Positions 1-64,000 of a DNA stretch of 64,000 bases are shown here, piece by piece. Position numbers and translations under genes: made by a program. The notes beneath the pieces are model-generated. The model did not search any database. It was not told the origin of the DNA and saw nothing but the letters and a program-made list of their open reading frames with translations. Origin of the DNA: Parabacteroides sp. (lineage in GTDB: Bacteria > Bacteroidota > Bacteroidia > Bacteroidales > Tannerellaceae); the NCBI GenBank assembly GCA_017937385.1, contig JAGBDR010000006.1, forward strand, positions 62,001 through 126,000, in the 5' to 3' direction. How positions within the stretch are numbered: the first letter of the stretch is position 1; every line of letters begins with the position of its first letter.

Positions 1-2
1 AG

Positions 3-533
3 ATCGAGGTCAACCCTGCGAAAGAGGCTGTTTTCACCCTTGCCCTGCGTATCCCGGCATGGAGCAAGAGGGCGACGGTTTCCGTGAATGGCGAGCCGCA
101 GGAAGGTGTCCTGCAAGGGGCTTACTTACCGGTGAACCGGAAGTGGAAGAGGGGCGACCGGATCACGGTCAAGCTCGATTTGCGTGCCCGTCTGGTGGAG
201 CGTAACCAGGCGCAGGCCATTGTGCGTGGCCCGATCGTTCTGGCCCGCGACAGCCGTTTCGGGGATGGCTTTGTCGACGAGACATCTGTTATCGTCAGCC
301 AGGATGGTTATGTGGAGCTGACGCCTGTGGAAGCTCCGGCTTTTGCTTGGATGGCTTTTACCGCTCCGATGGTGTTGGGTACGGACCTGGAAAGTAACCG
401 TGAACCGAAGCAAATCCATTTCTGCGATTTCGCCTCTGCCGGAAATACCTGGGACAAGACACAGCGCTACCGGGTGTGGCTGCCGAAGACGTTGAATGTG
501 ATGCATTCGCCTTATAGGCCGTATAATCAGTAA
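3..533 (+). CDS. GH127 (DUF1680)-like glycoside hydrolase, C-terminal part
   Basis: The reading frame is open from base 3, so the window cuts the gene and only about 176 C-terminal residues are present. The visible part begins IEVNPAKEAVFTLALRIPAW and continues with a VSVNG segment and a beta-rich tail. This LRIPAW...VNG pattern is typical of the C-terminal beta-sandwich of DUF1680/GH127 proteins, a family that includes beta-L-arabinofuranosidases. The catalytic barrel lies outside the window, so substrate and active-site integrity cannot be judged. It ends 114 bp before the helicase start and is followed by a separate promoter, so it is probably the last gene of an upstream glycan-use operon. 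The family call is moderately sure; the sugar specificity is not known. Confidence 0.6.
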   Translation: MEVNPAKEAVFTLALRIPAWSKRATVSVNGEPQEGVLQGAYLPVNRKWKRGDRITVKLDLRARLVERNQAQAIVRGPIVLARDSRFGDGFVDETSVIVSQDGYVELTPVEAPAFAWMAFTAPMVLGTDLESNREPKQIHFCDFASAGNTWDKTQRYRVWLPKTLNVMHSPYRPYNQ

Positions 534-627
534 ATGATGATTTCAATGGGATGGGTATTCCGCCGGAATTTTTGACCCTCTTGTAAGAAACAAGTTTGGA
601 TGGTTTCCCGTATAAATGAAAGATTCG

Positions 628-635
628 TACCTTTG
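628..635 (+). promoter_or_regulatory. Bacteroidetes -7 box (TACCTTTG) before the helicase gene
   Basis: TACCTTTG matches the Bacteroidetes TAnnTTTG -7 consensus. It sits 12 bp before the ATG at 648 and downstream of the ATG at 600, so it favours the 648 start. No good -33 TTTG at the usual 19-21 bp spacing is seen. Confidence 0.55.
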
Positions 636-647
636 GCACCGCAAAAT

Positions 648-2996
648 ATGACATACGTGGAAGAATATCTGGAACAATTGAACGAAAGTCAGCGCGAGGC
701 GGTTGTCTATACCGAGGGGCCTTCGCTTGTGGTTGCCGGTGCAGGATCGGGAAAGACGCGCGTGCTGACTTATAAGATCGCTTATCTTTTGAGGCAGGGG
801 GTTCCGCCCCAAAGCATTCTGGCACTTACTTTTACCAACAAGGCGGCACGCGAGATGAAAGAGCGTATCGCCTCCCTGACGGACGAACGGACGGCACGGC
901 GGTTGTGGATGGGGACGTTTCATTCCCTCTTTTCCCGCATTCTCCGCAACGAGGCGGAACGGATCGGCTATCCGTCTAATTTCACCATTTATGATGCGGC
1001 CGATTCCAAGAGCTTGCTCCGTTCCATCATGAAAGAGATGCAGCTTGACGACAAGGTGTACCGGCCGGGAATGGTGCAAAGCCGGATCTCGAATGCCAAG
1101 AACGCGCTTATCACCTATAAGGCATACGAGCAGAACACGGAGCTGGTACAACATGATCTGGATTCGAAAGTCCCTTTGCTGCGGGAGATATACAAGCGCT
1201 ACCAGAACCGTTGCCTGCAAGCGGGAGCGATGGATTTCGACGATTTGCTGTTGCAGACGAATATCCTCTTCCGTGACCATCCGGACGTGTTGGAAAAGTA
1301 CAGGAGCTTTTTCCAGTTTGTGCTGGTGGACGAATACCAGGACACGAACTTCGCCCAGCATCTGATCGTGCAGCGCCTGTGTGAAGTGCACCGGCGTATC
1401 TGCGTGGTGGGCGACGATGCGCAAAGCATCTATTCGTTCCGGGGAGCCAATATCGACAACATCCTGCAATTCAAGAACCAGTATCCGGGCTGCCGTATTT
1501 TCAAGCTGGAGCGGAACTACCGTTCGACGCAGAATATCGTGAATGCGGCAAACAGCCTGATCTATAAGAACACGAAACAGATCCGGAAAACCGTCTATTC
1601 GGAAAAGGAGGAGGGAAGCAAATTGTCTGTCTGTTCGTCCTATTCCGATTATGAAGAGGGATATGCTGTCGCCGGCAAGATTAATGATATGCGGATGCGG
1701 AAGTATGATTATGCCGATTTTGCCATCCTGTACCGGACGAACGCGCAGTCCCGTATCCTGGAAGAGGCGTTGCGTAAAAGGGGAATCCCTTATAAGATAT
1801 ATGGTGGCCTGTCTTTCTACCAGCGTAAGGAGGTGAAAGATGTCATTTCTTATCTCCGCCTGATTGTCAACCCGCATGACGAGGAGGCTTTCAAGCGGGT
1901 GATCAACTATCCGGCCCGCGGGATCGGCGATACGACTTTGAACAAACTGATCGCTGCCGCCGCGGAGCATAACGTGAGCCTGTGGACCGTGTTGAACGAT
2001 CCCATCGGGTACGCCTTGCCGGTCAATAGCGGTACGGCGAAAAAGCTGAGCGGTTTCCGGGAACTTATTGCCGGTTTTATCGGGCGGAATGCCGATTCTT
2101 CGGCCGAGGAGATCGCTTCTGCGGTGGTGAAGGAAAGTGGCATTGTCAGCGCCTTGTTTCAGGACCGTTCGGTGGAAGGCATCAGCAAACAGGAAAACTT
2201 GCAGGAGTTGTTGAAAGGTATTGCCGAGTTTTGCGAGATACGCCGCGAGGAGGGGACGGAACGCGTTTCGCTTGCCGACTTCCTGTCTGAAGTATCGTTG
2301 CTGACCGATCAGGACAACGATAAAGAGGAACAGGCCAACAAGGTGACGATGATGACGGTCCATGCAGCCAAGGGCTTGGAGTTTCGGAATGTTTTCATTG
2401 TCGGGCTGGAGGAGGACCTGTTTCCGTCCGCCATGTCGAAAGACAGTCCGAGGGCGGTGGAGGAGGAACGGCGTCTTTTCTACGTCGCCATTACCCGTGC
2501 GGAGGAGAACTGTGTGCTGACGTACGCCAAAAGCCGTTATCGGAATGGCCAGAGTATGATGTGTTCGCCTAGCCGTTTCCTGAAAGATATCGATCCCCGA
2601 TACCTATGTACGACTGCAGATGCCGTTGCCGACAGTTCATTTGCCGCCACCCGCCGTACTTCGGCCTTTTCCACCCCTTTCCGGCAACCGAAAGCGGTGG
2701 AAGAAGACGCTTATGTCTCTCCGGTCGCCCAGGCAGTCAAGCGGCAGGCGCGTCTGACACGGATGGAAACAGCTTCTTCGTCTTTGGCGGCTCCATCGTC
2801 TCCATCGTCCGCTTCGGCGGCATCCGATCTGTCGGGTTTGCATGTGGGTGCTAAAGTCCGGCATGACCGTTTCGGGGACGGCGAAGTGATTGCCATTGAG
2901 GGCGAGGGCGGTAATGCGAAAGCAACCGTTTTGTTTGTCCATTTCGGCCGGAAACAATTGCTTTTGAAGTTCGCCCGTTTGACGGTTGTCGGATAA
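648..2996 (+). CDS. UvrD/PcrA-type superfamily 1A ATP-dependent DNA helicase
   Basis: A 3'-5' DNA helicase of the UvrD/Rep/PcrA family that acts in nucleotide-excision and mismatch repair and in replication-fork maintenance. The protein (782 residues from this start) has the SF1A motifs in order: Walker A AGAGSGKT at about 30-37, Walker B VDEYQDT near 228, LERNYRST near 289, VHAAKGLEF near 572 and EEERRLFYVAITRA near 605. The last 50 residues (HVGAKVRHDRFGDGEV) form the small Tudor/KOW-like domain that binds RNA polymerase in PcrA. An in-frame ATG at 600 would add 16 residues, but a TACCTTTG -7 box lies between the two ATGs, so 648 is preferred. A 114-bp gap and its own promoter suggest it is transcribed alone. 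Confidence 0.93.
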   Translation: MTYVEEYLEQLNESQREAVVYTEGPSLVVAGAGSGKTRVLTYKIAYLLRQGVPPQSILALTFTNKAAREMKERIASLTDERTARRLWMGTFHSLFSRILRNEAERIGYPSNFTIYDAADSKSLLRSIMKEMQLDDKVYRPGMVQSRISNAKNALITYKAYEQNTELVQHDLDSKVPLLREIYKRYQNRCLQAGAMDFDDLLLQTNILFRDHPDVLEKYRSFFQFVLVDEYQDTNFAQHLIVQRLCEVHRRICVVGDDAQSIYSFRGANIDNILQFKNQYPGCRIFKLERNYRSTQNIVNAANSLIYKNTKQIRKTVYSEKEEGSKLSVCSSYSDYEEGYAVAGKINDMRMRKYDYADFAILYRTNAQSRILEEALRKRGIPYKIYGGLSFYQRKEVKDVISYLRLIVNPHDEEAFKRVINYPARGIGDTTLNKLIAAAAEHNVSLWTVLNDPIGYALPVNSGTAKKLSGFRELIAGFIGRNADSSAEEIASAVVKESGIVSALFQDRSVEGISKQENLQELLKGIAEFCEIRREEGTERVSLADFLSEVSLLTDQDNDKEEQANKVTMMTVHAAKGLEFRNVFIVGLEEDLFPSAMSKDSPRAVEEERRLFYVAITRAEENCVLTYAKSRYRNGQSMMCSPSRFLKDIDPRYLCTTADAVADSSFAATRRTSAFSTPFRQPKAVEEDAYVSPVAQAVKRQARLTRMETASSSLAAPSSPSSASAASDLSGLHVGAKVRHDRFGDGEVIAIEGEGGNAKATVLFVHFGRKQLLLKFARLTVVG

Positions 2997-3035
2997 ATCC
3001 GGGGGGAAACCTGCGTAAGTTTGCTTTCTTATATT

Positions 3036-3043
3036 TATCTTTG
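3036..3043 (+). promoter_or_regulatory. -7 box (TATCTTTG) before nspC
   Basis: TATCTTTG is a perfect TAnnTTTG match 30 bp before the nspC ATG at 3074. The TTG at 3041 that could extend the frame lies inside the box, which rules it out as a start. Confidence 0.65.
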
Positions 3044-3073
3044 CACACATATACATATAATAATACTTGCCGA

Positions 3074-4213
3074 ATGATAGATTTCAATGTAATACCCTCT
3101 CCTTGTTATGTGATGGAAGAAGAGTTGCTTCGTCGTAATTTGTCGCTGATCAAGAGCGTGAAGGAACGGGCGGGGGTTCATATAATCTTGGCGTTTAAGG
3201 CGTTTGCCATGTGGAAGGCGTTCCCGATCGTGCGTGAATATATTCCGTATTCGACGGCCAGTTCGAAGTTTGAGGCCCGGTTGGCTTTTGAAGAGATGGG
3301 GAGTCGGGCACATACCTATTCGCCGGCCTATACGGAAGCGGATTTTCCGGATATCCTGAAATATAGCAGTCATGTGACGTTCAACTCACTTACGCAGTTC
3401 GAACGCTTCTATCCGATGGTACAGGCGGACGGGAACCGGGTGTCGTGCGGCTTGCGTGTCAATCCTGAATATTCGGATGTCGAAACGGAGCTGTATAATC
3501 CTTGTGCGCCGGGTTCCCGGATGGGAGTGGTCCGTGACCTTTTGGGGGATAAGCTGCCTGAAGGTATCGAGGGATTGCATTTTCATACGCTTTGTGAATC
3601 GAGTTCGTATGATTTGGAAAAGACGTTGGGAGAGGTGGAAAAGCGTTTTGGCTGTTTCCTGCCGCAAATCAAGTGGTTGAATATGGGAGGCGGACACCTG
3701 ATGACCCGAAAGGGCTATGACACGGAGCATCTGATCGGGTTGTTGCGCTCGTTCAAGGCCAAATATCCGAATCTTGAAATTATCATGGAGCCGGGAAGCG
3801 CGTTTGCGTGGCAGACCGGGTTCCTGTTGACGACAGTAGTGGATGTCGTGGAAAATCAGGGTATCAAGACCGCTATTATAGACGCCTCTTTCACTTGCCA
3901 CATGCCGGATTGTTTGGAAATGCCCTATAAGCCGGTGATCCGTGGAGCGATGGAGCCGCAGGAGGGAAAACCGACCTATCGTATCGGTGGAAACAGTTGC
4001 CTGAGTGGTGATTACATGGGCGACTGGTCTTTCGAGCAACCTTTGAAAGTAGGGGACCGGTTGATATTTGAAGACATGATCCATTATACCATTGTCAAGA
4101 CCACCATGTTCAACGGAATCCCGCACCCCTCTTTGGCATTGTGGAGCAAGAAGGACCGGCTCGTGATGTTCAGGGAGTTCGGTTACGAGGATTACAAGGC
4201 GAGAATGGACTGA
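3074..4213 (+). CDS. nspC: Carboxynorspermidine decarboxylase
   Basis: A PLP-dependent decarboxylase of the alanine-racemase-fold (Fold III) group that makes norspermidine or spermidine from the carboxy-polyamine, the last step of the alternative spermidine route common in Bacteroidetes. The 379-residue protein starts MIDFNVIPSPCYV. Its likely PLP lysine is in LAFKAFAMW near residue 41. GLHFHTLCES, the glycine-rich LNMGGGHL and EPGSAFAWQTGF form the phosphate- and substrate-binding loops. FEDMIHYTIVKTTMFNG near the C-terminus is the typical NspC end. The partner gene, carboxynorspermidine dehydrogenase, is not in the window. The start follows the TATCTTTG box. The gene is followed by an inverted array of 7-bp repeats before ftsY. 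Confidence 0.93.
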   Translation: MIDFNVIPSPCYVMEEELLRRNLSLIKSVKERAGVHIILAFKAFAMWKAFPIVREYIPYSTASSKFEARLAFEEMGSRAHTYSPAYTEADFPDILKYSSHVTFNSLTQFERFYPMVQADGNRVSCGLRVNPEYSDVETELYNPCAPGSRMGVVRDLLGDKLPEGIEGLHFHTLCESSSYDLEKTLGEVEKRFGCFLPQIKWLNMGGGHLMTRKGYDTEHLIGLLRSFKAKYPNLEIIMEPGSAFAWQTGFLLTTVVDVVENQGIKTAIIDASFTCHMPDCLEMPYKPVIRGAMEPQEGKPTYRIGGNSCLSGDYMGDWSFEQPLKVGDRLIFEDMIHYTIVKTTMFNGIPHPSLALWSKKDRLVMFREFGYEDYKARMD

Positions 4214-4214
4214 G

Positions 4215-4326
4215 CAATTGACAATTGAGATTGGACAATTGACAATTAGGGAGTAGGGGAAAAAGCAGGGTTTGGTTGAACCTTGCAAATTAAATTGTCA
4301 ATTGTCAATTGTCAATTGTCAATTAT
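4215..4326. repeat. AATTGTC heptamer repeats in inverted arrangement (nspC-ftsY)
   Basis: CAATTGACAATTGA-type units at 4215-4249 face four AATTGTC units in a row at about 4292-4320. The two arms are complementary, so the transcript could fold into a long hairpin between nspC and ftsY. The same heptamer family recurs at 9192, 19041, 20110, 26824, 52467 and 52629. Confidence 0.85.
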
Positions 4327-4379
4327 TTAGTAATTTAGCGCACTCATTCAGAAAAGAAATAAATTAAGCAATAAAGGAT

Positions 4380-5333
4380 ATGGGTATTTTTAGCTTTTTC
4401 AGTAAGGAAAAAAAGGAAACACTGGACAAGGGGTTATCTAAGACAAAAGAAAATGTATTTTCTAAGATTACCAGAGCCATTGCCGGCAAGAGCAAGGTCG
4501 ATGATGAAGTCTTGGACAATCTGGAAGAGGTATTGATCACTTCCGATGTCGGAGTAGATACTACGCTGAAAATCATTTCCCGTATCGAAGACCGTGTAGC
4601 CAGAGACAAATATGTGACGACCGCCGAGTTGACAGCGATCTTGCGGGAAGAGATTGCCTCTTTGCTTACGGAAAACCATACGGAAGATTTGGAGTCGTTT
4701 ACGGTTCCGGAAGACAAGAAACCGTATGTCATCATGGTCGTAGGCGTGAACGGAGTAGGCAAGACGACCACGATCGGCAAATTGGCATATCAATTCAAGA
4801 AGGCCGGCAAGAAGGTGTATTTGGGAGCCGCCGATACATTCCGTGCCGCAGCCGTAGAGCAATTGGTGATTTGGAGCGAACGGGTAGGTGTGCCTGTCGT
4901 GAAACAGAAGATGGGTTCAGACCCCGCTTCGGTGGCATTCGACACGTTGAGTTCGGCAAAAGCGAACGGGGCGGATGTGGTGATCATCGATACCGCCGGC
5001 CGTCTGCATAACAAGATCAATCTGATGAACGAATTGACCAAGATCAAGAACGTGATGAAGAAAGTGGTCGCCGACGCTCCGCACGAAGTCCTGTTGGTAT
5101 TGGACGGTTCCACCGGGCAAAACGCCTTTGAACAGGCCAAGCAGTTTACGGCTGCAACCGAGGTGAATGCCCTGGCGGTTACCAAACTGGACGGTACGGC
5201 CAAAGGAGGTGTCGTGATCGGTATTTCAGATCATTTCCGTATTCCTGTCAAGTACATCGGGTTGGGAGAAGGGATGGAAGACCTCCAGGTGTTCAATCGG
5301 AAAGAATTTGTAAACTCTCTTTTCGGAGAATAA
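4380..5333 (+). CDS. ftsY: Signal recognition particle receptor FtsY
   Basis: SRP-receptor GTPase that docks ribosome-SRP complexes at the inner membrane for co-translational insertion. The 317-residue protein has a short N-terminal region (MGIFSFFSKEKKETLDK) instead of the long acidic A domain of E. coli FtsY, as is usual outside enterobacteria. The N domain is about 20-100. The G domain has GVNGVGKTTT (about 122-131), DTFRAAAVEQL, the DTAGR G3 loop and TKLDGTAKGG. The start is the first ATG of the frame, with AAAGGA a few bases upstream. It is followed 22 bp later by rimO, so the two are probably co-transcribed. Confidence 0.96.
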   Translation: MGIFSFFSKEKKETLDKGLSKTKENVFSKITRAIAGKSKVDDEVLDNLEEVLITSDVGVDTTLKIISRIEDRVARDKYVTTAELTAILREEIASLLTENHTEDLESFTVPEDKKPYVIMVVGVNGVGKTTTIGKLAYQFKKAGKKVYLGAADTFRAAAVEQLVIWSERVGVPVVKQKMGSDPASVAFDTLSSAKANGADVVIIDTAGRLHNKINLMNELTKIKNVMKKVVADAPHEVLLVLDGSTGQNAFEQAKQFTAATEVNALAVTKLDGTAKGGVVIGISDHFRIPVKYIGLGEGMEDLQVFNRKEFVNSLFGE

Positions 5334-5355
5334 AAGGGAGCTTGTATCATTCAAT

Positions 5356-6657
5356 ATGAGAAAAAATAAAGTAGATATCATAACGCTGGGTTGTTCGAAG
5401 AACTTGGTGGATTCGGAGCAGTTGATGCGCCAGTTCGTGGCGAACGGTTATACCGTCGAGCATGATCCCCACAAGATCAACGGTGAAATCGTTGTTGTGA
5501 ACACCTGCGGCTTTATCGGGGACGCCCAGGAGGAATCGATCAATATGATACTCGACCTGGGAGCTGCCAAGAAAAAGGGTAAGATCGGCAAGCTGTTTGT
5601 CATGGGCTGCCTTTCCGAACGGTTCTTGAAAGACCTGGAGAAAGAGTTGCCGGAAGTCGATCGTTTCTATGGAAAGTTCAATTGGAAAGAATTGCTGAAC
5701 GATTTGGGCAAGTCCTACTACCGGGAATTGGCTGCCGACCGCGTTTTGACCACTCCTCGGCATTACGCTTACCTGAAGATCGCCGAAGGGTGTAACCGCA
5801 CCTGTTCCTATTGTGCCATTCCGATCAGTACGGGGCATTATCAGTCCGTCCCGATGGAAGAAATCGAGAAAGAGGTCCGTTTGCTGGTCAAACAGGGCGT
5901 GAAGGAATTTCAAGTGATTGCCCAGGATTTGACGTATTACGGTTTGGATTTGTATAAACGTCATGCGTTGCCGGAGTTGGTGGAACGTATTTCCGATATT
6001 CCGGGTGTGGAATGGATTCGCCTGCATTACGGCTATCCGTCTCATTTCCCATACGATTTGCTTCGGGTCATGCGCGAGCGCGACAATGTCTGCAAATATA
6101 TGGATATCGCCCTCCAGCATATCAGCGACCCGATGTTGAAGAAAATGCGGCGCAACATCACGAAAGAGGAAACGTATGCCTTGATAAACCGGATACGGGA
6201 AGAGGTTCCCGGTATTCATCTGCGCACGACTCTGATGGTCGGACATCCGGGGGAAACCGAACAGGATTTCGAAGAGCTGGTCGAATTTGTAAAAAAGGCC
6301 CGTTTCGAACGCATGGGGGCTTTCGCTTACAGCCATGAAGAGGGGACCTACTCGTTTAAGCATTATGCCGATGATGTCGACCCGGAAGTCAAGCAAGACC
6401 GGTTGGATTATTTGATGCGTATCCAGGAAGGTATTTCGGCTGAAGTGAACAGTTCCAAGATCGGAAAGGAGTTTAAGGTGATGATCGACCGCGAGGAAGA
6501 GGATTTCTTTGTCGGCCGGACAGAGTTCGACTCGCCGGAGGTGGATCCGGAGATCCTTATTTCCAAAGAGAAACCGTTGACTTCCGGAATGTTTTATAAC
6601 GTACGGATTGACGATGCACAGGCTTTTGATCTGTATGGAAGTGTAATGGATTCATGA
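5356..6657 (+). CDS. rimO: Ribosomal protein uS12 methylthiotransferase RimO
   Basis: Radical-SAM enzyme that methylthiolates the conserved aspartate of ribosomal protein S12. At 433 residues it has the full three-domain layout. The UPF0004 domain carries cysteines for the second Fe-S cluster (TLGCSKN, NTCGFIGDA, VMGCLSE). The radical-SAM core has CxxxCxxC at C146, C150 and C153 in GCNRTCSYCAIP. A TRAM domain ends the protein. The TLGCSKNLVDSE start and the DLTYYG segment separate RimO from the tRNA enzyme MiaB. It sits 22 bp after ftsY and its stop overlaps the next ATG by 4 bp, so translation is probably coupled with the HU gene. Confidence 0.94.
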   Translation: MRKNKVDIITLGCSKNLVDSEQLMRQFVANGYTVEHDPHKINGEIVVVNTCGFIGDAQEESINMILDLGAAKKKGKIGKLFVMGCLSERFLKDLEKELPEVDRFYGKFNWKELLNDLGKSYYRELAADRVLTTPRHYAYLKIAEGCNRTCSYCAIPISTGHYQSVPMEEIEKEVRLLVKQGVKEFQVIAQDLTYYGLDLYKRHALPELVERISDIPGVEWIRLHYGYPSHFPYDLLRVMRERDNVCKYMDIALQHISDPMLKKMRRNITKEETYALINRIREEVPGIHLRTTLMVGHPGETEQDFEELVEFVKKARFERMGAFAYSHEEGTYSFKHYADDVDPEVKQDRLDYLMRIQEGISAEVNSSKIGKEFKVMIDREEEDFFVGRTEFDSPEVDPEILISKEKPLTSGMFYNVRIDDAQAFDLYGSVMDS

Positions 6658-6956
6658 ATGCGGATATGAAAAATAAAGAACTGGTTACCGAACTTGCCGC
6701 CCGTATGGGGTGGACTGCACAGGAGGTCGCTGAGACGCTTTCTGTCCTGAGTTCCGTAGTCGGTTCTCGTCTGGTTGATAATGACACCCTCTATTTACAG
6801 GGCTTTGGCCAGTTTGAGGTGAAAAAGAAGGCGGAACGCATCTCGGTCAATCCTTCAAACGGCAAGCGTTATTTGGTCCCTCCCAAACTCGTCCCGGTGT
6901 TTAAGCCCGGAACGACCGTCAAGAATAAACTTAAAGCATTAGGCAATCATGAATAA
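6654..6956 (+). CDS. HU-family nucleoid DNA-binding protein
   Basis: A 100-residue HU/IHF-type protein that bends DNA as a dimer. The helical half (KNKELVTELAARMGWTAQEVAETLSVL) is followed by the beta-arm region (FGQFEVKKKAERISVNPSNGKRYLVPPKLVPVFKPG), in which NPSNGKRY stands in for the usual NPxTG turn. Its ATG overlaps the rimO stop (ATGA). A second in-frame ATG at 6666 (MKNKELV) fits the family start better, so either may be used. The next gene, a membrane-linked HU relative, starts 8 bp before this one ends, so the pair is an operon unit and may form heterodimers; that last point is inference. Confidence 0.88.
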   Translation: MNADMKNKELVTELAARMGWTAQEVAETLSVLSSVVGSRLVDNDTLYLQGFGQFEVKKKAERISVNPSNGKRYLVPPKLVPVFKPGTTVKNKLKALGNHE

Positions 6957-8031
6957 CCGGCTGACGATACAGGATCTGGCCGGTCTGTTGGCCGAATATA
7001 CGGGGAAAGACAAGGATAGTTCCGAACGTTTTCTGAGGGAATTCATAGCGGTCGTGTCGGAAGGTGTCTATGCGGACCGGCTGGTGAAGGTCAAAGGGCT
7101 CGGAACTTTTAAAATTATCCCTGTCGAGAAGCGCGAAAGTATTCATGTGAATACGGGTGAACGTTTTGTCATTCCTGAACATTATAAGTTCTCTTTCCTG
7201 CCGGACAAGGAGTTGCGGGAGCTTGTCAATAAGCCGTTCTCTTTTTTTGAAATGACCGAGTTGAGTGACAATGTCGATTTTACCGATATGGATGTCGTGT
7301 CGGACGAACCGGAAATGAAAGAGACGGAAGACGAATCGGTCGAAGAGGTGATACCCGAAGAAGAACCGCTTCCCGAAAAAGAGCCTTTGCTCAGGGCAGA
7401 GGAAGATGCCAGTGGACAGCCTGCTGACGAACCTCTTGATGAGCCGGAGCCGGAAAGTCCGAAATCGCGTGTGAACCGGATGGTTTGGGTCTCCTTGTTG
7501 GTCTTCTTTTTGGCCGTGTTCAATATCGGGCTTTACCTGACTCGCAGCCACTTTTTTGAGAAAGAGAACGTATCCTTTGTCCCGAAAAGTGAAGTTCTCT
7601 CTTCGGAAGCGGATAGCACATCGGTAAGGCAGCAAGAGGCCGACGGAAACAAGCCTGTCGCACAGCCGGATTCGTCTGCGACCATTCCGGATACGGCAAC
7701 TGTGTCTGTAGGAGGCCATCTGCTTCCGGAAACGGATGGGGCGGCGGACGTAAAGCCTGAACCCGCAGCTTCGCCCAAAATCCTTGCCCGTGTCAAGATA
7801 GAGCCGGGAAGTCGCCTGACGCTGATCTCGTTGAAATATTACGGAAGCAAATTATTTTGGGTTTACCTATATGAGCATAACAAAGCCATCATTAAGGACC
7901 CGAACAACGTCCCTATCGGTACCGTAATCGAGGTGCCCATGCCGGAAAAATACGGTATTGACAGCCATGACCGTTCTTCCATTGAAAAAGCTGCTGCCCG
8001 CCAAACGGAGATACTGAGTGGCAAACGGTAA
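6949..8031 (+). CDS. HU-like domain, membrane segment and LysM fusion protein
   Basis: A 360-residue multidomain protein. Residues 1-95 are an HU/IHF-like DNA-binding domain (LTIQDLAGLLAEYTGKDKD, then VKVKGLGTFKIIPVEKRESIHVN with INTGE-type turn). Residues 105-165 form a very acidic Glu/Pro-rich linker. Residues 177-197 are one hydrophobic membrane span (VWVSLLVFFLAVFNIGLYL). Residues 279-333 are a LysM-like module (EPGSRLTLISLKYYGSKLFW, then GTVIEVP). The topology implied is DNA-binding part in the cytoplasm and LysM in the periplasm, where it could bind peptidoglycan. It overlaps the soluble HU gene by 8 bp. I infer a link between the nucleoid and the cell wall; no function has been shown here. 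Confidence 0.8.
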   Translation: MNNRLTIQDLAGLLAEYTGKDKDSSERFLREFIAVVSEGVYADRLVKVKGLGTFKIIPVEKRESIHVNTGERFVIPEHYKFSFLPDKELRELVNKPFSFFEMTELSDNVDFTDMDVVSDEPEMKETEDESVEEVIPEEEPLPEKEPLLRAEEDASGQPADEPLDEPEPESPKSRVNRMVWVSLLVFFLAVFNIGLYLTRSHFFEKENVSFVPKSEVLSSEADSTSVRQQEADGNKPVAQPDSSATIPDTATVSVGGHLLPETDGAADVKPEPAASPKILARVKIEPGSRLTLISLKYYGSKLFWVYLYEHNKAIIKDPNNVPIGTVIEVPMPEKYGIDSHDRSSIEKAAARQTEILSGKR

Positions 8032-8126
8032 CGGGAACCTCCTTTCAGGACGGCGTAAAACAGCATTGTCCTGCATAGGTTAGTATAATTTAACTGTGAA
8101 AGTACAGATTACGAATTTAACATTTC

Positions 8127-8134
8127 TAATTTTG
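8127..8134 (+). promoter_or_regulatory. -7 box (TAATTTTG) before the Bat operon
   Basis: TAATTTTG fits TAnnTTTG and lies 53 bp before the moxR ATG in a 156-bp AT-rich gap. It is the likely operon promoter. No clear -33 box was found at the usual spacing. Confidence 0.5.
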
Positions 8135-8187
8135 TGCATCTTAAAAAAAGCAAGTAAAAATAGTAACAACATAATTGAAGAAAATCT

Positions 8188-9183
8188 ATGAGTCAGACAG
8201 TAGACATTCGTGAGTTGAACGAACGGATTGAAAGTAAAAGTTCGTTTGTGAACATGATTACGATGGGTATGGACCAGGTAATCGTCGGGCAGAAGCATTT
8301 GGTTGAATCATTATTGATCGGTCTGCTTTCAGATGGCCATATCCTGCTGGAAGGTGTGCCGGGATTGGCAAAGACATTGGCCATTAAGACGCTGGCATCA
8401 TTGATCGATGCGAAATACAGCCGTATTCAGTTCACGCCGGACTTGTTGCCGGCCGACGTACTCGGTACGATGATTTATAGTCAGAAAAGCGAAGAATTCC
8501 AAGTCAAACAAGGTCCCGTCTTCGCTAGTTTTGTGTTGGCGGATGAAATCAACCGTGCTCCGGCGAAAGTACAGAGTGCCCTGCTGGAAGCCATGCAGGA
8601 ACGCCAGGTGACCATCAGTGAGAATACATACAAGTTGCCGTCTCCTTTCTTAGTCATGGCAACCCAGAACCCGATCGAGCAAGAAGGTACCTACCCGCTG
8701 CCTGAAGCCCAGGTGGACCGTTTCATGCTGAAGGTCATCATCAACTATCCGAAGAAAGAGGAGGAGAAACTGATTATCCGCCAGAATATCTCCGGAGTGA
8801 AACCGGATATCAAACCGATCCTGACGAAAGAAGAGATCCTCGAAGCCCGCAAGGTGGTCCGCGAAGTCTATCTGGACGAAAAGATCGAACGGTATATCGT
8901 GGACATCGTCTTCGCTACCCGTTTCCCGCAGGAACATGGTCTGGCAAACCTGGCCAACATGATCTCTTTCGGTGCCTCTCCGCGTGCATCCATCAACTTG
9001 GCATTGGCTGCCCGTGCGTATGCTTTCATCAAACGCAGAGGATACGTGATCCCCGAAGACATCCGTGCCGTATGCCACGACGTGATGCGCCACCGTATTG
9101 GCCTGAGCTACGAAGCGGAAGCCAACAACCTGACGGCCGAAGAGGTAATCAGTGAAATCCTGAACAAAGTCGAAGTACCCTAA
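8188..9183 (+). CDS. MoxR-family AAA+ ATPase
   Basis: MoxR AAA+ chaperone-like ATPase (331 residues), first gene of the Bat aerotolerance operon. MoxR proteins are thought to help assemble or activate partner proteins with von Willebrand A domains. Walker A is LLEGVPGLAKTL at about 52-63. Walker B with the following helix is VLADEINRAPAKVQSALLEAMQE from about 115. ATQNPIEQEGTYPLPEAQ-type sensor 1 and the DRFMLK segment follow, with the lid domain at the C-terminus. The downstream DUF58 and VWA proteins are the expected clients. A heptamer-repeat region separates it from the next gene by 97 bp. Confidence 0.95.
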   Translation: MSQTVDIRELNERIESKSSFVNMITMGMDQVIVGQKHLVESLLIGLLSDGHILLEGVPGLAKTLAIKTLASLIDAKYSRIQFTPDLLPADVLGTMIYSQKSEEFQVKQGPVFASFVLADEINRAPAKVQSALLEAMQERQVTISENTYKLPSPFLVMATQNPIEQEGTYPLPEAQVDRFMLKVIINYPKKEEEKLIIRQNISGVKPDIKPILTKEEILEARKVVREVYLDEKIERYIVDIVFATRFPQEHGLANLANMISFGASPRASINLALAARAYAFIKRRGYVIPEDIRAVCHDVMRHRIGLSYEAEANNLTAEEVISEILNKVEVP

Positions 9184-9191
9184 AGGGAATA

Positions 9192-9276
9192 ATGGACAAT
9201 TGACAATGGACAATTGACAATTTGCTTTGTCATTGTCCTCTTAATTGTCAATTGTCAATTCTCAATTGTCAATTGA
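9192..9276. repeat. AATTGTC heptamer repeats in inverted arrangement (moxR-DUF58)
   Basis: GGACAATTGACAAT units at 9194-9221 face AATTGTC units at 9243-9275. The arms pair into a hairpin that ends 5 bp before the DUF58 ATG at 9281. The repeats stay open in the DUF58 frame from a TTG at 9245, which makes an artificial N-terminal extension possible. Confidence 0.85.
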
Positions 9277-9280
9277 AAAG

Positions 9281-10150
9281 ATGGAAACAAGTGAACTCTT
9301 AAAGAAAGTTCGGCGGATTGAGATCAAGACGCGCGGTTTGTCACGCAATATCTTCGCGGGGCAATACCATTCGGCGTTCAAAGGGCGCGGTATGGCGTTC
9401 AGCGAAGTGCGCGAGTATCAATACGGCGACGATATCCGCGATATCGACTGGAACGTGACCGCCCGTTACGTCCGCCCCTACGTGAAGGTGTTCGAAGAGG
9501 AACGGGAGCTGACGGTGATGTTGCTGATCGACGTGTCGGGCAGCCGGGATTTCGGTTCCGTGAATGTGATGAAGAAGGAAATCATCACGGAGATCGCCGC
9601 TACCCTCGCTTTCTCGGCTATCCAGAACAACGACAAGATCGGTGTGGTGTTCTTCTCCGACAAGATCGAGAAGTTCATCCCTCCCCAGAAAGGGAAGAAG
9701 CACATCTTGTATGTCATCCGCGAACTGATCGACTTCCAGCCGGACAAGAAGCAGACCAATATCGCACAGGCGTTGAAATACCTGACCAACGCGATCAAGA
9801 AGCGTTGTACGGCCTTCCTGATCTCCGACTTTATCGACAAGGACGGTTTCAAGGAGGCTTTGACCATTGCCAACCGCAAACATGACGTGGTCGCCATACA
9901 GGTGTACGACCGCCGCGAGACGGAACTGCCGGCCGTAGGGCTGATGAAGATCAAGGACGCCGAGACCGGACAGGAACGCTGGATCGACAGCTCGTCCGCC
10001 CGTGTGCGGGCCGCCTACAAGGAATGGTGGGACCGCCGGCAGGAGGCCATGAACGATTCGTTCAAGAAATGCCGCGTCGATTCGATATCCGTCCGTACGG
10101 AAGATGATTATGTGAAAGCATTGATTGCTCTTTTTGACAAACGTAATTAA
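9281..10150 (+). CDS. DUF58 protein of the Bat operon
   Basis: A DUF58 protein (289 residues) with a degenerate von Willebrand A fold, the usual second gene of MoxR-Bat operons. The signature GDDIRDIDWNVTARY comes first, then a VWA-like stretch with LLIDVSGSRDFGS, in which DVSGS is the metal-binding DxSxS motif. It has no signal peptide, so it should act in the cytoplasm with MoxR. The ATG at 9281 (METSELLKKVRRIEIKTRG) matches the family start. A longer frame from the TTG at 9245 only adds translated heptamer repeats and is rejected. It is 9 bp from the next gene. Confidence 0.92.
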   Translation: METSELLKKVRRIEIKTRGLSRNIFAGQYHSAFKGRGMAFSEVREYQYGDDIRDIDWNVTARYVRPYVKVFEEERELTVMLLIDVSGSRDFGSVNVMKKEIITEIAATLAFSAIQNNDKIGVVFFSDKIEKFIPPQKGKKHILYVIRELIDFQPDKKQTNIAQALKYLTNAIKKRCTAFLISDFIDKDGFKEALTIANRKHDVVAIQVYDRRETELPAVGLMKIKDAETGQERWIDSSSARVRAAYKEWWDRRQEAMNDSFKKCRVDSISVRTEDDYVKALIALFDKRN

Positions 10151-10159
10151 AGCAAACAA

Positions 10160-11266
10160 ATGAAATCAATAAAGAAAAGCATTCTGTTACTTGCCCTTGC
10201 CGGCGGGATCTCCCTGTCCGGCGGGAAAGCGTATGCGCAGCAGACACTCGTTGATGTCCGGGTCGATTCGGCCGCCATACTGATCGGAGAGCAGACTGTT
10301 TTGCATTTGACGGTAACGACAGACAAAGACAAGGAGGTCCGGATTGTCATCCCGCGCGACACGCTGATGGCAGGCGTGGAGGTGCTGGAGGTGCCGAAGG
10401 CGGATTCTGCCTTCATCGAAAACGACCGCCTGCTGATCAAGCAGGACTTGTTGGTGACCTCTTTCGATTCTTCTCTCTATCTGTTGCCTCCGTTCGTGGT
10501 GATCGACGGGGCGGATACCGTCCGCTCCAACCAGGTGGCCTTGAAGGTATCGACCGTCCCGGTCAATGCAGACAAGCCGGAGGAGTTTTACGACATCAAA
10601 AACGTCTGGAAGCCGCCTTTTGTCCTGGCGGATTATTATCCCTGGATATTCGGCGTGCTGTTGGCGCTGTTCCTGATCTGCGTGGTCGCCTACGTGGTCC
10701 GGCGGATGCGTAACCGCCAGTCTATTTTGCCGTTCAAGAAGCCGGAGCCGAAACTCCCGCCTCACGAACAGGCCATCAAGGAGCTCGACGAAATCAAGCA
10801 ACAGAAACTCTGGCAACAGGGCCGCAGCAAGGAGTATTATACATTAATAACAGACACATTGCGTCGCTATATCGTGGAGCGCTTCGGCATCAATGCGATG
10901 GAGATGACTTCCGGCGAGATACTGGAGCTTATCCGCAAGCAGCAGGATGCAGTTTCCGTCTATGAAGGCCTGAAGCAGATCATGCAACTGGCCGACTTCG
11001 TGAAGTTCGCGAAGATGCACCCGCTGCCCGACGAGAACGACCTGAGCATGACGAACGCCTACCTGTTCGTCAACCGGACGAAAGTGGAGGTCGTGGCCGA
11101 ACCGGAAACGGATTCCCCGTCTTCTCAAGATGGCGGGCATCTGTCAGGCGAACAGACGGGCACCTGTTCGATCGACAGACGCCCATCGTCTCATCCGAAC
11201 GGCGCCCGCCGTCTCGACGAGACGCAAACCGATACAACAAACGATTCTAATTTAAGGAAAGAATAA
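10160..11266 (+). CDS. Bat-operon exported membrane protein of unknown function
   Basis: A 368-residue protein between the DUF58 gene and batA, as in other Bacteroidales Bat operons. An N-terminal signal peptide (MKSIKKSILLLALAGGISLSGGKAYAQ) leads a periplasmic beta-rich region of about 130 residues. One membrane span (PWIFGVLLALFLICVVAYVV, about 159-180) precedes a charged cytoplasmic part with helices (EQAIKELDEIKQQKLWQQGR, then YYTLITDTLRRYI). The layout resembles BatD in miniature: beta domains, one span, then a helical cytoplasmic domain. The tail after about residue 310 is low in complexity. It starts 9 bp after the DUF58 gene and ends 1 bp before batA. No reaction can be assigned. Confidence 0.75.
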   Translation: MKSIKKSILLLALAGGISLSGGKAYAQQTLVDVRVDSAAILIGEQTVLHLTVTTDKDKEVRIVIPRDTLMAGVEVLEVPKADSAFIENDRLLIKQDLLVTSFDSSLYLLPPFVVIDGADTVRSNQVALKVSTVPVNADKPEEFYDIKNVWKPPFVLADYYPWIFGVLLALFLICVVAYVVRRMRNRQSILPFKKPEPKLPPHEQAIKELDEIKQQKLWQQGRSKEYYTLITDTLRRYIVERFGINAMEMTSGEILELIRKQQDAVSVYEGLKQIMQLADFVKFAKMHPLPDENDLSMTNAYLFVNRTKVEVVAEPETDSPSSQDGGHLSGEQTGTCSIDRRPSSHPNGARRLDETQTDTTNDSNLRKE

Positions 11267-11267
11267 G

Positions 11268-12254
11268 ATGGTATTTGCAAATCCTACATATCTGTATTTG
11301 TTATTGTTGCTGATCCCGATGATCGGATGGTACGTCTACAAGCTGAGCAAGAACCAGGCAAGTTTGCAGGTATCGTCGGCGGAAGGCTTCGATCTTCCGG
11401 GAGCAAGCTCCTGGAAAGTCTGGCTCCGGCACCTCCCCTTCGTCTTGCGCATGGCGGCGGTGGCTGTCCTGATCATGATCTTGGCACGTCCGCAATCGAC
11501 CAACAGTTGGCAGAACACCTCGACCGAAGGGATCGACATCGTGCTGGCGATGGATATTTCGACCAGTATGCTGGCACAGGACTTGAAGCCGAACCGCTTG
11601 GAGGCATCCAAGGATGTGGCGTCGGCTTTCATCAACGGCCGTCCGAACGACAATATCGGCCTGGTCGTATTCGCGGCAGAGAGTTTCACGCAATGCCCGT
11701 TGACGACCGACCATGCGGTCCTCCTGAACCTCTTCAAGGATGTCCAGCCGGGTATCATCCAGGACGGGACGGCGATCGGGCTGGGGCTGGCGAATGCCGT
11801 CAGCCGCATCAAGGACAGCCAGGCGAAGTCGAAGGTAATCATCCTCTTGACCGACGGTGTGAACAACCAGGGTGAGATCGCCCCGGTGACGGCTTCCGAG
11901 ATTGCCAAGACGTTCGGCGTGCGGGTCTATACGATCGGGGTCGGGACGCAAGGCAAGGCGCCCTATCCGTTCCAGACCGCTTTCGGCGTCCAGTATATGG
12001 ATGTCGACGTGGAGATCGACGAGCCGACGCTGAAACAGATTGCCGCCACGACCGGCGGGCAGTATTTCCGTGCGACGGACAATGCCAGCCTGAAGGAGAT
12101 CTACTCGGAAATCGACAAGATGGAGAAGACGAAGATCAGCGTACAGGAATACAGCAAGAAACAGGAGGAGTACATGAATTGGTCGATCCTGTTGTTCGTG
12201 CTGTTGCTGGCCGAGATATTATTGAGAAATACATTGTTAAGAAATATACCGTAA
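11268..12254 (+). CDS. batA: BatA, membrane VWA-domain aerotolerance protein
   Basis: Bat proteins were linked to oxygen tolerance in Bacteroides fragilis. This 328-residue protein has the standard BatA/BatB plan: an N-terminal span (TYLYLLLLLIPMIGWYVY), a second span near residue 60 (FVLRMAAVAVLIMILARP), a VWA domain with the metal site DISTS at about 95-99, and a C-terminal span (WSILLFVLLLAEILL). It starts almost directly after the previous gene and lies 13 bp before the next VWA protein. The name rests on gene order and domain plan. Confidence 0.88.
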   Translation: MVFANPTYLYLLLLLIPMIGWYVYKLSKNQASLQVSSAEGFDLPGASSWKVWLRHLPFVLRMAAVAVLIMILARPQSTNSWQNTSTEGIDIVLAMDISTSMLAQDLKPNRLEASKDVASAFINGRPNDNIGLVVFAAESFTQCPLTTDHAVLLNLFKDVQPGIIQDGTAIGLGLANAVSRIKDSQAKSKVIILLTDGVNNQGEIAPVTASEIAKTFGVRVYTIGVGTQGKAPYPFQTAFGVQYMDVDVEIDEPTLKQIAATTGGQYFRATDNASLKEIYSEIDKMEKTKISVQEYSKKQEEYMNWSILLFVLLLAEILLRNTLLRNIP

Positions 12255-12267
12255 ATAGAAAAGGCTT

Positions 12268-14004
12268 ATGTTTCGTTTTGCACATCCGGACTTTTTATAT
12301 TTGCTCTTCCTGCTTCCCGTACTGGTCGCGTTCTATGTGTACGCGGTCGTCCTGAAGAAGAAGGCAATCAAACGATATGGTAACCCCGAATTGTTGGCAG
12401 AGCTGATGCCGGAGGTCTCTCCCAAGCGCCAGCACCTGAAGTTTTGGCTGTTGTTCGGAGCCATTGCGATGGTGATCATCGTCATGGCAGGGCCGCAGTT
12501 CGGTTCCAAACTGGAGACGGTGAAGCGCCAGGGCGTGGAGATCATGGTCTGCCTCGACGTTTCCAACTCGATGTTGGCGGAAGATGTTTCGCCCGACCGC
12601 CTGTCCAAGGCCAAACAGATGTTGTCCAAGTTGACGGACGGATTTTCCAATGACAAAGTCGGGCTGATCGTCTTTGCCGGGGATGCGTTCACGCAGCTCC
12701 CCATCACTTCCGATTATGTCTCGGCCAAGATGTTCCTTTCCTCCATCAACCCGTCGATGGTGTCGACCCAGGGCACGGCTATCGGTGCCGCCATCAACCT
12801 GGCGGTACGCTCTTTTACGCCGAGCGAGACGTCCGACAAGGCAATCATCCTGATTACCGATGGCGAGAACCATGAAGACGATGCCGTGAAAGCCGCATCC
12901 ACGGCTGCCGAGAAAGGCATTCACGTGAACATTGTCGGCATGGGCGACCCGAAAGGTTCTCCGATTCCGGTGGATGGCAGCAACAACTACATGAAAGACA
13001 AGGAAGGGAATGTCGTGATCACGAAACTGAATGAAGAGATGTGCCAGGAGATTGCGGCCGCCGGCCAGGGGACATACGTCCGTGCCGACAACACAAACTC
13101 CGCGCTTCGTGCTCTTCAGAAAGAGATTGATAAGATGAATAAATCAGAATTGGATAGTAAGGTCTATTCGGAATATGACGAACGGTTCCAGACATTTGCC
13201 TGGATTGCGCTGATTTTGCTTTTGGTGGAATTCATGACGCTGGACCGCAAAAACCGTGTGTTCCGGAAAGTGAAGCTTTTCTCCCTCCTTTTCCTCTTCT
13301 GTACTGGTTCCCTGTTTGCTCAGAAGGCAGAACGCAAGCATGTGCGGGAGGGAAATAAGCTGTATGAAACGGAAAAGTTTACCGAGGCGGAAATCGCCTA
13401 CCGGAAAAGCCTGGAAGTAAACCCACGTTCATCCGAGGGGACCTATAACTTGGGAAATGCCCTGTATAAGCAAAAGAAATTCCCTGAAGCCGCCGAGCAG
13501 TACCAGCTGGTGGCGGGGCAGGGCGAGAAGATGGTCGAAACCCCCGAAGGCAAAGCCCGTTTGGCGGAGATTTATCATAATGTCGGGAATATCGGCATGC
13601 AAAACAAGGAATATGCCAAAAGCGTCGAAGCCTACAAGCAGTCCTTGCGCCTGAACCCGAAAGATGATGAAACCCGTTACAACCTGGCGTTAGCGCAAAA
13701 GTTGTTGCAGGACCAGCAGAACCAGCAGAATGAAGATCAGAATCAGGATCAGAACGAAGACAAGAAGGAAGATCAGGATAAACAGGATCAACAGCAGCAG
13801 AATCAGGACCAGCAACAACAGCAGGACGACAAGAAGCAGGACAAGACCCAGGAGGAACAGCCCCAACAACAGGAGCAGATGAGCAAGGACAACGCCCAGC
13901 AGATGTTGGATGCTTTCCTGCAGGATGAGAAAGACACTCAAGAGAAGGTGAAGAAAGCGCAGGCCCAGCAGCAACAGCGCAAACGCACGGACAAGGAGTG
14001 GTAA
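12268..14004 (+). CDS. BatB-BatC fusion: membrane VWA domain plus TPR domain
   Basis: A 578-residue protein in which BatB and BatC are one frame. Residues 1-325 are BatB: two N-terminal spans, a VWA domain with DVSNS near 94-98, and a C-terminal span (AWIALILLLVEF). Residues 332-350 (KVKLFSLLFLFCTGSLFAQ) look like a classical signal peptide ending in a cleavage-type FAQ. TPR repeats follow (GNKLYETEKFTEAEIAYRKS, GTYNLGNALYKQKKFPEAAE, NVGNIGMQNKEYAKSVEAYK). The C-terminus is rich in Gln, Asp and Lys. In relatives BatB and BatC are often separate proteins. An internal ATG at 13234 (codon 323) would give a stand-alone BatC with this signal peptide, so either a fusion or two products are possible. 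Confidence 0.85.
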   Translation: MFRFAHPDFLYLLFLLPVLVAFYVYAVVLKKKAIKRYGNPELLAELMPEVSPKRQHLKFWLLFGAIAMVIIVMAGPQFGSKLETVKRQGVEIMVCLDVSNSMLAEDVSPDRLSKAKQMLSKLTDGFSNDKVGLIVFAGDAFTQLPITSDYVSAKMFLSSINPSMVSTQGTAIGAAINLAVRSFTPSETSDKAIILITDGENHEDDAVKAASTAAEKGIHVNIVGMGDPKGSPIPVDGSNNYMKDKEGNVVITKLNEEMCQEIAAAGQGTYVRADNTNSALRALQKEIDKMNKSELDSKVYSEYDERFQTFAWIALILLLVEFMTLDRKNRVFRKVKLFSLLFLFCTGSLFAQKAERKHVREGNKLYETEKFTEAEIAYRKSLEVNPRSSEGTYNLGNALYKQKKFPEAAEQYQLVAGQGEKMVETPEGKARLAEIYHNVGNIGMQNKEYAKSVEAYKQSLRLNPKDDETRYNLALAQKLLQDQQNQQNEDQNQDQNEDKKEDQDKQDQQQQNQDQQQQQDDKKQDKTQEEQPQQQEQMSKDNAQQMLDAFLQDEKDTQEKVKKAQAQQQQRKRTDKEW

Positions 14005-14017
14005 ATCTATAGGAAGA

Positions 14018-14053
14018 GTTAAAGAATTAAAGAATTAAAGAGTTAAAGAATTA
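14018..14053. repeat. Short tandem octamer repeat before batD
   Basis: About four units of ATTAAAGA/GTTAAAGA in a row fill the gap between the fused batB-batC gene and batD. The copy number could vary. It ends 5 bp before the batD ATG, so it lies in the translation-start region. Confidence 0.7.
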
Positions 14054-14058
14054 GAGGA

Positions 14059-15888
14059 ATGAGGAAATTAGTTTTCTTATTTATTCTCTTGGCGACTTTC
14101 GGAGTAGGGGTACGGGCGGCGGATGTGACGTTCAAGGCTACCGCTCCGGAAGCTGTCGTTATGGGAGAAACGTTCAGATTGTCGTACATCGTGAATGGGG
14201 AAGGCAAAGATTTGCGTGTGCCTGAACTGGTAGACTTCGAGGTCCTGTACGGGCCGGCTGTTTCGACAAGCTATAGCACGCAGATGATCAATGGTAATGT
14301 AACGTCGGAAACGACCAATACGTACACCTATACGTTGCAGCCGAAGAAAGAAGGGACTTTCAACATCGCGCCGGCGACGATTAAGGTGAAAGGGGCCAAC
14401 TACACCTCCAACGCATTGGTCATAAAGGTATTGCCCGCCGATAAAGCCGAAGAGGCCTCGAAAGAGAATGGCCGGAGCGGGACGGCAGCCGTCGGCAAGG
14501 ATGATCTCTTTATCCTGGCGACGTTGTCGAAAAAGAGCATCTATGAGCAAGAGGGATTCTTGGTTACATATAAATTGTATGCGAATCCGAGAAAAGCGAA
14601 TGTGGTAGGCATCAACCAGGTCAAGCTGCCGGAGTTTGAAGGATTCCTTACCCAGGAAATCGAATTGCCCCAGAACCGCCAGTTGGTCCTGGAGAATTAT
14701 AATGGGAAAAACTATGGTACTTTTGTGATCCAACAAGCCGTCTTATATCCGCAGCGTTCAGGCAAGATCACCATTCCGGCAGGAAGCCTGGATGTCGCCC
14801 TGCGTGTCCAGGTCCCAGCAACCCGACCGAGAAGCGTTTTTGATTTCTTTGAAGACAATGGCGGATATACGGATGTGAACAAGTCGGTCTCCATCTCGCC
14901 GGTTTCCGTCGAGGTCAAGCCGTTGCCCTCTGGCAAGCCGGCCTCGTTCTCCGGGGCGGTCGGCAGTTTCACCATGACGTCGAGCATCAATTCCAATCAG
15001 GTGAAGACCGATGATGCCGTTACGGTAAAGGTCACGATTTCCGGCAATGGGAACATCAAGCTGGTGAAGAATCCGGAAGTCGTCTTCCCGAACGATTTCG
15101 ACGTGTATGATCCGAAGGTGGATGTAGACATCAAGACTACTACGGCAGGTTCATCCGGCACGAAGACGATCGAATACATGGCAATCCCGCGCTATGCAGG
15201 TGATTTCGAGATCCCGGCTATCGCATTCTCCTATTTCGATACGAAGGCCGGCTCTTACAAGACGATCACGTCCGAGCCGTACAAACTGCATGTCGAGCAG
15301 GGCAAAGGGGGAGGAGGCAATGCGCCCGTCGTGTCGAACTTCAGCAATAAGGAGAGCGTCAAGTATTTAGGCCAGGATATTCGCTATCTGAAGGTGAAGA
15401 ACATCCACTTCGTCCCGAACAATGAATTGTTCTTCGGGTCGTTCATGTACTATATGGCTTACCTGATCCCGGCGATCCTGTTCATCGTCTTCTTCTTGAT
15501 CTACCGCAAGCAGGTGAAAGAAAATTCCAACTTGGCACTGGTCCGCACGAAGAAGGCCAATAAGATGGCCGTAAGACGTCTGAAAAATGCCGGTAAGTTG
15601 ATGAAGGAAAACAAGAAAGAGGCTTTCTACGACGAAGTGCTCCGCGCCTTGTGGGGCTACCTGAGCGACAAGCTGAGCATCCCGCAGGCCAACCTGACGA
15701 AGGACAATGTGGAAGCTGAGCTGGCGAAGTACGGAGTAGACGACGCTTTGATCCAAGAATTTATGGATATCCTGAACACATGCGAGTTTGCCCGTTATGC
15801 TCCGGCACAGGCTTCGGATGCGATGGATAAGTTATATGAACAGACGATAGATGCCATTGGCAAAATGGAAAATACAATTAAAAAGTAA
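14059..15888 (+). CDS. batD: BatD, large exported aerotolerance protein
   Basis: A 609-residue BatD protein. The signal peptide (MRKLVFLFILLATFGVGVRA) is followed by repeated beta-sandwich domains. The motif EAVVMGETFRLSYIVNGEGKDLRVPEL is the typical BatD N-terminus, and a second domain begins around VTVKVTISGNGNIK. One membrane span (MAYLIPAILFIVFFLIYR, about 465-483) separates the periplasmic part from a helical cytoplasmic domain of about 120 residues (ALWGYLSDKLSIPQANLT). BatD probably scaffolds the VWA proteins in the periplasm; this is a family-based inference. It starts 54 bp after the fused gene and ends 4 bp before batE. Confidence 0.9.
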   Translation: MRKLVFLFILLATFGVGVRAADVTFKATAPEAVVMGETFRLSYIVNGEGKDLRVPELVDFEVLYGPAVSTSYSTQMINGNVTSETTNTYTYTLQPKKEGTFNIAPATIKVKGANYTSNALVIKVLPADKAEEASKENGRSGTAAVGKDDLFILATLSKKSIYEQEGFLVTYKLYANPRKANVVGINQVKLPEFEGFLTQEIELPQNRQLVLENYNGKNYGTFVIQQAVLYPQRSGKITIPAGSLDVALRVQVPATRPRSVFDFFEDNGGYTDVNKSVSISPVSVEVKPLPSGKPASFSGAVGSFTMTSSINSNQVKTDDAVTVKVTISGNGNIKLVKNPEVVFPNDFDVYDPKVDVDIKTTTAGSSGTKTIEYMAIPRYAGDFEIPAIAFSYFDTKAGSYKTITSEPYKLHVEQGKGGGGNAPVVSNFSNKESVKYLGQDIRYLKVKNIHFVPNNELFFGSFMYYMAYLIPAILFIVFFLIYRKQVKENSNLALVRTKKANKMAVRRLKNAGKLMKENKKEAFYDEVLRALWGYLSDKLSIPQANLTKDNVEAELAKYGVDDALIQEFMDILNTCEFARYAPAQASDAMDKLYEQTIDAIGKMENTIKK

Positions 15889-15892
15889 CGCG

Positions 15893-16660
15893 ATGAAGAT
15901 GAATATAAATATGAAAAAGATCCTGTTCTTCCTGCTGGTCCAGTTCGTTTCCTTAGGCGCATGGGCGCAGGAGGCGGCGATCAAGGAAGCGGAAGCAGCC
16001 TATACGAAAGAAGACTATGGCAAGGCGATCGAACTTTACGAAGGGCTTCTGAAGACGTACGGCGAGTCGGCCGGGATTTACTATAACTTAGGAAACGCCT
16101 ATTATAAGGCGAACCAGGTGGCTCCGGCCATCCTGAACTACGAACGGGCCTTGTTGTTGGATCCGGGAGACGGGGATATCCGTTTCAATCTGCAACTGGC
16201 ACGCCAGAAGGCGGTTGACAAGATCGAGCCGGTGGGCGATTTCTTCCTTCGCCGTTGGTTCGACAAGGTCCAGAACATCGGAGCTGCCGATTCGTGGGCG
16301 CAGGCCGGTGTCGTCTGTTTTATCCTTTTTATCGGTTGCCTGGTCCTGTTCTTTTTCTCCAAATGGATTTATTTGAAGAAGATCGGGTTTTATCTGGGGC
16401 TGGTATTCTTGGTGTTGGTCGTCTTTGCCAATATCTTTGCCGGCAATCAGAAGGACGAGCTGGTAAACCGGAAGAGCGCGATCGTGTTTGCTCCGACCGT
16501 TACGGTGAAAAGTTCTCCCGATGCAAGCGGGACCGATTTGTTTATTCTGCATGAAGGAACGAAAGTCTCCATCAAAAGCAAGTTGGGCGACTGGAGCGAG
16601 ATCGAAATGGAAGATGGAAACGTCGGGTGGATGCAGAGTAAGGAGGTGGAAATCATTTGA
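15893..16660 (+). CDS. batE: BatE, TPR and SH3-like membrane protein
   Basis: The last Bat gene (255 residues from this start). A signal peptide (MKKILFFLLVQFVSLGAWAQ) leads two TPR repeats (AAYTKEDYGKAIELYEGLLK, AGIYYNLGNAYYKANQVAPA). Two membrane spans follow (AGVVCFILFIGCLVLFFF and FYLGLVFLVLVVFANIFA). A C-terminal bacterial SH3 domain ends the protein (VTVKSSPDASGTDLFILHEG, then WSEIEMEDGNVGWM). In-frame ATGs at 15899 and 15911 are alternatives; the last is the tightest signal-peptide start. A longer frame that runs back into batD is not supported. A GATTTAT hairpin follows, after which PAP2 begins. Confidence 0.87.
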   Translation: MKMNINMKKILFFLLVQFVSLGAWAQEAAIKEAEAAYTKEDYGKAIELYEGLLKTYGESAGIYYNLGNAYYKANQVAPAILNYERALLLDPGDGDIRFNLQLARQKAVDKIEPVGDFFLRRWFDKVQNIGAADSWAQAGVVCFILFIGCLVLFFFSKWIYLKKIGFYLGLVFLVLVVFANIFAGNQKDELVNRKSAIVFAPTVTVKSSPDASGTDLFILHEGTKVSIKSKLGDWSEIEMEDGNVGWMQSKEVEII

Positions 16661-16717
16661 GATTTATGATTTGAGATTTATGATTTATGCGTCGATGATA
16701 AATCATAAATCATAAAT
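16661..16717. repeat. GATTTAT heptamer hairpin (batE-PAP2)
   Basis: ATTTATGATTTAT faces ATAAATCATAAAT across a loop that contains GCGTCGATG. The stem is at least 13 bp. The same heptamers and a similar loop (GCATCGACAC) occur at 25012, and a third copy is at 28181. It could act as a processing or attenuation hairpin; there is no T-run. Confidence 0.85.
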
Positions 16718-16725
16718 TCCCTTTT

Positions 16726-17418
16726 ATGATAGAAAAAATACTAATCTATGAACGCGACGCGTTCTTTGCGCTTAACGGTAGCGATTCGGCTTTTCTGGAT
16801 CGTTTCATGTGGCTCTATACAGGAAAGGCGGTCTGGCTGCCGTTGATCGTTTTGTTTTTGCTGGTCCTGACCTATAAAAAGAACTGGCGCGAATCGATGC
16901 TGGTCCTGTTGGCGATCGCATTGACCATCGTGTTGTGCGACCAGTTTGCCTCCGGCATCTGCAAACCTCTCTTTACCCGTTTTCGCCCGACTCATCATCC
17001 CGATTTCATGGATCAGGTGAAAACGGTTTTCGGATACCGGGGAGGGCTTTACGGATTTATCTCCAGCCATGCCGCGAATGCTTTCGGCTTTGCTACCCTT
17101 ATGGCATGGATCATGCGGGACAAGTTGTTCGGTTGGACCCTTTTCCTATGGGCGGCCCTTACCGCTTATTCGCGGGTTTATCTCGGAGTCCATTTCATTT
17201 CGGATATCGTGCCGGGAGCCATTTCGGGGGTGTTCTTCGGTTATTTAGTCTACAAGCTCTATGTTTTCAGCCGTTCGAAACTTTCCTTGGCGAGGGAGAA
17301 CGACCGGGAACCTTTGTATTCGAAGAAGCGTATTCGCCTTATAGTCTGTGCGATATATGCGACAATCTTGCTTATTGCCCTTTTTAATGAGCCGCTGGTG
17401 GATCTTCTCCGGAAGTAA
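16726..17418 (+). CDS. PAP2-family membrane phosphatase
   Basis: A 230-residue integral membrane phosphatase of the PAP2 superfamily, which acts on lipid phosphates such as undecaprenyl diphosphate, phosphatidyl-glycerophosphate or lipid A. All three catalytic motifs are visible: KPLFTRFRP (KX6RP), FISSHAANA (SSH in place of PSGH) and SRVYLGVHFISD (SRX5HX3D). Several hydrophobic spans flank them. A basic cytoplasmic stretch (SRSKLSLARENDREP) precedes a final hydrophobic segment. It lies 65 bp after batE, separated by the GATTTAT hairpin, and may be read through from the Bat operon. The exact substrate cannot be told from sequence. Confidence 0.85.
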   Translation: MIEKILIYERDAFFALNGSDSAFLDRFMWLYTGKAVWLPLIVLFLLVLTYKKNWRESMLVLLAIALTIVLCDQFASGICKPLFTRFRPTHHPDFMDQVKTVFGYRGGLYGFISSHAANAFGFATLMAWIMRDKLFGWTLFLWAALTAYSRVYLGVHFISDIVPGAISGVFFGYLVYKLYVFSRSKLSLARENDREPLYSKKRIRLIVCAIYATILLIALFNEPLVDLLRK

Positions 17419-17451
17419 GATATGTCGTAAAGCATAATTATTTGTATGGAA

Positions 17452-17459
17452 TAATTTTG
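17452..17459 (+). promoter_or_regulatory. -7 box (TAATTTTG) before the small DNA-binding gene
   Basis: TAATTTTG matches TAnnTTTG 75 bp before the ATG at 17535, inside a short AATTATT/AATAATT inverted repeat. It implies a 5' leader of roughly 65-70 bases. Confidence 0.5.
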
Positions 17460-17534
17460 TTACTATGATTTATTATGCCTAAGTTAGTGGCATGAAATTA
17501 AAACAAAGTAATTAACCTTCAAAAATAAGGAGCC

Positions 17535-17810
17535 ATGACAAAAACGATTACATTTAATGAACTTCGTAGACTGAAAGACAGTCTGCCTGATGGAAGCTCT
17601 CACCGTATTGCTGATGAGCTTGGAATCTCCGTTGAAACTGTCCGTAACTATTTCGGCGGGCATAATTTTAAGGATGGAAAGAGTTGTGGAGTACATATCG
17701 AGCCGGGGCCTGACGGAGGTCTGGTCGTGCTGGACGATACCACCATATTCGAACGTGCCCTACAGATACTTGCTGAGAGCGAAGAAGCATCGGAAGCACA
17801 GCAAGTGTAA
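17535..17810 (+). CDS. Small helix-turn-helix DNA-binding protein
   Basis: A 91-residue acidic protein. Residues 20-45 (SSHRIADELGISVETVRNYF) form a clear helix-turn-helix with the recognition helix SVETVRNYF. The middle has GGHNFKDGKSCGVHIEPGPDGGLVVLDD, a Gly/Asp-rich beta segment, and the tail is an acidic helix (FERALQILAESEEASEAQ). I do not recognise a named family, but small proteins of this type occur in Bacteroidetes genomes. It has its own -7 box and a strong terminator right after it, so it is a single-gene transcript. Target sites and function are unknown. Confidence 0.8.
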   Translation: MTKTITFNELRRLKDSLPDGSSHRIADELGISVETVRNYFGGHNFKDGKSCGVHIEPGPDGGLVVLDDTTIFERALQILAESEEASEAQQV

Positions 17811-17831
17811 AGAAATTCACTCTCACAAAGC

Positions 17832-17890
17832 AAGACAGTATGTCGGAAGGTACGTGCAGCACCTTTTGACACACTGTCTTCTTTTTTTCT
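17832..17890 (+). terminator. Rho-independent terminator after the small DNA-binding gene
   Basis: AAGACAGTATGTC pairs with GACACACTGTCTT (12 of 13 positions), with an inner AAGGT/ACCTT stem, and is followed by a run of seven T. This is the clearest terminator in the window. Confidence 0.88.
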
Positions 17891-17944
17891 CAACACTCAA
17901 CATTTTGTGATTTCCGATTGTTTTAAAATTAAGATTGGAGAATT

Positions 17945-19057
17945 ATGGAAGATAAATTAATAACATTAGCGATTCACACGTTTGAGAAAGCCCAGATTCT
18001 CAAAACGATGCTTGAAACAGAAGGAATTGAGGTCTACATACACAATGTAAACCAAATCCAGCCGGTCGTTTCGGCCGGTGTACGTGTGCGGATTAAGGAA
18101 AGCGATCTGCCTCATGCCTTGCGGATCATCGAAGACAGCCGATGGTTTAGTGAAGATGCCGGACAAGCGGATAAAGCCGGTCCGCAGGCGAAGAAGATCT
18201 TGATACCGATCGACTTTTCCGACTACTCGATCAAAGCGTGTGAACTGGGAATCAACTATGCCCACAAGGTCGGGGCCGAAGTGATGCTCATGCACGCCTA
18301 TTTCAGTCCCTATTTCCCGTCCGCAATTCCGTTGAACGACACGCAAGCCTACCAGGTGAACGAAGAGGCGGTGCAGAACGTCCTGAAGCGAGTCCAAGCC
18401 GATATGGAAAACATCTGTACATCGCTCAACCGCAAGATGCAGGCGGGAGAACTGCCTCAAGTGAAATACGACTATGTCTTGCGCGAAGGCTTGCCGGAGG
18501 AAGAGATCATGGCTTATAGCAAGGAGTACCGCCCGTCGTTGATCGTGATGGGGACTCGTGGAAAGAGCCAGAAAGATATCGACTTGATTGGCAGCGTCAC
18601 AGGTGAAGTGATCGAAGTGAATAAAGTCCCTGTCCTTGCCATTCCTGAGAATGTGCCTTTCGGGGATTTGGGCGAAGCTCGGAATATTGCCTTTGCCACA
18701 TCCTTCAACCAGCGTGATCTGGTGGCGTTTGATAAGTTTATGGAGATCATCAGGCCCTATAAAGCCCATATCCACCTGTTCAATATCTCGACGAGCAAGG
18801 ACGAGTGGAATGAAATACGCCTGACCGGAGTCAACGAATATTTCAAGAAGCAATATCCAGAAGCCCATATCACCCATACAGTGCTGGCCGACGGTGATTT
18901 GTTGTTGGCGATTGAGAAATTCGTGCGGGATGAACATATCGACGTAATAGCCCTCAGCACCTATCGCCGGAATATCCTGGCACGTATGTTCAATCCTTCT
19001 GTCGCCCGCAAGATGTTGTTCCACACTGACACGCCACTGTTGGCAATTGGCAATTGA
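17945..19057 (+). CDS. DUF2007-universal stress protein fusion with two Usp domains
   Basis: A 370-residue cytoplasmic protein. Residues 1-70 resemble DUF2007 (ITLAIHTFEKAQILKTMLET, then SAGVRVRIKESDLPHALRII), a small alpha-beta module sometimes called a putative signal transducer. Two UspA domains follow. The first (KKILIPIDFSDYSIKACELG to VPVLAIPE) has the nucleotide-binding motif VMGTRGKSQKDIDLIGSVTG, so ATP binding is likely. The second (about 235-370) lacks that glycine-rich motif and has IALSTYRRNILARMFNPSVA instead. The final codons (LLAIGN) come from the heptamer-repeat region that also ends the convergent yhcH-like gene. It stands alone after a terminator. Confidence 0.85.
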   Translation: MEDKLITLAIHTFEKAQILKTMLETEGIEVYIHNVNQIQPVVSAGVRVRIKESDLPHALRIIEDSRWFSEDAGQADKAGPQAKKILIPIDFSDYSIKACELGINYAHKVGAEVMLMHAYFSPYFPSAIPLNDTQAYQVNEEAVQNVLKRVQADMENICTSLNRKMQAGELPQVKYDYVLREGLPEEEIMAYSKEYRPSLIVMGTRGKSQKDIDLIGSVTGEVIEVNKVPVLAIPENVPFGDLGEARNIAFATSFNQRDLVAFDKFMEIIRPYKAHIHLFNISTSKDEWNEIRLTGVNEYFKKQYPEAHITHTVLADGDLLLAIEKFVRDEHIDVIALSTYRRNILARMFNPSVARKMLFHTDTPLLAIGN

Positions 19058-19079
19058 CAATCGTCAATTGTCAATTGCC
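19041..19079. repeat. AATTGTC heptamer repeats spanning two convergent gene ends
   Basis: The repeats encode the last residues of both the Usp gene (LAIGN, plus strand) and the YhcH-like gene (LAIDN, minus strand). The arms TTGGCAATTGACAA and TTGTCAATTGCCAA pair, so the same hairpin forms at the end of both transcripts. Confidence 0.8.
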
Positions 19080-19519
19080 AAGACTTTCACAATCACCTTC
19101 CGGATATTCCCCTGGCCGATGCCGGGGGCATGGCCGTCTTCGGGAAAGTAGATGGCGAACTGGCCCGGATAGATTTTCGTGTAGGCGGTAGGGCGGTCGA
19201 TGTAGAAAGCGATGTCTTTTTCTTCATCATACGGCACGGATTCCTCCTGCAATTCGCTTCCCGGCTTCCAGCCTATCTTTTCGACACCCAACAGAGGCAT
19301 TTGGATGTCGATGTATTTCTTATGCGTTTCGATAGCGGCATCTTTTTTCTCTTTGCCCGCAAGGCTGACTATGCTTATATACAAACGGTCTCCATCCAAT
19401 TCATACTTGCCATCTTCCATTTTGGAGAAGTCGGTAGCTTTCAAGTAGTCGAACGCTTTCCGGAATAGCGGGTGCAGGCTTTCGATTTTTTTTGTGTTGT
19501 TTAATGACTCAAGTATCAT
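19064..19519 (-). CDS. YhcH/YjgK/YiaL-family protein
   Basis: A 151-residue DUF386 protein with the cupin-like fold of the YhcH/YiaL group, which is linked with sialic acid and other sugar catabolism. Visible family motifs are THKKYIDIQMPLLGVEKIGW and the metal-site region YPGQFAIYFPEDGHAPGIG, with histidines in THKKY and DGHAPG. Its stop codon falls inside the heptamer repeats. The promoter is a TATCTTTG box on the minus strand at 19563-19570, back to back with the upxY-like promoter. No sugar genes are adjacent, so the substrate is unknown. Confidence 0.88.
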   Translation of the reverse strand: MILESLNNTKKIESLHPLFRKAFDYLKATDFSKMEDGKYELDGDRLYISIVSLAGKEKKDAAIETHKKYIDIQMPLLGVEKIGWKPGSELQEESVPYDEEKDIAFYIDRPTAYTKIYPGQFAIYFPEDGHAPGIGQGNIRKVIVKVLAIDN

Positions 19520-19562
19520 ACGTCTTCAATTTTTTTATTCGTTCATTTGTTTGATGATTAGA

Positions 19563-19570
19563 CAAAGATA
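19563..19570 (-). promoter_or_regulatory. Minus-strand -7 box (TATCTTTG) for the YhcH-like gene
   Basis: The plus strand reads CAAAGATA, which is TATCTTTG on the minus strand, 44 bp before the YhcH-like ATG. Only 13 bp separate it from the oppositely facing -7 box at 19584, so the two promoters overlap. Confidence 0.6.
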
Positions 19571-19583
19571 TGGAAAATAGTCG

Positions 19584-19591
19584 TATATTTG
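19584..19591 (+). promoter_or_regulatory. -7 box (TATATTTG) for the UpxY-like gene
   Basis: TATATTTG matches TAnnTTTG and lies 8 bp before the ATG at 19600 but downstream of the ATG at 19570. This favours the 19600 start and a very short leader. Confidence 0.55.
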
Positions 19592-19599
19592 TGTACGTT

Positions 19600-20112
19600 A
19601 TGGAGAAAAAAGAATGTAAGATAAGCGCTGATGAACCCCATTGGTACGCATTATATACCGCTCCCCGGGCGGAAAAACAGGTGAGGGACCGGATTAATGC
19701 GTTAGGAATCGAGTGTTGGCTCCCGCTTCATCGTGCGCCGAGGGTTTGGTCTGATCGTGTCAAGATCGTGGAGTTGCCCTTGTTTAACTCCTATCTGTTT
19801 GTACGGTGCAGCGAATTGGATTTGAGGGGCTTGATCCGCGTGTATGGCGTGATCCGCATCGTCTATTATAACGGGAAACCGGCCGTTGTCCGCCAGAAAG
19901 AGATCGACGCCATCCAGGAGTTTCTCGACCGGGCAGCCGAACATGCTTTATGCCCCGGCGAAGAGGTCGAGATCCTTTGCGGGGCCATGAAACATGTGTC
20001 CGGTAAAGTGAAGAAAATCAAGAAGAACCACCTGGTTCTTTATCTCGAACCATTGGGCGCTACCGTCTGTGTCAAGCTGGACGATGTTGCGCGGGTGAAC
20101 AGGATTAAATAA
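19600..20112 (+). CDS. UpxY-like NusG paralogue (transcription antitermination factor)
   Basis: A 170-residue NusG-family protein of the UpxY type, which binds RNA polymerase and lets it read through long capsule operons in Bacteroidales. The NGN domain (HWYALYTAPRAEKQVRDRIN, then LPLFNSYLFVRC) is followed by a KOW-type C-terminal domain (EILCGAMKHVSGKVKKIKKN). UpxY genes normally lead a capsule locus, but here neither side carries glycosyltransferases, so it is an orphan. The start at 19600 (MEKKECKISADEPHW) is chosen because the -7 box lies between it and the upstream ATG at 19570. Its end overlaps the convergent cobQ gene by 8 bp. Confidence 0.87.
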   Translation: MEKKECKISADEPHWYALYTAPRAEKQVRDRINALGIECWLPLHRAPRVWSDRVKIVELPLFNSYLFVRCSELDLRGLIRVYGVIRIVYYNGKPAVVRQKEIDAIQEFLDRAAEHALCPGEEVEILCGAMKHVSGKVKKIKKNHLVLYLEPLGATVCVKLDDVARVNRIK

Positions 20113-21601
20113 TTGTCAATTGCCCATAGATGTATTCCATGTCAATATGTTTCCTGACCAAAGCCGCCAGCTTGTCGTATTGCTCTTCTTTGAAAGCGGC
20201 ATAGTCGAAGGAGGTGGTTTTCGCTTCCCGGTCCAGCCCTTCGGCCAGGTGGTCCAGGACTTCCGGATTGTCCAAGATCCCGTGCATATAGCTGCCCCAG
20301 CAGGTGCTGTCCAGATAATAACCGTCTGTCCGCCCGTCGTCGAGAAGGGCTACCGGGCTTTCAGGCGCATCGCCCGATAGGGTGGTCCGCCCCATGTGTA
20401 TCTCGTAGCCGTGGCAGCTATGGTCCCTTTTGCCTGCGGGCAGGAAGGCGAACGTGCTTTGGCGGGTTACCTTCTCCGGCTCGATGACCGTGCATTGGGG
20501 CAACAGGCCCAGTCCGGGGACGGCAGGCAGGTTCCCTTCGAGCGCGTCCGGGTCTTCAAGCCGTGCGCCCATCATCTGGTAGCCCCCGCAGATGCCAATG
20601 ACCTTTTTGCCGTTCTTATGGGCGCGTATGATGGCTTCGGCGATCCCCGCGGCCCGCAGGCTTTGCAGGTCTGCAAGCGTGTTCTTGGAGCCGGGGAGCA
20701 AAAGGATGTCTGCCTTTTCGATCTCGGCGATGTTGTTCGTGTAATAGGCATTGAAGCGCGGGTCCATGTCCAGCACGTCGAAGTCGGTGAAGTTGGACAT
20801 TCGTTTCAACAGGATGATCGCCACATTGATCTTGCCGTCCCGGTAGGTATTGCGTTTCATGTCGAGGGCAACCGAATCTTCTTCCTCGATCTTGATGTCG
20901 TGGAAATAGGGGATTACGCCCACTACCGGCACACCGGTCAACTCCTCGATGATCTTCCGCCCGTCGTTGAAAAGCGAGGCGTCTCCCCTGAATTTGTTGA
21001 TGATGATCCCTTTCATCAAAGCCCTTTCTTCGGGTTTCAGCAGAGCGATTGTCCCGTAGACCGACCCGATGACGCCGCCCCGGTCTATGTCGGCCACTAA
21101 GAAGGTCGCCGCTCCCGCCTGTCCGGCCATCCGCATGTTGGTGATGTCGCGGTCGCGCAGGTTCAGCTCGGATATGCTGCCAGCCCCTTCCAAGACGATC
21201 GGGTTGTACCGACTTCCCAGGCGGCGGAAGGCTTCGACCGCCTCTCTGAACAGCTCCTCTTTCCGGTTCTGCGTGCCGAAATAATCGCGTGCCGAGAGGT
21301 TTCCGACCGGCCGTCCGTTCAAGACGACTTGCGAGCTTTTGTCGTTGGTCGGCTTCAGCAACACCGGGTTCATGTCCGTGTGGGGGGCGATCCCGCAGGC
21401 TTCGGCCTGTACCACTTGCGCCCGTCCCATCTCTCCGCCTTCGGGAGTGGAGTAGGAGTTGAGCGACATGTTTTGCGCCTTGAACGGTGCGGGCCGGTAT
21501 CCGTCTTGTTTGAATATACGGCAGAAAGCCGCGTTGATAACGCTTTTGCCGGCGTCGGAGCAGGTCCCGACAAACATGATCGGTTTCAGTCGCCTGTTCA
21601 T
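20105..21601 (-). CDS. cobQ: Cobyric acid synthase CobQ
   Basis: Glutamine-dependent amidotransferase that amidates four side chains of adenosylcobyrinate a,c-diamide in cobalamin synthesis. The 498-residue protein has the N-terminal dethiobiotin-synthetase-like ATPase domain (IMFVGTCSDAGKSVINAAF, then FKAQNMSLNSY and the MNPVLLKP segment). The C-terminal triad-type glutamine amidotransferase domain has its nucleophile in GICGGYQMMG near residue 337 and the histidine in HGYEIHMGRT/MHGILDN. The last codons (GQLTII) are made of heptamer repeat. It overlaps the upstream GNAT gene by 4 bp and shares its promoter. No other cobalamin genes are in the window. Confidence 0.94.
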   Translation of the reverse strand: MNRRLKPIMFVGTCSDAGKSVINAAFCRIFKQDGYRPAPFKAQNMSLNSYSTPEGGEMGRAQVVQAEACGIAPHTDMNPVLLKPTNDKSSQVVLNGRPVGNLSARDYFGTQNRKEELFREAVEAFRRLGSRYNPIVLEGAGSISELNLRDRDITNMRMAGQAGAATFLVADIDRGGVIGSVYGTIALLKPEERALMKGIIINKFRGDASLFNDGRKIIEELTGVPVVGVIPYFHDIKIEEEDSVALDMKRNTYRDGKINVAIILLKRMSNFTDFDVLDMDPRFNAYYTNNIAEIEKADILLLPGSKNTLADLQSLRAAGIAEAIIRAHKNGKKVIGICGGYQMMGARLEDPDALEGNLPAVPGLGLLPQCTVIEPEKVTRQSTFAFLPAGKRDHSCHGYEIHMGRTTLSGDAPESPVALLDDGRTDGYYLDSTCWGSYMHGILDNPEVLDHLAEGLDREAKTTSFDYAAFKEEQYDKLAALVRKHIDMEYIYGQLTII

Positions 21602-22101
21602 CCCGCCACCTCCATTCTCATGATGTAGTCGTTCATGTAATAGCCGTTTCCGATCGGGAAATCGCGGGTCGCGTGTTCGTGAAACCCCATGTGCTTGTAG
21701 AAGCCTACGGCGGGGTTGTGACGGTTTACGTTCAGCTCGACTGTGAAAGGCCCCGGATGGATCGTCTTCAGGTAGGCGATCCCCTGTTCGATGATGAACC
21801 GCCCGATTCCCGAACCGTGCAGGGACGGCAGCGAGTAGACCTTCTGAAATTCATAGAGGTCCTTTCCGACGGTTTCGATGGAGAGGTAACCGGAAGGGAC
21901 CCCGTCGGCATAGACGATGAAGAAGCGGTGATGGAGTTCGTCCATCTGCCTTGACAGGCTTTCGAGGCTGTACATCATTTCGAACATGTAGTCCAGTTGC
22001 TCGCGTGAGAGGATGGAACCGTATGTCGGTTCCCATATATGGGAGGCCAAGTCGCGGATCAGGGGACAGTCGGCGGAGGTTGCTTGTTTGAGGGTGAACA
22101 T
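21598..22101 (-). CDS. GNAT-family N-acetyltransferase
   Basis: A 167-residue acetyl-CoA-dependent N-acetyltransferase. The acetyl-CoA-binding loop is LPSLHGSGIGRFIIEQGIAY (R/QxxGxG/A type). The C-terminal NVNRHNPAVGFYKHMGFHEH is the usual GNAT motif that holds the cofactor tail. It overlaps cobQ by 4 bp (ATGA), so both are probably translated from one transcript. The substrate may be an amine or amino-acid derivative; nothing in the sequence settles it. Confidence 0.88.
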   Translation of the reverse strand: MFTLKQATSADCPLIRDLASHIWEPTYGSILSREQLDYMFEMMYSLESLSRQMDELHHRFFIVYADGVPSGYLSIETVGKDLYEFQKVYSLPSLHGSGIGRFIIEQGIAYLKTIHPGPFTVELNVNRHNPAVGFYKHMGFHEHATRDFPIGNGYYMNDYIMRMEVAG

Positions 22102-22139
22102 ATTTTTGAATTATGAATTATGAATTTTTCTTTTCACGA

Positions 22140-22171
22140 CAAAGATACGGTGCGGATTGCCGTACTCCAAA
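22140..22171 (-). promoter_or_regulatory. Complete -33/-7 promoter for the GNAT-cobQ operon
   Basis: On the minus strand TTTG (22171-22168) is followed after 20 bp by TATCTTTG (22147-22140). Both boxes and the spacing match the Bacteroidetes consensus. The start codon lies 38 bp further on. Confidence 0.72.
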
Positions 22172-22231
22172 AAATGGAGGGTGGTAAGGGGTAAAAAAAA
22201 GTTAATAGGCGAGGCTTTATATATCTTCTTG

Positions 22232-22735
22232 TCAAGTAGGTTTTTGATTGAGTAGCTGAATGGATTCGGTAAATTCTGTTATGATTTCAGAAAGAAAAGG
22301 ATTGTCATTTCGTAAAATGAGTGTAGCAAAATTGATTGTGCCATCTATGTCCATAACTGTGGACGATATCATCGTAAAAAAAGTTTTATATTGGTAAGTG
22401 GAAAACCAGTATTCAAACAAACGACTACGCATTTGTTGTTTATTGTCGCCTGTATCGCAAATATAAAGCAACGTAGAGTTATTTTGGTTAAAGAACTCAT
22501 CAATGATTGCAACAATTGTGTCGCGTACCCTTTTATCGCGAGGAGATTTATGATTATTTACATTTGCAATGATCAGTTGATATGAATCCTTTGTAAGCAA
22601 AAGATCTTCTTTCATAAAACCGACGGAGTAATGTACACCTGTTTCTGTGAAGAATTGATAAAAACCGGTATTACTTGTCTGTTCAACAGTATAGGGCGAT
22701 CTTTTGTTGATGCATTCCAAAGACAGGGGCTTCAT
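22232..22735 (-). CDS. DUF6169-like hypothetical protein, second gene of a two-gene module
   Basis: A 167-residue cytoplasmic protein without signal peptide or membrane span. The N-terminal part (PYTVEQTSNTGFYQFFTETG, then YSVGFMKED) is beta-rich and looks like the DUF6169 family of Bacteroidetes; this call is from memory and only moderate. The middle contains a strongly conserved-looking patch, DTIVAIIDEFFNQNNSTLLY and ICDTGDNKQQMRSRLFEYWF. Its ATG overlaps the stop of a 51-residue upstream ORF by 4 bp. Base composition is more AT-rich than cobQ. No catalytic motif is recognised. The coupled small-gene/larger-gene layout is like toxin-antitoxin pairs, but that is inference. Confidence 0.72.
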   Translation of the reverse strand: MKPLSLECINKRSPYTVEQTSNTGFYQFFTETGVHYSVGFMKEDLLLTKDSYQLIIANVNNHKSPRDKRVRDTIVAIIDEFFNQNNSTLLYICDTGDNKQQMRSRLFEYWFSTYQYKTFFTMISSTVMDIDGTINFATLILRNDNPFLSEIITEFTESIQLLNQKPT

Positions 22736-22887
22736 AAAGCAAAAAAATTATCGGCTTTTTTGCCTGTGCGTTTCTCATAAGTTTCTTTCATGCTTAATTC
22801 AAGTTTTGCCAGGCATTCCTGTTTTCGCTCTTTGGCAGCAAGAAATTTTGCAAGAATCTCTTCTCTGTTTTGTTTTGTTGTTGTCAT
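22732..22887 (-). CDS. Small 51-residue helical protein, first gene of a two-gene module
   Basis: A short ORF of 51 residues that starts MTTTKQNREEILAKFLAAKE and ends KADNFFAL. It is rich in Lys and Glu and should be almost wholly helical. Support for it being real: a full -33/-7 promoter lies 22 bp upstream, and its TGA overlaps the ATG of the DUF6169-like gene as ATGA, the standard coupled arrangement. It may be a partner or regulator of the larger protein. No family is recognised. Confidence 0.7.
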   Translation of the reverse strand: MTTTKQNREEILAKFLAAKERKQECLAKLELSMKETYEKRTGKKADNFFAL

Positions 22888-22908
22888 AATGGTTGAATTT
22901 TTATGATA

Positions 22909-22940
22909 CAAAAATAAGGGATAAAGGTTTATAAAACAAA
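22909..22940 (-). promoter_or_regulatory. Complete -33/-7 promoter for the small two-gene module
   Basis: On the minus strand TTTG (22940-22937), a 20-bp spacer and TATTTTTG (22916-22909) match the consensus. The 51-residue ORF starts 22 bp downstream. Confidence 0.68.
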
Positions 22941-23051
22941 TTTTGTTTTATGAATCTTAGGACACTTACCGGTGAAACGTACTTGGGGTTGAGCTGAAAT
23001 TGTGCTTTGGGGGTTGTGAAAGGGTCGGAGAAAGAAATGGGAGGGGACCGT

Positions 23052-23211
23052 GTGACGTGTGACAATATTACAATATGACAATAACTATTTTGAAGTGCGT
23101 GTGACGTTTATAGTAGTATATTATATATATATAATATACTACTATAAGTTACATTTTTTACATTTTCTCCATTTTTTATTATTGTCATATTGTAATATTG
23201 TCACACGTCAC
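23052..23211. repeat. Nested palindrome: 33-bp inverted repeat around a 40-bp perfect palindrome
   Basis: Arms at 23052-23084 and 23179-23211 are 33-bp perfect inverted repeats (beginning GTGACGTGTGACAATATTAC). Inside them 23108-23147 is a 40-bp perfect palindrome (TTATAGTAGTATATTATATA and its complement). There is no ORF. It could extrude as a cruciform or encode a highly folded RNA. It lies 13 bp before the MITE-like element. Confidence 0.88.
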
Positions 23212-23214
23212 GCT

Positions 23215-23368
23215 ATTTGCGCCCAGGGCAACCGCATCAAAATTTCATCAACTACTTAACTTGCTGATAATCAAATGTGACATTTTATAATATTGGATAA
23301 GATACAAAATAAACCAGTATTGATTATCAGATTGTTAAGAATTTGATGCGGTTGCCCTGATTTGCGCC
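23215..23368. mobile_element. MITE-like element with 18-bp inverted ends and 9-bp target duplication
   Basis: CAGGGCAACCGCATCAAA (23224-23241) is repeated inverted at 23342-23359, giving a 136-bp element with no coding capacity. Both sides carry the direct repeat ATTTGCGCC (23215-23223 and 23360-23368), a 9-bp target-site duplication, so the insertion is fairly recent. A diverged, longer relative lies at 48562-48921 and a single end at 36033-36050. The parent transposase is not in the window. Confidence 0.85.
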
Positions 23369-23482
23369 TGATTATTTTTTTTGTTATCTTTAAAGACACT
23401 TGTAATGAGTTGAAAATCATTTGAATCAATATTTTTTAAGGCTAATTCCGTGTTTGGATGTATGAAAATTCAAAAAAAATAT

Positions 23483-23490
23483 TATCTTTG
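23483..23490 (+). promoter_or_regulatory. -7 box (TATCTTTG) for the V-type ATPase operon
   Basis: TATCTTTG matches TAnnTTTG 47 bp before the subunit E ATG. A TTTG at 23453-23456 is 26 bp upstream, wider than the usual 19-21 bp spacing, so the -33 assignment is weak. Confidence 0.55.
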
Positions 23491-23537
23491 TAGGCGTTTA
23501 ATACATGAGGGACAATTAAAAAATAAAATAGAGAGAC

Positions 23538-24128
23538 ATGGAGACAAAAATTCAGGAACTGACTGATAAGATCTACAAGGAAGGAGTAGAAAAGGGGAAT
23601 GAAGAAGCAAGGCGGATCATTGCCGATGCGAATGCGCAGAAACAGGCTGTCTTGACGGAAGCGGAAGCGGAGGCGAAGCGCATTGTGGCACAGGCCGAGA
23701 AGCAAGCCACTGAGTTGAAGAAGAATACGGAGGCCGAGTTGAAGCTGTTTGCCGCGCAATCCGTAGAAGCGTTGAAGAGCGAAGTGGTCAACCTGATTAC
23801 CGGAAAAATCACCTCCTCCAATGTGAAAGCGGTCGTTTCAGATCCGGCATTTATGCGGCAGGTGGTGTTGGCTATGGCTACGGAATGGGCGAAAAGGGAG
23901 GCGCTCACCATCCAGACGGCCGATGCCGAAGCGCTCACACGCTATTTTGAATCCAACGCCAAGAGCCTGTTGGACGGGGGCGTGAAGATCGAGAAGGTGA
24001 GCGGGCATGACGCCTCTTTCACGATCGTGCCGGCCGACGGGTCGTATAAAGTCACTTTCGGCGAAGATGAGTTTGTCGCTTTCTTCAAGGAGTTCCTTCG
24101 TCCCGGGTTGGTAGAAATGTTGTTCTGA
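23538..24128 (+). CDS. V-type ATP synthase/ATPase subunit E
   Basis: Peripheral-stalk subunit of the V/A-type rotary ATPase. The 196-residue protein has a long N-terminal helix with continuous heptads (KGNEEARRIIADANAQKQAV, then EAEAKRIVAQAEKQATELKK) and a globular C-terminal domain (SFTIVPADGSYKVTFGEDEF). This is the coiled-coil plus head layout of subunit E. It is the first gene of the operon and lies 1 bp before the DUF2764 gene. Confidence 0.86.
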   Translation: METKIQELTDKIYKEGVEKGNEEARRIIADANAQKQAVLTEAEAEAKRIVAQAEKQATELKKNTEAELKLFAAQSVEALKSEVVNLITGKITSSNVKAVVSDPAFMRQVVLAMATEWAKREALTIQTADAEALTRYFESNAKSLLDGGVKIEKVSGHDASFTIVPADGSYKVTFGEDEFVAFFKEFLRPGLVEMLF

Positions 24129-24129
24129 T

Positions 24130-24999
24130 ATGGGTAAGTATTATTGCTTGATCGCAGGACTCCCCACTATCGCGCTCGACGATAGCAAACTGACCTATTC
24201 CATCCGGGAGTTCAGGCAGGAATTGGACGGTGTGCTGACGGGTGCCGACAAGAAGCTGGTCGACCTGTTCTTCCTCAAATTCGACAACAAGAACCTGATC
24301 GGCCATCTCACGCGGCCGGACCGCCAGCCGGACCTCCGGGGAGTGATAACGGATGACGAGTTTGACGCGCTTTACAAGGCCTTGAAGGAGGAAGAAAAGC
24401 CGCCCCGGAACAACCGGATGCCGGCCTATTTCAAGGCGTTTTTCGAGGCTTATTTGGAAGCGCAGGGGAAAGATTCCGGACAGGAGATCCCGTGGGAAGA
24501 CCGCCTGGCTGCCCTCTACTATGCGTATGCCATGAAAAATCCGAACAAGTTTGTCGGCGATTGGTTTGAGCTGAACCTGAATATCAACAATATGCTGACG
24601 GCCATTACCTGCCGGAAACATGGGCTCGACAAGACGGGGTATATCGTCGGGGATAACGAAGTGGCCCAGGCGCTCCGCACCTCCAACGCCCGCGATTTCG
24701 GGTTGGGAGACACGGTGGATTATTTGCCCGATTTGGTGCGGATCGCTGAAGAAACAGACTTGATGGCCCGCGAAAAGAAGGTGGATCTCTTGAAATGGAA
24801 ATGGCTCGAAGAGCATACTTTTTTCAAACCTTTCGACATCGAGAGTGTTTTTGCCTATCTGCTGAAGCTCGAAATGGTCGAACGTTGGGTGACGCTCGAC
24901 AAAGCGACCGGCGAAAAGACATTCCGCGAGATCGTCGGAGCCATGAAGAAAGGAAGCGAGAGCACGTTGGGAGAGTTTAAACGAAACAGTAAAAAATGA
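24130..24999 (+). CDS. DUF2764 protein, probable V-ATPase subunit C equivalent
   Basis: A 289-residue cytoplasmic, mostly helical protein that starts MGKYYCLIAGLPTIALDD, the DUF2764 N-terminus. It lies between subunits E and A, the place where archaeal-type operons encode the C (AhaC/NtpC) subunit that links the rotor to the ring. The helical make-up fits this role, but the sequence does not show the classic C-subunit motifs, so the equivalence is inference from position and length. It is followed by a GATTTAT hairpin before subunit A. Confidence 0.75.
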   Translation: MGKYYCLIAGLPTIALDDSKLTYSIREFRQELDGVLTGADKKLVDLFFLKFDNKNLIGHLTRPDRQPDLRGVITDDEFDALYKALKEEEKPPRNNRMPAYFKAFFEAYLEAQGKDSGQEIPWEDRLAALYYAYAMKNPNKFVGDWFELNLNINNMLTAITCRKHGLDKTGYIVGDNEVAQALRTSNARDFGLGDTVDYLPDLVRIAEETDLMAREKKVDLLKWKWLEEHTFFKPFDIESVFAYLLKLEMVERWVTLDKATGEKTFREIVGAMKKGSESTLGEFKRNSKK

Positions 25000-25011
25000 A
25001 AGGATTTATGA

Positions 25012-25073
25012 TTTATAATTTATGATTTATGATTTGCATCGACACATAAATCATAAATCTGAAATCATAAATA
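25012..25073. repeat. GATTTAT heptamer hairpin (DUF2764-subunit A)
   Basis: GATTTATG units face CATAAATC units across the loop GCATCGACAC, which resembles the loop at 16661-16717. It lies 15 bp before the subunit A ATG. It is open in the subunit A frame upstream of the real start. Confidence 0.85.
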
Positions 25074-25087
25074 GTAATATAAAGATT

Positions 25088-26845
25088 ATGACAACAAAAG
25101 GAATTGTAAAAGGAATCGTTTCCAACTTGGTTACCGTAGAGGTGGATGGACCGGTTTCCCAAAATGAGATCTGTTACATTTCCGTAGGAGGCGTGAAGCT
25201 GATGGCGGAAGTTATCAAGGTAATAGGCAAGAATGCTTTTGTACAGGTGTTTGAGAGCACTCGCGGGATGCGGGTGGGCGACGAGGCCGAGTTTGAAGGA
25301 CACATGTTGGAGGTTACGTTGGGGCCGGGTATGTTGTCGCGCAACTACGACGGCTTGCAGAACGACCTCGACAAGATGGATGGCGTTTTCCTGAAGCGCG
25401 GTGAGTACACATTCCCGCTGGACAACGACAAGTTGTGGGATTTCAAGCCGCTTGCCCAAGTGGGCGACAAGGTGGCTGCCGGTGATTGGCTGGGCGAAGT
25501 GGATGAAAACTTCCAGCCTCACAAGATCATGGTCCCATTCACGTTTAAAGGCAAATATACGATCAAGAGCCTGAAGGAAGCAGGCCGATATACGATCAAC
25601 GAGGAGATCGCCGTTTTGACGGACGAGGCCGGCCAAGAGGTGGTCGTGACGATGATACAACGCTGGCCGGTGAAACGGGCCATCACGTGCTACAAGGAGA
25701 AGCCGCGCCCCTATAAACTGCTTGAAACGGGTGTCCGTACGATCGACACGGTGAACCCGATCGTGGAGGGCGGTACAGGCTTTATCCCGGGGCCGTTCGG
25801 AACGGGAAAGACCGTGCTCCAGCATGCCATTTCCAAACAGGCGGAGGCCGATATCGTGATCATTGCCGCTTGTGGCGAACGTGCCAACGAGGTGGTGGAA
25901 ATCTTTACCGAGTTTCCGGAACTGGTCGACCCGCATACGGGCCGCAAGCTGATGGAGCGTACGATCATCATCGCCAACACGTCCAATATGCCGGTGGCGG
26001 CTCGTGAAGCGTCGGTCTATACGGCCATGACCATCGCCGAGTATTACCGGAGCATGGGGTTGAAGGTGCTTTTGATGGCCGACTCGACCTCCCGTTGGGC
26101 ACAGGCCTTGCGCGAGATGTCCAACCGCCTGGAAGAGCTTCCCGGACCGGACGCTTTCCCGATGGACTTGTCGGCGATCGTGGCCAACTTCTATGCGCGT
26201 GCGGGCTTCGTCTATCTGAACAATGGCAAGACCGGCTCCGTGACCTTCATCGGTACAGTATCGCCTGCCGGAGGTAACTTGAAAGAGCCTGTGACGGAAA
26301 ATACGAAGAAGGTGGCCCGTTGTTTCTACGCCTTGGAGCAGGAGCGTGCCGACCGCAAACGTTATCCGGCCGTAAACCCAATCGACAGTTACTCCAAATA
26401 CTTGGAATATCCCGAATTCCAGGCCTATATCGCAGAGCATATCTCACCGACCTGGATTGAGAAGGTGAACGAGATCAAGACCCGTATGTTGCGCGGCAAG
26501 GAGATCTCCGAGCAGATCAACATCTTGGGCGACGACGGCGTGCCGGTGGAGTATCACGTGATTTTCTGGAAGTCGGAGCTGATCGACTTCGTGATCCTGC
26601 AACAGGATGCGTTCGACGCGATCGACGCCGTGACCCCTCTGGCTCGTCAGGAGTTCATGCTGGACAAGGTGGTGAAGATCTGCCATACCGACTTCAAGTT
26701 CGACTCGTTCATCGAAGTCATGGAATATTTCAAGAAGATGATCAACCTCTTCAAGCAGATGAACTATTCCGAATATGAGAGCGAACAGTTCAAGGCATTC
26801 GACGCCCAGCTTGACGAGCTGATCAATGGACAATTGACAATTTAA
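25088..26845 (+). CDS. V-type ATP synthase/ATPase catalytic subunit A
   Basis: Catalytic subunit of the V/A-type ATPase (585 residues). It has the P-loop GPFGTGKTVLQ at about 234-244, the Walker B region VLLMADSTSRWAQALREMS, and the bulge or non-homologous region between 115 and 190 typical of A subunits (QVGDKVAAGDWLGEV). The ATG at 25088 (MTTKGIVKGIVSNLVTVEVD) is the family start; a frame open from 25022 only adds translated heptamer sequence. The last codons (NGQLTI) are AATTGTC-type repeat, so the native end may have been extended. Subunit B follows 15 bp later. Confidence 0.95.
   Translation: MTTKGIVKGIVSNLVTVEVDGPVSQNEICYISVGGVKLMAEVIKVIGKNAFVQVFESTRGMRVGDEAEFEGHMLEVTLGPGMLSRNYDGLQNDLDKMDGVFLKRGEYTFPLDNDKLWDFKPLAQVGDKVAAGDWLGEVDENFQPHKIMVPFTFKGKYTIKSLKEAGRYTINEEIAVLTDEAGQEVVVTMIQRWPVKRAITCYKEKPRPYKLLETGVRTIDTVNPIVEGGTGFIPGPFGTGKTVLQHAISKQAEADIVIIAACGERANEVVEIFTEFPELVDPHTGRKLMERTIIIANTSNMPVAAREASVYTAMTIAEYYRSMGLKVLLMADSTSRWAQALREMSNRLEELPGPDAFPMDLSAIVANFYARAGFVYLNNGKTGSVTFIGTVSPAGGNLKEPVTENTKKVARCFYALEQERADRKRYPAVNPIDSYSKYLEYPEFQAYIAEHISPTWIEKVNEIKTRMLRGKEISEQINILGDDGVPVEYHVIFWKSELIDFVILQQDAFDAIDAVTPLARQEFMLDKVVKICHTDFKFDSFIEVMEYFKKMINLFKQMNYSEYESEQFKAFDAQLDELINGQLTI
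26824..26843. repeat. AATTGTC heptamer inside the end of subunit A
   Basis: GGACAATTGACAATT supplies the last codons of subunit A, encoding NGQLTI before the TAA. It is a half-hairpin of the same family as at 4215 and 9192. Confidence 0.75.
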
Positions 26846-26860
26846 AAAACTCAGTTTTTT

Positions 26861-28177
26861 ATGAAGGCATTTCAAAAAATATATACAAAGATTACCCAGA
26901 TTACAAAGGCCACCTGTTCGTTGAAGGCGACGGGGGTAGGGTATGACGAGCTGGCTTCGGTCGACGGCAAGCTGGCTCAGGTGGTAAAGATCATCGGCGA
27001 TGAAGTGACCTTGCAGGTCTTCTCCGGCACGGAAGGGATCCGTACGAATGCCGAAGTCGTATTCATGGGAAAAGCTCCTTCGTTGAAGGTGGGCGACCAG
27101 TTGGCCGGCCGTTTTTTCAATGCTTATGGCGACCCGATCGATGGCGGTCCCGTCCCTGAAGGCAAGGATGTCGAGATCGGCGGGCCGTCGGTGAACCCGG
27201 TGCGCCGCCAGCAGCCGTCCGAACTGATCGCTACGGGTATTGCCGGTATCGACCTGAACAACACGTTGGTAACGGGCCAGAAGATCCCCTTCTTCGCTGA
27301 TCCCGACCAGCCGTTCAACCAGGTGATGGCGATGGTGGCCTTGCGTGCCCAGTCGGACAAGATTATCCTGGGTGGCATGGGGATGACGAACGACGACTAC
27401 CTGTTCTTCAAGAATACGTTTAGCAATGCCGGTGCGCTGGACCGCATCGTCAGCTTTATCAATACGACGGAAGACCCGTCGGTAGAGCGCATCCTGATTC
27501 CGGATATGGCTTTGTGCGCGGCCGAATATTTTGCCGTACAGAAGAACGAGAAGGTGTTGGTGCTGCTCACCGATATGACCAACTATGCGGATGCTTTGGC
27601 GATCGTCTCCAACCGTATGGACCAGATCCCGTCGAAAGACTCCATGCCGGGCTCCCTCTACTCCGATTTGGCGAAGATCTACGAGAAGGCCGTCCAGTTC
27701 CCGGCCGGTGGTTCGATCACGATTATTGCCGTGACGACCCTTTCCGGAGGCGATATCACCCATGCCGTGCCCGACAACACGGGGTACATCACCGAAGGGC
27801 AGCTCTACCTGCGCAAGGATAGCGATGTGGGCAAGGTCATTGTCGACCCGTTCCGAAGCCTCTCTCGTCTGAAACAGCTGGTAACCGGAAAGAAGACGCG
27901 CGAAGACCATCCGCAGGTGATGAATGCCGCCGTCCGCCTCTATGCCGATGCCGCCAATGCGAAGACGAAGATGGAGAACGGTTTCGACCTGACGGACTAC
28001 GACAACCGCACGCTGGCGTTCGCCAAAGACTATTCCGAAAAACTTTTAGCTATCGACGTCAACCTCGACACGACCGAAATGCTCGATGTCGCCTGGAACC
28101 TGTTCGGCACCTATTTCGAACCGGCCGAGGTGAACATCAAGCAGGCGTTGGTGGATAAGTACTGGAAGAAAAATTAA
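26861..28177 (+). CDS. V-type ATP synthase/ATPase regulatory subunit B
   Basis: Non-catalytic nucleotide-site subunit of the V/A ATPase (438 residues). It begins MKAFQKIYTKITQITKATCS and contains the B-subunit signatures GRFFNAYGDPIDGGP and KIPFFADPDQPFNQVMAMVA, in the place of a P-loop and without the GKT motif, as expected. LVLLTDMTNYADALAIVSNRMDQIPSKDSMPGSLYSDLAKIYEKA contains the arginine-bearing region at the A-B interface. It follows subunit A by 15 bp and is followed by a GATTTAT hairpin. Confidence 0.95.
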   Translation: MKAFQKIYTKITQITKATCSLKATGVGYDELASVDGKLAQVVKIIGDEVTLQVFSGTEGIRTNAEVVFMGKAPSLKVGDQLAGRFFNAYGDPIDGGPVPEGKDVEIGGPSVNPVRRQQPSELIATGIAGIDLNNTLVTGQKIPFFADPDQPFNQVMAMVALRAQSDKIILGGMGMTNDDYLFFKNTFSNAGALDRIVSFINTTEDPSVERILIPDMALCAAEYFAVQKNEKVLVLLTDMTNYADALAIVSNRMDQIPSKDSMPGSLYSDLAKIYEKAVQFPAGGSITIIAVTTLSGGDITHAVPDNTGYITEGQLYLRKDSDVGKVIVDPFRSLSRLKQLVTGKKTREDHPQVMNAAVRLYADAANAKTKMENGFDLTDYDNRTLAFAKDYSEKLLAIDVNLDTTEMLDVAWNLFGTYFEPAEVNIKQALVDKYWKKN

Positions 28178-28180
28178 AAA

Positions 28181-28244
28181 GATTTATGATTTATGATTTA
28201 TATGGCATCATACGTACACATAAATCATAAATCATAAATCATAA
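28181..28244. repeat. GATTTAT heptamer hairpin (subunit B-subunit D)
   Basis: Three GATTTAT-type units face three ATAAATC-type units across a loop with GGCATCATACGTACAC. It ends 11 bp before the subunit D ATG. This is the third copy of the family, again between two genes of one operon. Confidence 0.85.
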
Positions 28245-28255
28245 CTCAGTAGAAA

Positions 28256-28876
28256 ATGGCAATAAAGTTTCAATATAATAAGACCTCCCTTCAGCAATTG
28301 GAAAAGCAGCTGAAGATGCGTGAACGCTCCTTGCCGACGATCAAGAGTAAAGAGAGCGCCTTGCGTATCGAAGTGAAGCGGACCAAGGATGAAGTGATGA
28401 AGTTGGAACTTCAACTTGAACAGGAGATACAGAGCTACGAGAATATGGTGGCTTTGTGGAATGAGTTCAACCCCGAACTGATAGCGGTGCGGGATGTTTC
28501 CCTTTCCACGAAGAAGATCGCCGGCGTGGTGGTTCCTGTGTTGGACGAGATCGAGTTCGAGATCGGCCGTTACAGCCTGTTCAATGCCCCAGCCTGGTTT
28601 ACCGACGGCATCGGACTTTTGAAGAAGTTGGCGCGTACCGGTATCGAGGCGGAATTTTCGGGGATGAAGTTGGAGTTGTTGGAGCATGCGCGGAAGAAGA
28701 CCACTCAGAAGGTGAACCTTTTCGAGAAGGTGCAGATCCCGGGCTATAAAGATGCGATCCGCAAGGTGAAACGATTCATGGAAGACGAGGAAAGTCTCTC
28801 CAAGTCATCACAAAAGATCATGCGGTCTAATCAGGAAAAGCGTAAAGCGAAAGAAGAAGAGGAGGCTAGAGTATGA
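28256..28876 (+). CDS. V-type ATP synthase/ATPase subunit D
   Basis: Central-rotor shaft subunit (206 residues). Long N- and C-terminal helices (TSLQQLEKQLKMRERSLPTI with KESALRIEVKRTKDEVMKLE, and KVNLFEKVQIPGYKDAIRKV with RFMEDEESLS) flank a short central globular region. KVNLFEKVQIP is the clear D-subunit motif. The stop overlaps the subunit I start by 4 bp (ATGA). Confidence 0.92.
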   Translation: MAIKFQYNKTSLQQLEKQLKMRERSLPTIKSKESALRIEVKRTKDEVMKLELQLEQEIQSYENMVALWNEFNPELIAVRDVSLSTKKIAGVVVPVLDEIEFEIGRYSLFNAPAWFTDGIGLLKKLARTGIEAEFSGMKLELLEHARKKTTQKVNLFEKVQIPGYKDAIRKVKRFMEDEESLSKSSQKIMRSNQEKRKAKEEEEARV

Positions 28877-30729
28877 TAGCTAAAATGAATAAGTTTTCGC
28901 TCCTGATCTATCATAAGGAGTATGAAGGTTTTCTGGAGAAACTTCGCGATCTGGGTGTCGTCCATGTCGAGATACACACCAATGGGGAGGTCGACGATTC
29001 TTTGCAGGCCCTTTTGCGGAAGCATTCGTATTATAAGAATTTGTTGAAAGAGGTCACGGCGTTGGATACAGCTCCTGCGAAGGCGGGCAGCCTGCCTCAA
29101 TCGGACCTCTCGGCCGAGGCCGTGGACGAGCAGTTCGAGGCCTTGAAAGAGCACTTGCAAAAGCTGTCTGCACAACGTGCTTCTCTTGAAAAGGAGATCG
29201 CCCAGATGGAGATTTGGGGCGAGTTTGACTGGAAACGGGTGGAGGCTTTGGCCGAGAATGGCTATTTCATCCACTTCTTTGCCTGTCCCGAACGGAATTT
29301 CGACGAGGCGTGGGTGGACGCGTATAACGCGATGGTCATCCAGCGGAAAGGCGGCCAATGTTATTTCATCACGGTCGGCAAAGAGCCGGTGGTGTCGGTC
29401 GAGGCCGAAGCGGTTCGTTTGCCGCAGGCAAGTTTGTCCGGTTTGCAGGACACCTGTCTCGCGGTTAAGGGCGAGATAGAGCAAGAGGAAGCCCAGTTGG
29501 CCCGTTTTTGTGCTTCCAACAAGTCGGTTCTCGAATCGGCCTTGATCCGGTTGGAGGAGGAAATCGACCTGTTGAAGGTGAAATTCGGGGGCGAAAAGAA
29601 GGCGGCCGGTGCGTTGATCTTGTTGGAAGGATGGGCTCCGGAAGACAGTTCGGATGCCGTTTGCGCCCTCTTGGACCAGGAAGGGGTTTACTATGATATG
29701 CGCCCCGCCGGGTTGGAAGACGACGCTCCGATCAAGTTGAAGAATAACTTCGTGACACGGGGATTCGAGGCCTTGACGAAGATGTACGGGATGCCCGATT
29801 ATGGCGAGTTTGACCCGACTCCTTTGCTGGCCCCGTTCTATGCCTTGTTTTTCGGCTTGTGTCTGGGGGATGCCGGATATGGGGTATTCCTGGTGTTGTT
29901 GGGGCTTTATCTGAAGAAAAAGGTCTCCCCGTCGATGGCGGGTATGATGAATCTTTTGATTACGTTGGGCGTGGCGGCTACGCTGGTGGGGGCCTTGGTG
30001 GGCACTTTCTTCGGTGTCGAGCTGGTGAAGTTGGATTTGCCGGAAAGCGTGAAACGCTGGATGATCGTGGGCAAATTCGGCGATACCTCCTACGATATGA
30101 CGATGGCCTTTGCGCTTATGGTCGGGATGGTGCACCTTTGCTTTGCCATGACGGTCAAGGCCGTTTGCCAGACGGTGCGTTACGGCTTCATACATTCGCT
30201 TTCCGCTTGGGGATGGCTGTTGCTTGTGGGCGGTTCAGTCGCTTCGGCAACGCTTCACTATTTGGGCGTGATTCCGTTGGACGTATTCCAGCTCTCGCTG
30301 ATGGTGATCGGAGGGGTTTCGGCGATCGGCATCTATCTGCTCAATAACATCCGGCGGAATGTGTTCATGAACATTGGGGTCGGCTTGTGGGATACCTACA
30401 ACATGGCAACAGGGCTCTTGGGCGACTTGCTCTCTTATCTGCGCCTTTATGCGTTGGGCTTGGCCGGCGGTATGCTCGGAGGAGTGTTCAATAGCTTGGG
30501 TATGCAACTCCGCGATAGTATGGCGGATGTGCTTTGGGGAATTCCCGGTTGGATTTGCTTCGGGTTGATCTTTGTCTTCGGGCATACGTTAAATATGGCG
30601 CTCTCTTGTTTGAGTGCGTATGTGCACTCGATCCGTCTGACCTTCGTCGAATATTTCAAGAATTCCGGCTATGACGGCCGGGGAACGATGTATAAACCGT
30701 TTTCATCTGTAGAAAAAAACAATAAATAA
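28873..30729 (+). CDS. V-type ATP synthase/ATPase membrane subunit I
   Basis: The stator a/I subunit that forms the ion half-channels (618 residues). The N-terminal 300 residues are cytoplasmic and largely coiled coil. From about residue 315 there are seven to eight membrane spans, beginning PLLAPFYALFFGLCLGDAGY. The conserved arginine-bearing span is in LLGDLLSYLRLYALGLAGGM (Arg in SYLRLYALG), which faces the ion site of the K ring. Its ATG overlaps subunit D. No separate F or G genes lie before subunit K. Confidence 0.93.
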   Translation: MIAKMNKFSLLIYHKEYEGFLEKLRDLGVVHVEIHTNGEVDDSLQALLRKHSYYKNLLKEVTALDTAPAKAGSLPQSDLSAEAVDEQFEALKEHLQKLSAQRASLEKEIAQMEIWGEFDWKRVEALAENGYFIHFFACPERNFDEAWVDAYNAMVIQRKGGQCYFITVGKEPVVSVEAEAVRLPQASLSGLQDTCLAVKGEIEQEEAQLARFCASNKSVLESALIRLEEEIDLLKVKFGGEKKAAGALILLEGWAPEDSSDAVCALLDQEGVYYDMRPAGLEDDAPIKLKNNFVTRGFEALTKMYGMPDYGEFDPTPLLAPFYALFFGLCLGDAGYGVFLVLLGLYLKKKVSPSMAGMMNLLITLGVAATLVGALVGTFFGVELVKLDLPESVKRWMIVGKFGDTSYDMTMAFALMVGMVHLCFAMTVKAVCQTVRYGFIHSLSAWGWLLLVGGSVASATLHYLGVIPLDVFQLSLMVIGGVSAIGIYLLNNIRRNVFMNIGVGLWDTYNMATGLLGDLLSYLRLYALGLAGGMLGGVFNSLGMQLRDSMADVLWGIPGWICFGLIFVFGHTLNMALSCLSAYVHSIRLTFVEYFKNSGYDGRGTMYKPFSSVEKNNK

Positions 30730-30746
30730 TTCAATAAACAATTTAA

Positions 30747-31181
<435 letters not shown>

Positions 31182-31212
31182 GACTATCATTAATTTAAAT
31201 TATAACTTTATG

Positions 31213-31249
31213 AAAGGGGCTTGCTTGTGAAAGTAGGGCCTCTTTTTTT
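31213..31249 (+). terminator. Terminator after the V-type ATPase operon
   Basis: AAAGGGGC pairs with GCCTCTTT (one G-T pair), with a run of seven T that overlaps the stem. It lies 32 bp after subunit K and 16 bp before the peptidase ATG. Confidence 0.65.
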
Positions 31250-31264
31250 AATTCAATCGAAAAT

Positions 31265-33703
31265 ATGAAACAACAAATCTTTACATTCTTCGTGTGTGCC
31301 GGCCTATGTGTTGGCATAAATGCGAAAGGGCAGGAGGCGGAACGCTTGCCCGGATACGTCCAGGCAGAACGTTTCACACGGGAGAAACTGAACACGATGC
31401 TTTTCTCCACATCAGTCGATCCACATTGGTTCCAGAAGGGTAATAACTTCTGGTATGAGTATAAAACCAGCGAAGGCAAAGCCTGGTATGTCGTTGATCC
31501 GGTGGCCAAGACGAAGCGTCCGTTATTCGACTTGGACGATGTCGCCGCTCAGATAACCGAGATCGTCAAAGATCCGTTCACCGCCCAGCAACTCCCCATC
31601 CAGAAGCTCGAAGCCGGGGAGGACGGACGGACGTTCACTTTCCAGATCACCTCTTCGCAAGATGCCAAGAAGGACAGTACCGACAAGGGTAAAGGCCCGA
31701 AGAAAGAAATCTTCTTTTTCTCCTACGACTATCCTACGCGCAAGCTGACCTGGCTCAAGGATAAAAAGAAAGAGACGGAATATCCCTCCTGGGCCTCTTT
31801 CTCGCCCGATGGCAAAACAGTGGTCTATGCCAAAGACCTGAATCTCTATCGGATGTCGCGCGAGGACTACGAAAAGTTGAAGAAAGACGATAAGGACAGC
31901 ACGGTCACGGACATACAGCTTACGACTTTCGGTGTGAAGGACTTCGGCTTTGGCCAGCCGTATAGCCTCTTGAATACCGACACGCTTTGCAATGGCAAGC
32001 GGAAAGGGGTCTGGGGGATCGTCTGGTCGCCCGACTCGCGCTATTTTGCCGTGACGGTTGAAGACGAACGTGCCGTGAAAGACCTTTGGGTGATCAACTC
32101 GATGGCATCGCCCCGTCCGACGCTGGAGACCTACAAATACCAGATGCCCGGCGAGAAGGAAGCACCCGTCGAACATCTGTTCCTGTTCGATATGAACGAC
32201 AATAGCTATAAGGAAATCCGTACTTCTGCATTCAAAAACCAGACGTTGCGCCTGGCACGCAGGCCCTGGCAACAGAAAGACCGCGACCGGAAAGAGGTGG
32301 CGAGTGTCTGGCTGGGCGATAATAACCGTTTCTTCGTTACCCGTTCGAGCCGCGATCTGCATCGTATCGACATTTGTTCTTATACGATCGGCCAGGATTC
32401 GATCCGCCCGATTATCGAAGAGCGCATGAATACTTATCAGGAAGTCCGCCCGTTGGCAGCCATTGGCAATGGCAAGGAGCTGATCCAATGGAGCGAACGC
32501 GATGGTTGGGCGCATCTATACCTCTATGACGGCGAAGGAAATCTGAAGAACCGCATCACACGTGGCCCCTGGCATGTGGACCAGATCGTGAAGGTAGACG
32601 AGGCCAAACGGGTCGTTTACTTCCTGGCGAATGGAAAGGATAAGGAGGAAAATCCCTACTACGAACATCTGTATCGTGTAGGTCTCGATGGAAGCGGCTT
32701 GCAACAGGTCACTCCGGGCGATTATTTCCACACGGTCAGCATGGACGACAATGCGGCCTTCGTGGTCAACAACTATTCACGTGTGAACACCATCCCGCGT
32801 ACGGATTTGATGGATTGCAACGGACGCAAGCTGATGACGCTCGAAGAGAGCGACTTCTCGCAATTGTTGGCTGCCGGCTATCAGTTCCCCGAACCTTTCA
32901 AGGTAAAGGCGGCAGATGGCGTGACCGATCTCTATGGGGTGATGTATAAGCCGTTCAACTTCGATTCGACCGCTATCTACCCGATCATCGATTATGTCTA
33001 TCCAGGCCCGCAGGTTGAAGCGACCGTCTATCCGTTCAGCCGCATGAGTGTTCGTACGGATCGCCTGGCACAAGCCGGCTTCATCGTGATTACGGTCGGA
33101 AACCGAGGTGGACATCCGAGCCGTTCGAAATGGTATCATAACTATGGCTATGGCAATTTGCGCGATTACGGGCTGGCGGATCAGAAGGCGGCTATCGAGC
33201 AATTGGCCAACCGTTATTCCTACATCGACATCAACCGGGTCGGCATTCATGGCCATTCGGGTGGTGGATTCATGTCGACGGCGGCTATCCTGCAATATCC
33301 TGATTTCTTCAAAGCCGCTGTTTCGTGTGCCGGAAACCATGACAACCGTATTTATAACCGTTGGTGGAGCGAGACGCATCATGGCGTGAAGGAAGTGGTG
33401 AGCGAGAAAGGCGATACGACTTTCGTTTACAACATCAAGACAAACGAAGAGATCGCCGGCCGGTTGAAAGGACATCTGATGCTTGTGCATGGCGATATCG
33501 ACAACAATGTCCATCCGGGCAATACGCTTCGGGTGGTAGACGCTCTGATCCGGGCTGGTAAACGCTTCGATATGCTGCTTTTGCCACAACAGCGGCATGG
33601 TTTCGGCGATATGGACGAATATTTCTACTGGCGTATGGTCGACTATTTCTCCCGCAATTTACTGGGCGAACAGGAAACATCGGTAGATATTCCGAAGCGA
33701 TAA
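31265..33703 (+). CDS. S9-family peptidase, DPP IV-type
   Basis: A secreted or periplasmic serine peptidase (812 residues) of the dipeptidyl-peptidase IV group, which trims Xaa-Pro dipeptides. A signal peptide (MKQQIFTFFVCAGLCVGINA) is followed by a beta-propeller (about 80-560; SPDGKTVVYAKDLNLY is one blade). The C-terminal alpha/beta hydrolase domain has the nucleophile Ser665 in GHSGGGFMS, the acid in VHGDIDNNVH near 747 and the histidine in QQRHGFGD near 778. The full triad is present, so the enzyme should be active. It has its own terminator and is not tied to the ATPase operon by function. Confidence 0.92.
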   Translation: MKQQIFTFFVCAGLCVGINAKGQEAERLPGYVQAERFTREKLNTMLFSTSVDPHWFQKGNNFWYEYKTSEGKAWYVVDPVAKTKRPLFDLDDVAAQITEIVKDPFTAQQLPIQKLEAGEDGRTFTFQITSSQDAKKDSTDKGKGPKKEIFFFSYDYPTRKLTWLKDKKKETEYPSWASFSPDGKTVVYAKDLNLYRMSREDYEKLKKDDKDSTVTDIQLTTFGVKDFGFGQPYSLLNTDTLCNGKRKGVWGIVWSPDSRYFAVTVEDERAVKDLWVINSMASPRPTLETYKYQMPGEKEAPVEHLFLFDMNDNSYKEIRTSAFKNQTLRLARRPWQQKDRDRKEVASVWLGDNNRFFVTRSSRDLHRIDICSYTIGQDSIRPIIEERMNTYQEVRPLAAIGNGKELIQWSERDGWAHLYLYDGEGNLKNRITRGPWHVDQIVKVDEAKRVVYFLANGKDKEENPYYEHLYRVGLDGSGLQQVTPGDYFHTVSMDDNAAFVVNNYSRVNTIPRTDLMDCNGRKLMTLEESDFSQLLAAGYQFPEPFKVKAADGVTDLYGVMYKPFNFDSTAIYPIIDYVYPGPQVEATVYPFSRMSVRTDRLAQAGFIVITVGNRGGHPSRSKWYHNYGYGNLRDYGLADQKAAIEQLANRYSYIDINRVGIHGHSGGGFMSTAAILQYPDFFKAAVSCAGNHDNRIYNRWWSETHHGVKEVVSEKGDTTFVYNIKTNEEIAGRLKGHLMLVHGDIDNNVHPGNTLRVVDALIRAGKRFDMLLLPQQRHGFGDMDEYFYWRMVDYFSRNLLGEQETSVDIPKR

Positions 33704-33723
33704 AGACAAAAATAGATACGTCT

Positions 33724-33778
33724 GCATTCGTTTGTGTCATACCCGAGTCTGCTATGGCACAAGCGAATGCTTGTTTTA
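33724..33778 (+). terminator. Terminator after the DPP IV-type peptidase
   Basis: GCATTCGTTTGTGTCATA pairs with TATGGCACAAGCGAATGC (two wobble pairs), followed by TTGTTTTA. The T-run is broken, but the long stem supports a terminator. Confidence 0.7.
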
Positions 33779-33915
33779 TGTAAGGTTGTAACAACTCACA
33801 GGGCTTGTAAAATCAAAACTCCTCTTGAATCATACTTACGGATGTATATAAAAAATTAAAGGCTGTCTCACGACAACCCCTAACCAACTTTGTTAACCTT
33901 AAATCTAATACTATT

Positions 33916-33969
33916 ATGAAAAAACCACATTACAAATGTACGGGTATTTCCATAGTTATCAATGGATAA
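33916..33969 (+). pseudogene. Possible remnant of a TonB-dependent receptor leader
   Basis: After a leader that reads TTAACCTTAAATCTAATACT comes an ATG with 17 codons, MKKPHYKCTGISIVING, then a stop. Leaders of this kind and MKKPxYK-like starts are common before SusC/RagA-type receptor genes in Bacteroidales, so this may be the 5' stub of a deleted receptor. It is too short to be certain. Confidence 0.3.
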
Positions 33970-34082
33970 AATATTAAATTTTGTTCTTTCAGTTTTAATA
34001 AAAACTAATTCCTTCCCTTGTCTTTTATACGTGAAAAGGCTGACAAAAACCATCGCAAAGGTAGAGCGAACAGGACCGCTTT

Positions 34083-34508
34083 TTATAATTTGATCAAATC
34101 ACTTTCATGAATATATTCCAGGTTCTGACGGCGAATCACCTCACGGGCAGCTTCCCGGTTGTTCGTGCGTAAAATCAGGATCGATTTCCCATTGGCCGAG
34201 AAACAATACATATATTCGATGCTGACACCGGCTTTCGTGAAGTGGGAGAATGTCTGGGCAAAACTACCTGCACAAGAGTTCGTGACGATTGCCAATACAT
34301 CCGTCAGGTTTGCACTGACGTTGTTCTCTTTCAGGATTTTGAATGCCTTTTGCGGATCGCTGACGATGATGCGCAGAATACCGTATTCGGAGGTGTCCGC
34401 TACTGTTGCGGCAATAATCCGTATATTCTCTTCGGCCAGTAAAGCGAGGATTTCGCTCAGTTTCCCATATTTGTTTTCTAAGAAAATGGAGATTTGATTG
34501 ACTGTCAT
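34083..34508 (-). CDS. ACT-domain protein next to a PaaK-like ligase
   Basis: A 141-residue protein made of two ACT domains. The first is MTVNQISIFLENKYGKLSEI with ILALLAEENIRIIAATVADT; the second is AQTFSHFTKAGVSIEYMYCF with SANGKSILILRTNNREAARE. ACT domains usually bind amino acids. In Bacteroidales this gene commonly sits beside a phenylacetate-CoA ligase and indolepyruvate oxidoreductase genes, which suggests aromatic amino-acid sensing. It lies 35 bp after the ligase gene, in one operon. A frame open from 34550 adds 14 residues before the Met and is not preferred. Confidence 0.85.
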   Translation of the reverse strand: MTVNQISIFLENKYGKLSEILALLAEENIRIIAATVADTSEYGILRIIVSDPQKAFKILKENNVSANLTDVLAIVTNSCAGSFAQTFSHFTKAGVSIEYMYCFSANGKSILILRTNNREAAREVIRRQNLEYIHESDLIKL

Positions 34509-34543
34509 GTTGATGTATGATTTTAGATTTATGAGTGATGAAT

Positions 34544-35845
34544 TCAGCAAAGTTTGCGCAAGTCTTTTACGCGGACGGCTTTTCCCTCTTGCGTAGGCAA
34601 TGAACCTTTGGCGACCAGTTTCAGGTGGGGAGTCAGAAGCAGCTCGTCTTTCAACTGACGGGTGACTTCCTTTGTCAGACGTTGTAACGTGCCGTAGTCG
34701 TCAGTAAACAAATCGCTCAGTTCCACTTCGATCAGCATTTCGTCATTGTTTCCTTCCGTTTCGATAGTGATCAGGTAATTGCTGCCTAATTCCTTAAATT
34801 GCATCAGTATCTTTTCGATCTGGATAGGGAAGAGGTTGACTCCCTTCAGGATGATCATGTCGTCGCTGCGGCCTTTGAAACGAGCCAGCCGTTTATGCGT
34901 CCGTCCGCAGGGGCATTCACCCGGAAGGACACAGGTCAGGTCGCGGGTACGATAGCGGAGTAAAGGCATAGCCTCGCGATTGATGGTTGTCAGGACCATT
35001 TCGCCGACTTCACCTTCTTTTACCGGCTGCAATGTGACAGGATCGACAATTTCCACGATGACATTGTCTTCCCAGATGTGCAAACCGTTCTGTTCCGTGC
35101 ACTCGAATGCGACGCCGGGACCGTTCATTTCCGACATGCCGAAACAATTGTATGCCTTTACGCCCAACAACTGTTCGATCCGGCGGCGCTGTTCTTCCGA
35201 ATGAGGTTCGGCCCCGATGCAGACGGTGTGTAGCCGGGTGTCGCGGCGGGGATCGATCCCCATTTCATACATCACTTCCGCTAAGCGGGTGGCATAGCTG
35301 GGTATGATGTGAAGGCAAGTCGTTCCGAAATCCGTGATGAACTTGATCTGCCGTTTGGTATTTCCTGCCGCAGCCGGTACGGTCAGGCATCCTAATTTCT
35401 CGGCTCCGTATTGGAATCCTAATCCGCCGGTAAACATTCCGTAGCCGGAAGTGTTCTGAAATATATCCGTGTCGCGAATGCCTACCATATACATACACCG
35501 TGCCACCTGGTTCGCCCACTGGTCCAGGTCTTTGGCCGAATGCAACACAACCGTCGGGTTGCCGGTCGTACCGCTCGACGAGTGGATGCGCACGCATTTC
35601 TGGATAGGGATAGCCGCCATGCCATACGGATAATTGTTGCGGAGATCTTCTTTCGTCGTGAAAGGGATCTTTTGCAGGTCTTCCAATGATTGTATACTAT
35701 CGGCCGTAATACCGTTTTCCTTGAATACTTTGTTGTAAAAAGGTGAATTTCCGGCTGCTTCAATTGTCTTTTTCAATCGTTCCAACTGTAGCTTTTCCAA
35801 GTCTTCACGATTCATGGTCTCAATATCTTTCTGCCAATATTCCAT
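34544..35845 (-). CDS. Phenylacetate-CoA ligase-like AMP-forming enzyme
   Basis: A 433-residue ANL-superfamily enzyme of the PaaK type that activates phenylacetate (or another aryl acid) with ATP and CoA. The adenylate loop is VRIHSSSGTTGNPTV. Other motifs are YNCFGMSEMNGPGVAFEC, the YRTRDLT hinge region with RTHKRLARFKGRSDDMIILK, and the C-terminal lysine-bearing KAVRVKDLR. In fermenting Bacteroidales it is linked with oxidative decarboxylation of aryl pyruvates and can run in the ATP-forming direction. The oxidoreductase genes iorA and iorB are not in the window; the AT-rich block begins just upstream. Confidence 0.87.
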   Translation of the reverse strand: MEYWQKDIETMNREDLEKLQLERLKKTIEAAGNSPFYNKVFKENGITADSIQSLEDLQKIPFTTKEDLRNNYPYGMAAIPIQKCVRIHSSSGTTGNPTVVLHSAKDLDQWANQVARCMYMVGIRDTDIFQNTSGYGMFTGGLGFQYGAEKLGCLTVPAAAGNTKRQIKFITDFGTTCLHIIPSYATRLAEVMYEMGIDPRRDTRLHTVCIGAEPHSEEQRRRIEQLLGVKAYNCFGMSEMNGPGVAFECTEQNGLHIWEDNVIVEIVDPVTLQPVKEGEVGEMVLTTINREAMPLLRYRTRDLTCVLPGECPCGRTHKRLARFKGRSDDMIILKGVNLFPIQIEKILMQFKELGSNYLITIETEGNNDEMLIEVELSDLFTDDYGTLQRLTKEVTRQLKDELLLTPHLKLVAKGSLPTQEGKAVRVKDLRKLC

Positions 35846-35888
35846 CGTATTTCGTATTATAATGTGTTTGATTCATGATATTTGAATG

Positions 35889-35896
35889 CAAATATA
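35889..35896 (-). promoter_or_regulatory. Minus-strand -7 box (TATATTTG) for the ligase-ACT operon
   Basis: The plus strand reads CAAATATA, 43 bp before the ligase ATG. No good -33 box was found. Confidence 0.5.
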
Positions 35897-36032
35897 TTGT
35901 TTATTTTGGATAAAACCTATATTTTAGGATAATACTATGGATTAGAGAGTCGGTTTCATCCTTTGAAATAACGGTTATAGGAAGGAGCAAAAGATATCTT
36001 ATCAGGAGGATGAATAGGTTATTGAATTAATA

Positions 36033-36050
36033 TTTGATGCTGTTGCCCTG
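36033..36050. mobile_element. Single end of the MITE family
   Basis: TTTGATGCTGTTGCCCTG differs at one of 18 positions from the right inverted end of the element at 23224-23359. No matching left end is seen within 200 bp, so it is a decayed or solo end. It lies at the left border of the AT-rich block. Confidence 0.6.
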
Positions 36051-36053
36051 GAA

Positions 36054-36132
36054 AGCAACAGCCAACACTTGAAAAAGTGCAAGAATCATAGTTCATTTTG
36101 TAGTTGGGAACATTTACCAGATTTCACAGACA
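36054..36132. repeat. Left copy of the direct repeat that brackets the caspase block
   Basis: It begins AGCAACAGCC and ends TTTACCAGATTTCACAGACA, with 49 mostly diverged bases between. The same order, length and ends occur at 48362-48438. The shared core at the end is 21 bp, perfect, including one A before the quoted 20. The two copies are 12.3 kb apart. Confidence 0.75.
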
Positions 36133-36152
36133 AATGATTTATGATTCTATTC

Positions 36153-36188
36153 CTTTTGGTTTAATAAAGAAGAGGATTAATCCAAAAG
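36153..36188 (-). terminator. Probable hairpin at the end of the caspase operon
   Basis: On the plus strand CTTTTGGTTTAAT faces ATTAATCCAAAAG (12 of 13 pairs). It lies 12 bp beyond the last stop codon. There is no T-run in the minus direction, so it may be an RNA-protecting hairpin instead of a true terminator. Confidence 0.45.
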
Positions 36189-36199
36189 AAAGGCTGTTG

Positions 36200-36970
36200 C
36201 TAATATGTTATATGAATATTATGAAATTTAATTACTCTTTGATCAGAAGGGATTGACAATACCCATTGATGAAAGTCTTCCAATGTAATTTTTCTTGTGT
36301 AAGGAATATCTTTTTTAGTTAAAACAAAGATGACAGAAATACTTTCAATTGGTTCTTGTGTTTCTTTTCTGATTTTGTAATCTTGTGTAATAGGAAAATA
36401 GTTAGCTTCGTTGCTACGTAACAGTTGGGATGGTTCCGCAGGATTGGGATATACAATATTCCCTATTCCGGCTTCATCAAACCAAAAGATATGCGTGTAA
36501 CATGCTTTAGTCGGACGAATATTGAATAAGAAATTCTCTCCATTCTGATAAGGAGTTTCTTTGATCCCTTCTATGCATGCATCGAATTCTAAATCTCGTT
36601 TGTTTTTTCGAAGTTGGATAATTGCTTCTATGTTTACAGTATAAAATAGATGTTTTTCATCTGTAAGAATCTGTTCGTCCGTTATTTTGTAGTTCGTAAT
36701 TTCTCCGGAGAGTTCCGAATAACTTGAACTGACAAAATAACTTAAACGATCTGATATGGAATTGGTATTTATGACTGTAAACAATTCTGATATGCCCGCA
36801 GCCCGAAGTGCGTTGTTTTTTGCAACTTCTATTGCTTTACTTCTTGCCGCTTCTGGTGTGATATTTGCTATTTCCCAATCCCCTTTCGCCTGAACTTTTT
36901 TAGTTTGGGCAAAGAGAACCTGTGTGAATAGTGCGAACAGAATGAATGTGACAAATAGTACTTTGCGCAT
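36200..36970 (-). CDS. Secreted DUF4384-like protein, last gene of the caspase operon
   Basis: A 256-residue exported protein. The signal peptide MRKVLFVTFILFALFTQVLFA is followed by an LPP20-like helix-strand segment (ARSKAIEVAKNNALRAAGIS). The C-terminal part, NGENFLFNIRPTKACYTHIF with WFDEAGIGNIVYPNP, looks like DUF4384, a beta-rich domain often found near or fused to caspase-like proteases. It ends in a strand-rich region (SIEVIFVLTKKDIPY-like). There is no catalytic motif. It is 37 bp downstream of the LPP20-like lipoprotein gene, with which it shares the LPP20-like segment, so the two may interact. Confidence 0.72.
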   Translation of the reverse strand: MRKVLFVTFILFALFTQVLFAQTKKVQAKGDWEIANITPEAARSKAIEVAKNNALRAAGISELFTVINTNSISDRLSYFVSSSYSELSGEITNYKITDEQILTDEKHLFYTVNIEAIIQLRKNKRDLEFDACIEGIKETPYQNGENFLFNIRPTKACYTHIFWFDEAGIGNIVYPNPAEPSQLLRSNEANYFPITQDYKIRKETQEPIESISVIFVLTKKDIPYTRKITLEDFHQWVLSIPSDQRVIKFHNIHITY

Positions 36971-37007
36971 ATCAGAATGATTAATTATCTACAAAGCTAA
37001 CGATTTT

Positions 37008-37715
37008 TTATTCTTGTTGCAAATTTGTATTATTTGTTGATATGATTTGTTTGATTCCAGTCAAACTATCCAGTTTGTCATGTAGATGTTCAGCCTCTTG
37101 TTCCAAATTGCGATGAATACTTTTGATTACCATATCCGTTGCAGCTTTGGAACTATACGAAAGACAAATCATTACTTCTACATTTTTGTTGCTTAGATCT
37201 CTATAGATTTCAATCTCTTTTGCAACACGTCCCAGATCTGCAATGATTAATTCCTTACTTGCTTGTACGGCCTTGTTTATTGCAACGGCTTCTTCACTTG
37301 TTAATTCTTTATTAGAAACACTACTTTCTATAAGCGAACTTATATTGGAACTCATTAATCCAGCCAATTCAACTTTTGCTTGATGATTAGCTTGCATCTT
37401 TGCTGAGCTGACATTGCCTCCAATCACTCTTGAATTGGCAACAAGGTATGCCGGTAGTCCGGATTCATCTGTTGCAACAGATTTCATCCAGGCGTTTTCA
37501 ATTTGCTTTTCCAAAGGAATCCCCCCAATAAATGTCTTGAATCCCTCTTTTTTGTACGTTTTTGCCTCTTTTCTTGCTTGTTTGATAGCTGTTTGCTTCA
37601 ATTCTTTCCGAAGTTCGGATTTAGGCTGTGTTGAGTTACTTGGTTGTTTGCTACTACCACATCCCATAAAAAGAGTACACAGACTGAATAAAATAAATAC
37701 ATACTTTGTTTTCAT
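37008..37715 (-). CDS. LPP20-like lipoprotein
   Basis: A 235-residue lipoprotein. The signal peptide ends in LFMGCG, so Cys19 is the likely lipid site. The mature part has a charged helical linker (KSELRKELKQTAIKQARKEA) and a domain (ESGLPAYLVANSRVIGGNVS, then SAKMQANHQAKVELAGLMSS) like the LPP20 group of outer-membrane lipoproteins. The C-terminal helices run EQEAEHLHDKLDSLTGIKQI. It may sit on the inner face of the outer membrane. It lies between the transglutaminase-fold gene and the DUF4384-like gene. Confidence 0.7.
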   Translation of the reverse strand: MKTKYVFILFSLCTLFMGCGSSKQPSNSTQPKSELRKELKQTAIKQARKEAKTYKKEGFKTFIGGIPLEKQIENAWMKSVATDESGLPAYLVANSRVIGGNVSSAKMQANHQAKVELAGLMSSNISSLIESSVSNKELTSEEAVAINKAVQASKELIIADLGRVAKEIEIYRDLSNKNVEVMICLSYSSKAATDMVIKSIHRNLEQEAEHLHDKLDSLTGIKQIISTNNTNLQQE

Positions 37716-37793
37716 ATTGATTCTATTTTTAAATTATTGTTTGTTCTATTATCTGTTTTAATATGAATTTGTGACATCTGAACATGAAAAAAT

Positions 37794-39218
37794 TTAGTCT
37801 AATATGTAGATTTGAGCTTTTTGTTTCTTATAACGAGGTATGGATTGCCCTACTTTTGCATGCAAATATGTCGGATCACAAATAATATATTTTTCACCTT
37901 CCATATAGATAAAATCACCAGGAACAGGAGTGTTGAATTTGACTGCTGTTGTTACATGATCCGGGTAATCCAATAGGACAACCTGTAACCCTAAGAAACG
38001 TCTGACAAGTTGTGAGAACAAAACAGATCTGTCCTCACAATCAGAAAAAGGGTAGTAAAAGAGTTCTTCTGCGAAAAAGAACTTTTCGAACCCAAACTGT
38101 TGCAGGTCGTTTTTGTATTCAAATGAAGTCTGCACGAACTGTAAGAGGTAATTTACCGCCTCTTGTTCTGCCTTACCTGATAATTGGGGTAGCAACTCTT
38201 TTTCAAGACTTTTCCGTGTTATGTTGGAGAGTGGGGTATTGGCATAAACTGAAATTTCAGTTTGTGGATACGTCTGAAATAGATTAATCAGATTTTTGTT
38301 GATGTTGATATTGTATTTCTTGTCTCCGATATTACATTGCTTGGTATGCAATGACAAGGATAACCGGAAAGGTCTTTGGGCATGCAGATTTATCTGTTTG
38401 GTGGCATTGGGATAGTCAATTGTATAGGAATATATGCCTCCATCTACATCGGTATCTTCCAAAATGTAATACTTTTCACCTTCAAAATTGATAAACGGTT
38501 TCCCATAGACTGTTGTTTGAAAAGGAATAAGATGAATAAGCCTATTGTTGCATCTGCCGATCTTCATCCGAAATCCCATCTGGTTCATGATGAAAGTAGA
38601 AAAGACCGTTTGTTCGTTTTTCTTTCCCGGATAAAATGTTTCAACGATTCGACCTAATAACTGGAATGTTCCCCAATCATTCAAATTCATGTCGTTTTTG
38701 TAGAAAAGTAATGTGTTGATCAATTCCGTATAGGGCGAATCGGACAATTGTTCCCATACAGATGCAATTGTTTTTTCGTCAAGGTCCGCTAAAGAATATT
38801 TGTATTCGATAAAGTGAAGAAACTGTAGTTCAGAGCCATAAAAAGAAACCATTGTTTTGTGTCCTTTTTCTTTGTTGGGAATGGTCACATTCCACAAACA
38901 GGCCTCTTCCAATGAGGCTTTCTGACGAATGATGCTGTCTATTTCCAACTCTAAAGAAGAATCATATTCTTCTGGTGTAGTCTGTATATCCATTTGTGGA
39001 ATCGGTTTTTGGGGAACAGGAATCGGGTGATGAGTTTGAAACTTGATCCAGTTTTCTTCTATCGATTTGATAAAGGCACTCTTGATAGAGTCATTATAAA
39101 CCACATATTGTTGACGTACCTCATTCTTGAATGTATCAAACTGTTCTTGAAATGTATTTTGTCCGTAGGCAGCCACGGACAGGATTGATACGATACTGAT
39201 GGCTAAGAACTGTTTCAT
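37794..39218 (-). CDS. Exported transglutaminase-fold protein next to the caspase
   Basis: A 474-residue protein with a signal peptide (MKQFLAISIVSILSVAAYGQ). The C-terminal third has a transglutaminase-like cysteine-protease layout: Cys394 in YPFSDCEDRSVLFSQLVRRF, His421 in YPDHVTTAVKF and Asp448 in YIICDPTYLHA, in the order and spacing expected for the Cys-His-Asp triad. The N-terminal two thirds are not recognised; they contain helices and a beta-rich region around YGKPFINFEGEKYYILED. It may be a peptidase, an amidase or a cross-linking enzyme in the periplasm. It follows the caspase gene by 15 bp, so both should be made together. Confidence 0.75.
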   Translation of the reverse strand: MKQFLAISIVSILSVAAYGQNTFQEQFDTFKNEVRQQYVVYNDSIKSAFIKSIEENWIKFQTHHPIPVPQKPIPQMDIQTTPEEYDSSLELEIDSIIRQKASLEEACLWNVTIPNKEKGHKTMVSFYGSELQFLHFIEYKYSLADLDEKTIASVWEQLSDSPYTELINTLLFYKNDMNLNDWGTFQLLGRIVETFYPGKKNEQTVFSTFIMNQMGFRMKIGRCNNRLIHLIPFQTTVYGKPFINFEGEKYYILEDTDVDGGIYSYTIDYPNATKQINLHAQRPFRLSLSLHTKQCNIGDKKYNININKNLINLFQTYPQTEISVYANTPLSNITRKSLEKELLPQLSGKAEQEAVNYLLQFVQTSFEYKNDLQQFGFEKFFFAEELFYYPFSDCEDRSVLFSQLVRRFLGLQVVLLDYPDHVTTAVKFNTPVPGDFIYMEGEKYIICDPTYLHAKVGQSIPRYKKQKAQIYILD

Positions 39219-39233
39219 TGGATTTACTTTTGA

Positions 39234-40664
39234 TTATTCTTTTATTAATTTCCAACTTTTCCAAACTTCAGAAATGGTTCTTGAAGTTTGCACTTGAGGT
39301 GTCTGCATTTTCCGGTTTACATCGAATGCATGTGACTTTACGTTGTTGATCAGATAAGTCGCCAAATCAGCATAAGAAGTTGTTCCCTTGCTTTCCTGTA
39401 ACTTTTTTAACAGGAAATAGGTAAACATTCTATGTTGCTTTTCTTCATAAGGATAAGCAATTTCCGAATCGGTAGTTGCACTGAAAACGACCAAGTTCCC
39501 GTTTAACATCTCTTTGCGAGGTGTAACTTCTATACCGGCTCCGTCAACCAAAGCCGTTAATGCTCCTTCGTCACTTTTTCCACTAAAACACGCATCCAAG
39601 AAGACTGTGGCGGAGAGTGCTTGCATATCGGCTAAATCCCGATATAGGTTCTCGGCTTTTAAAGCGGCTTGTAGCGTTGTCGAACTACAATCTACCGGTA
39701 AAAGATGCATACCGTTTGTCTTGATATCGGACATTCCATGCCCGGAAAAATAGAATACGATATGTACATTCCCGTTTTTGGCTTTAACCGCATTTTTAAG
39801 GAATTGAATGGATGTCAGCATATCGCCATACGTTGCGTCTGTTTTACTGAATATGTTCCGGGATGGAATCCCCAATGTATTGGTACAATATTGGTAGAAG
39901 ACCTTGGCGTCATTACTTGAAAATCGGGTTTGGGACTCGTAATGATAATGCTCGTTACCAATGATAACTGCATAAGTTTCATCATTCGTAATTCCGGTTT
40001 TCGGGATCTGCATATCAACGTCAGACAGATTACTTATGGGTTGTTGAGCAACCTGCCGATTTTGGTTTTCAATATTCAATTCTCTTAACTTTGTCAATTC
40101 CGGATCATACGAAATGTGCAAAGGTGCATACGTGTTTTGTGCGCGACTATCATAAACGGTTTGTTGTCCATTAGGGAGTGTAAATGTCAATTTGTCCAAA
40201 CCGATATAATTGTCAGAAAAATAAAAATCCGGTTGGCTGACTTTTACTGAATCAAAATAGGAGATGAACTCTTTGGCTGTTTTTCCTCGTGGGACTTTTA
40301 CGGTCAATTGTCCGAATTGCTCGGAACGAATCAAAAAACATTCATTATCCGGATCGTAATCTCCTTCAATATGGAACTGATCCCAATTGATTGTTTCTGC
40401 ATATTTTTTCTTATAAATGGATAATGCTTCGTTTTCCCATTTCGTTATTTGACTGAGGCGATTTTCATCACTTGTCCGTTCTTTATATTGTTGTGTCGAT
40501 TCTTCGTACCGATCCCACTTAAGCCAAGTTTGTAGGCGAGGTTCAACATAGGAACGGACATAGGTTTCTACGGGAACACGGAACTGAAGAGGTGCACTGA
40601 CTTGAGCGCATAAAGTATGTGCAACAGTAAACAGAATAAATAATAATTTGTATTTGTTTTGCAT
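39234..40664 (-). CDS. Exported caspase-like cysteine protease (C14 family)
   Basis: A 476-residue bacterial caspase homologue (C14 fold) with a signal peptide (MQNKYKLLFILFTVAHTLCA), so it acts outside the cytoplasm. The p20-like domain begins near residue 230 with YAVIIGNEHY. The catalytic histidine is His309 in VFYFSGHGMSD and the nucleophile Cys359 in VFLDACFSG; both are intact. NLVVFSATTDSEIAYPYEEK carries the usual substrate-pocket region. The N-terminal 225 residues (LKWDRYEESTQQYKERTSDE and a beta-rich part) are unrecognised and could be a pro-domain. It lies 11 bp after the FGE-fold gene and before the transglutaminase-fold gene. Its target is unknown. Confidence 0.88.
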   Translation of the reverse strand: MQNKYKLLFILFTVAHTLCAQVSAPLQFRVPVETYVRSYVEPRLQTWLKWDRYEESTQQYKERTSDENRLSQITKWENEALSIYKKKYAETINWDQFHIEGDYDPDNECFLIRSEQFGQLTVKVPRGKTAKEFISYFDSVKVSQPDFYFSDNYIGLDKLTFTLPNGQQTVYDSRAQNTYAPLHISYDPELTKLRELNIENQNRQVAQQPISNLSDVDMQIPKTGITNDETYAVIIGNEHYHYESQTRFSSNDAKVFYQYCTNTLGIPSRNIFSKTDATYGDMLTSIQFLKNAVKAKNGNVHIVFYFSGHGMSDIKTNGMHLLPVDCSSTTLQAALKAENLYRDLADMQALSATVFLDACFSGKSDEGALTALVDGAGIEVTPRKEMLNGNLVVFSATTDSEIAYPYEEKQHRMFTYFLLKKLQESKGTTSYADLATYLINNVKSHAFDVNRKMQTPQVQTSRTISEVWKSWKLIKE

Positions 40665-40675
40665 GATTGTATGAT

Positions 40676-42769
40676 TTATTTGTCTAAAACTAAACGGAAA
40701 CCAAAATCCATATGTCCCCCGTCTAATCTTGATTTATAACGTTCTTTTATATCACCAGTACAATTTCCACGAATATACATTGATTTTTCACCTCGTATAA
40801 CTCTTTCTGTTCCATGGCTTGGGCCTATAGGATTTTTTTGTGATTCAGACGGATAAGTTCCATACCAATCTGAACATATTTCCCCTACATTTCCAGTCAT
40901 ATCATATATACCTAATTCATTCGATTTCTTCATTCCAACAAATACCGAAGTATGACCACTATAATACCATATATCATTCCAGCCCACTTCTTCAAAATCA
41001 TTACTACCACTAAACATGTAACTTTGACTATTACTACCACCACTAGCCGCATATTCCCATTCAGCTTCTGTTGGTAATCGATATTTCAACCCTGTTAAAT
41101 CATTTAGACGAATAATAAACACTTGTATTTCATCCCAACTAACACTTTCAACAGGTAGATCATCACCTTTATAAACAGAAGGATTAGTGCCCATAATGTA
41201 CTTCCATAATCTTTGAGTGACTTCATGCTTTCCTATATAAAAATCATCTAATATGACTTCATGAATAGGTTGAGTATCATAATACAAATTACTACCCATA
41301 AAGAAACTTCCTCCTTTAACAAATGCCATTTCATATAATGGTAGTATTGATTGCAGATAAAGATCTTCTTTTCTTTGAGTTTTCATATAAAGGCTTGTAT
41401 AACCACCAGATTCTATCGTAATAATAGCGATTCTATCCATTTTTTTATTGTCTGAATAAATGAATTTGAAATAGTCTCCATTCTTTCCTGATGTATTGGA
41501 TAAATTACACCATGTAGCGTCTGATTTTGCAGTCCAGTTAATAGGAGTCTGAATCTTCCCATCGCTATAATCAGAATAGATTCCACAAGTTATGGGATTC
41601 CCTTTATAATTTTGTAATACATAAAAGTGTTGAGTTTCATTATTGAAATCAATATTAATGGTTGCAATTCTACATTGGTTTGTCATATTCTCTTTACAAG
41701 AAAAATAAACGACCCCATTCCCATTTCCGGATTTAGTTTGTATGTCACACCATTCACTATCAGAATTAACATTCCATTTTTCATTAGTACTAACTGCAAA
41801 ATACATGAAATTTTCTCCATTATAACCACAATAGTGTGCCAATGAAGATAATACATTAGTGGATATATTATCTTCTTGTCCTTTTTGTATAATATTCATA
41901 TTTATATCATTAATAAAAACAGTTGCCATTCTATCACTAAAATTCAAATTTGGCATTATATTAATTAAAATAACTTCATTACTTTTTCCAGATATAGAAG
42001 AAAAAGTACACCAATCCTGATCACAATTAATACCCCATTCTACATTTTCGGCTTCAATCTTGAATTGATAAATACCACCTTCTGCAACAACTTCAATAGA
42101 CGTTGTTGAAACTCTTAAATATTGTGCCTCTGTCTGAAATGACTTTATTTCTCCATAACTAATCGTTCCATTTTTATATTTGACATAAGCCTTATAGTAA
42201 TAAGTTGTTCCCGAATCCAATTCCTCAACTTCAAAACTTAAATTATTACCAGACGGACTTGTATTTGATACAGTCAGAAGATTATCTTTACATAATTCGT
42301 CTGTTGAATATAGAATACCAACTTCACTCAGATTAGTTCCTTCAAAACTCAAAGATAGAGTTGCTGTTTTTGTAGTTATCTCAGTCGCATCACCGGTTTT
42401 TACGGAAGGCGAAAGTGTTATAAAATTTTTTATTTCACTAAATATTCGATTTCCCTTTTTGTCTTCTGCAAAAATTTTATAGAAATATTCTGTCCCCTGT
42501 TCAAGCCCATTCAAAGAGACAGAAACTTCACCGTTTGCCTTTTCTGCATATTGTATTTGGGCATTTGATAACTCTTTCTCCATGCCATACATAACACCAG
42601 CTTTGTTGGCATTTCCTATTATGGAAAACAGAATAGTAGAAGAGGTGTAGTCGATAGAACTACTTTTGACATTATCGATAGTGATAGGTGTGGAAGGGAT
42701 TGGATCACTTTCACAACCTAATAATAAAATGATTAATAATATTTTTATATATATTTTCATGATAAACAC
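40676..42769 (-). CDS. Lipoprotein with Fn3-like, BACON and formylglycine-generating-enzyme fold
   Basis: A 697-residue lipoprotein (LLLGCESD, Cys19). Two Fn3-like domains (about 28-215; repeated YFYKIFAEDK and YYYKAYVKYK strands) come first. Two good BACON domains with WC motifs (DQDWCTF, DSEWCDI) and a third, weaker one (DATWCNL) follow. From about 480 there is a SUMF1/FGE-sulfatase fold: MAFVKGGSFFMGSN, YIGKHEVTQRLWKYIMGTNP, LPTEAEWEYAASGG, NVGEICSDWYG and MDFGFRLVLDK. The paired cysteines of catalytic FGE are not evident, so it is probably a binding module and not an enzyme. A second ATG at 42760 is possible. It sits 3 bp after the LRR lipoprotein gene. Confidence 0.82.
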   Translation of the reverse strand: MFIMKIYIKILLIILLLGCESDPIPSTPITIDNVKSSSIDYTSSTILFSIIGNANKAGVMYGMEKELSNAQIQYAEKANGEVSVSLNGLEQGTEYFYKIFAEDKKGNRIFSEIKNFITLSPSVKTGDATEITTKTATLSLSFEGTNLSEVGILYSTDELCKDNLLTVSNTSPSGNNLSFEVEELDSGTTYYYKAYVKYKNGTISYGEIKSFQTEAQYLRVSTTSIEVVAEGGIYQFKIEAENVEWGINCDQDWCTFSSISGKSNEVILINIMPNLNFSDRMATVFINDINMNIIQKGQEDNISTNVLSSLAHYCGYNGENFMYFAVSTNEKWNVNSDSEWCDIQTKSGNGNGVVYFSCKENMTNQCRIATINIDFNNETQHFYVLQNYKGNPITCGIYSDYSDGKIQTPINWTAKSDATWCNLSNTSGKNGDYFKFIYSDNKKMDRIAIITIESGGYTSLYMKTQRKEDLYLQSILPLYEMAFVKGGSFFMGSNLYYDTQPIHEVILDDFYIGKHEVTQRLWKYIMGTNPSVYKGDDLPVESVSWDEIQVFIIRLNDLTGLKYRLPTEAEWEYAASGGSNSQSYMFSGSNDFEEVGWNDIWYYSGHTSVFVGMKKSNELGIYDMTGNVGEICSDWYGTYPSESQKNPIGPSHGTERVIRGEKSMYIRGNCTGDIKERYKSRLDGGHMDFGFRLVLDK

Positions 42770-42772
42770 ATA

Positions 42773-45604
42773 TTATTTATATACAATTTTGTAATCTCCA
42801 TTTGTCATGCTTTCTATTGTTTGACCTGATTTTAAATAGATCGTTTCTATTGGATTGTTTGAAAAATAGAGTTCTTTTATTGAAAGATTATTGCTAACAT
42901 CAATACTTGTTAGATTATTTTGTGAACAATTTATATCTGTTATCTTTTTGTTTTTGCTAACATCTAATTCAGTTAATAAATTATTCATACATCCAAGTCC
43001 TTCTAAATTAACGTTGTTATGCAAATTGATTTCTCCTATTTTATTGTTATAAAAGCTTAGTCTTTTTAAATTAGTATTATTGTTTACATGTAAATATGTT
43101 AATTTGTTATTACTTACATCAAGCCATTCTAAATTGAGATTATTGGATACATCAATGGATGATAGTTCATTATTCTCTATCCACAAAGCTTTTATATTTT
43201 TGTTTTGACTTACATCAATTGTACTAATGTTGTTTTTGTTAAGATATAATGATTCTATGTTTTTTATTTCTTTTGTATCTATACTTGGTAAATTATTCTG
43301 TTCACAATTTAAAATTGTTAGTAAAGAGTTGTTGTTTAGAATAATACTGTTTAACCCATTATTTCTACAATGAACATGAGTTAGCATTCTATTATTTGAC
43401 AAATCCAAGTTGGATATATGATTGTTGAAACACCATAAAATGCTCAATTTTGAATTATTTTTAAGATCAAGTTGTGATAATTCCATATTTTCACAATAAA
43501 GATCTGTTAAATCTTTATTATTTCTGACATTTAGAGAAGTTAGTTTGTTATCACCACATGATAAAAATTTTAAATTGACATTATTATCAATGTTTAACTC
43601 TGTAAGAGCATTTTCATGACATCTTAATTGTTCCATTTTGTTTAATGGAAATAAATCTAATCGCTGGATCTTATTTCCAAAACAACATAAGTCATTTATT
43701 TCTGTATTCTTTTGCAAATAAATATTTTGTATATTATTTAAAGCACAGTCCAAATAAGTTACATTGATAAAATATTCTATTCCTTCTAAAGATGATATGT
43801 TTTTCTCTCTACAATTTATAAAAGTAACTTTAGAAGCCTCTTCTTCCGAAATCTCCCCATCCTTGTTTGTATCAAAATTTTCAACTAAATAAGCCTTGAA
43901 ATTAACATCCGGTATATTTATAATCGCAACTTCTTTCCCCTCTTGTTCTATCGTAACCGTTTTTGACAGATCCCCTGCCGTAACAGTCATTGTCGCCGTT
44001 CTTGATTGTGACGATGTATTCGCTGAAATTGAACAAGTAACCGTTTTATCTCCGCTTCCAGATGTAACCGAAGGTGTACACCAAGTTTGATTGGATGAAA
44101 TCGTCCAATTCGTATTGCTTGCGATGCTGAAACTGGAGGTCTGCTCATTTGCTGTTACCGATATAGATTCTGGAGAAACAGACAGATTAGGAAGTACTTC
44201 GGTTTTTCCTTCCTGAGTAACTACGATTTGAATGGAAGACGAACTTGTTTCTACCGTGATAATTGCAGTTCGTCTTTGTGTCGATGTATTTTCTGTGATT
44301 GAAAATGAAATCGTTTTATTGTTGGATCCAGATGTAGTAGCCACATTACACCAGGATTGATCGGATGAAATATTCCAGTTGGTATTACTGCTGATGGTAA
44401 ATTCTCCATGTCCTGTTTCAAAACCGAAAAGGAAAGAATTTTTGGAAACAGCTAATGTTTGGTTGGTGCCTGTTTGTGTCACTGTTATATGTTGAAACAA
44501 TGTTCCGGCTTTTATTGAAATCATAGCTGTTCTTTCTTGCGTCGATGTGTTTTCTGAGACCACAAAAGAGACGGTTTGATTATTAGAACCGGCTGCAATA
44601 GATGGTGTACACCAAGATTGATCGGATGTGATAGTCCAATCGATATTGCTTGTAATTGAAAAATTGTAGGTGTTTCTATCTGCATTGACAGAAAAAGTAT
44701 TTGTTGAAACAGACAAGGTTGCAGACTTGCTCTGTTGGACGATCGTAATTTCTTGCGTCAAGGAGCCTGATTTGACTTTTACAATTGCTTTTCTTTCCTG
44801 GTTGGTTGTATTTTCGGAAACAGTAAACGATAAAGTATTTTCTCCATTTCCGGACGAAGACGATAAGACACACCAAGATTGGTCGGAAGATGCCTCCCAT
44901 GATAAATTCGTATAAATGATGAAATTATAGGATTTATTTTCCGGACTGATCGAGAAATAGTTGGAAGAAACAGATAAATTTTCATTGCAACCTTTTTGAT
45001 TGATTGTTATTTTCTGTTCTTTGTTTCCGGCAGTAACGGTTACGATTGCCTGTCTTGCGGATGTCGTTGTGTTTGCTTTCAACAGGATATTGATGGTATT
45101 ATTGGTTGTTCCTGTGTTGGGGGAAACTTCACACCAGCTTTGGTTGGAGGATGCATACCAACCCGTGTTGCTGTTAATCTTTACACTGTATGTATTTTCC
45201 TGATCACCAGCTTCGATATTATTGATAGAAGTTGATAGTTGAAGTTGCTCGGTCGTAAATGACTTCGTTATTCCATAAATACTATTTGATTTTCCGGATG
45301 CGTAAGCCTTATAAAAATATTTGGTCCCATCAGACAGGTTCGATAACTGGAAGTTGAAATGAGTTCCAGTGATTGTTTGAGTGGAACTTTTGTTTACTGT
45401 ATTGGAATTGAATAAAGAATCAGTACTGCAAAAAACACCTATTTCATCAATAAGATCATTTTTGTCCATACTGACTTGGATGGAAGCACTATTAGTCGTA
45501 ATATTAGTTGCGTCACCGGTTGAGACTGCTATTTGTACCGGTTGAAGTTCTTTTTCACAGCCCAATAAAAGTAAGACACTGAATATGTATAGAATTTGTT
45601 TCAT
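42773..45604 (-). CDS. Lipoprotein with Fn3-like domain, five BACON domains and leucine-rich repeats
   Basis: A 943-residue lipoprotein (LLLLGCEKE, Cys16). An Fn3-like domain (about 25-118) leads five tandem BACON domains of roughly 84 residues each (about 120-555), marked by WC motifs SNQSWCEV, SDQSWCVL, SDQSWCTP, SDQSWCNV and SNQTWCTP. A calcium-loop-like segment (DTNKDGEISEEEA) then leads about 15 leucine-rich repeats of around 21 residues with an LxCxxN pattern (LKFLSCGDNKLTSLNV, LEWLDVSNNKLTYLHV). BACON domains often bind glycan or mucin, and the LRRs are likely a protein-binding surface. The C-terminus has no recognised anchor. It has the lowest GC of the block by eye. Confidence 0.87.
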   Translation of the reverse strand: MKQILYIFSVLLLLGCEKELQPVQIAVSTGDATNITTNSASIQVSMDKNDLIDEIGVFCSTDSLFNSNTVNKSSTQTITGTHFNFQLSNLSDGTKYFYKAYASGKSNSIYGITKSFTTEQLQLSTSINNIEAGDQENTYSVKINSNTGWYASSNQSWCEVSPNTGTTNNTINILLKANTTTSARQAIVTVTAGNKEQKITINQKGCNENLSVSSNYFSISPENKSYNFIIYTNLSWEASSDQSWCVLSSSSGNGENTLSFTVSENTTNQERKAIVKVKSGSLTQEITIVQQSKSATLSVSTNTFSVNADRNTYNFSITSNIDWTITSDQSWCTPSIAAGSNNQTVSFVVSENTSTQERTAMISIKAGTLFQHITVTQTGTNQTLAVSKNSFLFGFETGHGEFTISSNTNWNISSDQSWCNVATTSGSNNKTISFSITENTSTQRRTAIITVETSSSSIQIVVTQEGKTEVLPNLSVSPESISVTANEQTSSFSIASNTNWTISSNQTWCTPSVTSGSGDKTVTCSISANTSSQSRTATMTVTAGDLSKTVTIEQEGKEVAIINIPDVNFKAYLVENFDTNKDGEISEEEASKVTFINCREKNISSLEGIEYFINVTYLDCALNNIQNIYLQKNTEINDLCCFGNKIQRLDLFPLNKMEQLRCHENALTELNIDNNVNLKFLSCGDNKLTSLNVRNNKDLTDLYCENMELSQLDLKNNSKLSILWCFNNHISNLDLSNNRMLTHVHCRNNGLNSIILNNNSLLTILNCEQNNLPSIDTKEIKNIESLYLNKNNISTIDVSQNKNIKALWIENNELSSIDVSNNLNLEWLDVSNNKLTYLHVNNNTNLKRLSFYNNKIGEINLHNNVNLEGLGCMNNLLTELDVSKNKKITDINCSQNNLTSIDVSNNLSIKELYFSNNPIETIYLKSGQTIESMTNGDYKIVYK

Positions 45605-45616
45605 CTTGTTGAACGT

Positions 45617-46477
45617 TTAAAATATGATACCTACTGAAATATTTCCTTCTCCGTTTTTATGTCCCTGTCCAATCAGGCAGTTAAATCCGCCACCTAAGGT
45701 GAACATTTTTATTTTGAATAATACACCTATTTCCGGATCGATTCCAGAATACGTTCCACTTGCGATTTCAATCTGTTCGTTATTGACCGTTTCCCATTGC
45801 AACCATTTGTTTCCATACCCAATTCCTGCATACATACAAATGTTAGGATGAAGTTGGCCGACTGTTCCGGCGTATGCGGAAAAGCGCCCTTTTTTTGAAT
45901 TGCCGTTGAAAAAGGCATCGTCCACATCTCCTTTTGTCGCATTTTTATCTTTGCTTCCAAACGAAGATTTAATCTTGACATAGCCACCCCATTTTTTCAT
46001 ATATCCGGCCATGAGTGAATAAGATAATGTATTACCAAAAGAACATCCGGGCAGGATCATAAAATGGCCTGCGGATAATTGTTTTTCCTTCTGTTGAACT
46101 GTTGGCTTAGGCGTGTTTTCTTTAGAAAGAGGTTCTTTCCCCTTTTGAGGAACAGCTGCAATCGAAGATGGATGGAGTATGATTTTGAAAATGAAATTTC
46201 CCATCAACACGTTATCTTTCAAACAATTCCAATATATGTTTTTTTCTCCGCTTGCTTGGTCGGATATATCTCCCTGTATGGTCTTGCAATCATTCCAGGT
46301 AAGCCCGTCATTTTCGGAATATTGCAATTGTAAAGAACAGAGAACATCGGTTTCTAATATACAACTGACTTGAATGGTGTCATTATTAGCCGTAGCTGTG
46401 AGATTCGTTACCTGTTGTGCGTTTGCCACAGATAAAAAAAGCAAGTTAGATAGCAAAATAAAGATAAAGCGCTTCAT
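45617..46477 (-). CDS. Outer-membrane beta-barrel protein with N-terminal Fn3-like domain
   Basis: A 286-residue exported protein. The signal peptide MKRFIFILLSNLLFLSVANA is followed by a short Fn3-like domain (QVTNLTATANNDTIQVSCIL, then LQLQYSENDGLTWNDC) of a type common in Bacteroidetes. A Pro/Lys-rich linker (KENTPKPTVQQKEKQ) leads a C-terminal region of alternating strands (YSLMAGYMKKWGGYVKIKSS, MFTLGGGFNCLIG) that ends in SVGIIF, a typical barrel end with terminal Phe. It may be a pore or anchor for the lipoproteins encoded after it. An in-frame ATG 18 codons upstream (46531) gives no better signal peptide and is not preferred. Confidence 0.7.
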   Translation of the reverse strand: MKRFIFILLSNLLFLSVANAQQVTNLTATANNDTIQVSCILETDVLCSLQLQYSENDGLTWNDCKTIQGDISDQASGEKNIYWNCLKDNVLMGNFIFKIILHPSSIAAVPQKGKEPLSKENTPKPTVQQKEKQLSAGHFMILPGCSFGNTLSYSLMAGYMKKWGGYVKIKSSFGSKDKNATKGDVDDAFFNGNSKKGRFSAYAGTVGQLHPNICMYAGIGYGNKWLQWETVNNEQIEIASGTYSGIDPEIGVLFKIKMFTLGGGFNCLIGQGHKNGEGNISVGIIF

Positions 46478-46484
46478 GATTTTT

Positions 46485-47096
46485 TTAATTGTTAGAAAAA
46501 ATGATTTGTCCGGAATAAGATTGTTCGTCAACTTTCAGATCCCAAGTTATATATGGATAAAGAGCAAATGTTTCGGAAGATAAAGCATATTCCGATCCAT
46601 TTCCTTTGACATCTAATAAGATCGTGTCTTTGTATCGTATTTTTAATTGATAAGTGCATGGAGAATCCCATCTGAACAGGACCGATCGGCTAGAGGGTAC
46701 ACAAATCGAATCGTGGTCGGGATATAATAATTTTACAAAGACTTGATCACCGGATGCACGATTCCGATATTCGATGGAAGTCGGATACAGTACTTCATCT
46801 GCTGTTTGCTGTTTTGTATGCAAAAAAACAGAAATACAGATTGCGAATAAAATGCAGGCTGCAACTGACAACCAACGCGACATTTGTATTTTCTTCTTTT
46901 GAAAAGTCGAAACCTGTATATCGGGTAAATCGTTTTCTCCTACAATTGTAGCTATGGCCCGGATTTTAGTCAGATAATCCCGGCATGATTCACATTGGCT
47001 CAGATGCTCTTGAAAACGTGTTTCTTCCTCTTGTCCCATTTGGTTCAAAAGGTATCGTTCTACTTGTATCTTATCACATATATTTTTGTTATCCAT
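46485..47096 (-). CDS. Zinc-finger membrane anti-sigma factor
   Basis: A 203-residue membrane protein. The N-terminal cytoplasmic part has the zinc-binding anti-sigma motif HLSQCESCRDYL (HxxxCxxC, His about 31, Cys 35 and 38) and precedes one membrane span (WLSVAACILFAICISVFLHT, about 75-94). The C-terminal 105 residues lie outside and form a beta-rich sensor-like domain (SVLFRWDSPCTYQLKIRYKD). This is the plan of ECF-type anti-sigma factors. It follows the sigma-like gene by 34 bp, so the pair is probably the switch of the whole operon. The inducing signal is not known. Confidence 0.82.
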   Translation of the reverse strand: MDNKNICDKIQVERYLLNQMGQEEETRFQEHLSQCESCRDYLTKIRAIATIVGENDLPDIQVSTFQKKKIQMSRWLSVAACILFAICISVFLHTKQQTADEVLYPTSIEYRNRASGDQVFVKLLYPDHDSICVPSSRSVLFRWDSPCTYQLKIRYKDTILLDVKGNGSEYALSSETFALYPYITWDLKVDEQSYSGQIIFSNN

Positions 47097-47130
47097 GACG
47101 ATGTTTTTTCTCTATTATCTGATTCTGAAA

Positions 47131-48276
47131 TCAAATGTGACATTTTTCCTGTTCTTTTTTTATGTTTATAAGACGTTCTTGTAATGTTTTCCTGACTCGT
47201 TCGTATTCCTTTCTTGTTTTTGCTACTGTCTTGACAAAATTGGAAGACTCGGGAAGAAGGTTATATTTGGCTTCTACTATTTGGTTATAACTTTGCCCTT
47301 TTATAACTTTTCGTAATAGAATATCCACTTTGTCTTCTATACCTTGTGTCAGTTTTTTATAAAGAGGATGTTCGGAATTCAATAGTATGATTGATATAGC
47401 GTAAGCGACTTCGTAGGAATTATGAATGTCGATGTCCAAAAATGAACAATCTGAATGGTCTGTTTCCTCGTCCTCTTCTAACTCTAAATAAGGATAAAGA
47501 TCTATAGATTCCTCTTTGGATGTATATTTGAGCCGTTGATTTTGTAGACGGTAATTGCATATTTGGACAACATAATTTCTAAAGTCTGCTCCGTTTTTGA
47601 AGGAAAGAGTGTTGTCTGTCTGCAATTTATTCTGCAAAATCTCGTATGTGTCGCTCCAGGCTGCGTCTTTGATCAAATCGGTTTGTTCTTTGGGTAGCGG
47701 AACGAACAGAAGGTGCTGGGCTGCTATTTCGATAATCTCTTTTACATAGGAACAAGTGACATTCCAAAAAGAAGATATGTTTTTTTTCAAATACTGTAAG
47801 TATTGTTGAATGGATAGAGGATACTGATTGTCAATGTTCTCTTGAAAAAATGCATTGACCGATGTTGGTGTATTGAATATTCGGGAACATGAACAAAATC
47901 GTGCGTAATATTCTTCAAATACATCTAATGGGAAAAAATAGCCAATGGATACTTTGTTGTACTTCAGCTCTTTGTCCAATAATGCAGTTGTCTTATCCTT
48001 TTTACGTTTTACATACATATCGGACATCCGAAACAATTGTTTTTTCAACTTGATATTTGAAGTTTTCTGTCTGGCAATGAAATCGGAATATCCAATAATA
48101 TGGGTATAAAAGTAATCCAAGAATTCAACTTTTGTGAAACAGGGTTCCTCATATTGAAACAGCATAGTGTCAATAGCCTTTTCGAAATTATCTATGACTC
48201 CAAGATGTGTCAATTGATGCCTTTCATCTTCTTTCTGTAATATTTCTCTTTTCAGAAATTGTTTGTCGTTCATCAT
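47131..48276 (-). CDS. Long sigma-70-like regulator, first gene of the caspase operon
   Basis: A 381-residue soluble protein. The second half resembles a sigma-70 region 2 to region 4 layout: FWNVTCSYVKEIIEIAAQHL, IKDAAWSDTYEILQNKLQTD, GADFRNYVVQICNYRLQNQR, then a helical end (LRKVIKGQSYNQIVEAKYNL, TRKEYERVRKTLQERL) that fits the DNA-binding region 4. The first 170 residues are extra compared with ECF factors of about 180 residues and match nothing I know. The anti-sigma gene right after it supports the call. It may recognise its own promoter. The identity is moderate because the core motifs are divergent. Confidence 0.6.
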   Translation of the reverse strand: MMNDKQFLKREILQKEDERHQLTHLGVIDNFEKAIDTMLFQYEEPCFTKVEFLDYFYTHIIGYSDFIARQKTSNIKLKKQLFRMSDMYVKRKKDKTTALLDKELKYNKVSIGYFFPLDVFEEYYARFCSCSRIFNTPTSVNAFFQENIDNQYPLSIQQYLQYLKKNISSFWNVTCSYVKEIIEIAAQHLLFVPLPKEQTDLIKDAAWSDTYEILQNKLQTDNTLSFKNGADFRNYVVQICNYRLQNQRLKYTSKEESIDLYPYLELEEDEETDHSDCSFLDIDIHNSYEVAYAISIILLNSEHPLYKKLTQGIEDKVDILLRKVIKGQSYNQIVEAKYNLLPESSNFVKTVAKTRKEYERVRKTLQERLINIKKEQEKCHI

Positions 48277-48292
48277 AACTCATTAATGTTAT

Positions 48293-48300
48293 CAAAGAAA
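48293..48300 (-). promoter_or_regulatory. Possible -7 box (TTTCTTTG) near the sigma-like gene start
   Basis: On the minus strand TTTCTTTG differs from TAnnTTTG at one base and lies 16 bp before the ATG. A better box, TAATTTTG at 48520-48513, would give a leader of about 230 bases that contains the repeat hairpin. Confidence 0.35.
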
Positions 48301-48361
48301 AAACGTGGCACTGTTGCTACTATGTCTGTGAGGCTCTGGTAAGCCCTGACTACAATAAATA

Positions 48362-48438
48362 AGCAACAGCCCACGTCAATAGCATAAGAACCATTTACCT
48401 TATCCTGTAGTCATAAAATTTACCAGATTTCACAGACA
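48362..48438. repeat. Right copy of the direct repeat that brackets the caspase block
   Basis: It begins AGCAACAGCC and ends TTTACCAGATTTCACAGACA, as at 36054-36132. An imperfect inverted partner, TGTCTGTGAGGCTCTGGTAA (48322-48341) with TGTTGCT before it, lies just ahead, so the leader of the sigma-like gene could fold. The repeats could be recombination sites or regulator-binding sites. Confidence 0.75.
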
Positions 48439-48561
48439 GGGATAATAAGGAAATGTCTCTTATAAATATCTTTGTTATTTTGTCATTGGATATGATTTGT
48501 CCATATCCTTTGCAAAATTAGGGATTTTCTTTCAATTGATAAATAAGAATGGGGTTAATTT

Positions 48562-48921
48562 CAGGGCAACCGCATCAAAATAACGTTAGCTTAGATACCA
48601 AACGTAGTTTTCAACCTCCTCCTCTCCCTTATTGTACATTTTCCTAAAAAAGCCATTGGTCCAAATCGAAACTACTACCCCATAAAAATTGATTTTCTAC
48701 CCCATTTAATTCAAATTTCCCTTGCGGATAATATTTTTTAAGAAACATGATTTTTGACAACGGGCTATTATTCAGACAAATACAAAATCATGTGTTTTTA
48801 AGGGGGGATATTGTAAACTGTTGAAACTTCTCACCCTTGTATTTACCCCATTTATCCCGATTAATACAAAATCGACAAGTATTGATTATCAACTCATTGA
48901 CATTTTGATGCGGTTGTCCAG
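48562..48921. mobile_element. Longer, diverged MITE-family element at the right edge of the caspase block
   Basis: The left end CAGGGCAACCGCATCAAA matches the 23224 element exactly. The right end TTTGATGCGGTTGTCCAG has two changes. The right interior also matches the small element (TACAAAAT, then AGTATTGATTATCA). At 360 bp it is longer and has no target duplication, so it is older or rearranged. It has no ORF of note. Confidence 0.75.
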
Positions 48922-49022
48922 AGAATCGTCAGCATCATATTGAATAAACGCTGTGTTCCATCAGACTCTTCAGTATAAAAATTGAAGGGTATATCCGGAT
49001 TATTCTTTATGGCAGGCATTCC

Positions 49023-49583
49023 TTAAACCAAATGATGTGTCGCCATGTATTTCCAGAGGGGGGCGGCGTGGAGTGCTTGTTTGATTTGGTCGTTCAGGAG
49101 TAATTCTTTTACTTCATCGAGTGTCAGAAGATGGACGCTCAGGTCTTCTGTCGCTTCAAGGTGCTGGGAGGTGACCGGTTCTACATCTGTGGCGAGATAG
49201 CAATAGGTCAGATTGGTGTGGGTACTCGGATTGACACCGATCACCATCAGTTCGCTCCAGTTTCCGTTGCCGTAGCCGGTCTCTTCAAGCAATTCCCGTT
49301 GGGCGGAAGCAAGTGGGGAAGCGTCTTCCTTTTCGCAAACACCGGCACAAAGTTCGTAAGCCGTGATGCCTAAGCCGTGACGGTATTGGCTGACCAATAC
49401 GAATTTCTGTTCTTTGGTGATTGCGATCACGTTGATCCATTCCGGATATTCGAAAACATAATATTCGGGAATCCTGTTCCCGTTCGGCAATTCCACTTCT
49501 TCCTTGCGTACGGTAAACCACGGCTGGCGGGACAAGTATTCGCTTTTCAATACGTTCCAGTTTCTGTTTTTCGGAGTTTCCAT
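49023..49583 (-). CDS. Nudix hydrolase (ADP-ribose pyrophosphatase type)
   Basis: A 186-residue Nudix enzyme that cleaves nucleoside diphosphates linked to another group. The Nudix box is GVCEKEDASPLASAQRELLE followed by ETGYG, with the conserved AxRELxEETGY core. The first gap is longer than the GX5E consensus, and the REL/EETG residues are intact. The N-terminal PWFTVRKEEVELPNGNRIPE and the proline-containing stretch after the box (GVNPSTHTNLTYCYLATDVE) fit the ADP-sugar group. It stands alone, beside the AT-rich block but in the GC-richer background. Confidence 0.87.
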   Translation of the reverse strand: METPKNRNWNVLKSEYLSRQPWFTVRKEEVELPNGNRIPEYYVFEYPEWINVIAITKEQKFVLVSQYRHGLGITAYELCAGVCEKEDASPLASAQRELLEETGYGNGNWSELMVIGVNPSTHTNLTYCYLATDVEPVTSQHLEATEDLSVHLLTLDEVKELLLNDQIKQALHAAPLWKYMATHHLV

Positions 49584-49720
49584 TTTAATAATTCTTTATC
49601 TGTTAGTAGATAAAACGGCCGATTTTGCAATAAATTGCGTTTGTCCCGTATCTTTCCTCCTAATAAATCCGCTACGTTTGATTTTTATCCGACTCATACA
49701 GGAATCGACAGTTTTTTGTG

Positions 49721-49728
49721 TAAATTTG
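49721..49728 (+). promoter_or_regulatory. -7 box (TAAATTTG) for the SGNH-SGNH-MBOAT operon
   Basis: TAAATTTG matches TAnnTTTG 23 bp before the first ATG at 49752. A -33 box at the right spacing is not evident. Confidence 0.55.
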
Positions 49729-49751
49729 CGCCTTCGAAAGAGAGGATTTAA

Positions 49752-51200
49752 ATGAATAAAGAGGATAATTTCGGCAGGCTTTTGCTTTTGCTGTTGATTA
49801 CGTTGAGTATTTGCTTGGGGCTTTATTACTTGCCGGACCGATTGTTCGGAATAAAAATAAAAAAGGTTGACTTGCTTTCCGATATCAGGGTGAAGCCCGA
49901 ATCCCTGTCTATGGATTCCTTGCGTATGCAGTTGGAAGAACCGGATACGGTCCGGATCGATTCAGTTGCCGTGCTCGATTCGATCCGGAAAACGACCGGT
50001 ATCGATTCTGTCGCCCTCGCGTTGCGCGATTCGCTCTACCAGGTTATGTATGCAGACAAGGGTGCTGATTCGCTGGGGACGCACATCGAGGATTACTCCG
50101 TCGGCCACATCGCTCTGAAACGGTTCTTTGCCGCCTTAAGAAACTGCAAGGAGGAGGGACGTCCGGCGCGTGTCGCCTTTTTGGGCGATTCGTTTATCGA
50201 AGGCGATATCATGGTAGCTGATTTCCGTTCGGGAATGCAACAACTGTTCGGAGGGCGCGGAGTCGGTTTTGTCCCGGTTACGTCAGTTGCCGCCCAATTC
50301 CGGCCGACGGTCGAGCAAAAGGCGGAAGGCTGGACCACTTGGTCCATGCTGACGGACCACCGGCATCGGTATACGCTTTCCGGAATGACATTCGAACCGA
50401 AAGGCGAGAAGCCGTCTATCTCGGTCAAGACGGCAAACCGCTATCCGGAGCTGGAAACGGTTTCTTCCCTCAAATTCCTGTATGAAGAGAATACCTGCAC
50501 ACAAATGACGTTGGTCTGTAACAGTACGCAAGACACGGTCCGCGAAATTCTGGAACCGACATCCGTTATCACGCAATATGAGCAGACAGGATCCTTTACG
50601 GAAGCTGCTTTCTGCTTCACCGACACGGCCGGTTTCCGGGCGCTTGGAGTTGCGCTTGAAGATAATTCAGGTGTGATCGTGGACAATTATTCGCTGCGTG
50701 GCAATTCGGGTATGAACCTTGCAAGGTTAGACAGTGCCCGTTGCCGGGAGTTGAACGAGATACGCCCTTATGATCTGGTCGTTTTGCAGTATGGGCTGAA
50801 TGTTGTCAACGACAGTGTTTTGCAGTACGGATGGTATGCCAAGCGGATGGAAGAGGTCGTGCGCCACGTGCGTGTCTGTTTCCCGAATGCCGACATCCTG
50901 ATGCTGGGGGTTTCAGACAGGAGCCGGCAAGTGGACGGAACATTTGAAACGATGCCCGCCGTATTGGCGTTGCTGCACGCACAACGGCAGACCGCACGCC
51001 GTTCGGGGATTGCTTTCTGGAATGTCTTCGGGGCGATGGGAGGAGAGAACAGCATGGTCCGTTTCGTGGAGAACAACTGGGCCAGCAAAGACTATACGCA
51101 TTTGAGTTTCAGGGGAGGAAAAGAGATCGCTTCTGCCTTGGTGAACGCAATATTGTTAGAAAAGGAGTTTTATGATGAAGCAGACCAAGTGGTTCATTAG
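49752..51200 (+). CDS. Membrane-anchored SGNH/GDSL-fold protein
   Basis: A 482-residue protein with one N-terminal membrane anchor (LLLLLLITLSICLGLYYL) and a periplasmic SGNH-hydrolase domain. The nucleophile motif is VAFLGDSFIEGD, with LRGNSGMN for block II, VVLQYGLNV for block III and a C-terminal DYTHLSF with the catalytic histidine. Together with the next gene and the MBOAT gene it looks like a system for moving acyl groups onto or off a cell-envelope polymer. Its end overlaps the next gene by 29 bp. Confidence 0.82.
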   Translation: MNKEDNFGRLLLLLLITLSICLGLYYLPDRLFGIKIKKVDLLSDIRVKPESLSMDSLRMQLEEPDTVRIDSVAVLDSIRKTTGIDSVALALRDSLYQVMYADKGADSLGTHIEDYSVGHIALKRFFAALRNCKEEGRPARVAFLGDSFIEGDIMVADFRSGMQQLFGGRGVGFVPVTSVAAQFRPTVEQKAEGWTTWSMLTDHRHRYTLSGMTFEPKGEKPSISVKTANRYPELETVSSLKFLYEENTCTQMTLVCNSTQDTVREILEPTSVITQYEQTGSFTEAAFCFTDTAGFRALGVALEDNSGVIVDNYSLRGNSGMNLARLDSARCRELNEIRPYDLVVLQYGLNVVNDSVLQYGWYAKRMEEVVRHVRVCFPNADILMLGVSDRSRQVDGTFETMPAVLALLHAQRQTARRSGIAFWNVFGAMGGENSMVRFVENNWASKDYTHLSFRGGKEIASALVNAILLEKEFYDEADQVVH

Positions 51201-52590
51201 CCTATATCTGGTTTTGGCGAGCATCAGTGCCGCCGGAGCCAAAGGGAAAGGCGGAACGCGGGAACTTGCCGGTTTCGACACGATTCCGCTTCCATCCCGC
51301 GCTTATTCGATCGGGCAGGAGGCCGATTCGATCCTGTCTTCCTTGTCGTTGCAGCCTTTCTTTGCCGGACTGGATTCGCTCAGGGCAGGGAAAGACACCG
51401 TGTTGACAATTGTTCATTTAGGCGATTCACACATACAGGCCGGCTATTATTCCGGCAAAGTGATGCGTCTTCTGCAGACGCAGTTCGGAAACGCCGGACG
51501 TGGATGGATTGCCCCTTTCAAGTTGAGCAAGACGAATGAGCCGGACGACTATTTCATCTCTTCTTCCGTTCGCGAATGGATGGCAGGACGTTGCATCCAG
51601 GTCAATAAGAAATGTCCTGTCGGAATCGGCGGGATCGGTATCCAGTCCGTTTCACCTTCCATCAACCTAGATGTCCGGATAGCTCCCAACAACGGGGCCG
51701 GCTATTCGTTCAACCGGGCGATCCTCTACCGGGGAGAAAAGGCCATGCCGATGTTGCCCACCGGTCCGCGTAAAGATTCCGTACAAACCTCCTTGGCCAC
51801 GGTTCCGGCTGTTGCCGGGGTTTTGGCCGACACGTTCCGGATTTCTTATCAGGCCGATACGTTGCAGCTCCACAGTACCCGTCGGAAACAGGGCACGGAC
51901 GAGTTGCTTCCTGCCTCTTCTTTCAAGAATGTATATTACGGCTTCAGCCTGACAAACGGCAATCCGGGTATCCTCTACCATTCGGTCGGCGTGAACGGGT
52001 CCATGTATATCCATTATACGGATGAAGCCTACATCCGCCAACTGGCGTTGCTGAAACCCTCCTTGCTGATTGTTTCACTGGGAACGAACGAAACTTTCGG
52101 TCGCCGTTTCCGTCCGGAAGAATTCGGTGGGCAGGTACGTGCGTTCGTTTCCCTGGTCAAGCAATATATGCCTGAGACGGTAATCCTGCTCACCACTCCG
52201 CCGGAATGTTACAAACGGACGTATGTCAATAAAAAGCGGACGTACATCTGCAACGCAAATACCCAGTTGGCGGCAAAGACGATCGCAGAGGCGGCTCTTA
52301 AAGAGGGCGTGGCCTGTTGGGATCTGTTTGCCGCTACAGGCGGGAAAGGCTCTTGTGTCAAGTGGCAGAAAGAACAGTTGATGGGCCGCGACCGTGTCCA
52401 TTTCACAAAGGAGGGTTACCGCGAGCAGGGAACGCTTTTGGTAAGAGCGCTTTTGCGCTCTTACCAATGGACAATTGACAATGGACAATTGACAATAGGG
52501 GAGGATGCTGGAGAAACGGAAAAAGAAGAACTGCAAGAAAAAAGGAAAGAAGAAAAGGAACAAGAAAAGAAACAAGACGAAACAGTATGA
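51172..52590 (+). CDS. Exported SGNH/GDSL-fold protein
   Basis: A 472-residue protein with a signal peptide (MMKQTKWFISLYLVLASISA). The SGNH core has VHLGDSHIQAGYYSG for block I, SVGVNGSMY-like block II, SLGTNETFG for block III and DRVHFTKEGYREQG with the catalytic Asp-x-x-His. The last 40 residues (QWTIDNGQLTIGEDAGETEK and a Glu/Lys/Gln-rich tail) begin with translated heptamer repeat and look like an added end. It overlaps both neighbours, so the three genes are one operon. A second ATG at 51175 is equally possible. Confidence 0.82.
   Translation: MMKQTKWFISLYLVLASISAAGAKGKGGTRELAGFDTIPLPSRAYSIGQEADSILSSLSLQPFFAGLDSLRAGKDTVLTIVHLGDSHIQAGYYSGKVMRLLQTQFGNAGRGWIAPFKLSKTNEPDDYFISSSVREWMAGRCIQVNKKCPVGIGGIGIQSVSPSINLDVRIAPNNGAGYSFNRAILYRGEKAMPMLPTGPRKDSVQTSLATVPAVAGVLADTFRISYQADTLQLHSTRRKQGTDELLPASSFKNVYYGFSLTNGNPGILYHSVGVNGSMYIHYTDEAYIRQLALLKPSLLIVSLGTNETFGRRFRPEEFGGQVRAFVSLVKQYMPETVILLTTPPECYKRTYVNKKRTYICNANTQLAAKTIAEAALKEGVACWDLFAATGGKGSCVKWQKEQLMGRDRVHFTKEGYREQGTLLVRALLRSYQWTIDNGQLTIGEDAGETEKEELQEKRKEEKEQEKKQDETV
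52467..52498. repeat. AATTGTC heptamers inside the SGNH gene end
   Basis: GGACAATTGACAAT units lie within the coding end of the second SGNH gene and encode DNGQLTI. They face the opposite arm at 52629-52668 in the next gene, so the joint transcript could pair across the gene boundary. Confidence 0.8.
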
Positions 52591-54170
52591 CAAACTTTAT
52601 TATATCCCCATCCGCCAGCCTCATATCCCAATTGTCAATTGTCAATTGTCAATTGTCCATTGACAAGCTGTCCGATTTGTTGGCCTACCAGCAAAATGCG
52701 CCGCTGCTTTTCAGTAGCGGGTTGTTTTTCTTCCTTTTTATCGGTTTCCTGATTATCTATATGTCGTTAAGGAAACACCTGTTGACGCGTATCATCTACG
52801 TGACGTTGTTTTCCCTCTATTTTTACTATAAGAGTAGCGGGCTGTTTTTCTTGCTTCTGCTGTTTGTGGCGACATCCGACTTCTGCATTGCACGGTGTAT
52901 GGCCAAGACTGTATCCCGGCGGGGACGCAAGGCTTGGGTTGTCTTGAGCTTATGTGTCGATTTAGGGTTGTTGGGGTATTTCAAGTACTTCAATTTCCTG
53001 CGGGAAATCGGGGTTTCCATCGCCCATGAGTTGGGCTACCTGTTGGGAAACACATCGTTGCAGGGCGTAAGCTGCCAACCGCTGGATATCTTTTTGCCGG
53101 TCGGTATCTCTTTCTTCACGTTCCAGACCATCAGTTATGTGATCGATGTGTACCGGGGCAGGATAGAACCCCTCCGGCGTTGGATCGACTATGTTTTCTA
53201 TGTCTCTTTCTTCCCGCAGTTAGTGGCCGGCCCGATTGTCCGGGCACGCGATTTCATCCCGCAGATCTATAAGATGCCGGCAGTCACGCGGGCGGAGTTT
53301 GGGGAAGGGCTTTTCCTCGTCTTGTGCGGGCTTTTCAAGAAAACGGTCATATCCGACTATATCAGTTTGAATTTCGTCGACCGTATCTTCGATGCCCCTT
53401 TGCTGTACACCGGGGTGGAAAACCTGTTGGGCGTGTATGGCTATGCCTTGCAGATCTACTGCGACTTTTCCGGCTATTCGGATATGGCGATCGGGATCGC
53501 GTTACTGTTGGGGTTCCGCTTCAATGTGAATTTTGATTCGCCTTACCAGTCGGCGACCATCACTGAGTTCTGGCGGCGCTGGCATATCTCGCTCTCTTCG
53601 TGGTTGAAAGACTATCTGTATATTTCGCTCGGAGGTAATCGGAAAGGAAAAATGCGGACATACGTCAACCTATTGATAACGATGCTGTTGGGCGGCCTCT
53701 GGCATGGAGCGTCCGTCAGTTTCATCCTTTGGGGAGCTCTGCATGGGGTTGCACTTGCCGTCCATAAGTTCGTGATGGGTCGTTTCGGCAGTTTCAAACC
53801 GGTAGGGCCGGAGATGAAACCTTGGAGAAGGGTAGTGGGTGTCTTGGTCACGTTCCATTTGGTATGCTTCGGCTGGATCCTGTTCCGCGCCGATTCGATG
53901 CAGACGGTCGGTGAAGTATTGACGCAGATATTCACGCACTTCCATCCGGAGGTTTTCACACAGTTTGTGATGGGCTATAAGGGCGTCTGCATCTTGATGG
54001 CGATAGGGTATATCCTGCATTTCATGCCCCAGTCGGTAGAAAACAGGATGCAGACGTTTGTCACCCGCTCCCCTTTGCTTGTGCAGGCGGTGATGCTGGC
54101 GATTGCGATTTTCGTGGTCGTGCAGTTCAAGAGCGCAGGCGTGCAGCCGTTCATTTATTTCCAGTTCTGA
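52587..54170 (+). CDS. MBOAT-family membrane O-acyltransferase
   Basis: A 527-residue membrane-bound O-acyltransferase of the AlgI/DltB/PatA type with about ten spans. The family core is FWRRWHISLSSWLKDYLYIS, and the catalytic histidine is in LGGLWHGASVSFILWGALHG near residue 373. QLVAGPIVRARDFIPQI is the AlgI-like signature. It moves acyl groups across the membrane for transfer to an envelope polymer, likely with the SGNH proteins as final transferases. The first 35 residues include translated heptamer repeat (QLSIVNCQLSID), so the true start may be later; the ATG at 52587 overlaps the previous stop by 4 bp. Confidence 0.9.
   Translation: MTNFIISPSASLISQLSIVNCQLSIDKLSDLLAYQQNAPLLFSSGLFFFLFIGFLIIYMSLRKHLLTRIIYVTLFSLYFYYKSSGLFFLLLLFVATSDFCIARCMAKTVSRRGRKAWVVLSLCVDLGLLGYFKYFNFLREIGVSIAHELGYLLGNTSLQGVSCQPLDIFLPVGISFFTFQTISYVIDVYRGRIEPLRRWIDYVFYVSFFPQLVAGPIVRARDFIPQIYKMPAVTRAEFGEGLFLVLCGLFKKTVISDYISLNFVDRIFDAPLLYTGVENLLGVYGYALQIYCDFSGYSDMAIGIALLLGFRFNVNFDSPYQSATITEFWRRWHISLSSWLKDYLYISLGGNRKGKMRTYVNLLITMLLGGLWHGASVSFILWGALHGVALAVHKFVMGRFGSFKPVGPEMKPWRRVVGVLVTFHLVCFGWILFRADSMQTVGEVLTQIFTHFHPEVFTQFVMGYKGVCILMAIGYILHFMPQSVENRMQTFVTRSPLLVQAVMLAIAIFVVVQFKSAGVQPFIYFQF
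52629..52668. repeat. AATTGTC heptamers inside the MBOAT gene start
   Basis: Four AATTGTC units in a row and a CATTGAC unit encode QLSIVNCQLSID near the N-terminus of the MBOAT protein. Because seven is not a multiple of three, three units make a 21-base frame-neutral period of seven residues. Confidence 0.85.
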
Positions 54171-54184
54171 GAACGTTAGGAGGT

Positions 54185-54664
54185 TCACTCCTGTACTTTC
54201 GCTCCCCGCATACGGAAAATGACGGGAAGGGAGTAACTGGTTCGTACGGCTGTTTTCCCCATGGTTCCCGGATGCCATTTCGGAAAAGAGCGGATGACAC
54301 GGATTGCCTCCTTGTTTAAAGAAGGGTAGAGGCTATCTTTCCCTTGAATGTGGATATCGGACAAGCGACCGTCTTTTTCAACCACGAACCGGCAAATTAC
54401 TTTCCCTTGTTTCTCGATCTCCCAAGCATCTTTGGGATATCGGATGTTGTCGGATATGAATTGCATGATTGCCTTTACATCTTTAGTGTAATTTTCCTCC
54501 GATCCTCCGTATAGATAATACGGCATGTTATCCACGCGATGATAGACCTTGTCATCCCCTGCCGTATGACCTTTTTGGGCAGACAAATTCAAAAGGGCTG
54601 CGAATAAGAAGATAAACAAGCTGAATGAGATTCGCCCATACGACTTTCTTTCTTTTGTTTCCAT
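54185..54664 (-). CDS. TonB C-terminal-domain protein
   Basis: A 159-residue protein with one N-terminal hydrophobic segment (ISFSLFIFLFAALLNLSA) that looks like a signal peptide or anchor. The C-terminal 90 residues are a TonB-type domain: FISDNIRYPKDAWEIEKQGK, then VICRFVVEKDGRLSDIHIQG and EAIRVIRSFPKWHPG. It lacks the Pro-rich linker of classical TonB. It may be a signalling or structural relative that contacts an outer-membrane protein. The ATG at 54664 (METKERKSYG) is preferred; a frame open from 54736 runs back into the propeller gene. Confidence 0.85.
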   Translation of the reverse strand: METKERKSYGRISFSLFIFLFAALLNLSAQKGHTAGDDKVYHRVDNMPYYLYGGSEENYTKDVKAIMQFISDNIRYPKDAWEIEKQGKVICRFVVEKDGRLSDIHIQGKDSLYPSLNKEAIRVIRSFPKWHPGTMGKTAVRTSYSLPVIFRMRGAKVQE

Positions 54665-54678
54665 GTGATATCTATTTA

Positions 54679-55860
54679 TTATTGTTTTTTCTTTTTGCAA
54701 AGGATCAACAGTTCGTTGGTCCCGTAGTTGAAACATTCAAACTGTTTGGCAAGTGCCGGCGACAACGAGGGGTATAGTCCGTTTTTCACCTCTTCGGACA
54801 AGTCCATCCACTCACAGGTCCATATATAATAATCCCGTGTGATGAAACGTGGCCAGATTGCAGATCCGCCCAAGAGGTCGTCTTTCAACATTTTTCCATG
54901 ATTGCCCTTTACGGTGAATCCGGTTTTCGTTGTCTTGTCATAGACAAGATAACGTTTGTCATCATCATCCAAGTCATGTATCCCTCTTCGTTTGGCCATA
55001 AAAAACACATACCGGTCTTCTTCGGCCACCAACGCAATTCCCCAGTAATCGCCACCATACCGGTCGTTGTCTTCTGCGGAATACCAATACTGATATTCCA
55101 AAGGCAGCTTGTATTTTCCCAGGTCGAACGCGATATAGGGCGTTTTTTTCGCCCCGTCCAGTAGAAATACGGTGTCGTTCGATATCCTGTTTTTCAGATA
55201 AAGATTACCATTAAATCTGTAAAATTCCCTTTCCCAACGGGAATGCGAGAAATATGTGCCGTCGTTATTCTTTACTTTTATCCCGTAATTGGGGTTTGGG
55301 TAGAACGATAAAGTATCATTGTTGCGGTTGAAAGCATGTGCCAGATATTTGTCTTGGTGGATACCCAAGGATGTTGTCCAAAACACCGTGTCGGAAACTG
55401 CGATGTTATAAAAGAATTCATCTTTGATCTTTATGTTACGCAGATAATTGCCGTTCAGGTCATAAAATAAAATCTGGTGCCAGTCGGCAATAAGGATCTC
55501 TTTATGAACCGGATCATAGTCGAACCCATGGAGTGAGATGTATTCTCCCGGCCCTTGTCCTTTTCTGCCGATCTGCATGATCCATTCGCCATCTAACGTA
55601 AACTTGCTGATTCCCGAAATCGAACGGACAAGCCAGCAATCATCTGCCTGGATAACATCCCAGATACGGCTGATAACCAAATCGTCTGGCGTCTTCAGTT
55701 CCAGATATTCAACTGTATCTGCAATTTCGGATATATTCATTTCTTGTTCTTTGCTGAAAGCAGATTCGATATCGACCGCAATCAGCTGGGCAGCTTTGTG
55801 AGTTTCTCCAGAACAGGAGAATAGAATCACGCACAAACAAATGGATAATAGATCGTTCAT
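54679..55860 (-). CDS. 6-bladed beta-propeller lipoprotein
   Basis: A 393-residue lipoprotein with a signal peptide ending ILFSCSGE (Cys16). The rest is a beta-propeller of the 6-bladed Bacteroidales type: SKFTLDGEWIMQIGRKGQGP, GEYISLHGFDYDPVHKEILI, NGNYLRNIKI and later blades. The GRKGQGPGEY turn is the hallmark of this family. The function is unknown; members are often near regulators or TonB systems, and here a TonB-domain gene follows 14 bp downstream. A TATCTTTG promoter and a four-unit palindrome array lie upstream. Confidence 0.86.
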   Translation of the reverse strand: MNDLLSICLCVILFSCSGETHKAAQLIAVDIESAFSKEQEMNISEIADTVEYLELKTPDDLVISRIWDVIQADDCWLVRSISGISKFTLDGEWIMQIGRKGQGPGEYISLHGFDYDPVHKEILIADWHQILFYDLNGNYLRNIKIKDEFFYNIAVSDTVFWTTSLGIHQDKYLAHAFNRNNDTLSFYPNPNYGIKVKNNDGTYFSHSRWEREFYRFNGNLYLKNRISNDTVFLLDGAKKTPYIAFDLGKYKLPLEYQYWYSAEDNDRYGGDYWGIALVAEEDRYVFFMAKRRGIHDLDDDDKRYLVYDKTTKTGFTVKGNHGKMLKDDLLGGSAIWPRFITRDYYIWTCEWMDLSEEVKNGLYPSLSPALAKQFECFNYGTNELLILCKKKKQ

Positions 55861-55902
55861 AAAGGTTACGTGTATAATATTCTTTTAGAATATGATTTTT
55901 CC

Positions 55903-55910
55903 CAAAGATA
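55903..55910 (-). promoter_or_regulatory. Minus-strand -7 box (TATCTTTG) for the propeller-TonB operon
   Basis: The plus strand reads CAAAGATA, 42 bp before the propeller ATG. The palindrome array begins 93 bp upstream of it. Confidence 0.6.
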
Positions 55911-56002
55911 CGCTTTTTTGAAAAGAGCGGTGTATGAAATATAAAAATAAATGCCAGTTTTTTTTAAGTAGTTTGGAATTGTATTTAGGAACTGTTTGAA
56001 AA

Positions 56003-56087
56003 CTACTTATTAAGTAGAGTCTCATCTGCTTATTAAGCAGGCAAGTATCTACTTAATAAGTAGAGTACCTATCTACTTACTAAGTAA
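56003..56087. repeat. Array of four 15-bp palindromes (CTACTTATTAAGTAG type)
   Basis: Units are CTACTTATTAAGTAG (56003-56017), CTGCTTATTAAGCAG (56026-56040), CTACTTAATAAGTAG (56049-56063) and CTACTTACTAAGTAA (56073-56087), at spacings of 23, 23 and 24 bp. Unit 2 has paired changes in both arms (A to G and T to C) that keep the dyad. The regular spacing of about two helical turns suggests a binding array for a dimeric protein, or a repeated RNA hairpin. Confidence 0.88.
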
Positions 56088-56168
56088 ATTTAGCTTTACT
56101 CCGTAAGCTATATCCGGCACGTGTACTGGCAGGGGTACATACATATATCCGAACGTTTGAAAGTTTAG

Positions 56169-57482
56169 TTAACGGCTTCCCGTATATTTGCGGGGATAAT
56201 TGAATACGATTGCCAATAAGGTGCCGGCTCCTAACAGGTATGGGTAGTACAGGTATTGCATGATTTCGATAGGGGAGACGTGCCCCAAGCCGGCTGCCAT
56301 CAGCAATTGTGCACCGTAAGGGATGATTCCTTGTACGAAACAGGAGAAGATGTCTAATAGGCTGGCACTGCGGCGCGGGTCTATTTTGAAACGGTCGGCA
56401 ATGTCTTTGGCGATCGGGCCTGCCATGATCAGGGCGATGGTGTTGTTGGCGGTACACACGTTGGCAAAACTGACCAATGCGGCAATGCTTCCTTCGGCTC
56501 CTTTGGTGGAACGGATGCGGGAGGTGAGTTTCAAGATGATCCAGTCGATTCCCCCGTTATACCGGATCATTTCCAGCATTCCGCCGGCCAGTAACGTCAC
56601 GATGATCAGTTCGCCCATATTCGTAATGCCCAGTCCCATCGAAGCGTTCCATCCCCAGATGTCGAATCCGCCCGTCAGCAATCCGACAATACCGGAAAGG
56701 AGTATTCCGACTACCAGGACCATCATGACGTTCATGCCACAAATAGCCGTTGCCAAGACAACCAAATAGGGCAGTACCTTGGCCCATTCGACCGGGCCTG
56801 TCCCGTATCCGCTTCCGACCCCGTTGCCGATCAGTACATAAATAATACCGGTCAATAGGGCAATCGGAAAGGCTATCCGGATGTTGACCTTGAATTTGTC
56901 ATTCATGTTGCACCCTTGCGTGCGGGTGGCAACAATCGTGGTATCTGATATGAAAGACAGGTTGTCTCCAAACATGGCACCGCTCACGACAACCCCTAAC
57001 ATCAAAGCGTCGGGCATTCCGGTTTTGTCGGCAATCCCCACGGCGACAGGAGCTAAGGCGACGATCGTCCCGACCGATGTCCCGACGGAAATCGAGATGA
57101 AACAGGCGGCGAGGAAGATTCCGGCTGCCAACAGATTGCCCGGCAGGATGGACATGGCCAGATTCACCGTCGCATCGACAGCCCCCATCGCTTTGGCGGT
57201 TTGGGCGAATGCACCGGCAAGGATGAAAATCAAGACCATCAGCATGATGTTGCTGTTGGCCGCTCCCCGGCAGAATTGTTCGATCCGGTTGCAGAGCTTG
57301 CCTCCTTTGGACAGGGCGATGGCTACGACCGAGGCGATTACAAAGGCTACGGTAATCGGCATCTTGTAGAAGTCGCCTGCGATAACGGACACGGCAAGGT
57401 AGGACAACAAAAAAACAACTAAGGGTGTCAGCGCCCAGGGGTTGGGAGTATGGTGCAAATGTGAATTGTTTGAATCTGCCAT
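56169..57482 (-). CDS. NhaC-family Na+/H+ antiporter
   Basis: A 437-residue membrane transporter of the NhaC family (IT superfamily) with about twelve spans. Motifs include FISISVGTSVGTIVALAPVA, VVSGAMFGDNLSFISDTTIV and ANNTIALIMAGPIAKDIADR. The GDNLSxISDTT segment is diagnostic. It may exchange Na+ for H+ or another cation. The start at 57482 (MADSNNSHLHHTPNPWALTP) fits the family; a much longer frame open from 57941 is a shadow of the DUF5686 gene. It lies 17 bp after the DUF5686 gene, so they may be co-transcribed. Confidence 0.92.
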   Translation of the reverse strand: MADSNNSHLHHTPNPWALTPLVVFLLSYLAVSVIAGDFYKMPITVAFVIASVVAIALSKGGKLCNRIEQFCRGAANSNIMLMVLIFILAGAFAQTAKAMGAVDATVNLAMSILPGNLLAAGIFLAACFISISVGTSVGTIVALAPVAVGIADKTGMPDALMLGVVVSGAMFGDNLSFISDTTIVATRTQGCNMNDKFKVNIRIAFPIALLTGIIYVLIGNGVGSGYGTGPVEWAKVLPYLVVLATAICGMNVMMVLVVGILLSGIVGLLTGGFDIWGWNASMGLGITNMGELIIVTLLAGGMLEMIRYNGGIDWIILKLTSRIRSTKGAEGSIAALVSFANVCTANNTIALIMAGPIAKDIADRFKIDPRRSASLLDIFSCFVQGIIPYGAQLLMAAGLGHVSPIEIMQYLYYPYLLGAGTLLAIVFNYPRKYTGSR

Positions 57483-57499
57483 TTTTATTAAACTACATA

Positions 57500-60085
57500 T
57501 TAGAAGGTAAATCTCAACGCAATGCGGACGCCTCCCTTCTTGATATCGGGATGATCCAGATACGTCAGACGTCTGTAATAGTCGATGCGTAAGATCTTGA
57601 ATATGTTTTCCAGACCGACGCTGCATTCCATGTAAGGCGTATTGCCCAACGGCTGTGTCCCTTCGGGCAACAGGAAAAGCCCCGGCGTCAGGGTTGGATT
57701 GTTCTTGTCCGTCAGTCCGCCATAAATCATATTGAACGATAGGACTTCGCGCAGGCGCAACCACTTGATGCCCGGAATGCGGTTCAGGAGCCAGCCTTTC
57801 ATATAATAGGTCGCATTGAACGATACATATTGGTCGGTCACGAACTCCAGCGCGTTCATCATGTGGAACGCTTCCGGCTGGATCGTGATGGATTGGTTCG
57901 TGTTCGGCAAGATCAACAGCGGGAAAGGCACTTTGTCCCACACCTTGCCGGCCTTTACCTGGGCGTCGATATGGCCGAACGAAGAGAGCCAGATGCGCTT
58001 CTCGGCACTGATCTCCGTATGGTTGTAGTTGTAATCGCCGCCTAACACGCCTTTGAAGCCCATTTGGTGAGAGAGTTTGAATACGGGAGCGTCTTTGGAC
58101 AGGTTGAATATGGATTCCTTGCCCGAACGCCCGTTGTAGGCACGTTCGCCCGGGGCGAAACGCAATTGTGTGCCGATTTCGGATGTCGTGAAGTCCTTGA
58201 CGGAGTACATCTTGCCCGATTCATCCCGTCTGACGTACTGAAGCGTTCCTGCCGCCTCGTTGTTCTGGTTCATCATCCAGGATTTCCAGCTCAGGCCGTT
58301 CAGCCATTCTTTTTCATATTGCAACACGCTTTTGCGGATATACTGCATCTTCGTTACCGGTTCTCCTACTTTCCAGGCGACGAAGATGTTATCCTTGCTT
58401 GTGAAAAGGAAATCCTGTCCCGGCGTGTACACGTCGTATTCCTGGATGAACGACAGGTTGTTGACCGGGTTCTCGCCTTCGTGATATTCCTTTTTCGTGA
58501 AACTGTGCGTCAGTTTCAGGTTGTATTTGACTTTGCGGTCGTTTACGCCGTATGCTAAATAGCCGCTTGCAAACCAATACGGGCTGAGATTGGCGGTCGT
58601 CATTCCTCCCACGCGCATACGGAAGCCCTCCAGATGGTTTGCGCTGAAAGTCGTGTTCATCGGGCCGAAGTCGAATTTGGTCTTTTTCTTGTCATTGGCG
58701 GTCGGGATATAACCCGTTATCAGGATTTCGGCGGTTTTGATGATCGCATTGAAAGCCGGGACTTTACGCAATTGCGCTAACAGGTCTTTCAGCGCATCTT
58801 CCTTTTCTTTTAACGGGACCGGACGGTTGTGCGTCCAGAACGTGTCCGGCTGTGCCAATGCCTCCGGCAGGATGTGCGTGGCACCTAAAAGGCCGAAGAC
58901 GGAGTCCGCTTGCTGCACATTGAACGTGTAGTTGCTGTAATTCCTGGATTGGTGGGCATAGAGTTGCTGGGTCCCTTTCACGACATAGAAGTTGACGAAC
59001 GTATTCTCCTCGCCGATCACCCAGGTGCTGTCCGGCATCTGAGTGAATTCCTGTTCGATACGAAGCTTGTCCACCCAGTTGAGATTGATGTTCGCAGGGG
59101 TGTTCAACAGGACTTTCTTGACGGCATAGTTGCCGTCGAGCGTGACGTAAAGCCGTCCCGTAAATCCGTAGCTTTCGCTGTTGGCGGGGACGAAAGCCAG
59201 GTCCACGCATTTGTCTCCTCCCACATCGAGCGTATCCATGATGTAATAGTGATAGTAGGTGGTCGCCAATGTCGATGACAACGGGCTGACAAAACGGTTC
59301 AGCAAGATCGGGATATTATTGTCGAAGATATTGACGCTCTTGAAGATCTCTTCCAGGTTGGAGGTGATGCCGCCGCCGTCGTCCAATGACTTGTCGATGC
59401 CTTGCATCCGTTTGGCGCGGACGATGGTCTTGGTCGTCTTGGGATTTTTCCGGTAGTAGAAATCCGACAGGTTCTCGCGCACGGAAACGGTCAGGATCGG
59501 TTTGCCGTTGAACTCAGATGTGTCCAAATAGTTCTTGATAAACTTGAACTTCTTCAGGAACTTGTTCTTGTCGAGGTTTGGATTGAAATTGTCGAGCGAC
59601 AGGCTTAGCTTTTCGTATACCTCCGTCTGGTATTCCGGCTTGGCTTCGATCCGGTTGTCGTTCTTGTGCGCGATGACTTGCTTGATAAGCGTTACGGCCG
59701 GATTGTCCTTGCGGGAATATTTTTCTTTTTTCGGTTTGACCACGACTTCCGATATCTCGAAAGCTGTCGGTTTCAACAGCAATTCCAGATTGTCGTTCTT
59801 TTTCCCCGGCGCAAGGTCGATGAATTTCGTATCGTAGCCCAGCGAACTGGCCGCCAGCCGGGTGTAGCCCTGGTTGTTCTGGAGGGAAAAAGCGCCATTG
59901 TCATCTGTCATGGCTCCGATGGTCGATCCGTCGAAATAGACGGACACAAACGGGAGCGGTTCGCCGGTAATCGAGTCTTTGACGATACCGGATGCCGAGG
60001 TAATACTCTGGGCGTATGATAGAAAAGTTCCCGCTACGGACTGTAGCAGAACCATTAGTATGATATAACGGATAAATCTTGCCAT
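57500..60085 (-). CDS. DUF5686 outer-membrane protein with carboxypeptidase-like regulatory domain
   Basis: An 861-residue exported protein. After a signal peptide (MARFIRYIILMVLLQSVAGT, about 1-26) comes a carboxypeptidase-regulatory-like domain (about 30-115; GIVKDSITGEPLPFVSVYFD, DDNGAFSLQN) as in SusC-type proteins. The DUF5686 region follows, with YQTEVYEKLSLSLDNFNPNL early on and a beta-rich barrel-like C-terminus ending GVRIALRFTF. It is probably an outer-membrane barrel; its cargo is unknown. The ATG at 60085 is chosen because a minus-strand TACCTTTG box at 60122-60129 overlaps the alternative start at 60124. Confidence 0.88.
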   Translation of the reverse strand: MARFIRYIILMVLLQSVAGTFLSYAQSITSASGIVKDSITGEPLPFVSVYFDGSTIGAMTDDNGAFSLQNNQGYTRLAASSLGYDTKFIDLAPGKKNDNLELLLKPTAFEISEVVVKPKKEKYSRKDNPAVTLIKQVIAHKNDNRIEAKPEYQTEVYEKLSLSLDNFNPNLDKNKFLKKFKFIKNYLDTSEFNGKPILTVSVRENLSDFYYRKNPKTTKTIVRAKRMQGIDKSLDDGGGITSNLEEIFKSVNIFDNNIPILLNRFVSPLSSTLATTYYHYYIMDTLDVGGDKCVDLAFVPANSESYGFTGRLYVTLDGNYAVKKVLLNTPANINLNWVDKLRIEQEFTQMPDSTWVIGEENTFVNFYVVKGTQQLYAHQSRNYSNYTFNVQQADSVFGLLGATHILPEALAQPDTFWTHNRPVPLKEKEDALKDLLAQLRKVPAFNAIIKTAEILITGYIPTANDKKKTKFDFGPMNTTFSANHLEGFRMRVGGMTTANLSPYWFASGYLAYGVNDRKVKYNLKLTHSFTKKEYHEGENPVNNLSFIQEYDVYTPGQDFLFTSKDNIFVAWKVGEPVTKMQYIRKSVLQYEKEWLNGLSWKSWMMNQNNEAAGTLQYVRRDESGKMYSVKDFTTSEIGTQLRFAPGERAYNGRSGKESIFNLSKDAPVFKLSHQMGFKGVLGGDYNYNHTEISAEKRIWLSSFGHIDAQVKAGKVWDKVPFPLLILPNTNQSITIQPEAFHMMNALEFVTDQYVSFNATYYMKGWLLNRIPGIKWLRLREVLSFNMIYGGLTDKNNPTLTPGLFLLPEGTQPLGNTPYMECSVGLENIFKILRIDYYRRLTYLDHPDIKKGGVRIALRFTF

Positions 60086-60121
60086 GTACTTAACGTTGTT
60101 CCTTCTCGGATATATGAAGAA

Positions 60122-60129
60122 CAAAGGTA
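60122..60129 (-). promoter_or_regulatory. Minus-strand -7 box (TACCTTTG) for the DUF5686 gene
   Basis: The plus strand reads CAAAGGTA, 36 bp before the chosen ATG at 60085. It decides against the in-frame ATG at 60124. Confidence 0.55.
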
Positions 60130-60303
60130 AGGTTTTTATTGTTTACGTTCTTGCCGGCGATATTAATAATCTTTAATCGTAAGACCGTTTGTCGCTTGAG
60201 TAGGGGAGTCATCCGGCAAATTCTCCGAAATGTCTTTGCAGACGAAACGGAAACATCTGAACGGGTTCAATATGTGAAAATTAGTCCGTTTTGCGGGCTG
60301 AGT

Positions 60304-60334
60304 TTTGCAAATTTGCTTTTTAATCGTAAATTTG
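60304..60334 (+). promoter_or_regulatory. Complete -33/-7 promoter for the DUF4143 ATPase gene
   Basis: TTTG (60304-60307), a 19-bp spacer and TAAATTTG (60327-60334) match the consensus. The ATG is 16 bp further on. Confidence 0.68.
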
Positions 60335-60350
60335 CAAGGAATAGACAATC

Positions 60351-61490
60351 ATGATTGAAAGAATATTACAGATTAAGCTGTTAGAACTGGTGAAAAAGTA
60401 CCCGATAGTCACTTTGATCGGACCTCGTCAGTCGGGTAAATCGACTTTGCTGCGCCATGCTTTTCCCGATTATAAATATGTTTCGCTCGAAGACCCGGAT
60501 ATGCGTTTGTTCGCAACGGAAGATCCGAGAGGTTTTCTCGCGACTTATCCCGACGAGACGATTGTCGACGAAGCCCAACGGGTCCCGGCCTTGTTCTCCT
60601 ATATTCAGACGCATACGGATAAAGAGGGACATGAGGGGATGTATCTGCTGGCCGGTTCGCACAATTTCCTATTGATGGAGAACATCAACCAGTCGCTGGC
60701 CGGACGGACAGCCATTTTGAAATTGCTGCCATTTTCTCATGTAGAAATGCAACAAGGCGGAATACTGCCTCAATCTGCCAATGAAGAAATTTTCAAGGGC
60801 GGCTATCCGCGTCTGTACGATAAGGATATAGATCCGTCGGACTACTATCCGTTCTATATTCAAACCTACGTGGAGCGGGATGTCCGTCTGATGAAAAATA
60901 TCGGCGATTTGAGCAAGTTTATCCGTTTCATCAAGCTTTGCGCAGGGCGTATCGGCCAATTGCTCAACTTGTCGTCACTGGCGAACGAGTGCGGCGTGGC
61001 TGTTTCGACGGTTTCCGCATGGATCTCCGTATTGGAGGCAAGTTATATTTGCTACTTGTTGAAACCCGATCCTAATAATTATGCAAAACGGTTGGTCAAA
61101 ACCCCGAAACTCTATTTCTACGATACGGGGTTGGCGTGTTCGTTGTTGGATATACGTTCGGCCGAACAGGTTTCGATGCATTTCTTGCGAGGAGGCTTGT
61201 TTGAGAACCTCGTAATCAACGAATTTGTGAAAACCGCCTATAACAGAGGTGAAGAACCCAACCTCACATTTTGGCGCGACAGCACCGGTAATGAAGTCGA
61301 TCTGTTGCGCTATATCGACGGCAAGCCATACGCTTACGAAATCAAGTCGGGAGCCACCTACTCGCCGGATTTCTTCAAGGGAATTACGAAATGGGCCAAA
61401 TTATCCGGAACCGGGCCGGAACAGTGTTTCGCGATCTATAACGGAGAGAAGAACATAAAGACCTCGGCCGGAGAACTTATGAAGTGGTAA
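60351..61490 (+). CDS. AAA ATPase with C-terminal DUF4143 domain
   Basis: A 379-residue cytoplasmic protein. The N-terminal AAA_14 domain has Walker A GPRQSGKSTL at about 24-33 and Walker B-like ETIVDEAQRVP near 65-75, with LLAGSHNFLLM as sensor 1. A winged-helix segment (NLSSLANECGVAVSTVSAWI) follows. The DUF4143 end has NEVDLLRYIDGKPYAYEIKS, a nuclease-like acidic-ExK pattern whose activity is not proven. Such genes are abundant in Bacteroidetes and their role is unclear; some authors relate them to defence or mobile DNA. It has its own promoter and stands 19 bp before the CDF gene. Confidence 0.88.
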   Translation: MIERILQIKLLELVKKYPIVTLIGPRQSGKSTLLRHAFPDYKYVSLEDPDMRLFATEDPRGFLATYPDETIVDEAQRVPALFSYIQTHTDKEGHEGMYLLAGSHNFLLMENINQSLAGRTAILKLLPFSHVEMQQGGILPQSANEEIFKGGYPRLYDKDIDPSDYYPFYIQTYVERDVRLMKNIGDLSKFIRFIKLCAGRIGQLLNLSSLANECGVAVSTVSAWISVLEASYICYLLKPDPNNYAKRLVKTPKLYFYDTGLACSLLDIRSAEQVSMHFLRGGLFENLVINEFVKTAYNRGEEPNLTFWRDSTGNEVDLLRYIDGKPYAYEIKSGATYSPDFFKGITKWAKLSGTGPEQCFAIYNGEKNIKTSAGELMKW

Positions 61491-61509
61491 ACCAATAAAA
61501 GAGTATAGA

Positions 61510-62418
61510 ATGAAAGAGTCTATTCGGAAAAAGAGAATCATGGCCGTGACCCTGGCCGGATCGTTCGCCAACTTTCTGCTGTTGGTTTTCAAATTCATAG
61601 CCGGTATGTGGGGGCATAGCAGTGCCATGATCGCGGATGCCGTCCACTCGCTATCCGACTTTGTGACGGATGTTATCGTCTTGTTATTCATCAACATATC
61701 ATCCAAGCCGAAAGACAAGGGGCATGACTACGGGCACGGGAAATATGAGACGTTGGCTACCACGATCATCGGAATTGTCCTGATGTGCGTAGGTGCCGGA
61801 CTGTTCTGGGACGGGGCAAACAAGATTTTCGGATTTTATTTCAAAGGCGAACAGTTGGAAAGCCCAGGTAAAGTCGCGTTTATCGCCGCCGTAGTCTCGA
61901 TTGTCATAAAGGAAGCGCTGTACCGCCTGACGCTATACGTCGGAAAGAAAGAGAACAGCCAGGCGGTTATCGCGAATGCCTGGCATCATCGTTCGGATGC
62001 TTTTTCTTCCATCGGGACGGCGGCAGGAATCGGCGGGGCGATCCTTTTAGGCGACGACTGGCGTGTACTGGACCCGATAGCGGCCCTGGTCGTCAGCGTG
62101 CTGATTGTGAAAGTCTCATTCCAGTTGGTCATACCTGCCATCAACGATCTGCTGGAAAAATCCTTGCCGAGCGAGATCGAAGACGAGATCCTTTCTGTCA
62201 TAAATGAAACGCCGGAGGTCCGGAACCCGCATAATTTGTGTACGCGCAGGATCGGCAATGACTTTGCGATAGAAGTGCATATCCGGGTGGACGGACAAAC
62301 AACCGTGAGCCGTGCGCACGAACTGACGAAGGAAATCGAAAACAAATTGCGCCTAAAATTCGGTCCCGCGACCCATATCGTCTTGCATGTCGAACCAATC
62401 AAAGAGGGAAAAGAATGA
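61510..62418 (+). CDS. Cation diffusion facilitator family transporter
   Basis: A 302-residue inner-membrane metal/H+ antiporter with six spans. The metal-site motif in span 2 is AMIADAVHSLSDFVTD (histidine and aspartates). The matching site in span 5 is NAWHHRSDAFSSIG. The cytoplasmic C-terminal domain (EIEDEILSVINETPEVRNPH, then IEVHIRVDGQTTVSRAHELT) is the usual dimer/metal sensor. The HxxxD/HxxxD pattern suggests Zn2+ or Fe2+. It overlaps the guanine deaminase gene by 4 bp. Confidence 0.92.
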   Translation: MKESIRKKRIMAVTLAGSFANFLLLVFKFIAGMWGHSSAMIADAVHSLSDFVTDVIVLLFINISSKPKDKGHDYGHGKYETLATTIIGIVLMCVGAGLFWDGANKIFGFYFKGEQLESPGKVAFIAAVVSIVIKEALYRLTLYVGKKENSQAVIANAWHHRSDAFSSIGTAAGIGGAILLGDDWRVLDPIAALVVSVLIVKVSFQLVIPAINDLLEKSLPSEIEDEILSVINETPEVRNPHNLCTRRIGNDFAIEVHIRVDGQTTVSRAHELTKEIENKLRLKFGPATHIVLHVEPIKEGKE

Positions 62419-63728
62419 GTAAGCTGACAGTATACAGAGGAGAAGTCTTTGACTTTATGGACTCTCCGTTGGAGAGGGAAGAGGCTTACCGTTATTTTCC
62501 AGACGGGGCATTGGTCGTGCAGGAAGGGGAAATCGTCGACTGCGGTCCTTTTCAGGAAATGGACGGCCGTTATGCGGATTGCGAACGGGTTGATTATTCC
62601 GGCAAACTTCTGATGCCCGGATTTATAGACTCCCATATTCATTATCCGCAAGCCGAGATAATCGGGATGTACGGAAAACAGTTGCTGGACTGGCTGAATG
62701 ATTATACTTTTCCTGCGGAACAGGCGTTTGCTTCCCCGGAGCACGCGGACAAGGTGGCGCACTTCTTTATCCGGGAGTTGCTCCGGAACGGGACAACGGC
62801 TTGCATGGCCTATGCAACCGTGCATCCGGCTTCGGTGGCCGCGCTTTTTTCCGTTGCGTCGGAATATAATATGTGTATGTTGGCCGGAAAAGTGCTGATG
62901 GACCGGAATGCCCCGGCCGGATTGACTGATACGGTAGAATCGGGAGAATCCGAAAGCCGCTCCTTGATCGAGAGGTGGCATGGGAAAGGACGGAACCGCT
63001 ATGTCATCACGCCCCGTTTTGCCTTGTCCTGTTCGTCGGAACAATTGGCCGCCGCCGGACGTTTGCACAAGCAATATCCCGACACCTACATACAAACCCA
63101 TCTTTCCGAAAACAAAAACGAGATTGCCAACACGCTCTCCCTCTTTCCCGACTGCCGCGATTACCTGGAGGTCTACGAACGTGCCGGGTTGGTGACAGAC
63201 CGTTCCGTCTTCGGGCATTGCATCCACCTGTCCGAATCAGAAAGCCGCCGGTTGGCAACCGCCGGTTCCATCGTCGCCCATTGCCCCACGTCCAATCTTT
63301 TCTTGGGAAGCGGCTTGTTCGATATGCAACGCGCCAACCGCACAGGCCTGCAAACCTTGCTGGCGACAGACGTCGGGGCCGGTACCTCTTTCTCTATGTT
63401 GCGTACGATGGGCGAAGCCTACAAAGTGCAGCAACTGAACGGATATCCGATGTCCGTATTCGAATCCTTGTATAAATGCACCTTAGGAGCCGCTAAAGCT
63501 CTCCACCTCGACGATGAAATCGGCAGTTTCAAGCCAGGCTGTAAAGCCGACTTCATCGTTTTAGATTATGCCGCCACACCCCTCCAGCAAACCCGCATGG
63601 AATATTTACGAAGGAACGGAAAGTGGACGTTGGAAGGTAAATTGTTTGGTTTACAGACGCTGGGGGATGACCGGAATGTTAGGGCAGTCTATGTAAGAGG
63701 GAAAAAGATGAATTTTTCCTCTTTCTGA
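62415..63728 (+). CDS. guaD: Guanine deaminase
   Basis: Amidohydrolase that turns guanine into xanthine and ammonia (437 residues). The zinc-binding HxH is in GFIDSHIHYPQAEIIGMYGK, and LLDWLNDYTFPAEQAF is the guanine-deaminase signature. Further metal ligands are in THLSENKNE and FGHCIHLSE; the catalytic Asp lies in LLATDVGAGTSFS. The C-terminal part returns to the beta-sandwich (FKPGCKADFIVLDY). Its ATG overlaps the CDF stop (ATGA), so the two are translationally coupled although their functions differ. Confidence 0.93.
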   Translation: MSKLTVYRGEVFDFMDSPLEREEAYRYFPDGALVVQEGEIVDCGPFQEMDGRYADCERVDYSGKLLMPGFIDSHIHYPQAEIIGMYGKQLLDWLNDYTFPAEQAFASPEHADKVAHFFIRELLRNGTTACMAYATVHPASVAALFSVASEYNMCMLAGKVLMDRNAPAGLTDTVESGESESRSLIERWHGKGRNRYVITPRFALSCSSEQLAAAGRLHKQYPDTYIQTHLSENKNEIANTLSLFPDCRDYLEVYERAGLVTDRSVFGHCIHLSESESRRLATAGSIVAHCPTSNLFLGSGLFDMQRANRTGLQTLLATDVGAGTSFSMLRTMGEAYKVQQLNGYPMSVFESLYKCTLGAAKALHLDDEIGSFKPGCKADFIVLDYAATPLQQTRMEYLRRNGKWTLEGKLFGLQTLGDDRNVRAVYVRGKKMNFSSF

Positions 63729-64000
63729 TACTGGCGAAAACGTTGTGGTTCCAGAACAAAATGAAAGTCTCCCGGTTGTCCTAAGCTGGCAGGTAGCTAC
63801 TCCTTGTGTCTGCGAAAGATACCCTCTGCGAAGCCCTTTCGTGTAGGAAAATATCTGAATTTTCTCTTTTTTTGAATGGGGAAAGGGAGGGGATATTGTA
63901 TAATATTGTTTCATTAACAATGAAACATATTCTTTAAGCATGGCCTCAGATTCCGATTTTTCATAGGAAAAAAAGGGATTCTTGTCGTGAGGTGCGCAAT
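63729..64000. other. Gene-free right end of the window
   Basis: I see no supported gene, tRNA or clear terminator in this 272-bp stretch. An ORF of 96 codons on the minus strand overlaps guaD and lacks any coding signs. Confidence 0.5.

Follow-up and report, generated by a model that had tools for sequence, protein, structure and literature searches.

An exported caspase and a LapG-like protease in a sigma/anti-sigma-led operon of Parabacteroides sp. with exchangeable surface-type lipoproteins

LapG is a periplasmic calcium-dependent protease that releases adhesins from cells by cutting them. LapG and DvhG (BTLCP, Peptidase_C93) are exported transglutaminase-fold cysteine proteases with a Cys-His-Asp triad, Asp/Glu residues flanking the cysteine and surface-type proteins encoded close by, features which the operon studied here shares, the fold by prediction. 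The accessible part of the DvhG report (PMC13090378) describes calcium residues, D316 and E318, which flank the catalytic C317 and whose mutation inactivates DvhG. Orthocaspases and metacaspases (Peptidase C14) have a His-Cys dyad and a Pfam C14 match in common with the operon's caspase, and pairs of ECF sigma and zinc-binding anti-sigma factors resemble the operon in that a sigma factor and an HxxxCxxC membrane anti-sigma factor head it. Lastly, caspases are frequent in described bacterial conflict systems. In the available portions of Kaur et al. (2020, 2021), ECF sigma genes are found next to EACC2-caspase systems (PMC8195603), System 4 is a caspase conflict system with membrane association (PMC7159879), and variable domains are linked to the caspase, as in this operon.

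The window, which is the whole 64,000-nucleotide stretch of Parabacteroides sp. DNA that was analysed, contains nine ORFs on the minus strand that occupy positions 36200-48276. A literature search did not find this operon described. Its features are as follows:

47131..48276, minus strand: divergent ECF-type sigma factor, 381 aa (profile, model, fold search)
46485..47096, minus strand: zinc-finger anti-sigma factor, 203 aa (zf-HC2; one membrane helix by eye)
45617..46477, minus strand: exported "barrel" protein (barrel by eye)
42773..45604, minus strand: lipoprotein with five BACON stretches and leucine-rich repeats (Pfam; lipobox by eye)
40676..42760, minus strand: lipoprotein with BACON and a C-terminal FGE-sulfatase fold (Pfam)
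39234..40664, minus strand: exported C14 caspase, His309/Cys359 (Pfam; residue conservation)
37794..39218, minus strand: exported transglutaminase-fold cysteine protease, LapG-like by model and fold search, with D393-C394-E395-D396, H421 and D448
37008..37715, minus strand: small lipoprotein of a family without a Pfam name (recurs with the protease)
36200..36970, minus strand: exported DUF4384 protein (Pfam)
36112..36132, plus strand: 21-bp direct repeat, the left of two copies that flank the operon
48418..48438, plus strand: right copy of the same repeat

The earlier note on this DNA had described nine tightly spaced, AT-rich genes on a single strand, and this description held. The intergenic gaps are 7-78 bases with the starts as chosen, which include ATG at 46477 for the barrel protein and ATG at 42760 for the FGE lipoprotein. 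GC content is 0.28-0.39 in the 2-kb windows wholly inside the operon and mostly 0.43-0.57 beyond it, with one further dip at 22-24 kb (to 0.39). Inspection of the sequences by eye was the basis for the export signals, the lipoboxes and the membrane helix of the anti-sigma factor. No Pfam family scored over its cut-off for the sigma-like, barrel, transglutaminase-fold or small lipoprotein genes. The last of these had been called "LPP20-like", a name that finds no support here, as none of eight members of its family matches LPP20 (Pfam PF02169).

The main new point of this study is that a protease unmatched by Pfam has LapG as its best predicted structural match and keeps the Asp-Cys-Glu signature. 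First, the protease model (mean pLDDT 86, pTM 0.84) placed chain 4u65_E, from a LapD-domain complex and taken as LapG, at rank 1 in the PDB (prob 1.00, E 2.7e-3), with further LapG chains at ranks 3, 5, 6, 10 and 11. The LapG chains had probabilities of 0.93-1.00 and a best E of 2.7e-3, no match in this search reached E 0.001, and the TM values of the LapG match were 0.20 by the protease model and 0.42-0.45 by LapG. Other high-ranking matches were streptococcal TglA and a protease from Cytophaga. Secondly, D393, C394 and E395, which correspond to the Asp-Cys-Glu calcium/catalytic signature of LapG, are conserved in 22 of the 23 aligned family sequences, as are Cys394, His421 and Asp448; the remaining row holds the N-terminal part of a gene that was split in two by gene calling (L047). 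Conservation of DCED in the 104-row alignment is partly circular because DCED served as a pattern in the named scan, which does not apply to the 22/23 count. Third, a profile alignment of the protease with seven LapG-type sequences landed on the DCED motif with E 3e-4 (23-row profile) and 0.0042 (104-row profile), against E 0.18, 0.39 and 0.52 for three control profiles. The corresponding hhalign probabilities were low (40% and 8%), and because the LapG-type sequences were chosen by a regular expression containing DC, their GDCED is partly circular. These sequences were found at eight of nine loci (none at L135), and the profile alignment omitted L136, which fell short of the family cut-off.

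Sequence searches alone found little. PF06035 had no match in the operon's own genome (0 of 1), and Caulobacter was matched among 14 control genomes. Against sequences of solved structures, the protease profile gave nothing at E 1, and a search with a 35-residue piece had no match even at E 10. The family has at least 559 relatives, and Pfam, run on 14 members, gave weak matches only, three in all, to a different family in each case and each confined to one member. Unlike LapG, the operon protease escapes PF06035 and has 474 residues with a long N-terminal part. Unlike LapG systems, the nine genes include no secretion genes and no c-di-GMP receptor domain by Pfam, and they add a caspase, a DUF4384 protein and a sigma pair. 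The LapA-type [T/A/P]AAG site was absent from the six operon proteins searched (the two lipoproteins and four others).

The caspase matches Peptidase_C14 over the cut-off (6.5e-21). The catalytic residues named earlier were borne out, here by His309/Cys359 in 13 of 13 caspases of family loci (all 31 in a broader set, three rows of which are duplicates) and in the protease by the triad count given above. It differs from orthocaspases and metacaspases in its export signal (by eye), a 220-residue N-terminal part without a Pfam family and its own genomic partners. Against solved-structure sequences its profile gave nothing at 1e-3, and its domain listed metacaspase-1 alone, weakly (E 0.52 and 1.3). 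Spread on plasmids was considered and rejected, since only 4 of 72,556 plasmid records held a distant caspase, none with 80% query coverage.

Another reading is a conflict or suicide system of the envelope, in which the surface lipoproteins would sense attack and the caspase with its partner protease would kill or incapacitate either the cell itself or its attacker. The described systems cited above speak for it, as do the AT-rich composition of the operon and the lack of an operon copy next to the flanking genes of four relatives. However, PADLOC found only a generic caspase (8.8e-9) and one weak match (0.018), with no system-specific model, and the NCBIfam EACC1-caspase model (NF047832) scored 61.9 bits against a cut-off of 140. 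In contrast to the EACC systems in the available text of Kaur et al., no EACC gene is named among the nine; in what is available of their main texts, "signal peptide" appears in neither and "lipoprotein" does not appear in that of 2021. Exported proteases would also have the cytoplasm out of reach, and three loci (L038, L043 and L044) have the sigma factor, anti-sigma factor and protease without a caspase. A conflict system is quite unlikely. The defence reading, one option of the earlier note, was rejected, as PADLOC and NCBIfam yield no system, and nothing here indicates action against phages.

The sigma factor carries about 180 extra helical N-terminal residues relative to usual ECF sigmas and has no Pfam match of its own, although Sigma70_r4_2 matches 4 of 11 members of its family (best 4.9e-4). 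Its AlphaFold model (mean pLDDT 82, pTM 0.61) had E. coli sigmaE as top fold match in the PDB (prob 0.98, E 0.085), where no match reached E 0.001, and a sigmaE region-2 structure matched weakly (prob 0.97, E 0.88). An hhalign comparison with six short sigma candidates was not significant (E 0.14), and the profile found just unrelated solved-structure sequences (E 0.58 or worse). The profile also matched a 210-aa ORF in G550 (4.1e-5, positions 203-276), which by eye resembles a short ECF factor. The anti-sigma factor matches zf-HC2 over the cut-off (7.3e-6). HxxxCxxC is kept in 15 of 15 zfH-labelled proteins, three of them duplicate rows, whose direct upstream gene is a sigma factor of the 381-aa type, and in 17 of 22 in a wider set (three duplicates); the motif is missing from five doubtful proteins (L048, L066, L089, L092 and L113). 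No convincing shared sigma promoter was found. The best gapped motif did exceed the shuffled controls, with 4 of 11 groups as compared with 2-3 over 20 shuffles, but it is AT-rich, the window lacks it, and it was not accepted. Sigma-70-type promoter-like and terminator-like sites were about as numerous as in shuffles or fewer, and Rfam gave no RNA over threshold 5' of the sigma gene (one chance-level match, E 3.1).

ECF/zinc anti-sigma pairs often respond to envelope stress, and the sigma pair could sense misfolded outer-membrane proteins that the proteases clear, with the lipoproteins as passengers. The weak sigmaE match favours such quality control, and so does the barrel homologue that adjoins the caspase gene at 11 of 13 named caspase loci; among the family caspase loci it does so at 5 of 13. 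Against it, the sigma is sporadic, its profile matching 14 of the 118 genomes of the family and, across the phylum, 3 of 395 (one of them by a short partial match; at most four candidates per genome were scored among those listed), and one genome has two diverged copies. Stress quality control appears unlikely.

Linkage in relatives shows which genes travel together. An exported transglutaminase-fold protease, the small lipoprotein and a DUF4384 protein recur as a module in Bacteroidota, joined in part of the loci by the exported caspase and barrel. In the 118 family genomes, 13 of 15 sigma places, and likewise 14 of 16 caspase places (E 1e-70 or better), lie within 10 kb of the protease. Among 80 named loci, the 381-aa-type sigma occurs only at L050, L051 and L081, which were excluded from the barrel-adjacency counts because their contigs are equal in length to those of L032, L035 and L036. 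Recurrence and barrel-adjacency counts are slightly low because the ORF caller missed the L037 protease and the L031 caspase under antisense ORFs. In four genomes (G015, G035, G040 and G031 at C5) caspase and protease occur without this sigma nearby, and the caspase is missing from 3 of 13 linked sigma loci. The surface-type neighbours vary by genome: BACON-LRR, BACON-FGE, BACON-GLUG, BspA-type LRR, kelch, WD40 and FGE/Fib_succ, and elsewhere fn3, GLUG, an LRR giant or FGE. In the window they are the LRR lipoprotein (BACON 2.9e-56, LRR_4 5.3e-14) and the FGE lipoprotein (FGE-sulfatase 1.4e-34, BACON 2e-19), the latter also matching NCBIfam PorK/GldK at 1.1e-13 but with 51 bits against a cut-off of 350; the DUF4384 protein matches DUF4384 over the cut-off (1.1e-6) and FlgT_N below it (0.02). 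The nine genes do not form a single fixed system. Of the sigma-led caspase operon proposed earlier, the recurring linkage of a sigma/anti-sigma pair to exported caspase, protease and surface-type lipoproteins stands, and the nine-gene unit does not, as relatives swap the LRR and FGE lipoproteins or lack the caspase.

In four genomes of the same genus, neither flanking gene has DNA matching the operon next to it; homology stops at the operon edges because these genes are at least 30 kb apart or on separate contigs there, and no single clean empty site was seen in the four. The 21-bp repeat has two copies only in the genome. A MITE-like element lies at the operon edge. Among eleven other loci, just one 12-mer flanking direct repeat was found (L113), and inverted matches at flanks measured 19 bases (L042) and 12 bases (G031 and L113). 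The lipoproteins and protease module may be neighbours merely through island assembly by transfer, which would fit the MITE-like element and direct repeats at the edges, the varying gene order and the 4 of 26 caspase loci (L032, L036, L062 and L104) whose same-strand run has no unlabelled ORF of at least 90 aa. The tight one-strand spacing argues otherwise. In addition, G031, with the most similar caspase, has three lipoproteins of the BACON-GLUG type at the corresponding position, between its barrel and caspase genes, and surface-type domains were found in the caspase's same-strand run at 10 of 26 caspase loci, where the Pfam test covered a minority of the other runs. A chance cluster is very unlikely.

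We tentatively favour the view that the operon encodes an envelope device under sigma/anti-sigma control, by which variable surface lipoproteins are processed or shed. This reading draws on the linkage, the conserved catalytic residues, the Asp-Cys-Glu signature, the surface-protein replacement and the predicted LapG match; the cutting, substrates, surface exposure, regulation and calcium need are what we infer from them. Counting against it are the missing PF06035 match and [T/A/P]AAG site, the high-ranking non-LapG folds and low hhalign probabilities, the lack of a c-di-GMP receptor domain and of a convincing shared promoter, the linked sigma loci that have no caspase, and the genomes whose caspase and protease lack this sigma nearby. 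The gene pair suggests that the anti-sigma factor would keep a dedicated sigma at the inner membrane until a signal in the periplasm releases it and the operon is turned on. Two exported cysteine proteases would follow, the caspase and the LapG-like one, the latter probably calcium-dependent, with the barrel, small lipoprotein and DUF4384 protein as putative envelope partners. The operon's own variable surface lipoproteins, BACON-LRR and BACON-FGE in this case, would be the most likely substrates, and cutting may mature them or free them from the surface. Among the purposes proposed earlier (defence, competition or adhesion remodelling), the LapG resemblance favours adhesion remodelling, and defence fell away.

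The operon points to an undescribed control of what these bacteria display at their surface. It is doubtful, though conceivable, that Bacteroidota have a Lap counterpart without a c-di-GMP receptor, in which LapG-like periplasmic proteases of a large unnamed family, joined in some lineages by an exported caspase and a dedicated sigma/anti-sigma switch, would cut exchangeable surface lipoproteins and re-set the surface on demand. The protease family is large yet barely visible to Pfam. If the reading is true, a phylum dominant in the gut would control its surface in a new way, by a caspase that acts outside the cytoplasm together with a LapG-like protease and surface proteins that can be exchanged.

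ORF calling in the window filled 36200-48276 with nine ORFs on the minus strand, separated by short gaps. The GC content of windows wholly within the operon was 0.28-0.39, and elsewhere in the window it was mostly 0.43-0.57, with a single other dip to 0.39. These two analyses bore out the earlier note's description of nine packed, AT-rich genes on one strand. Its gene labels stood in part: Pfam backed the zinc finger, BACON, LRR, FGE, C14 and DUF4384 assignments in the nine operon proteins, and the sigma-like, barrel, transglutaminase-fold and small lipoprotein labels had no Pfam family over the cut-off. The source genome (3.73 Mb, 128 contigs, 90.5% complete) contains a second, diverged copy made up of barrel, sigma, anti-sigma, DUF4384, protease and caspase, with a kelch lipoprotein upstream. 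The operon had also been put forward as a candidate undescribed system, and no account of it was found in the literature searched, whose coverage excludes most subscription journals.

Several weak lines suggest a divergent ECF identity for the sigma factor. Sigma70_r4_2 was identified by Pfam in 4 of 11 members of the sigma family, the best structural match was sigmaE (E 0.085), and the sigma profile matched a 210-aa ORF (4.1e-5) that is ECF-like on reading. Comparing the sigma's profile with six short sigma candidates gave no significant match.

The operon is accessory. Flanks were compared in 20-kb stretches of four genomes of the same genus (G014, G049, G060 and G066), using DNA matches longer than 150 bases. 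In all four, matches ended at 35911-35925 and resumed at 49022-49041, with no DNA match within the operon in the stretches compared. The flanking genes in these genomes are separated by at least 30 kb or lie on different contigs, and thus the operon occupies a rearranged place. The following features lie outside the operon:

36112-36132 and 48418-48438, same orientation: direct repeat of 21 bp, one copy on each side of the operon
48561-48922: MITE-like element whose inverted ends are 21 bases long
33847-33928, minus strand: FopS sRNA (RF04319), score above gathering

The 21-bp repeat may be the scar of an insertion or a control site present at both places. It belongs to a longer imperfect stretch over which both ends of the operon align, and a minus-strand gene lies downstream of each copy. 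No further copies were found in the source genome with the pattern shifted by one base and up to three mismatches. The MITE-like element has 35 matches in the source genome, itself included and many of them partial, and related ends occur at 23226-23357 and, with three mismatches, at 36031-36048. In addition, the 165-base minus strand of 48276-48440, upstream of the sigma gene, folds better than shuffled versions (z -2.7), of which 1 in 200 equalled it.

Among 118 genomes of the family, the transglutaminase-fold protein was matched in 18, the sigma profile in 14 (15 places) and the caspase profile in 23. The protease lies within 10 kb of the sigma at 13 of the 15 sigma places. Of the two unlinked places, one (G079, contig C240) is in a genome whose protease is on another contig, and the other (G068, contig C72) begins 217 bases from the start of its contig, G068 having no protease match. 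The protease is likewise within 10 kb of the caspase at 14 of 16 caspase places with E 1e-70 or better; the contigs of the remaining two (G058, C136; G040, C109) have no protease match, and in G040 caspase and protease are on separate contigs. The 11 weaker caspase-profile matches had no protease match nearby, and some miss the catalytic part. The link between caspase and sigma pair assumed in the earlier note held partially: the sigma gene shares a contig with the caspase at 10 of the 16 strong places, but three protease-linked sigma loci (G063, G082 and G096) have no caspase, and caspase and protease occur in G015, G035, G040 and G031 (contig C5) with this sigma not nearby. In G031, the sigma match of the related operon is preceded, at a distance of about 120 bases, by the end of a tRNA gene (locus L128, 8761-8834).

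A protease-alignment scan of named genomes kept the best 80 of 559 relatives, which by title were mostly Bacteroidota, with a few Cloacimonadota, Calditrichaceae, Neomarinimicrobiota, Armatimonadetes and Proteobacteria. Removing three presumed duplicates (L050, L051, L081) left 77 named loci from these best 80. Thirteen of the 77 had a called caspase, accompanied by an adjacent barrel in 11, DUF4384 in 11 and the small lipoprotein in 12; of 13 family-set caspase loci, 10 had the barrel, which was adjacent to the caspase in 5. The 381-aa-type sigma was found in none of the 77. In its place, locus L048 has, upstream in its run, a sigma of 190 aa in which Pfam recognised region 4, and L113, L089 and L123 have short ORFs in the caspase's run that are sigma-like by eye alone. 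In the phylum set of 395 genomes, full-length sigma-profile matches were restricted to G000 and G014 among the matches listed, with at most four candidates per genome scored. Therefore, the 381-aa-type sigma is narrow, and the protease is broad and mostly without caspase.

The variable part of the loci is the surface-type proteins. The slot occupied by BACON-LRR and BACON-FGE in the window holds three BACON-GLUG lipoproteins in G031, whose caspase is the most similar to the window's (64%). Other loci have a WD40 protein (L046), an FGE lipoprotein and a 1754-aa FGE/Fib_succ protein (L048), BspA-type LRR (L033, L034, L035), kelch (L028), an LRR giant (L113) or fn3 repeats (L123). Such proteins were seen in 10 of 26 caspase loci, Pfam having been run on few of the remaining 16; in L032, L036, L062 and L104 the caspase's run lacked an ORF of this kind. 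Where no caspase was called, loci had LamG/BACON (L039, L043) or PEGA (L041) proteins. The nine genes are not conserved as one set, since the surface-type proteins differ between genomes.

The AlphaFold model of the protease had a mean pLDDT of 86 and a pTM of 0.84. The first-ranked PDB match was a 181-residue chain of a LapD-domain complex (probability 1.00, E 2.7e-3), taken from its incomplete title to be Pseudomonas LapG. Legionella LapG chains ranked 3, 5, 6, 10 and 11, a Cytophaga protease ranked 2, 4 and 9, and streptococcal TglA ranked 7; no PDB match of the model attained E 0.001. The protease frame of G031 has one stop near its N-terminus (L029, about 9040-9208). GDCED is present in the LapG-type sequences used for comparison, which were partly selected by that motif. 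Profile comparison aligned it to DCED of the window protease family with E values of 3e-4 and 0.0042, better than those of three control profiles; the probabilities were low (40% and 8%). In the LapG relative DvhG, catalytic C317 is reported to be flanked by D316 and E318, both needed (PMC13090378). The window protease has D393-C394-E395, the same placement of Asp and Glu on either side of Cys as in that account of DvhG (PMC13090378). The PF06035 profile did not match the window protease, which is thus not filed as LapG, yet it is predicted from its model and sequence to work in the manner of LapG, a periplasmic calcium-dependent protease that cuts adhesins off cells.
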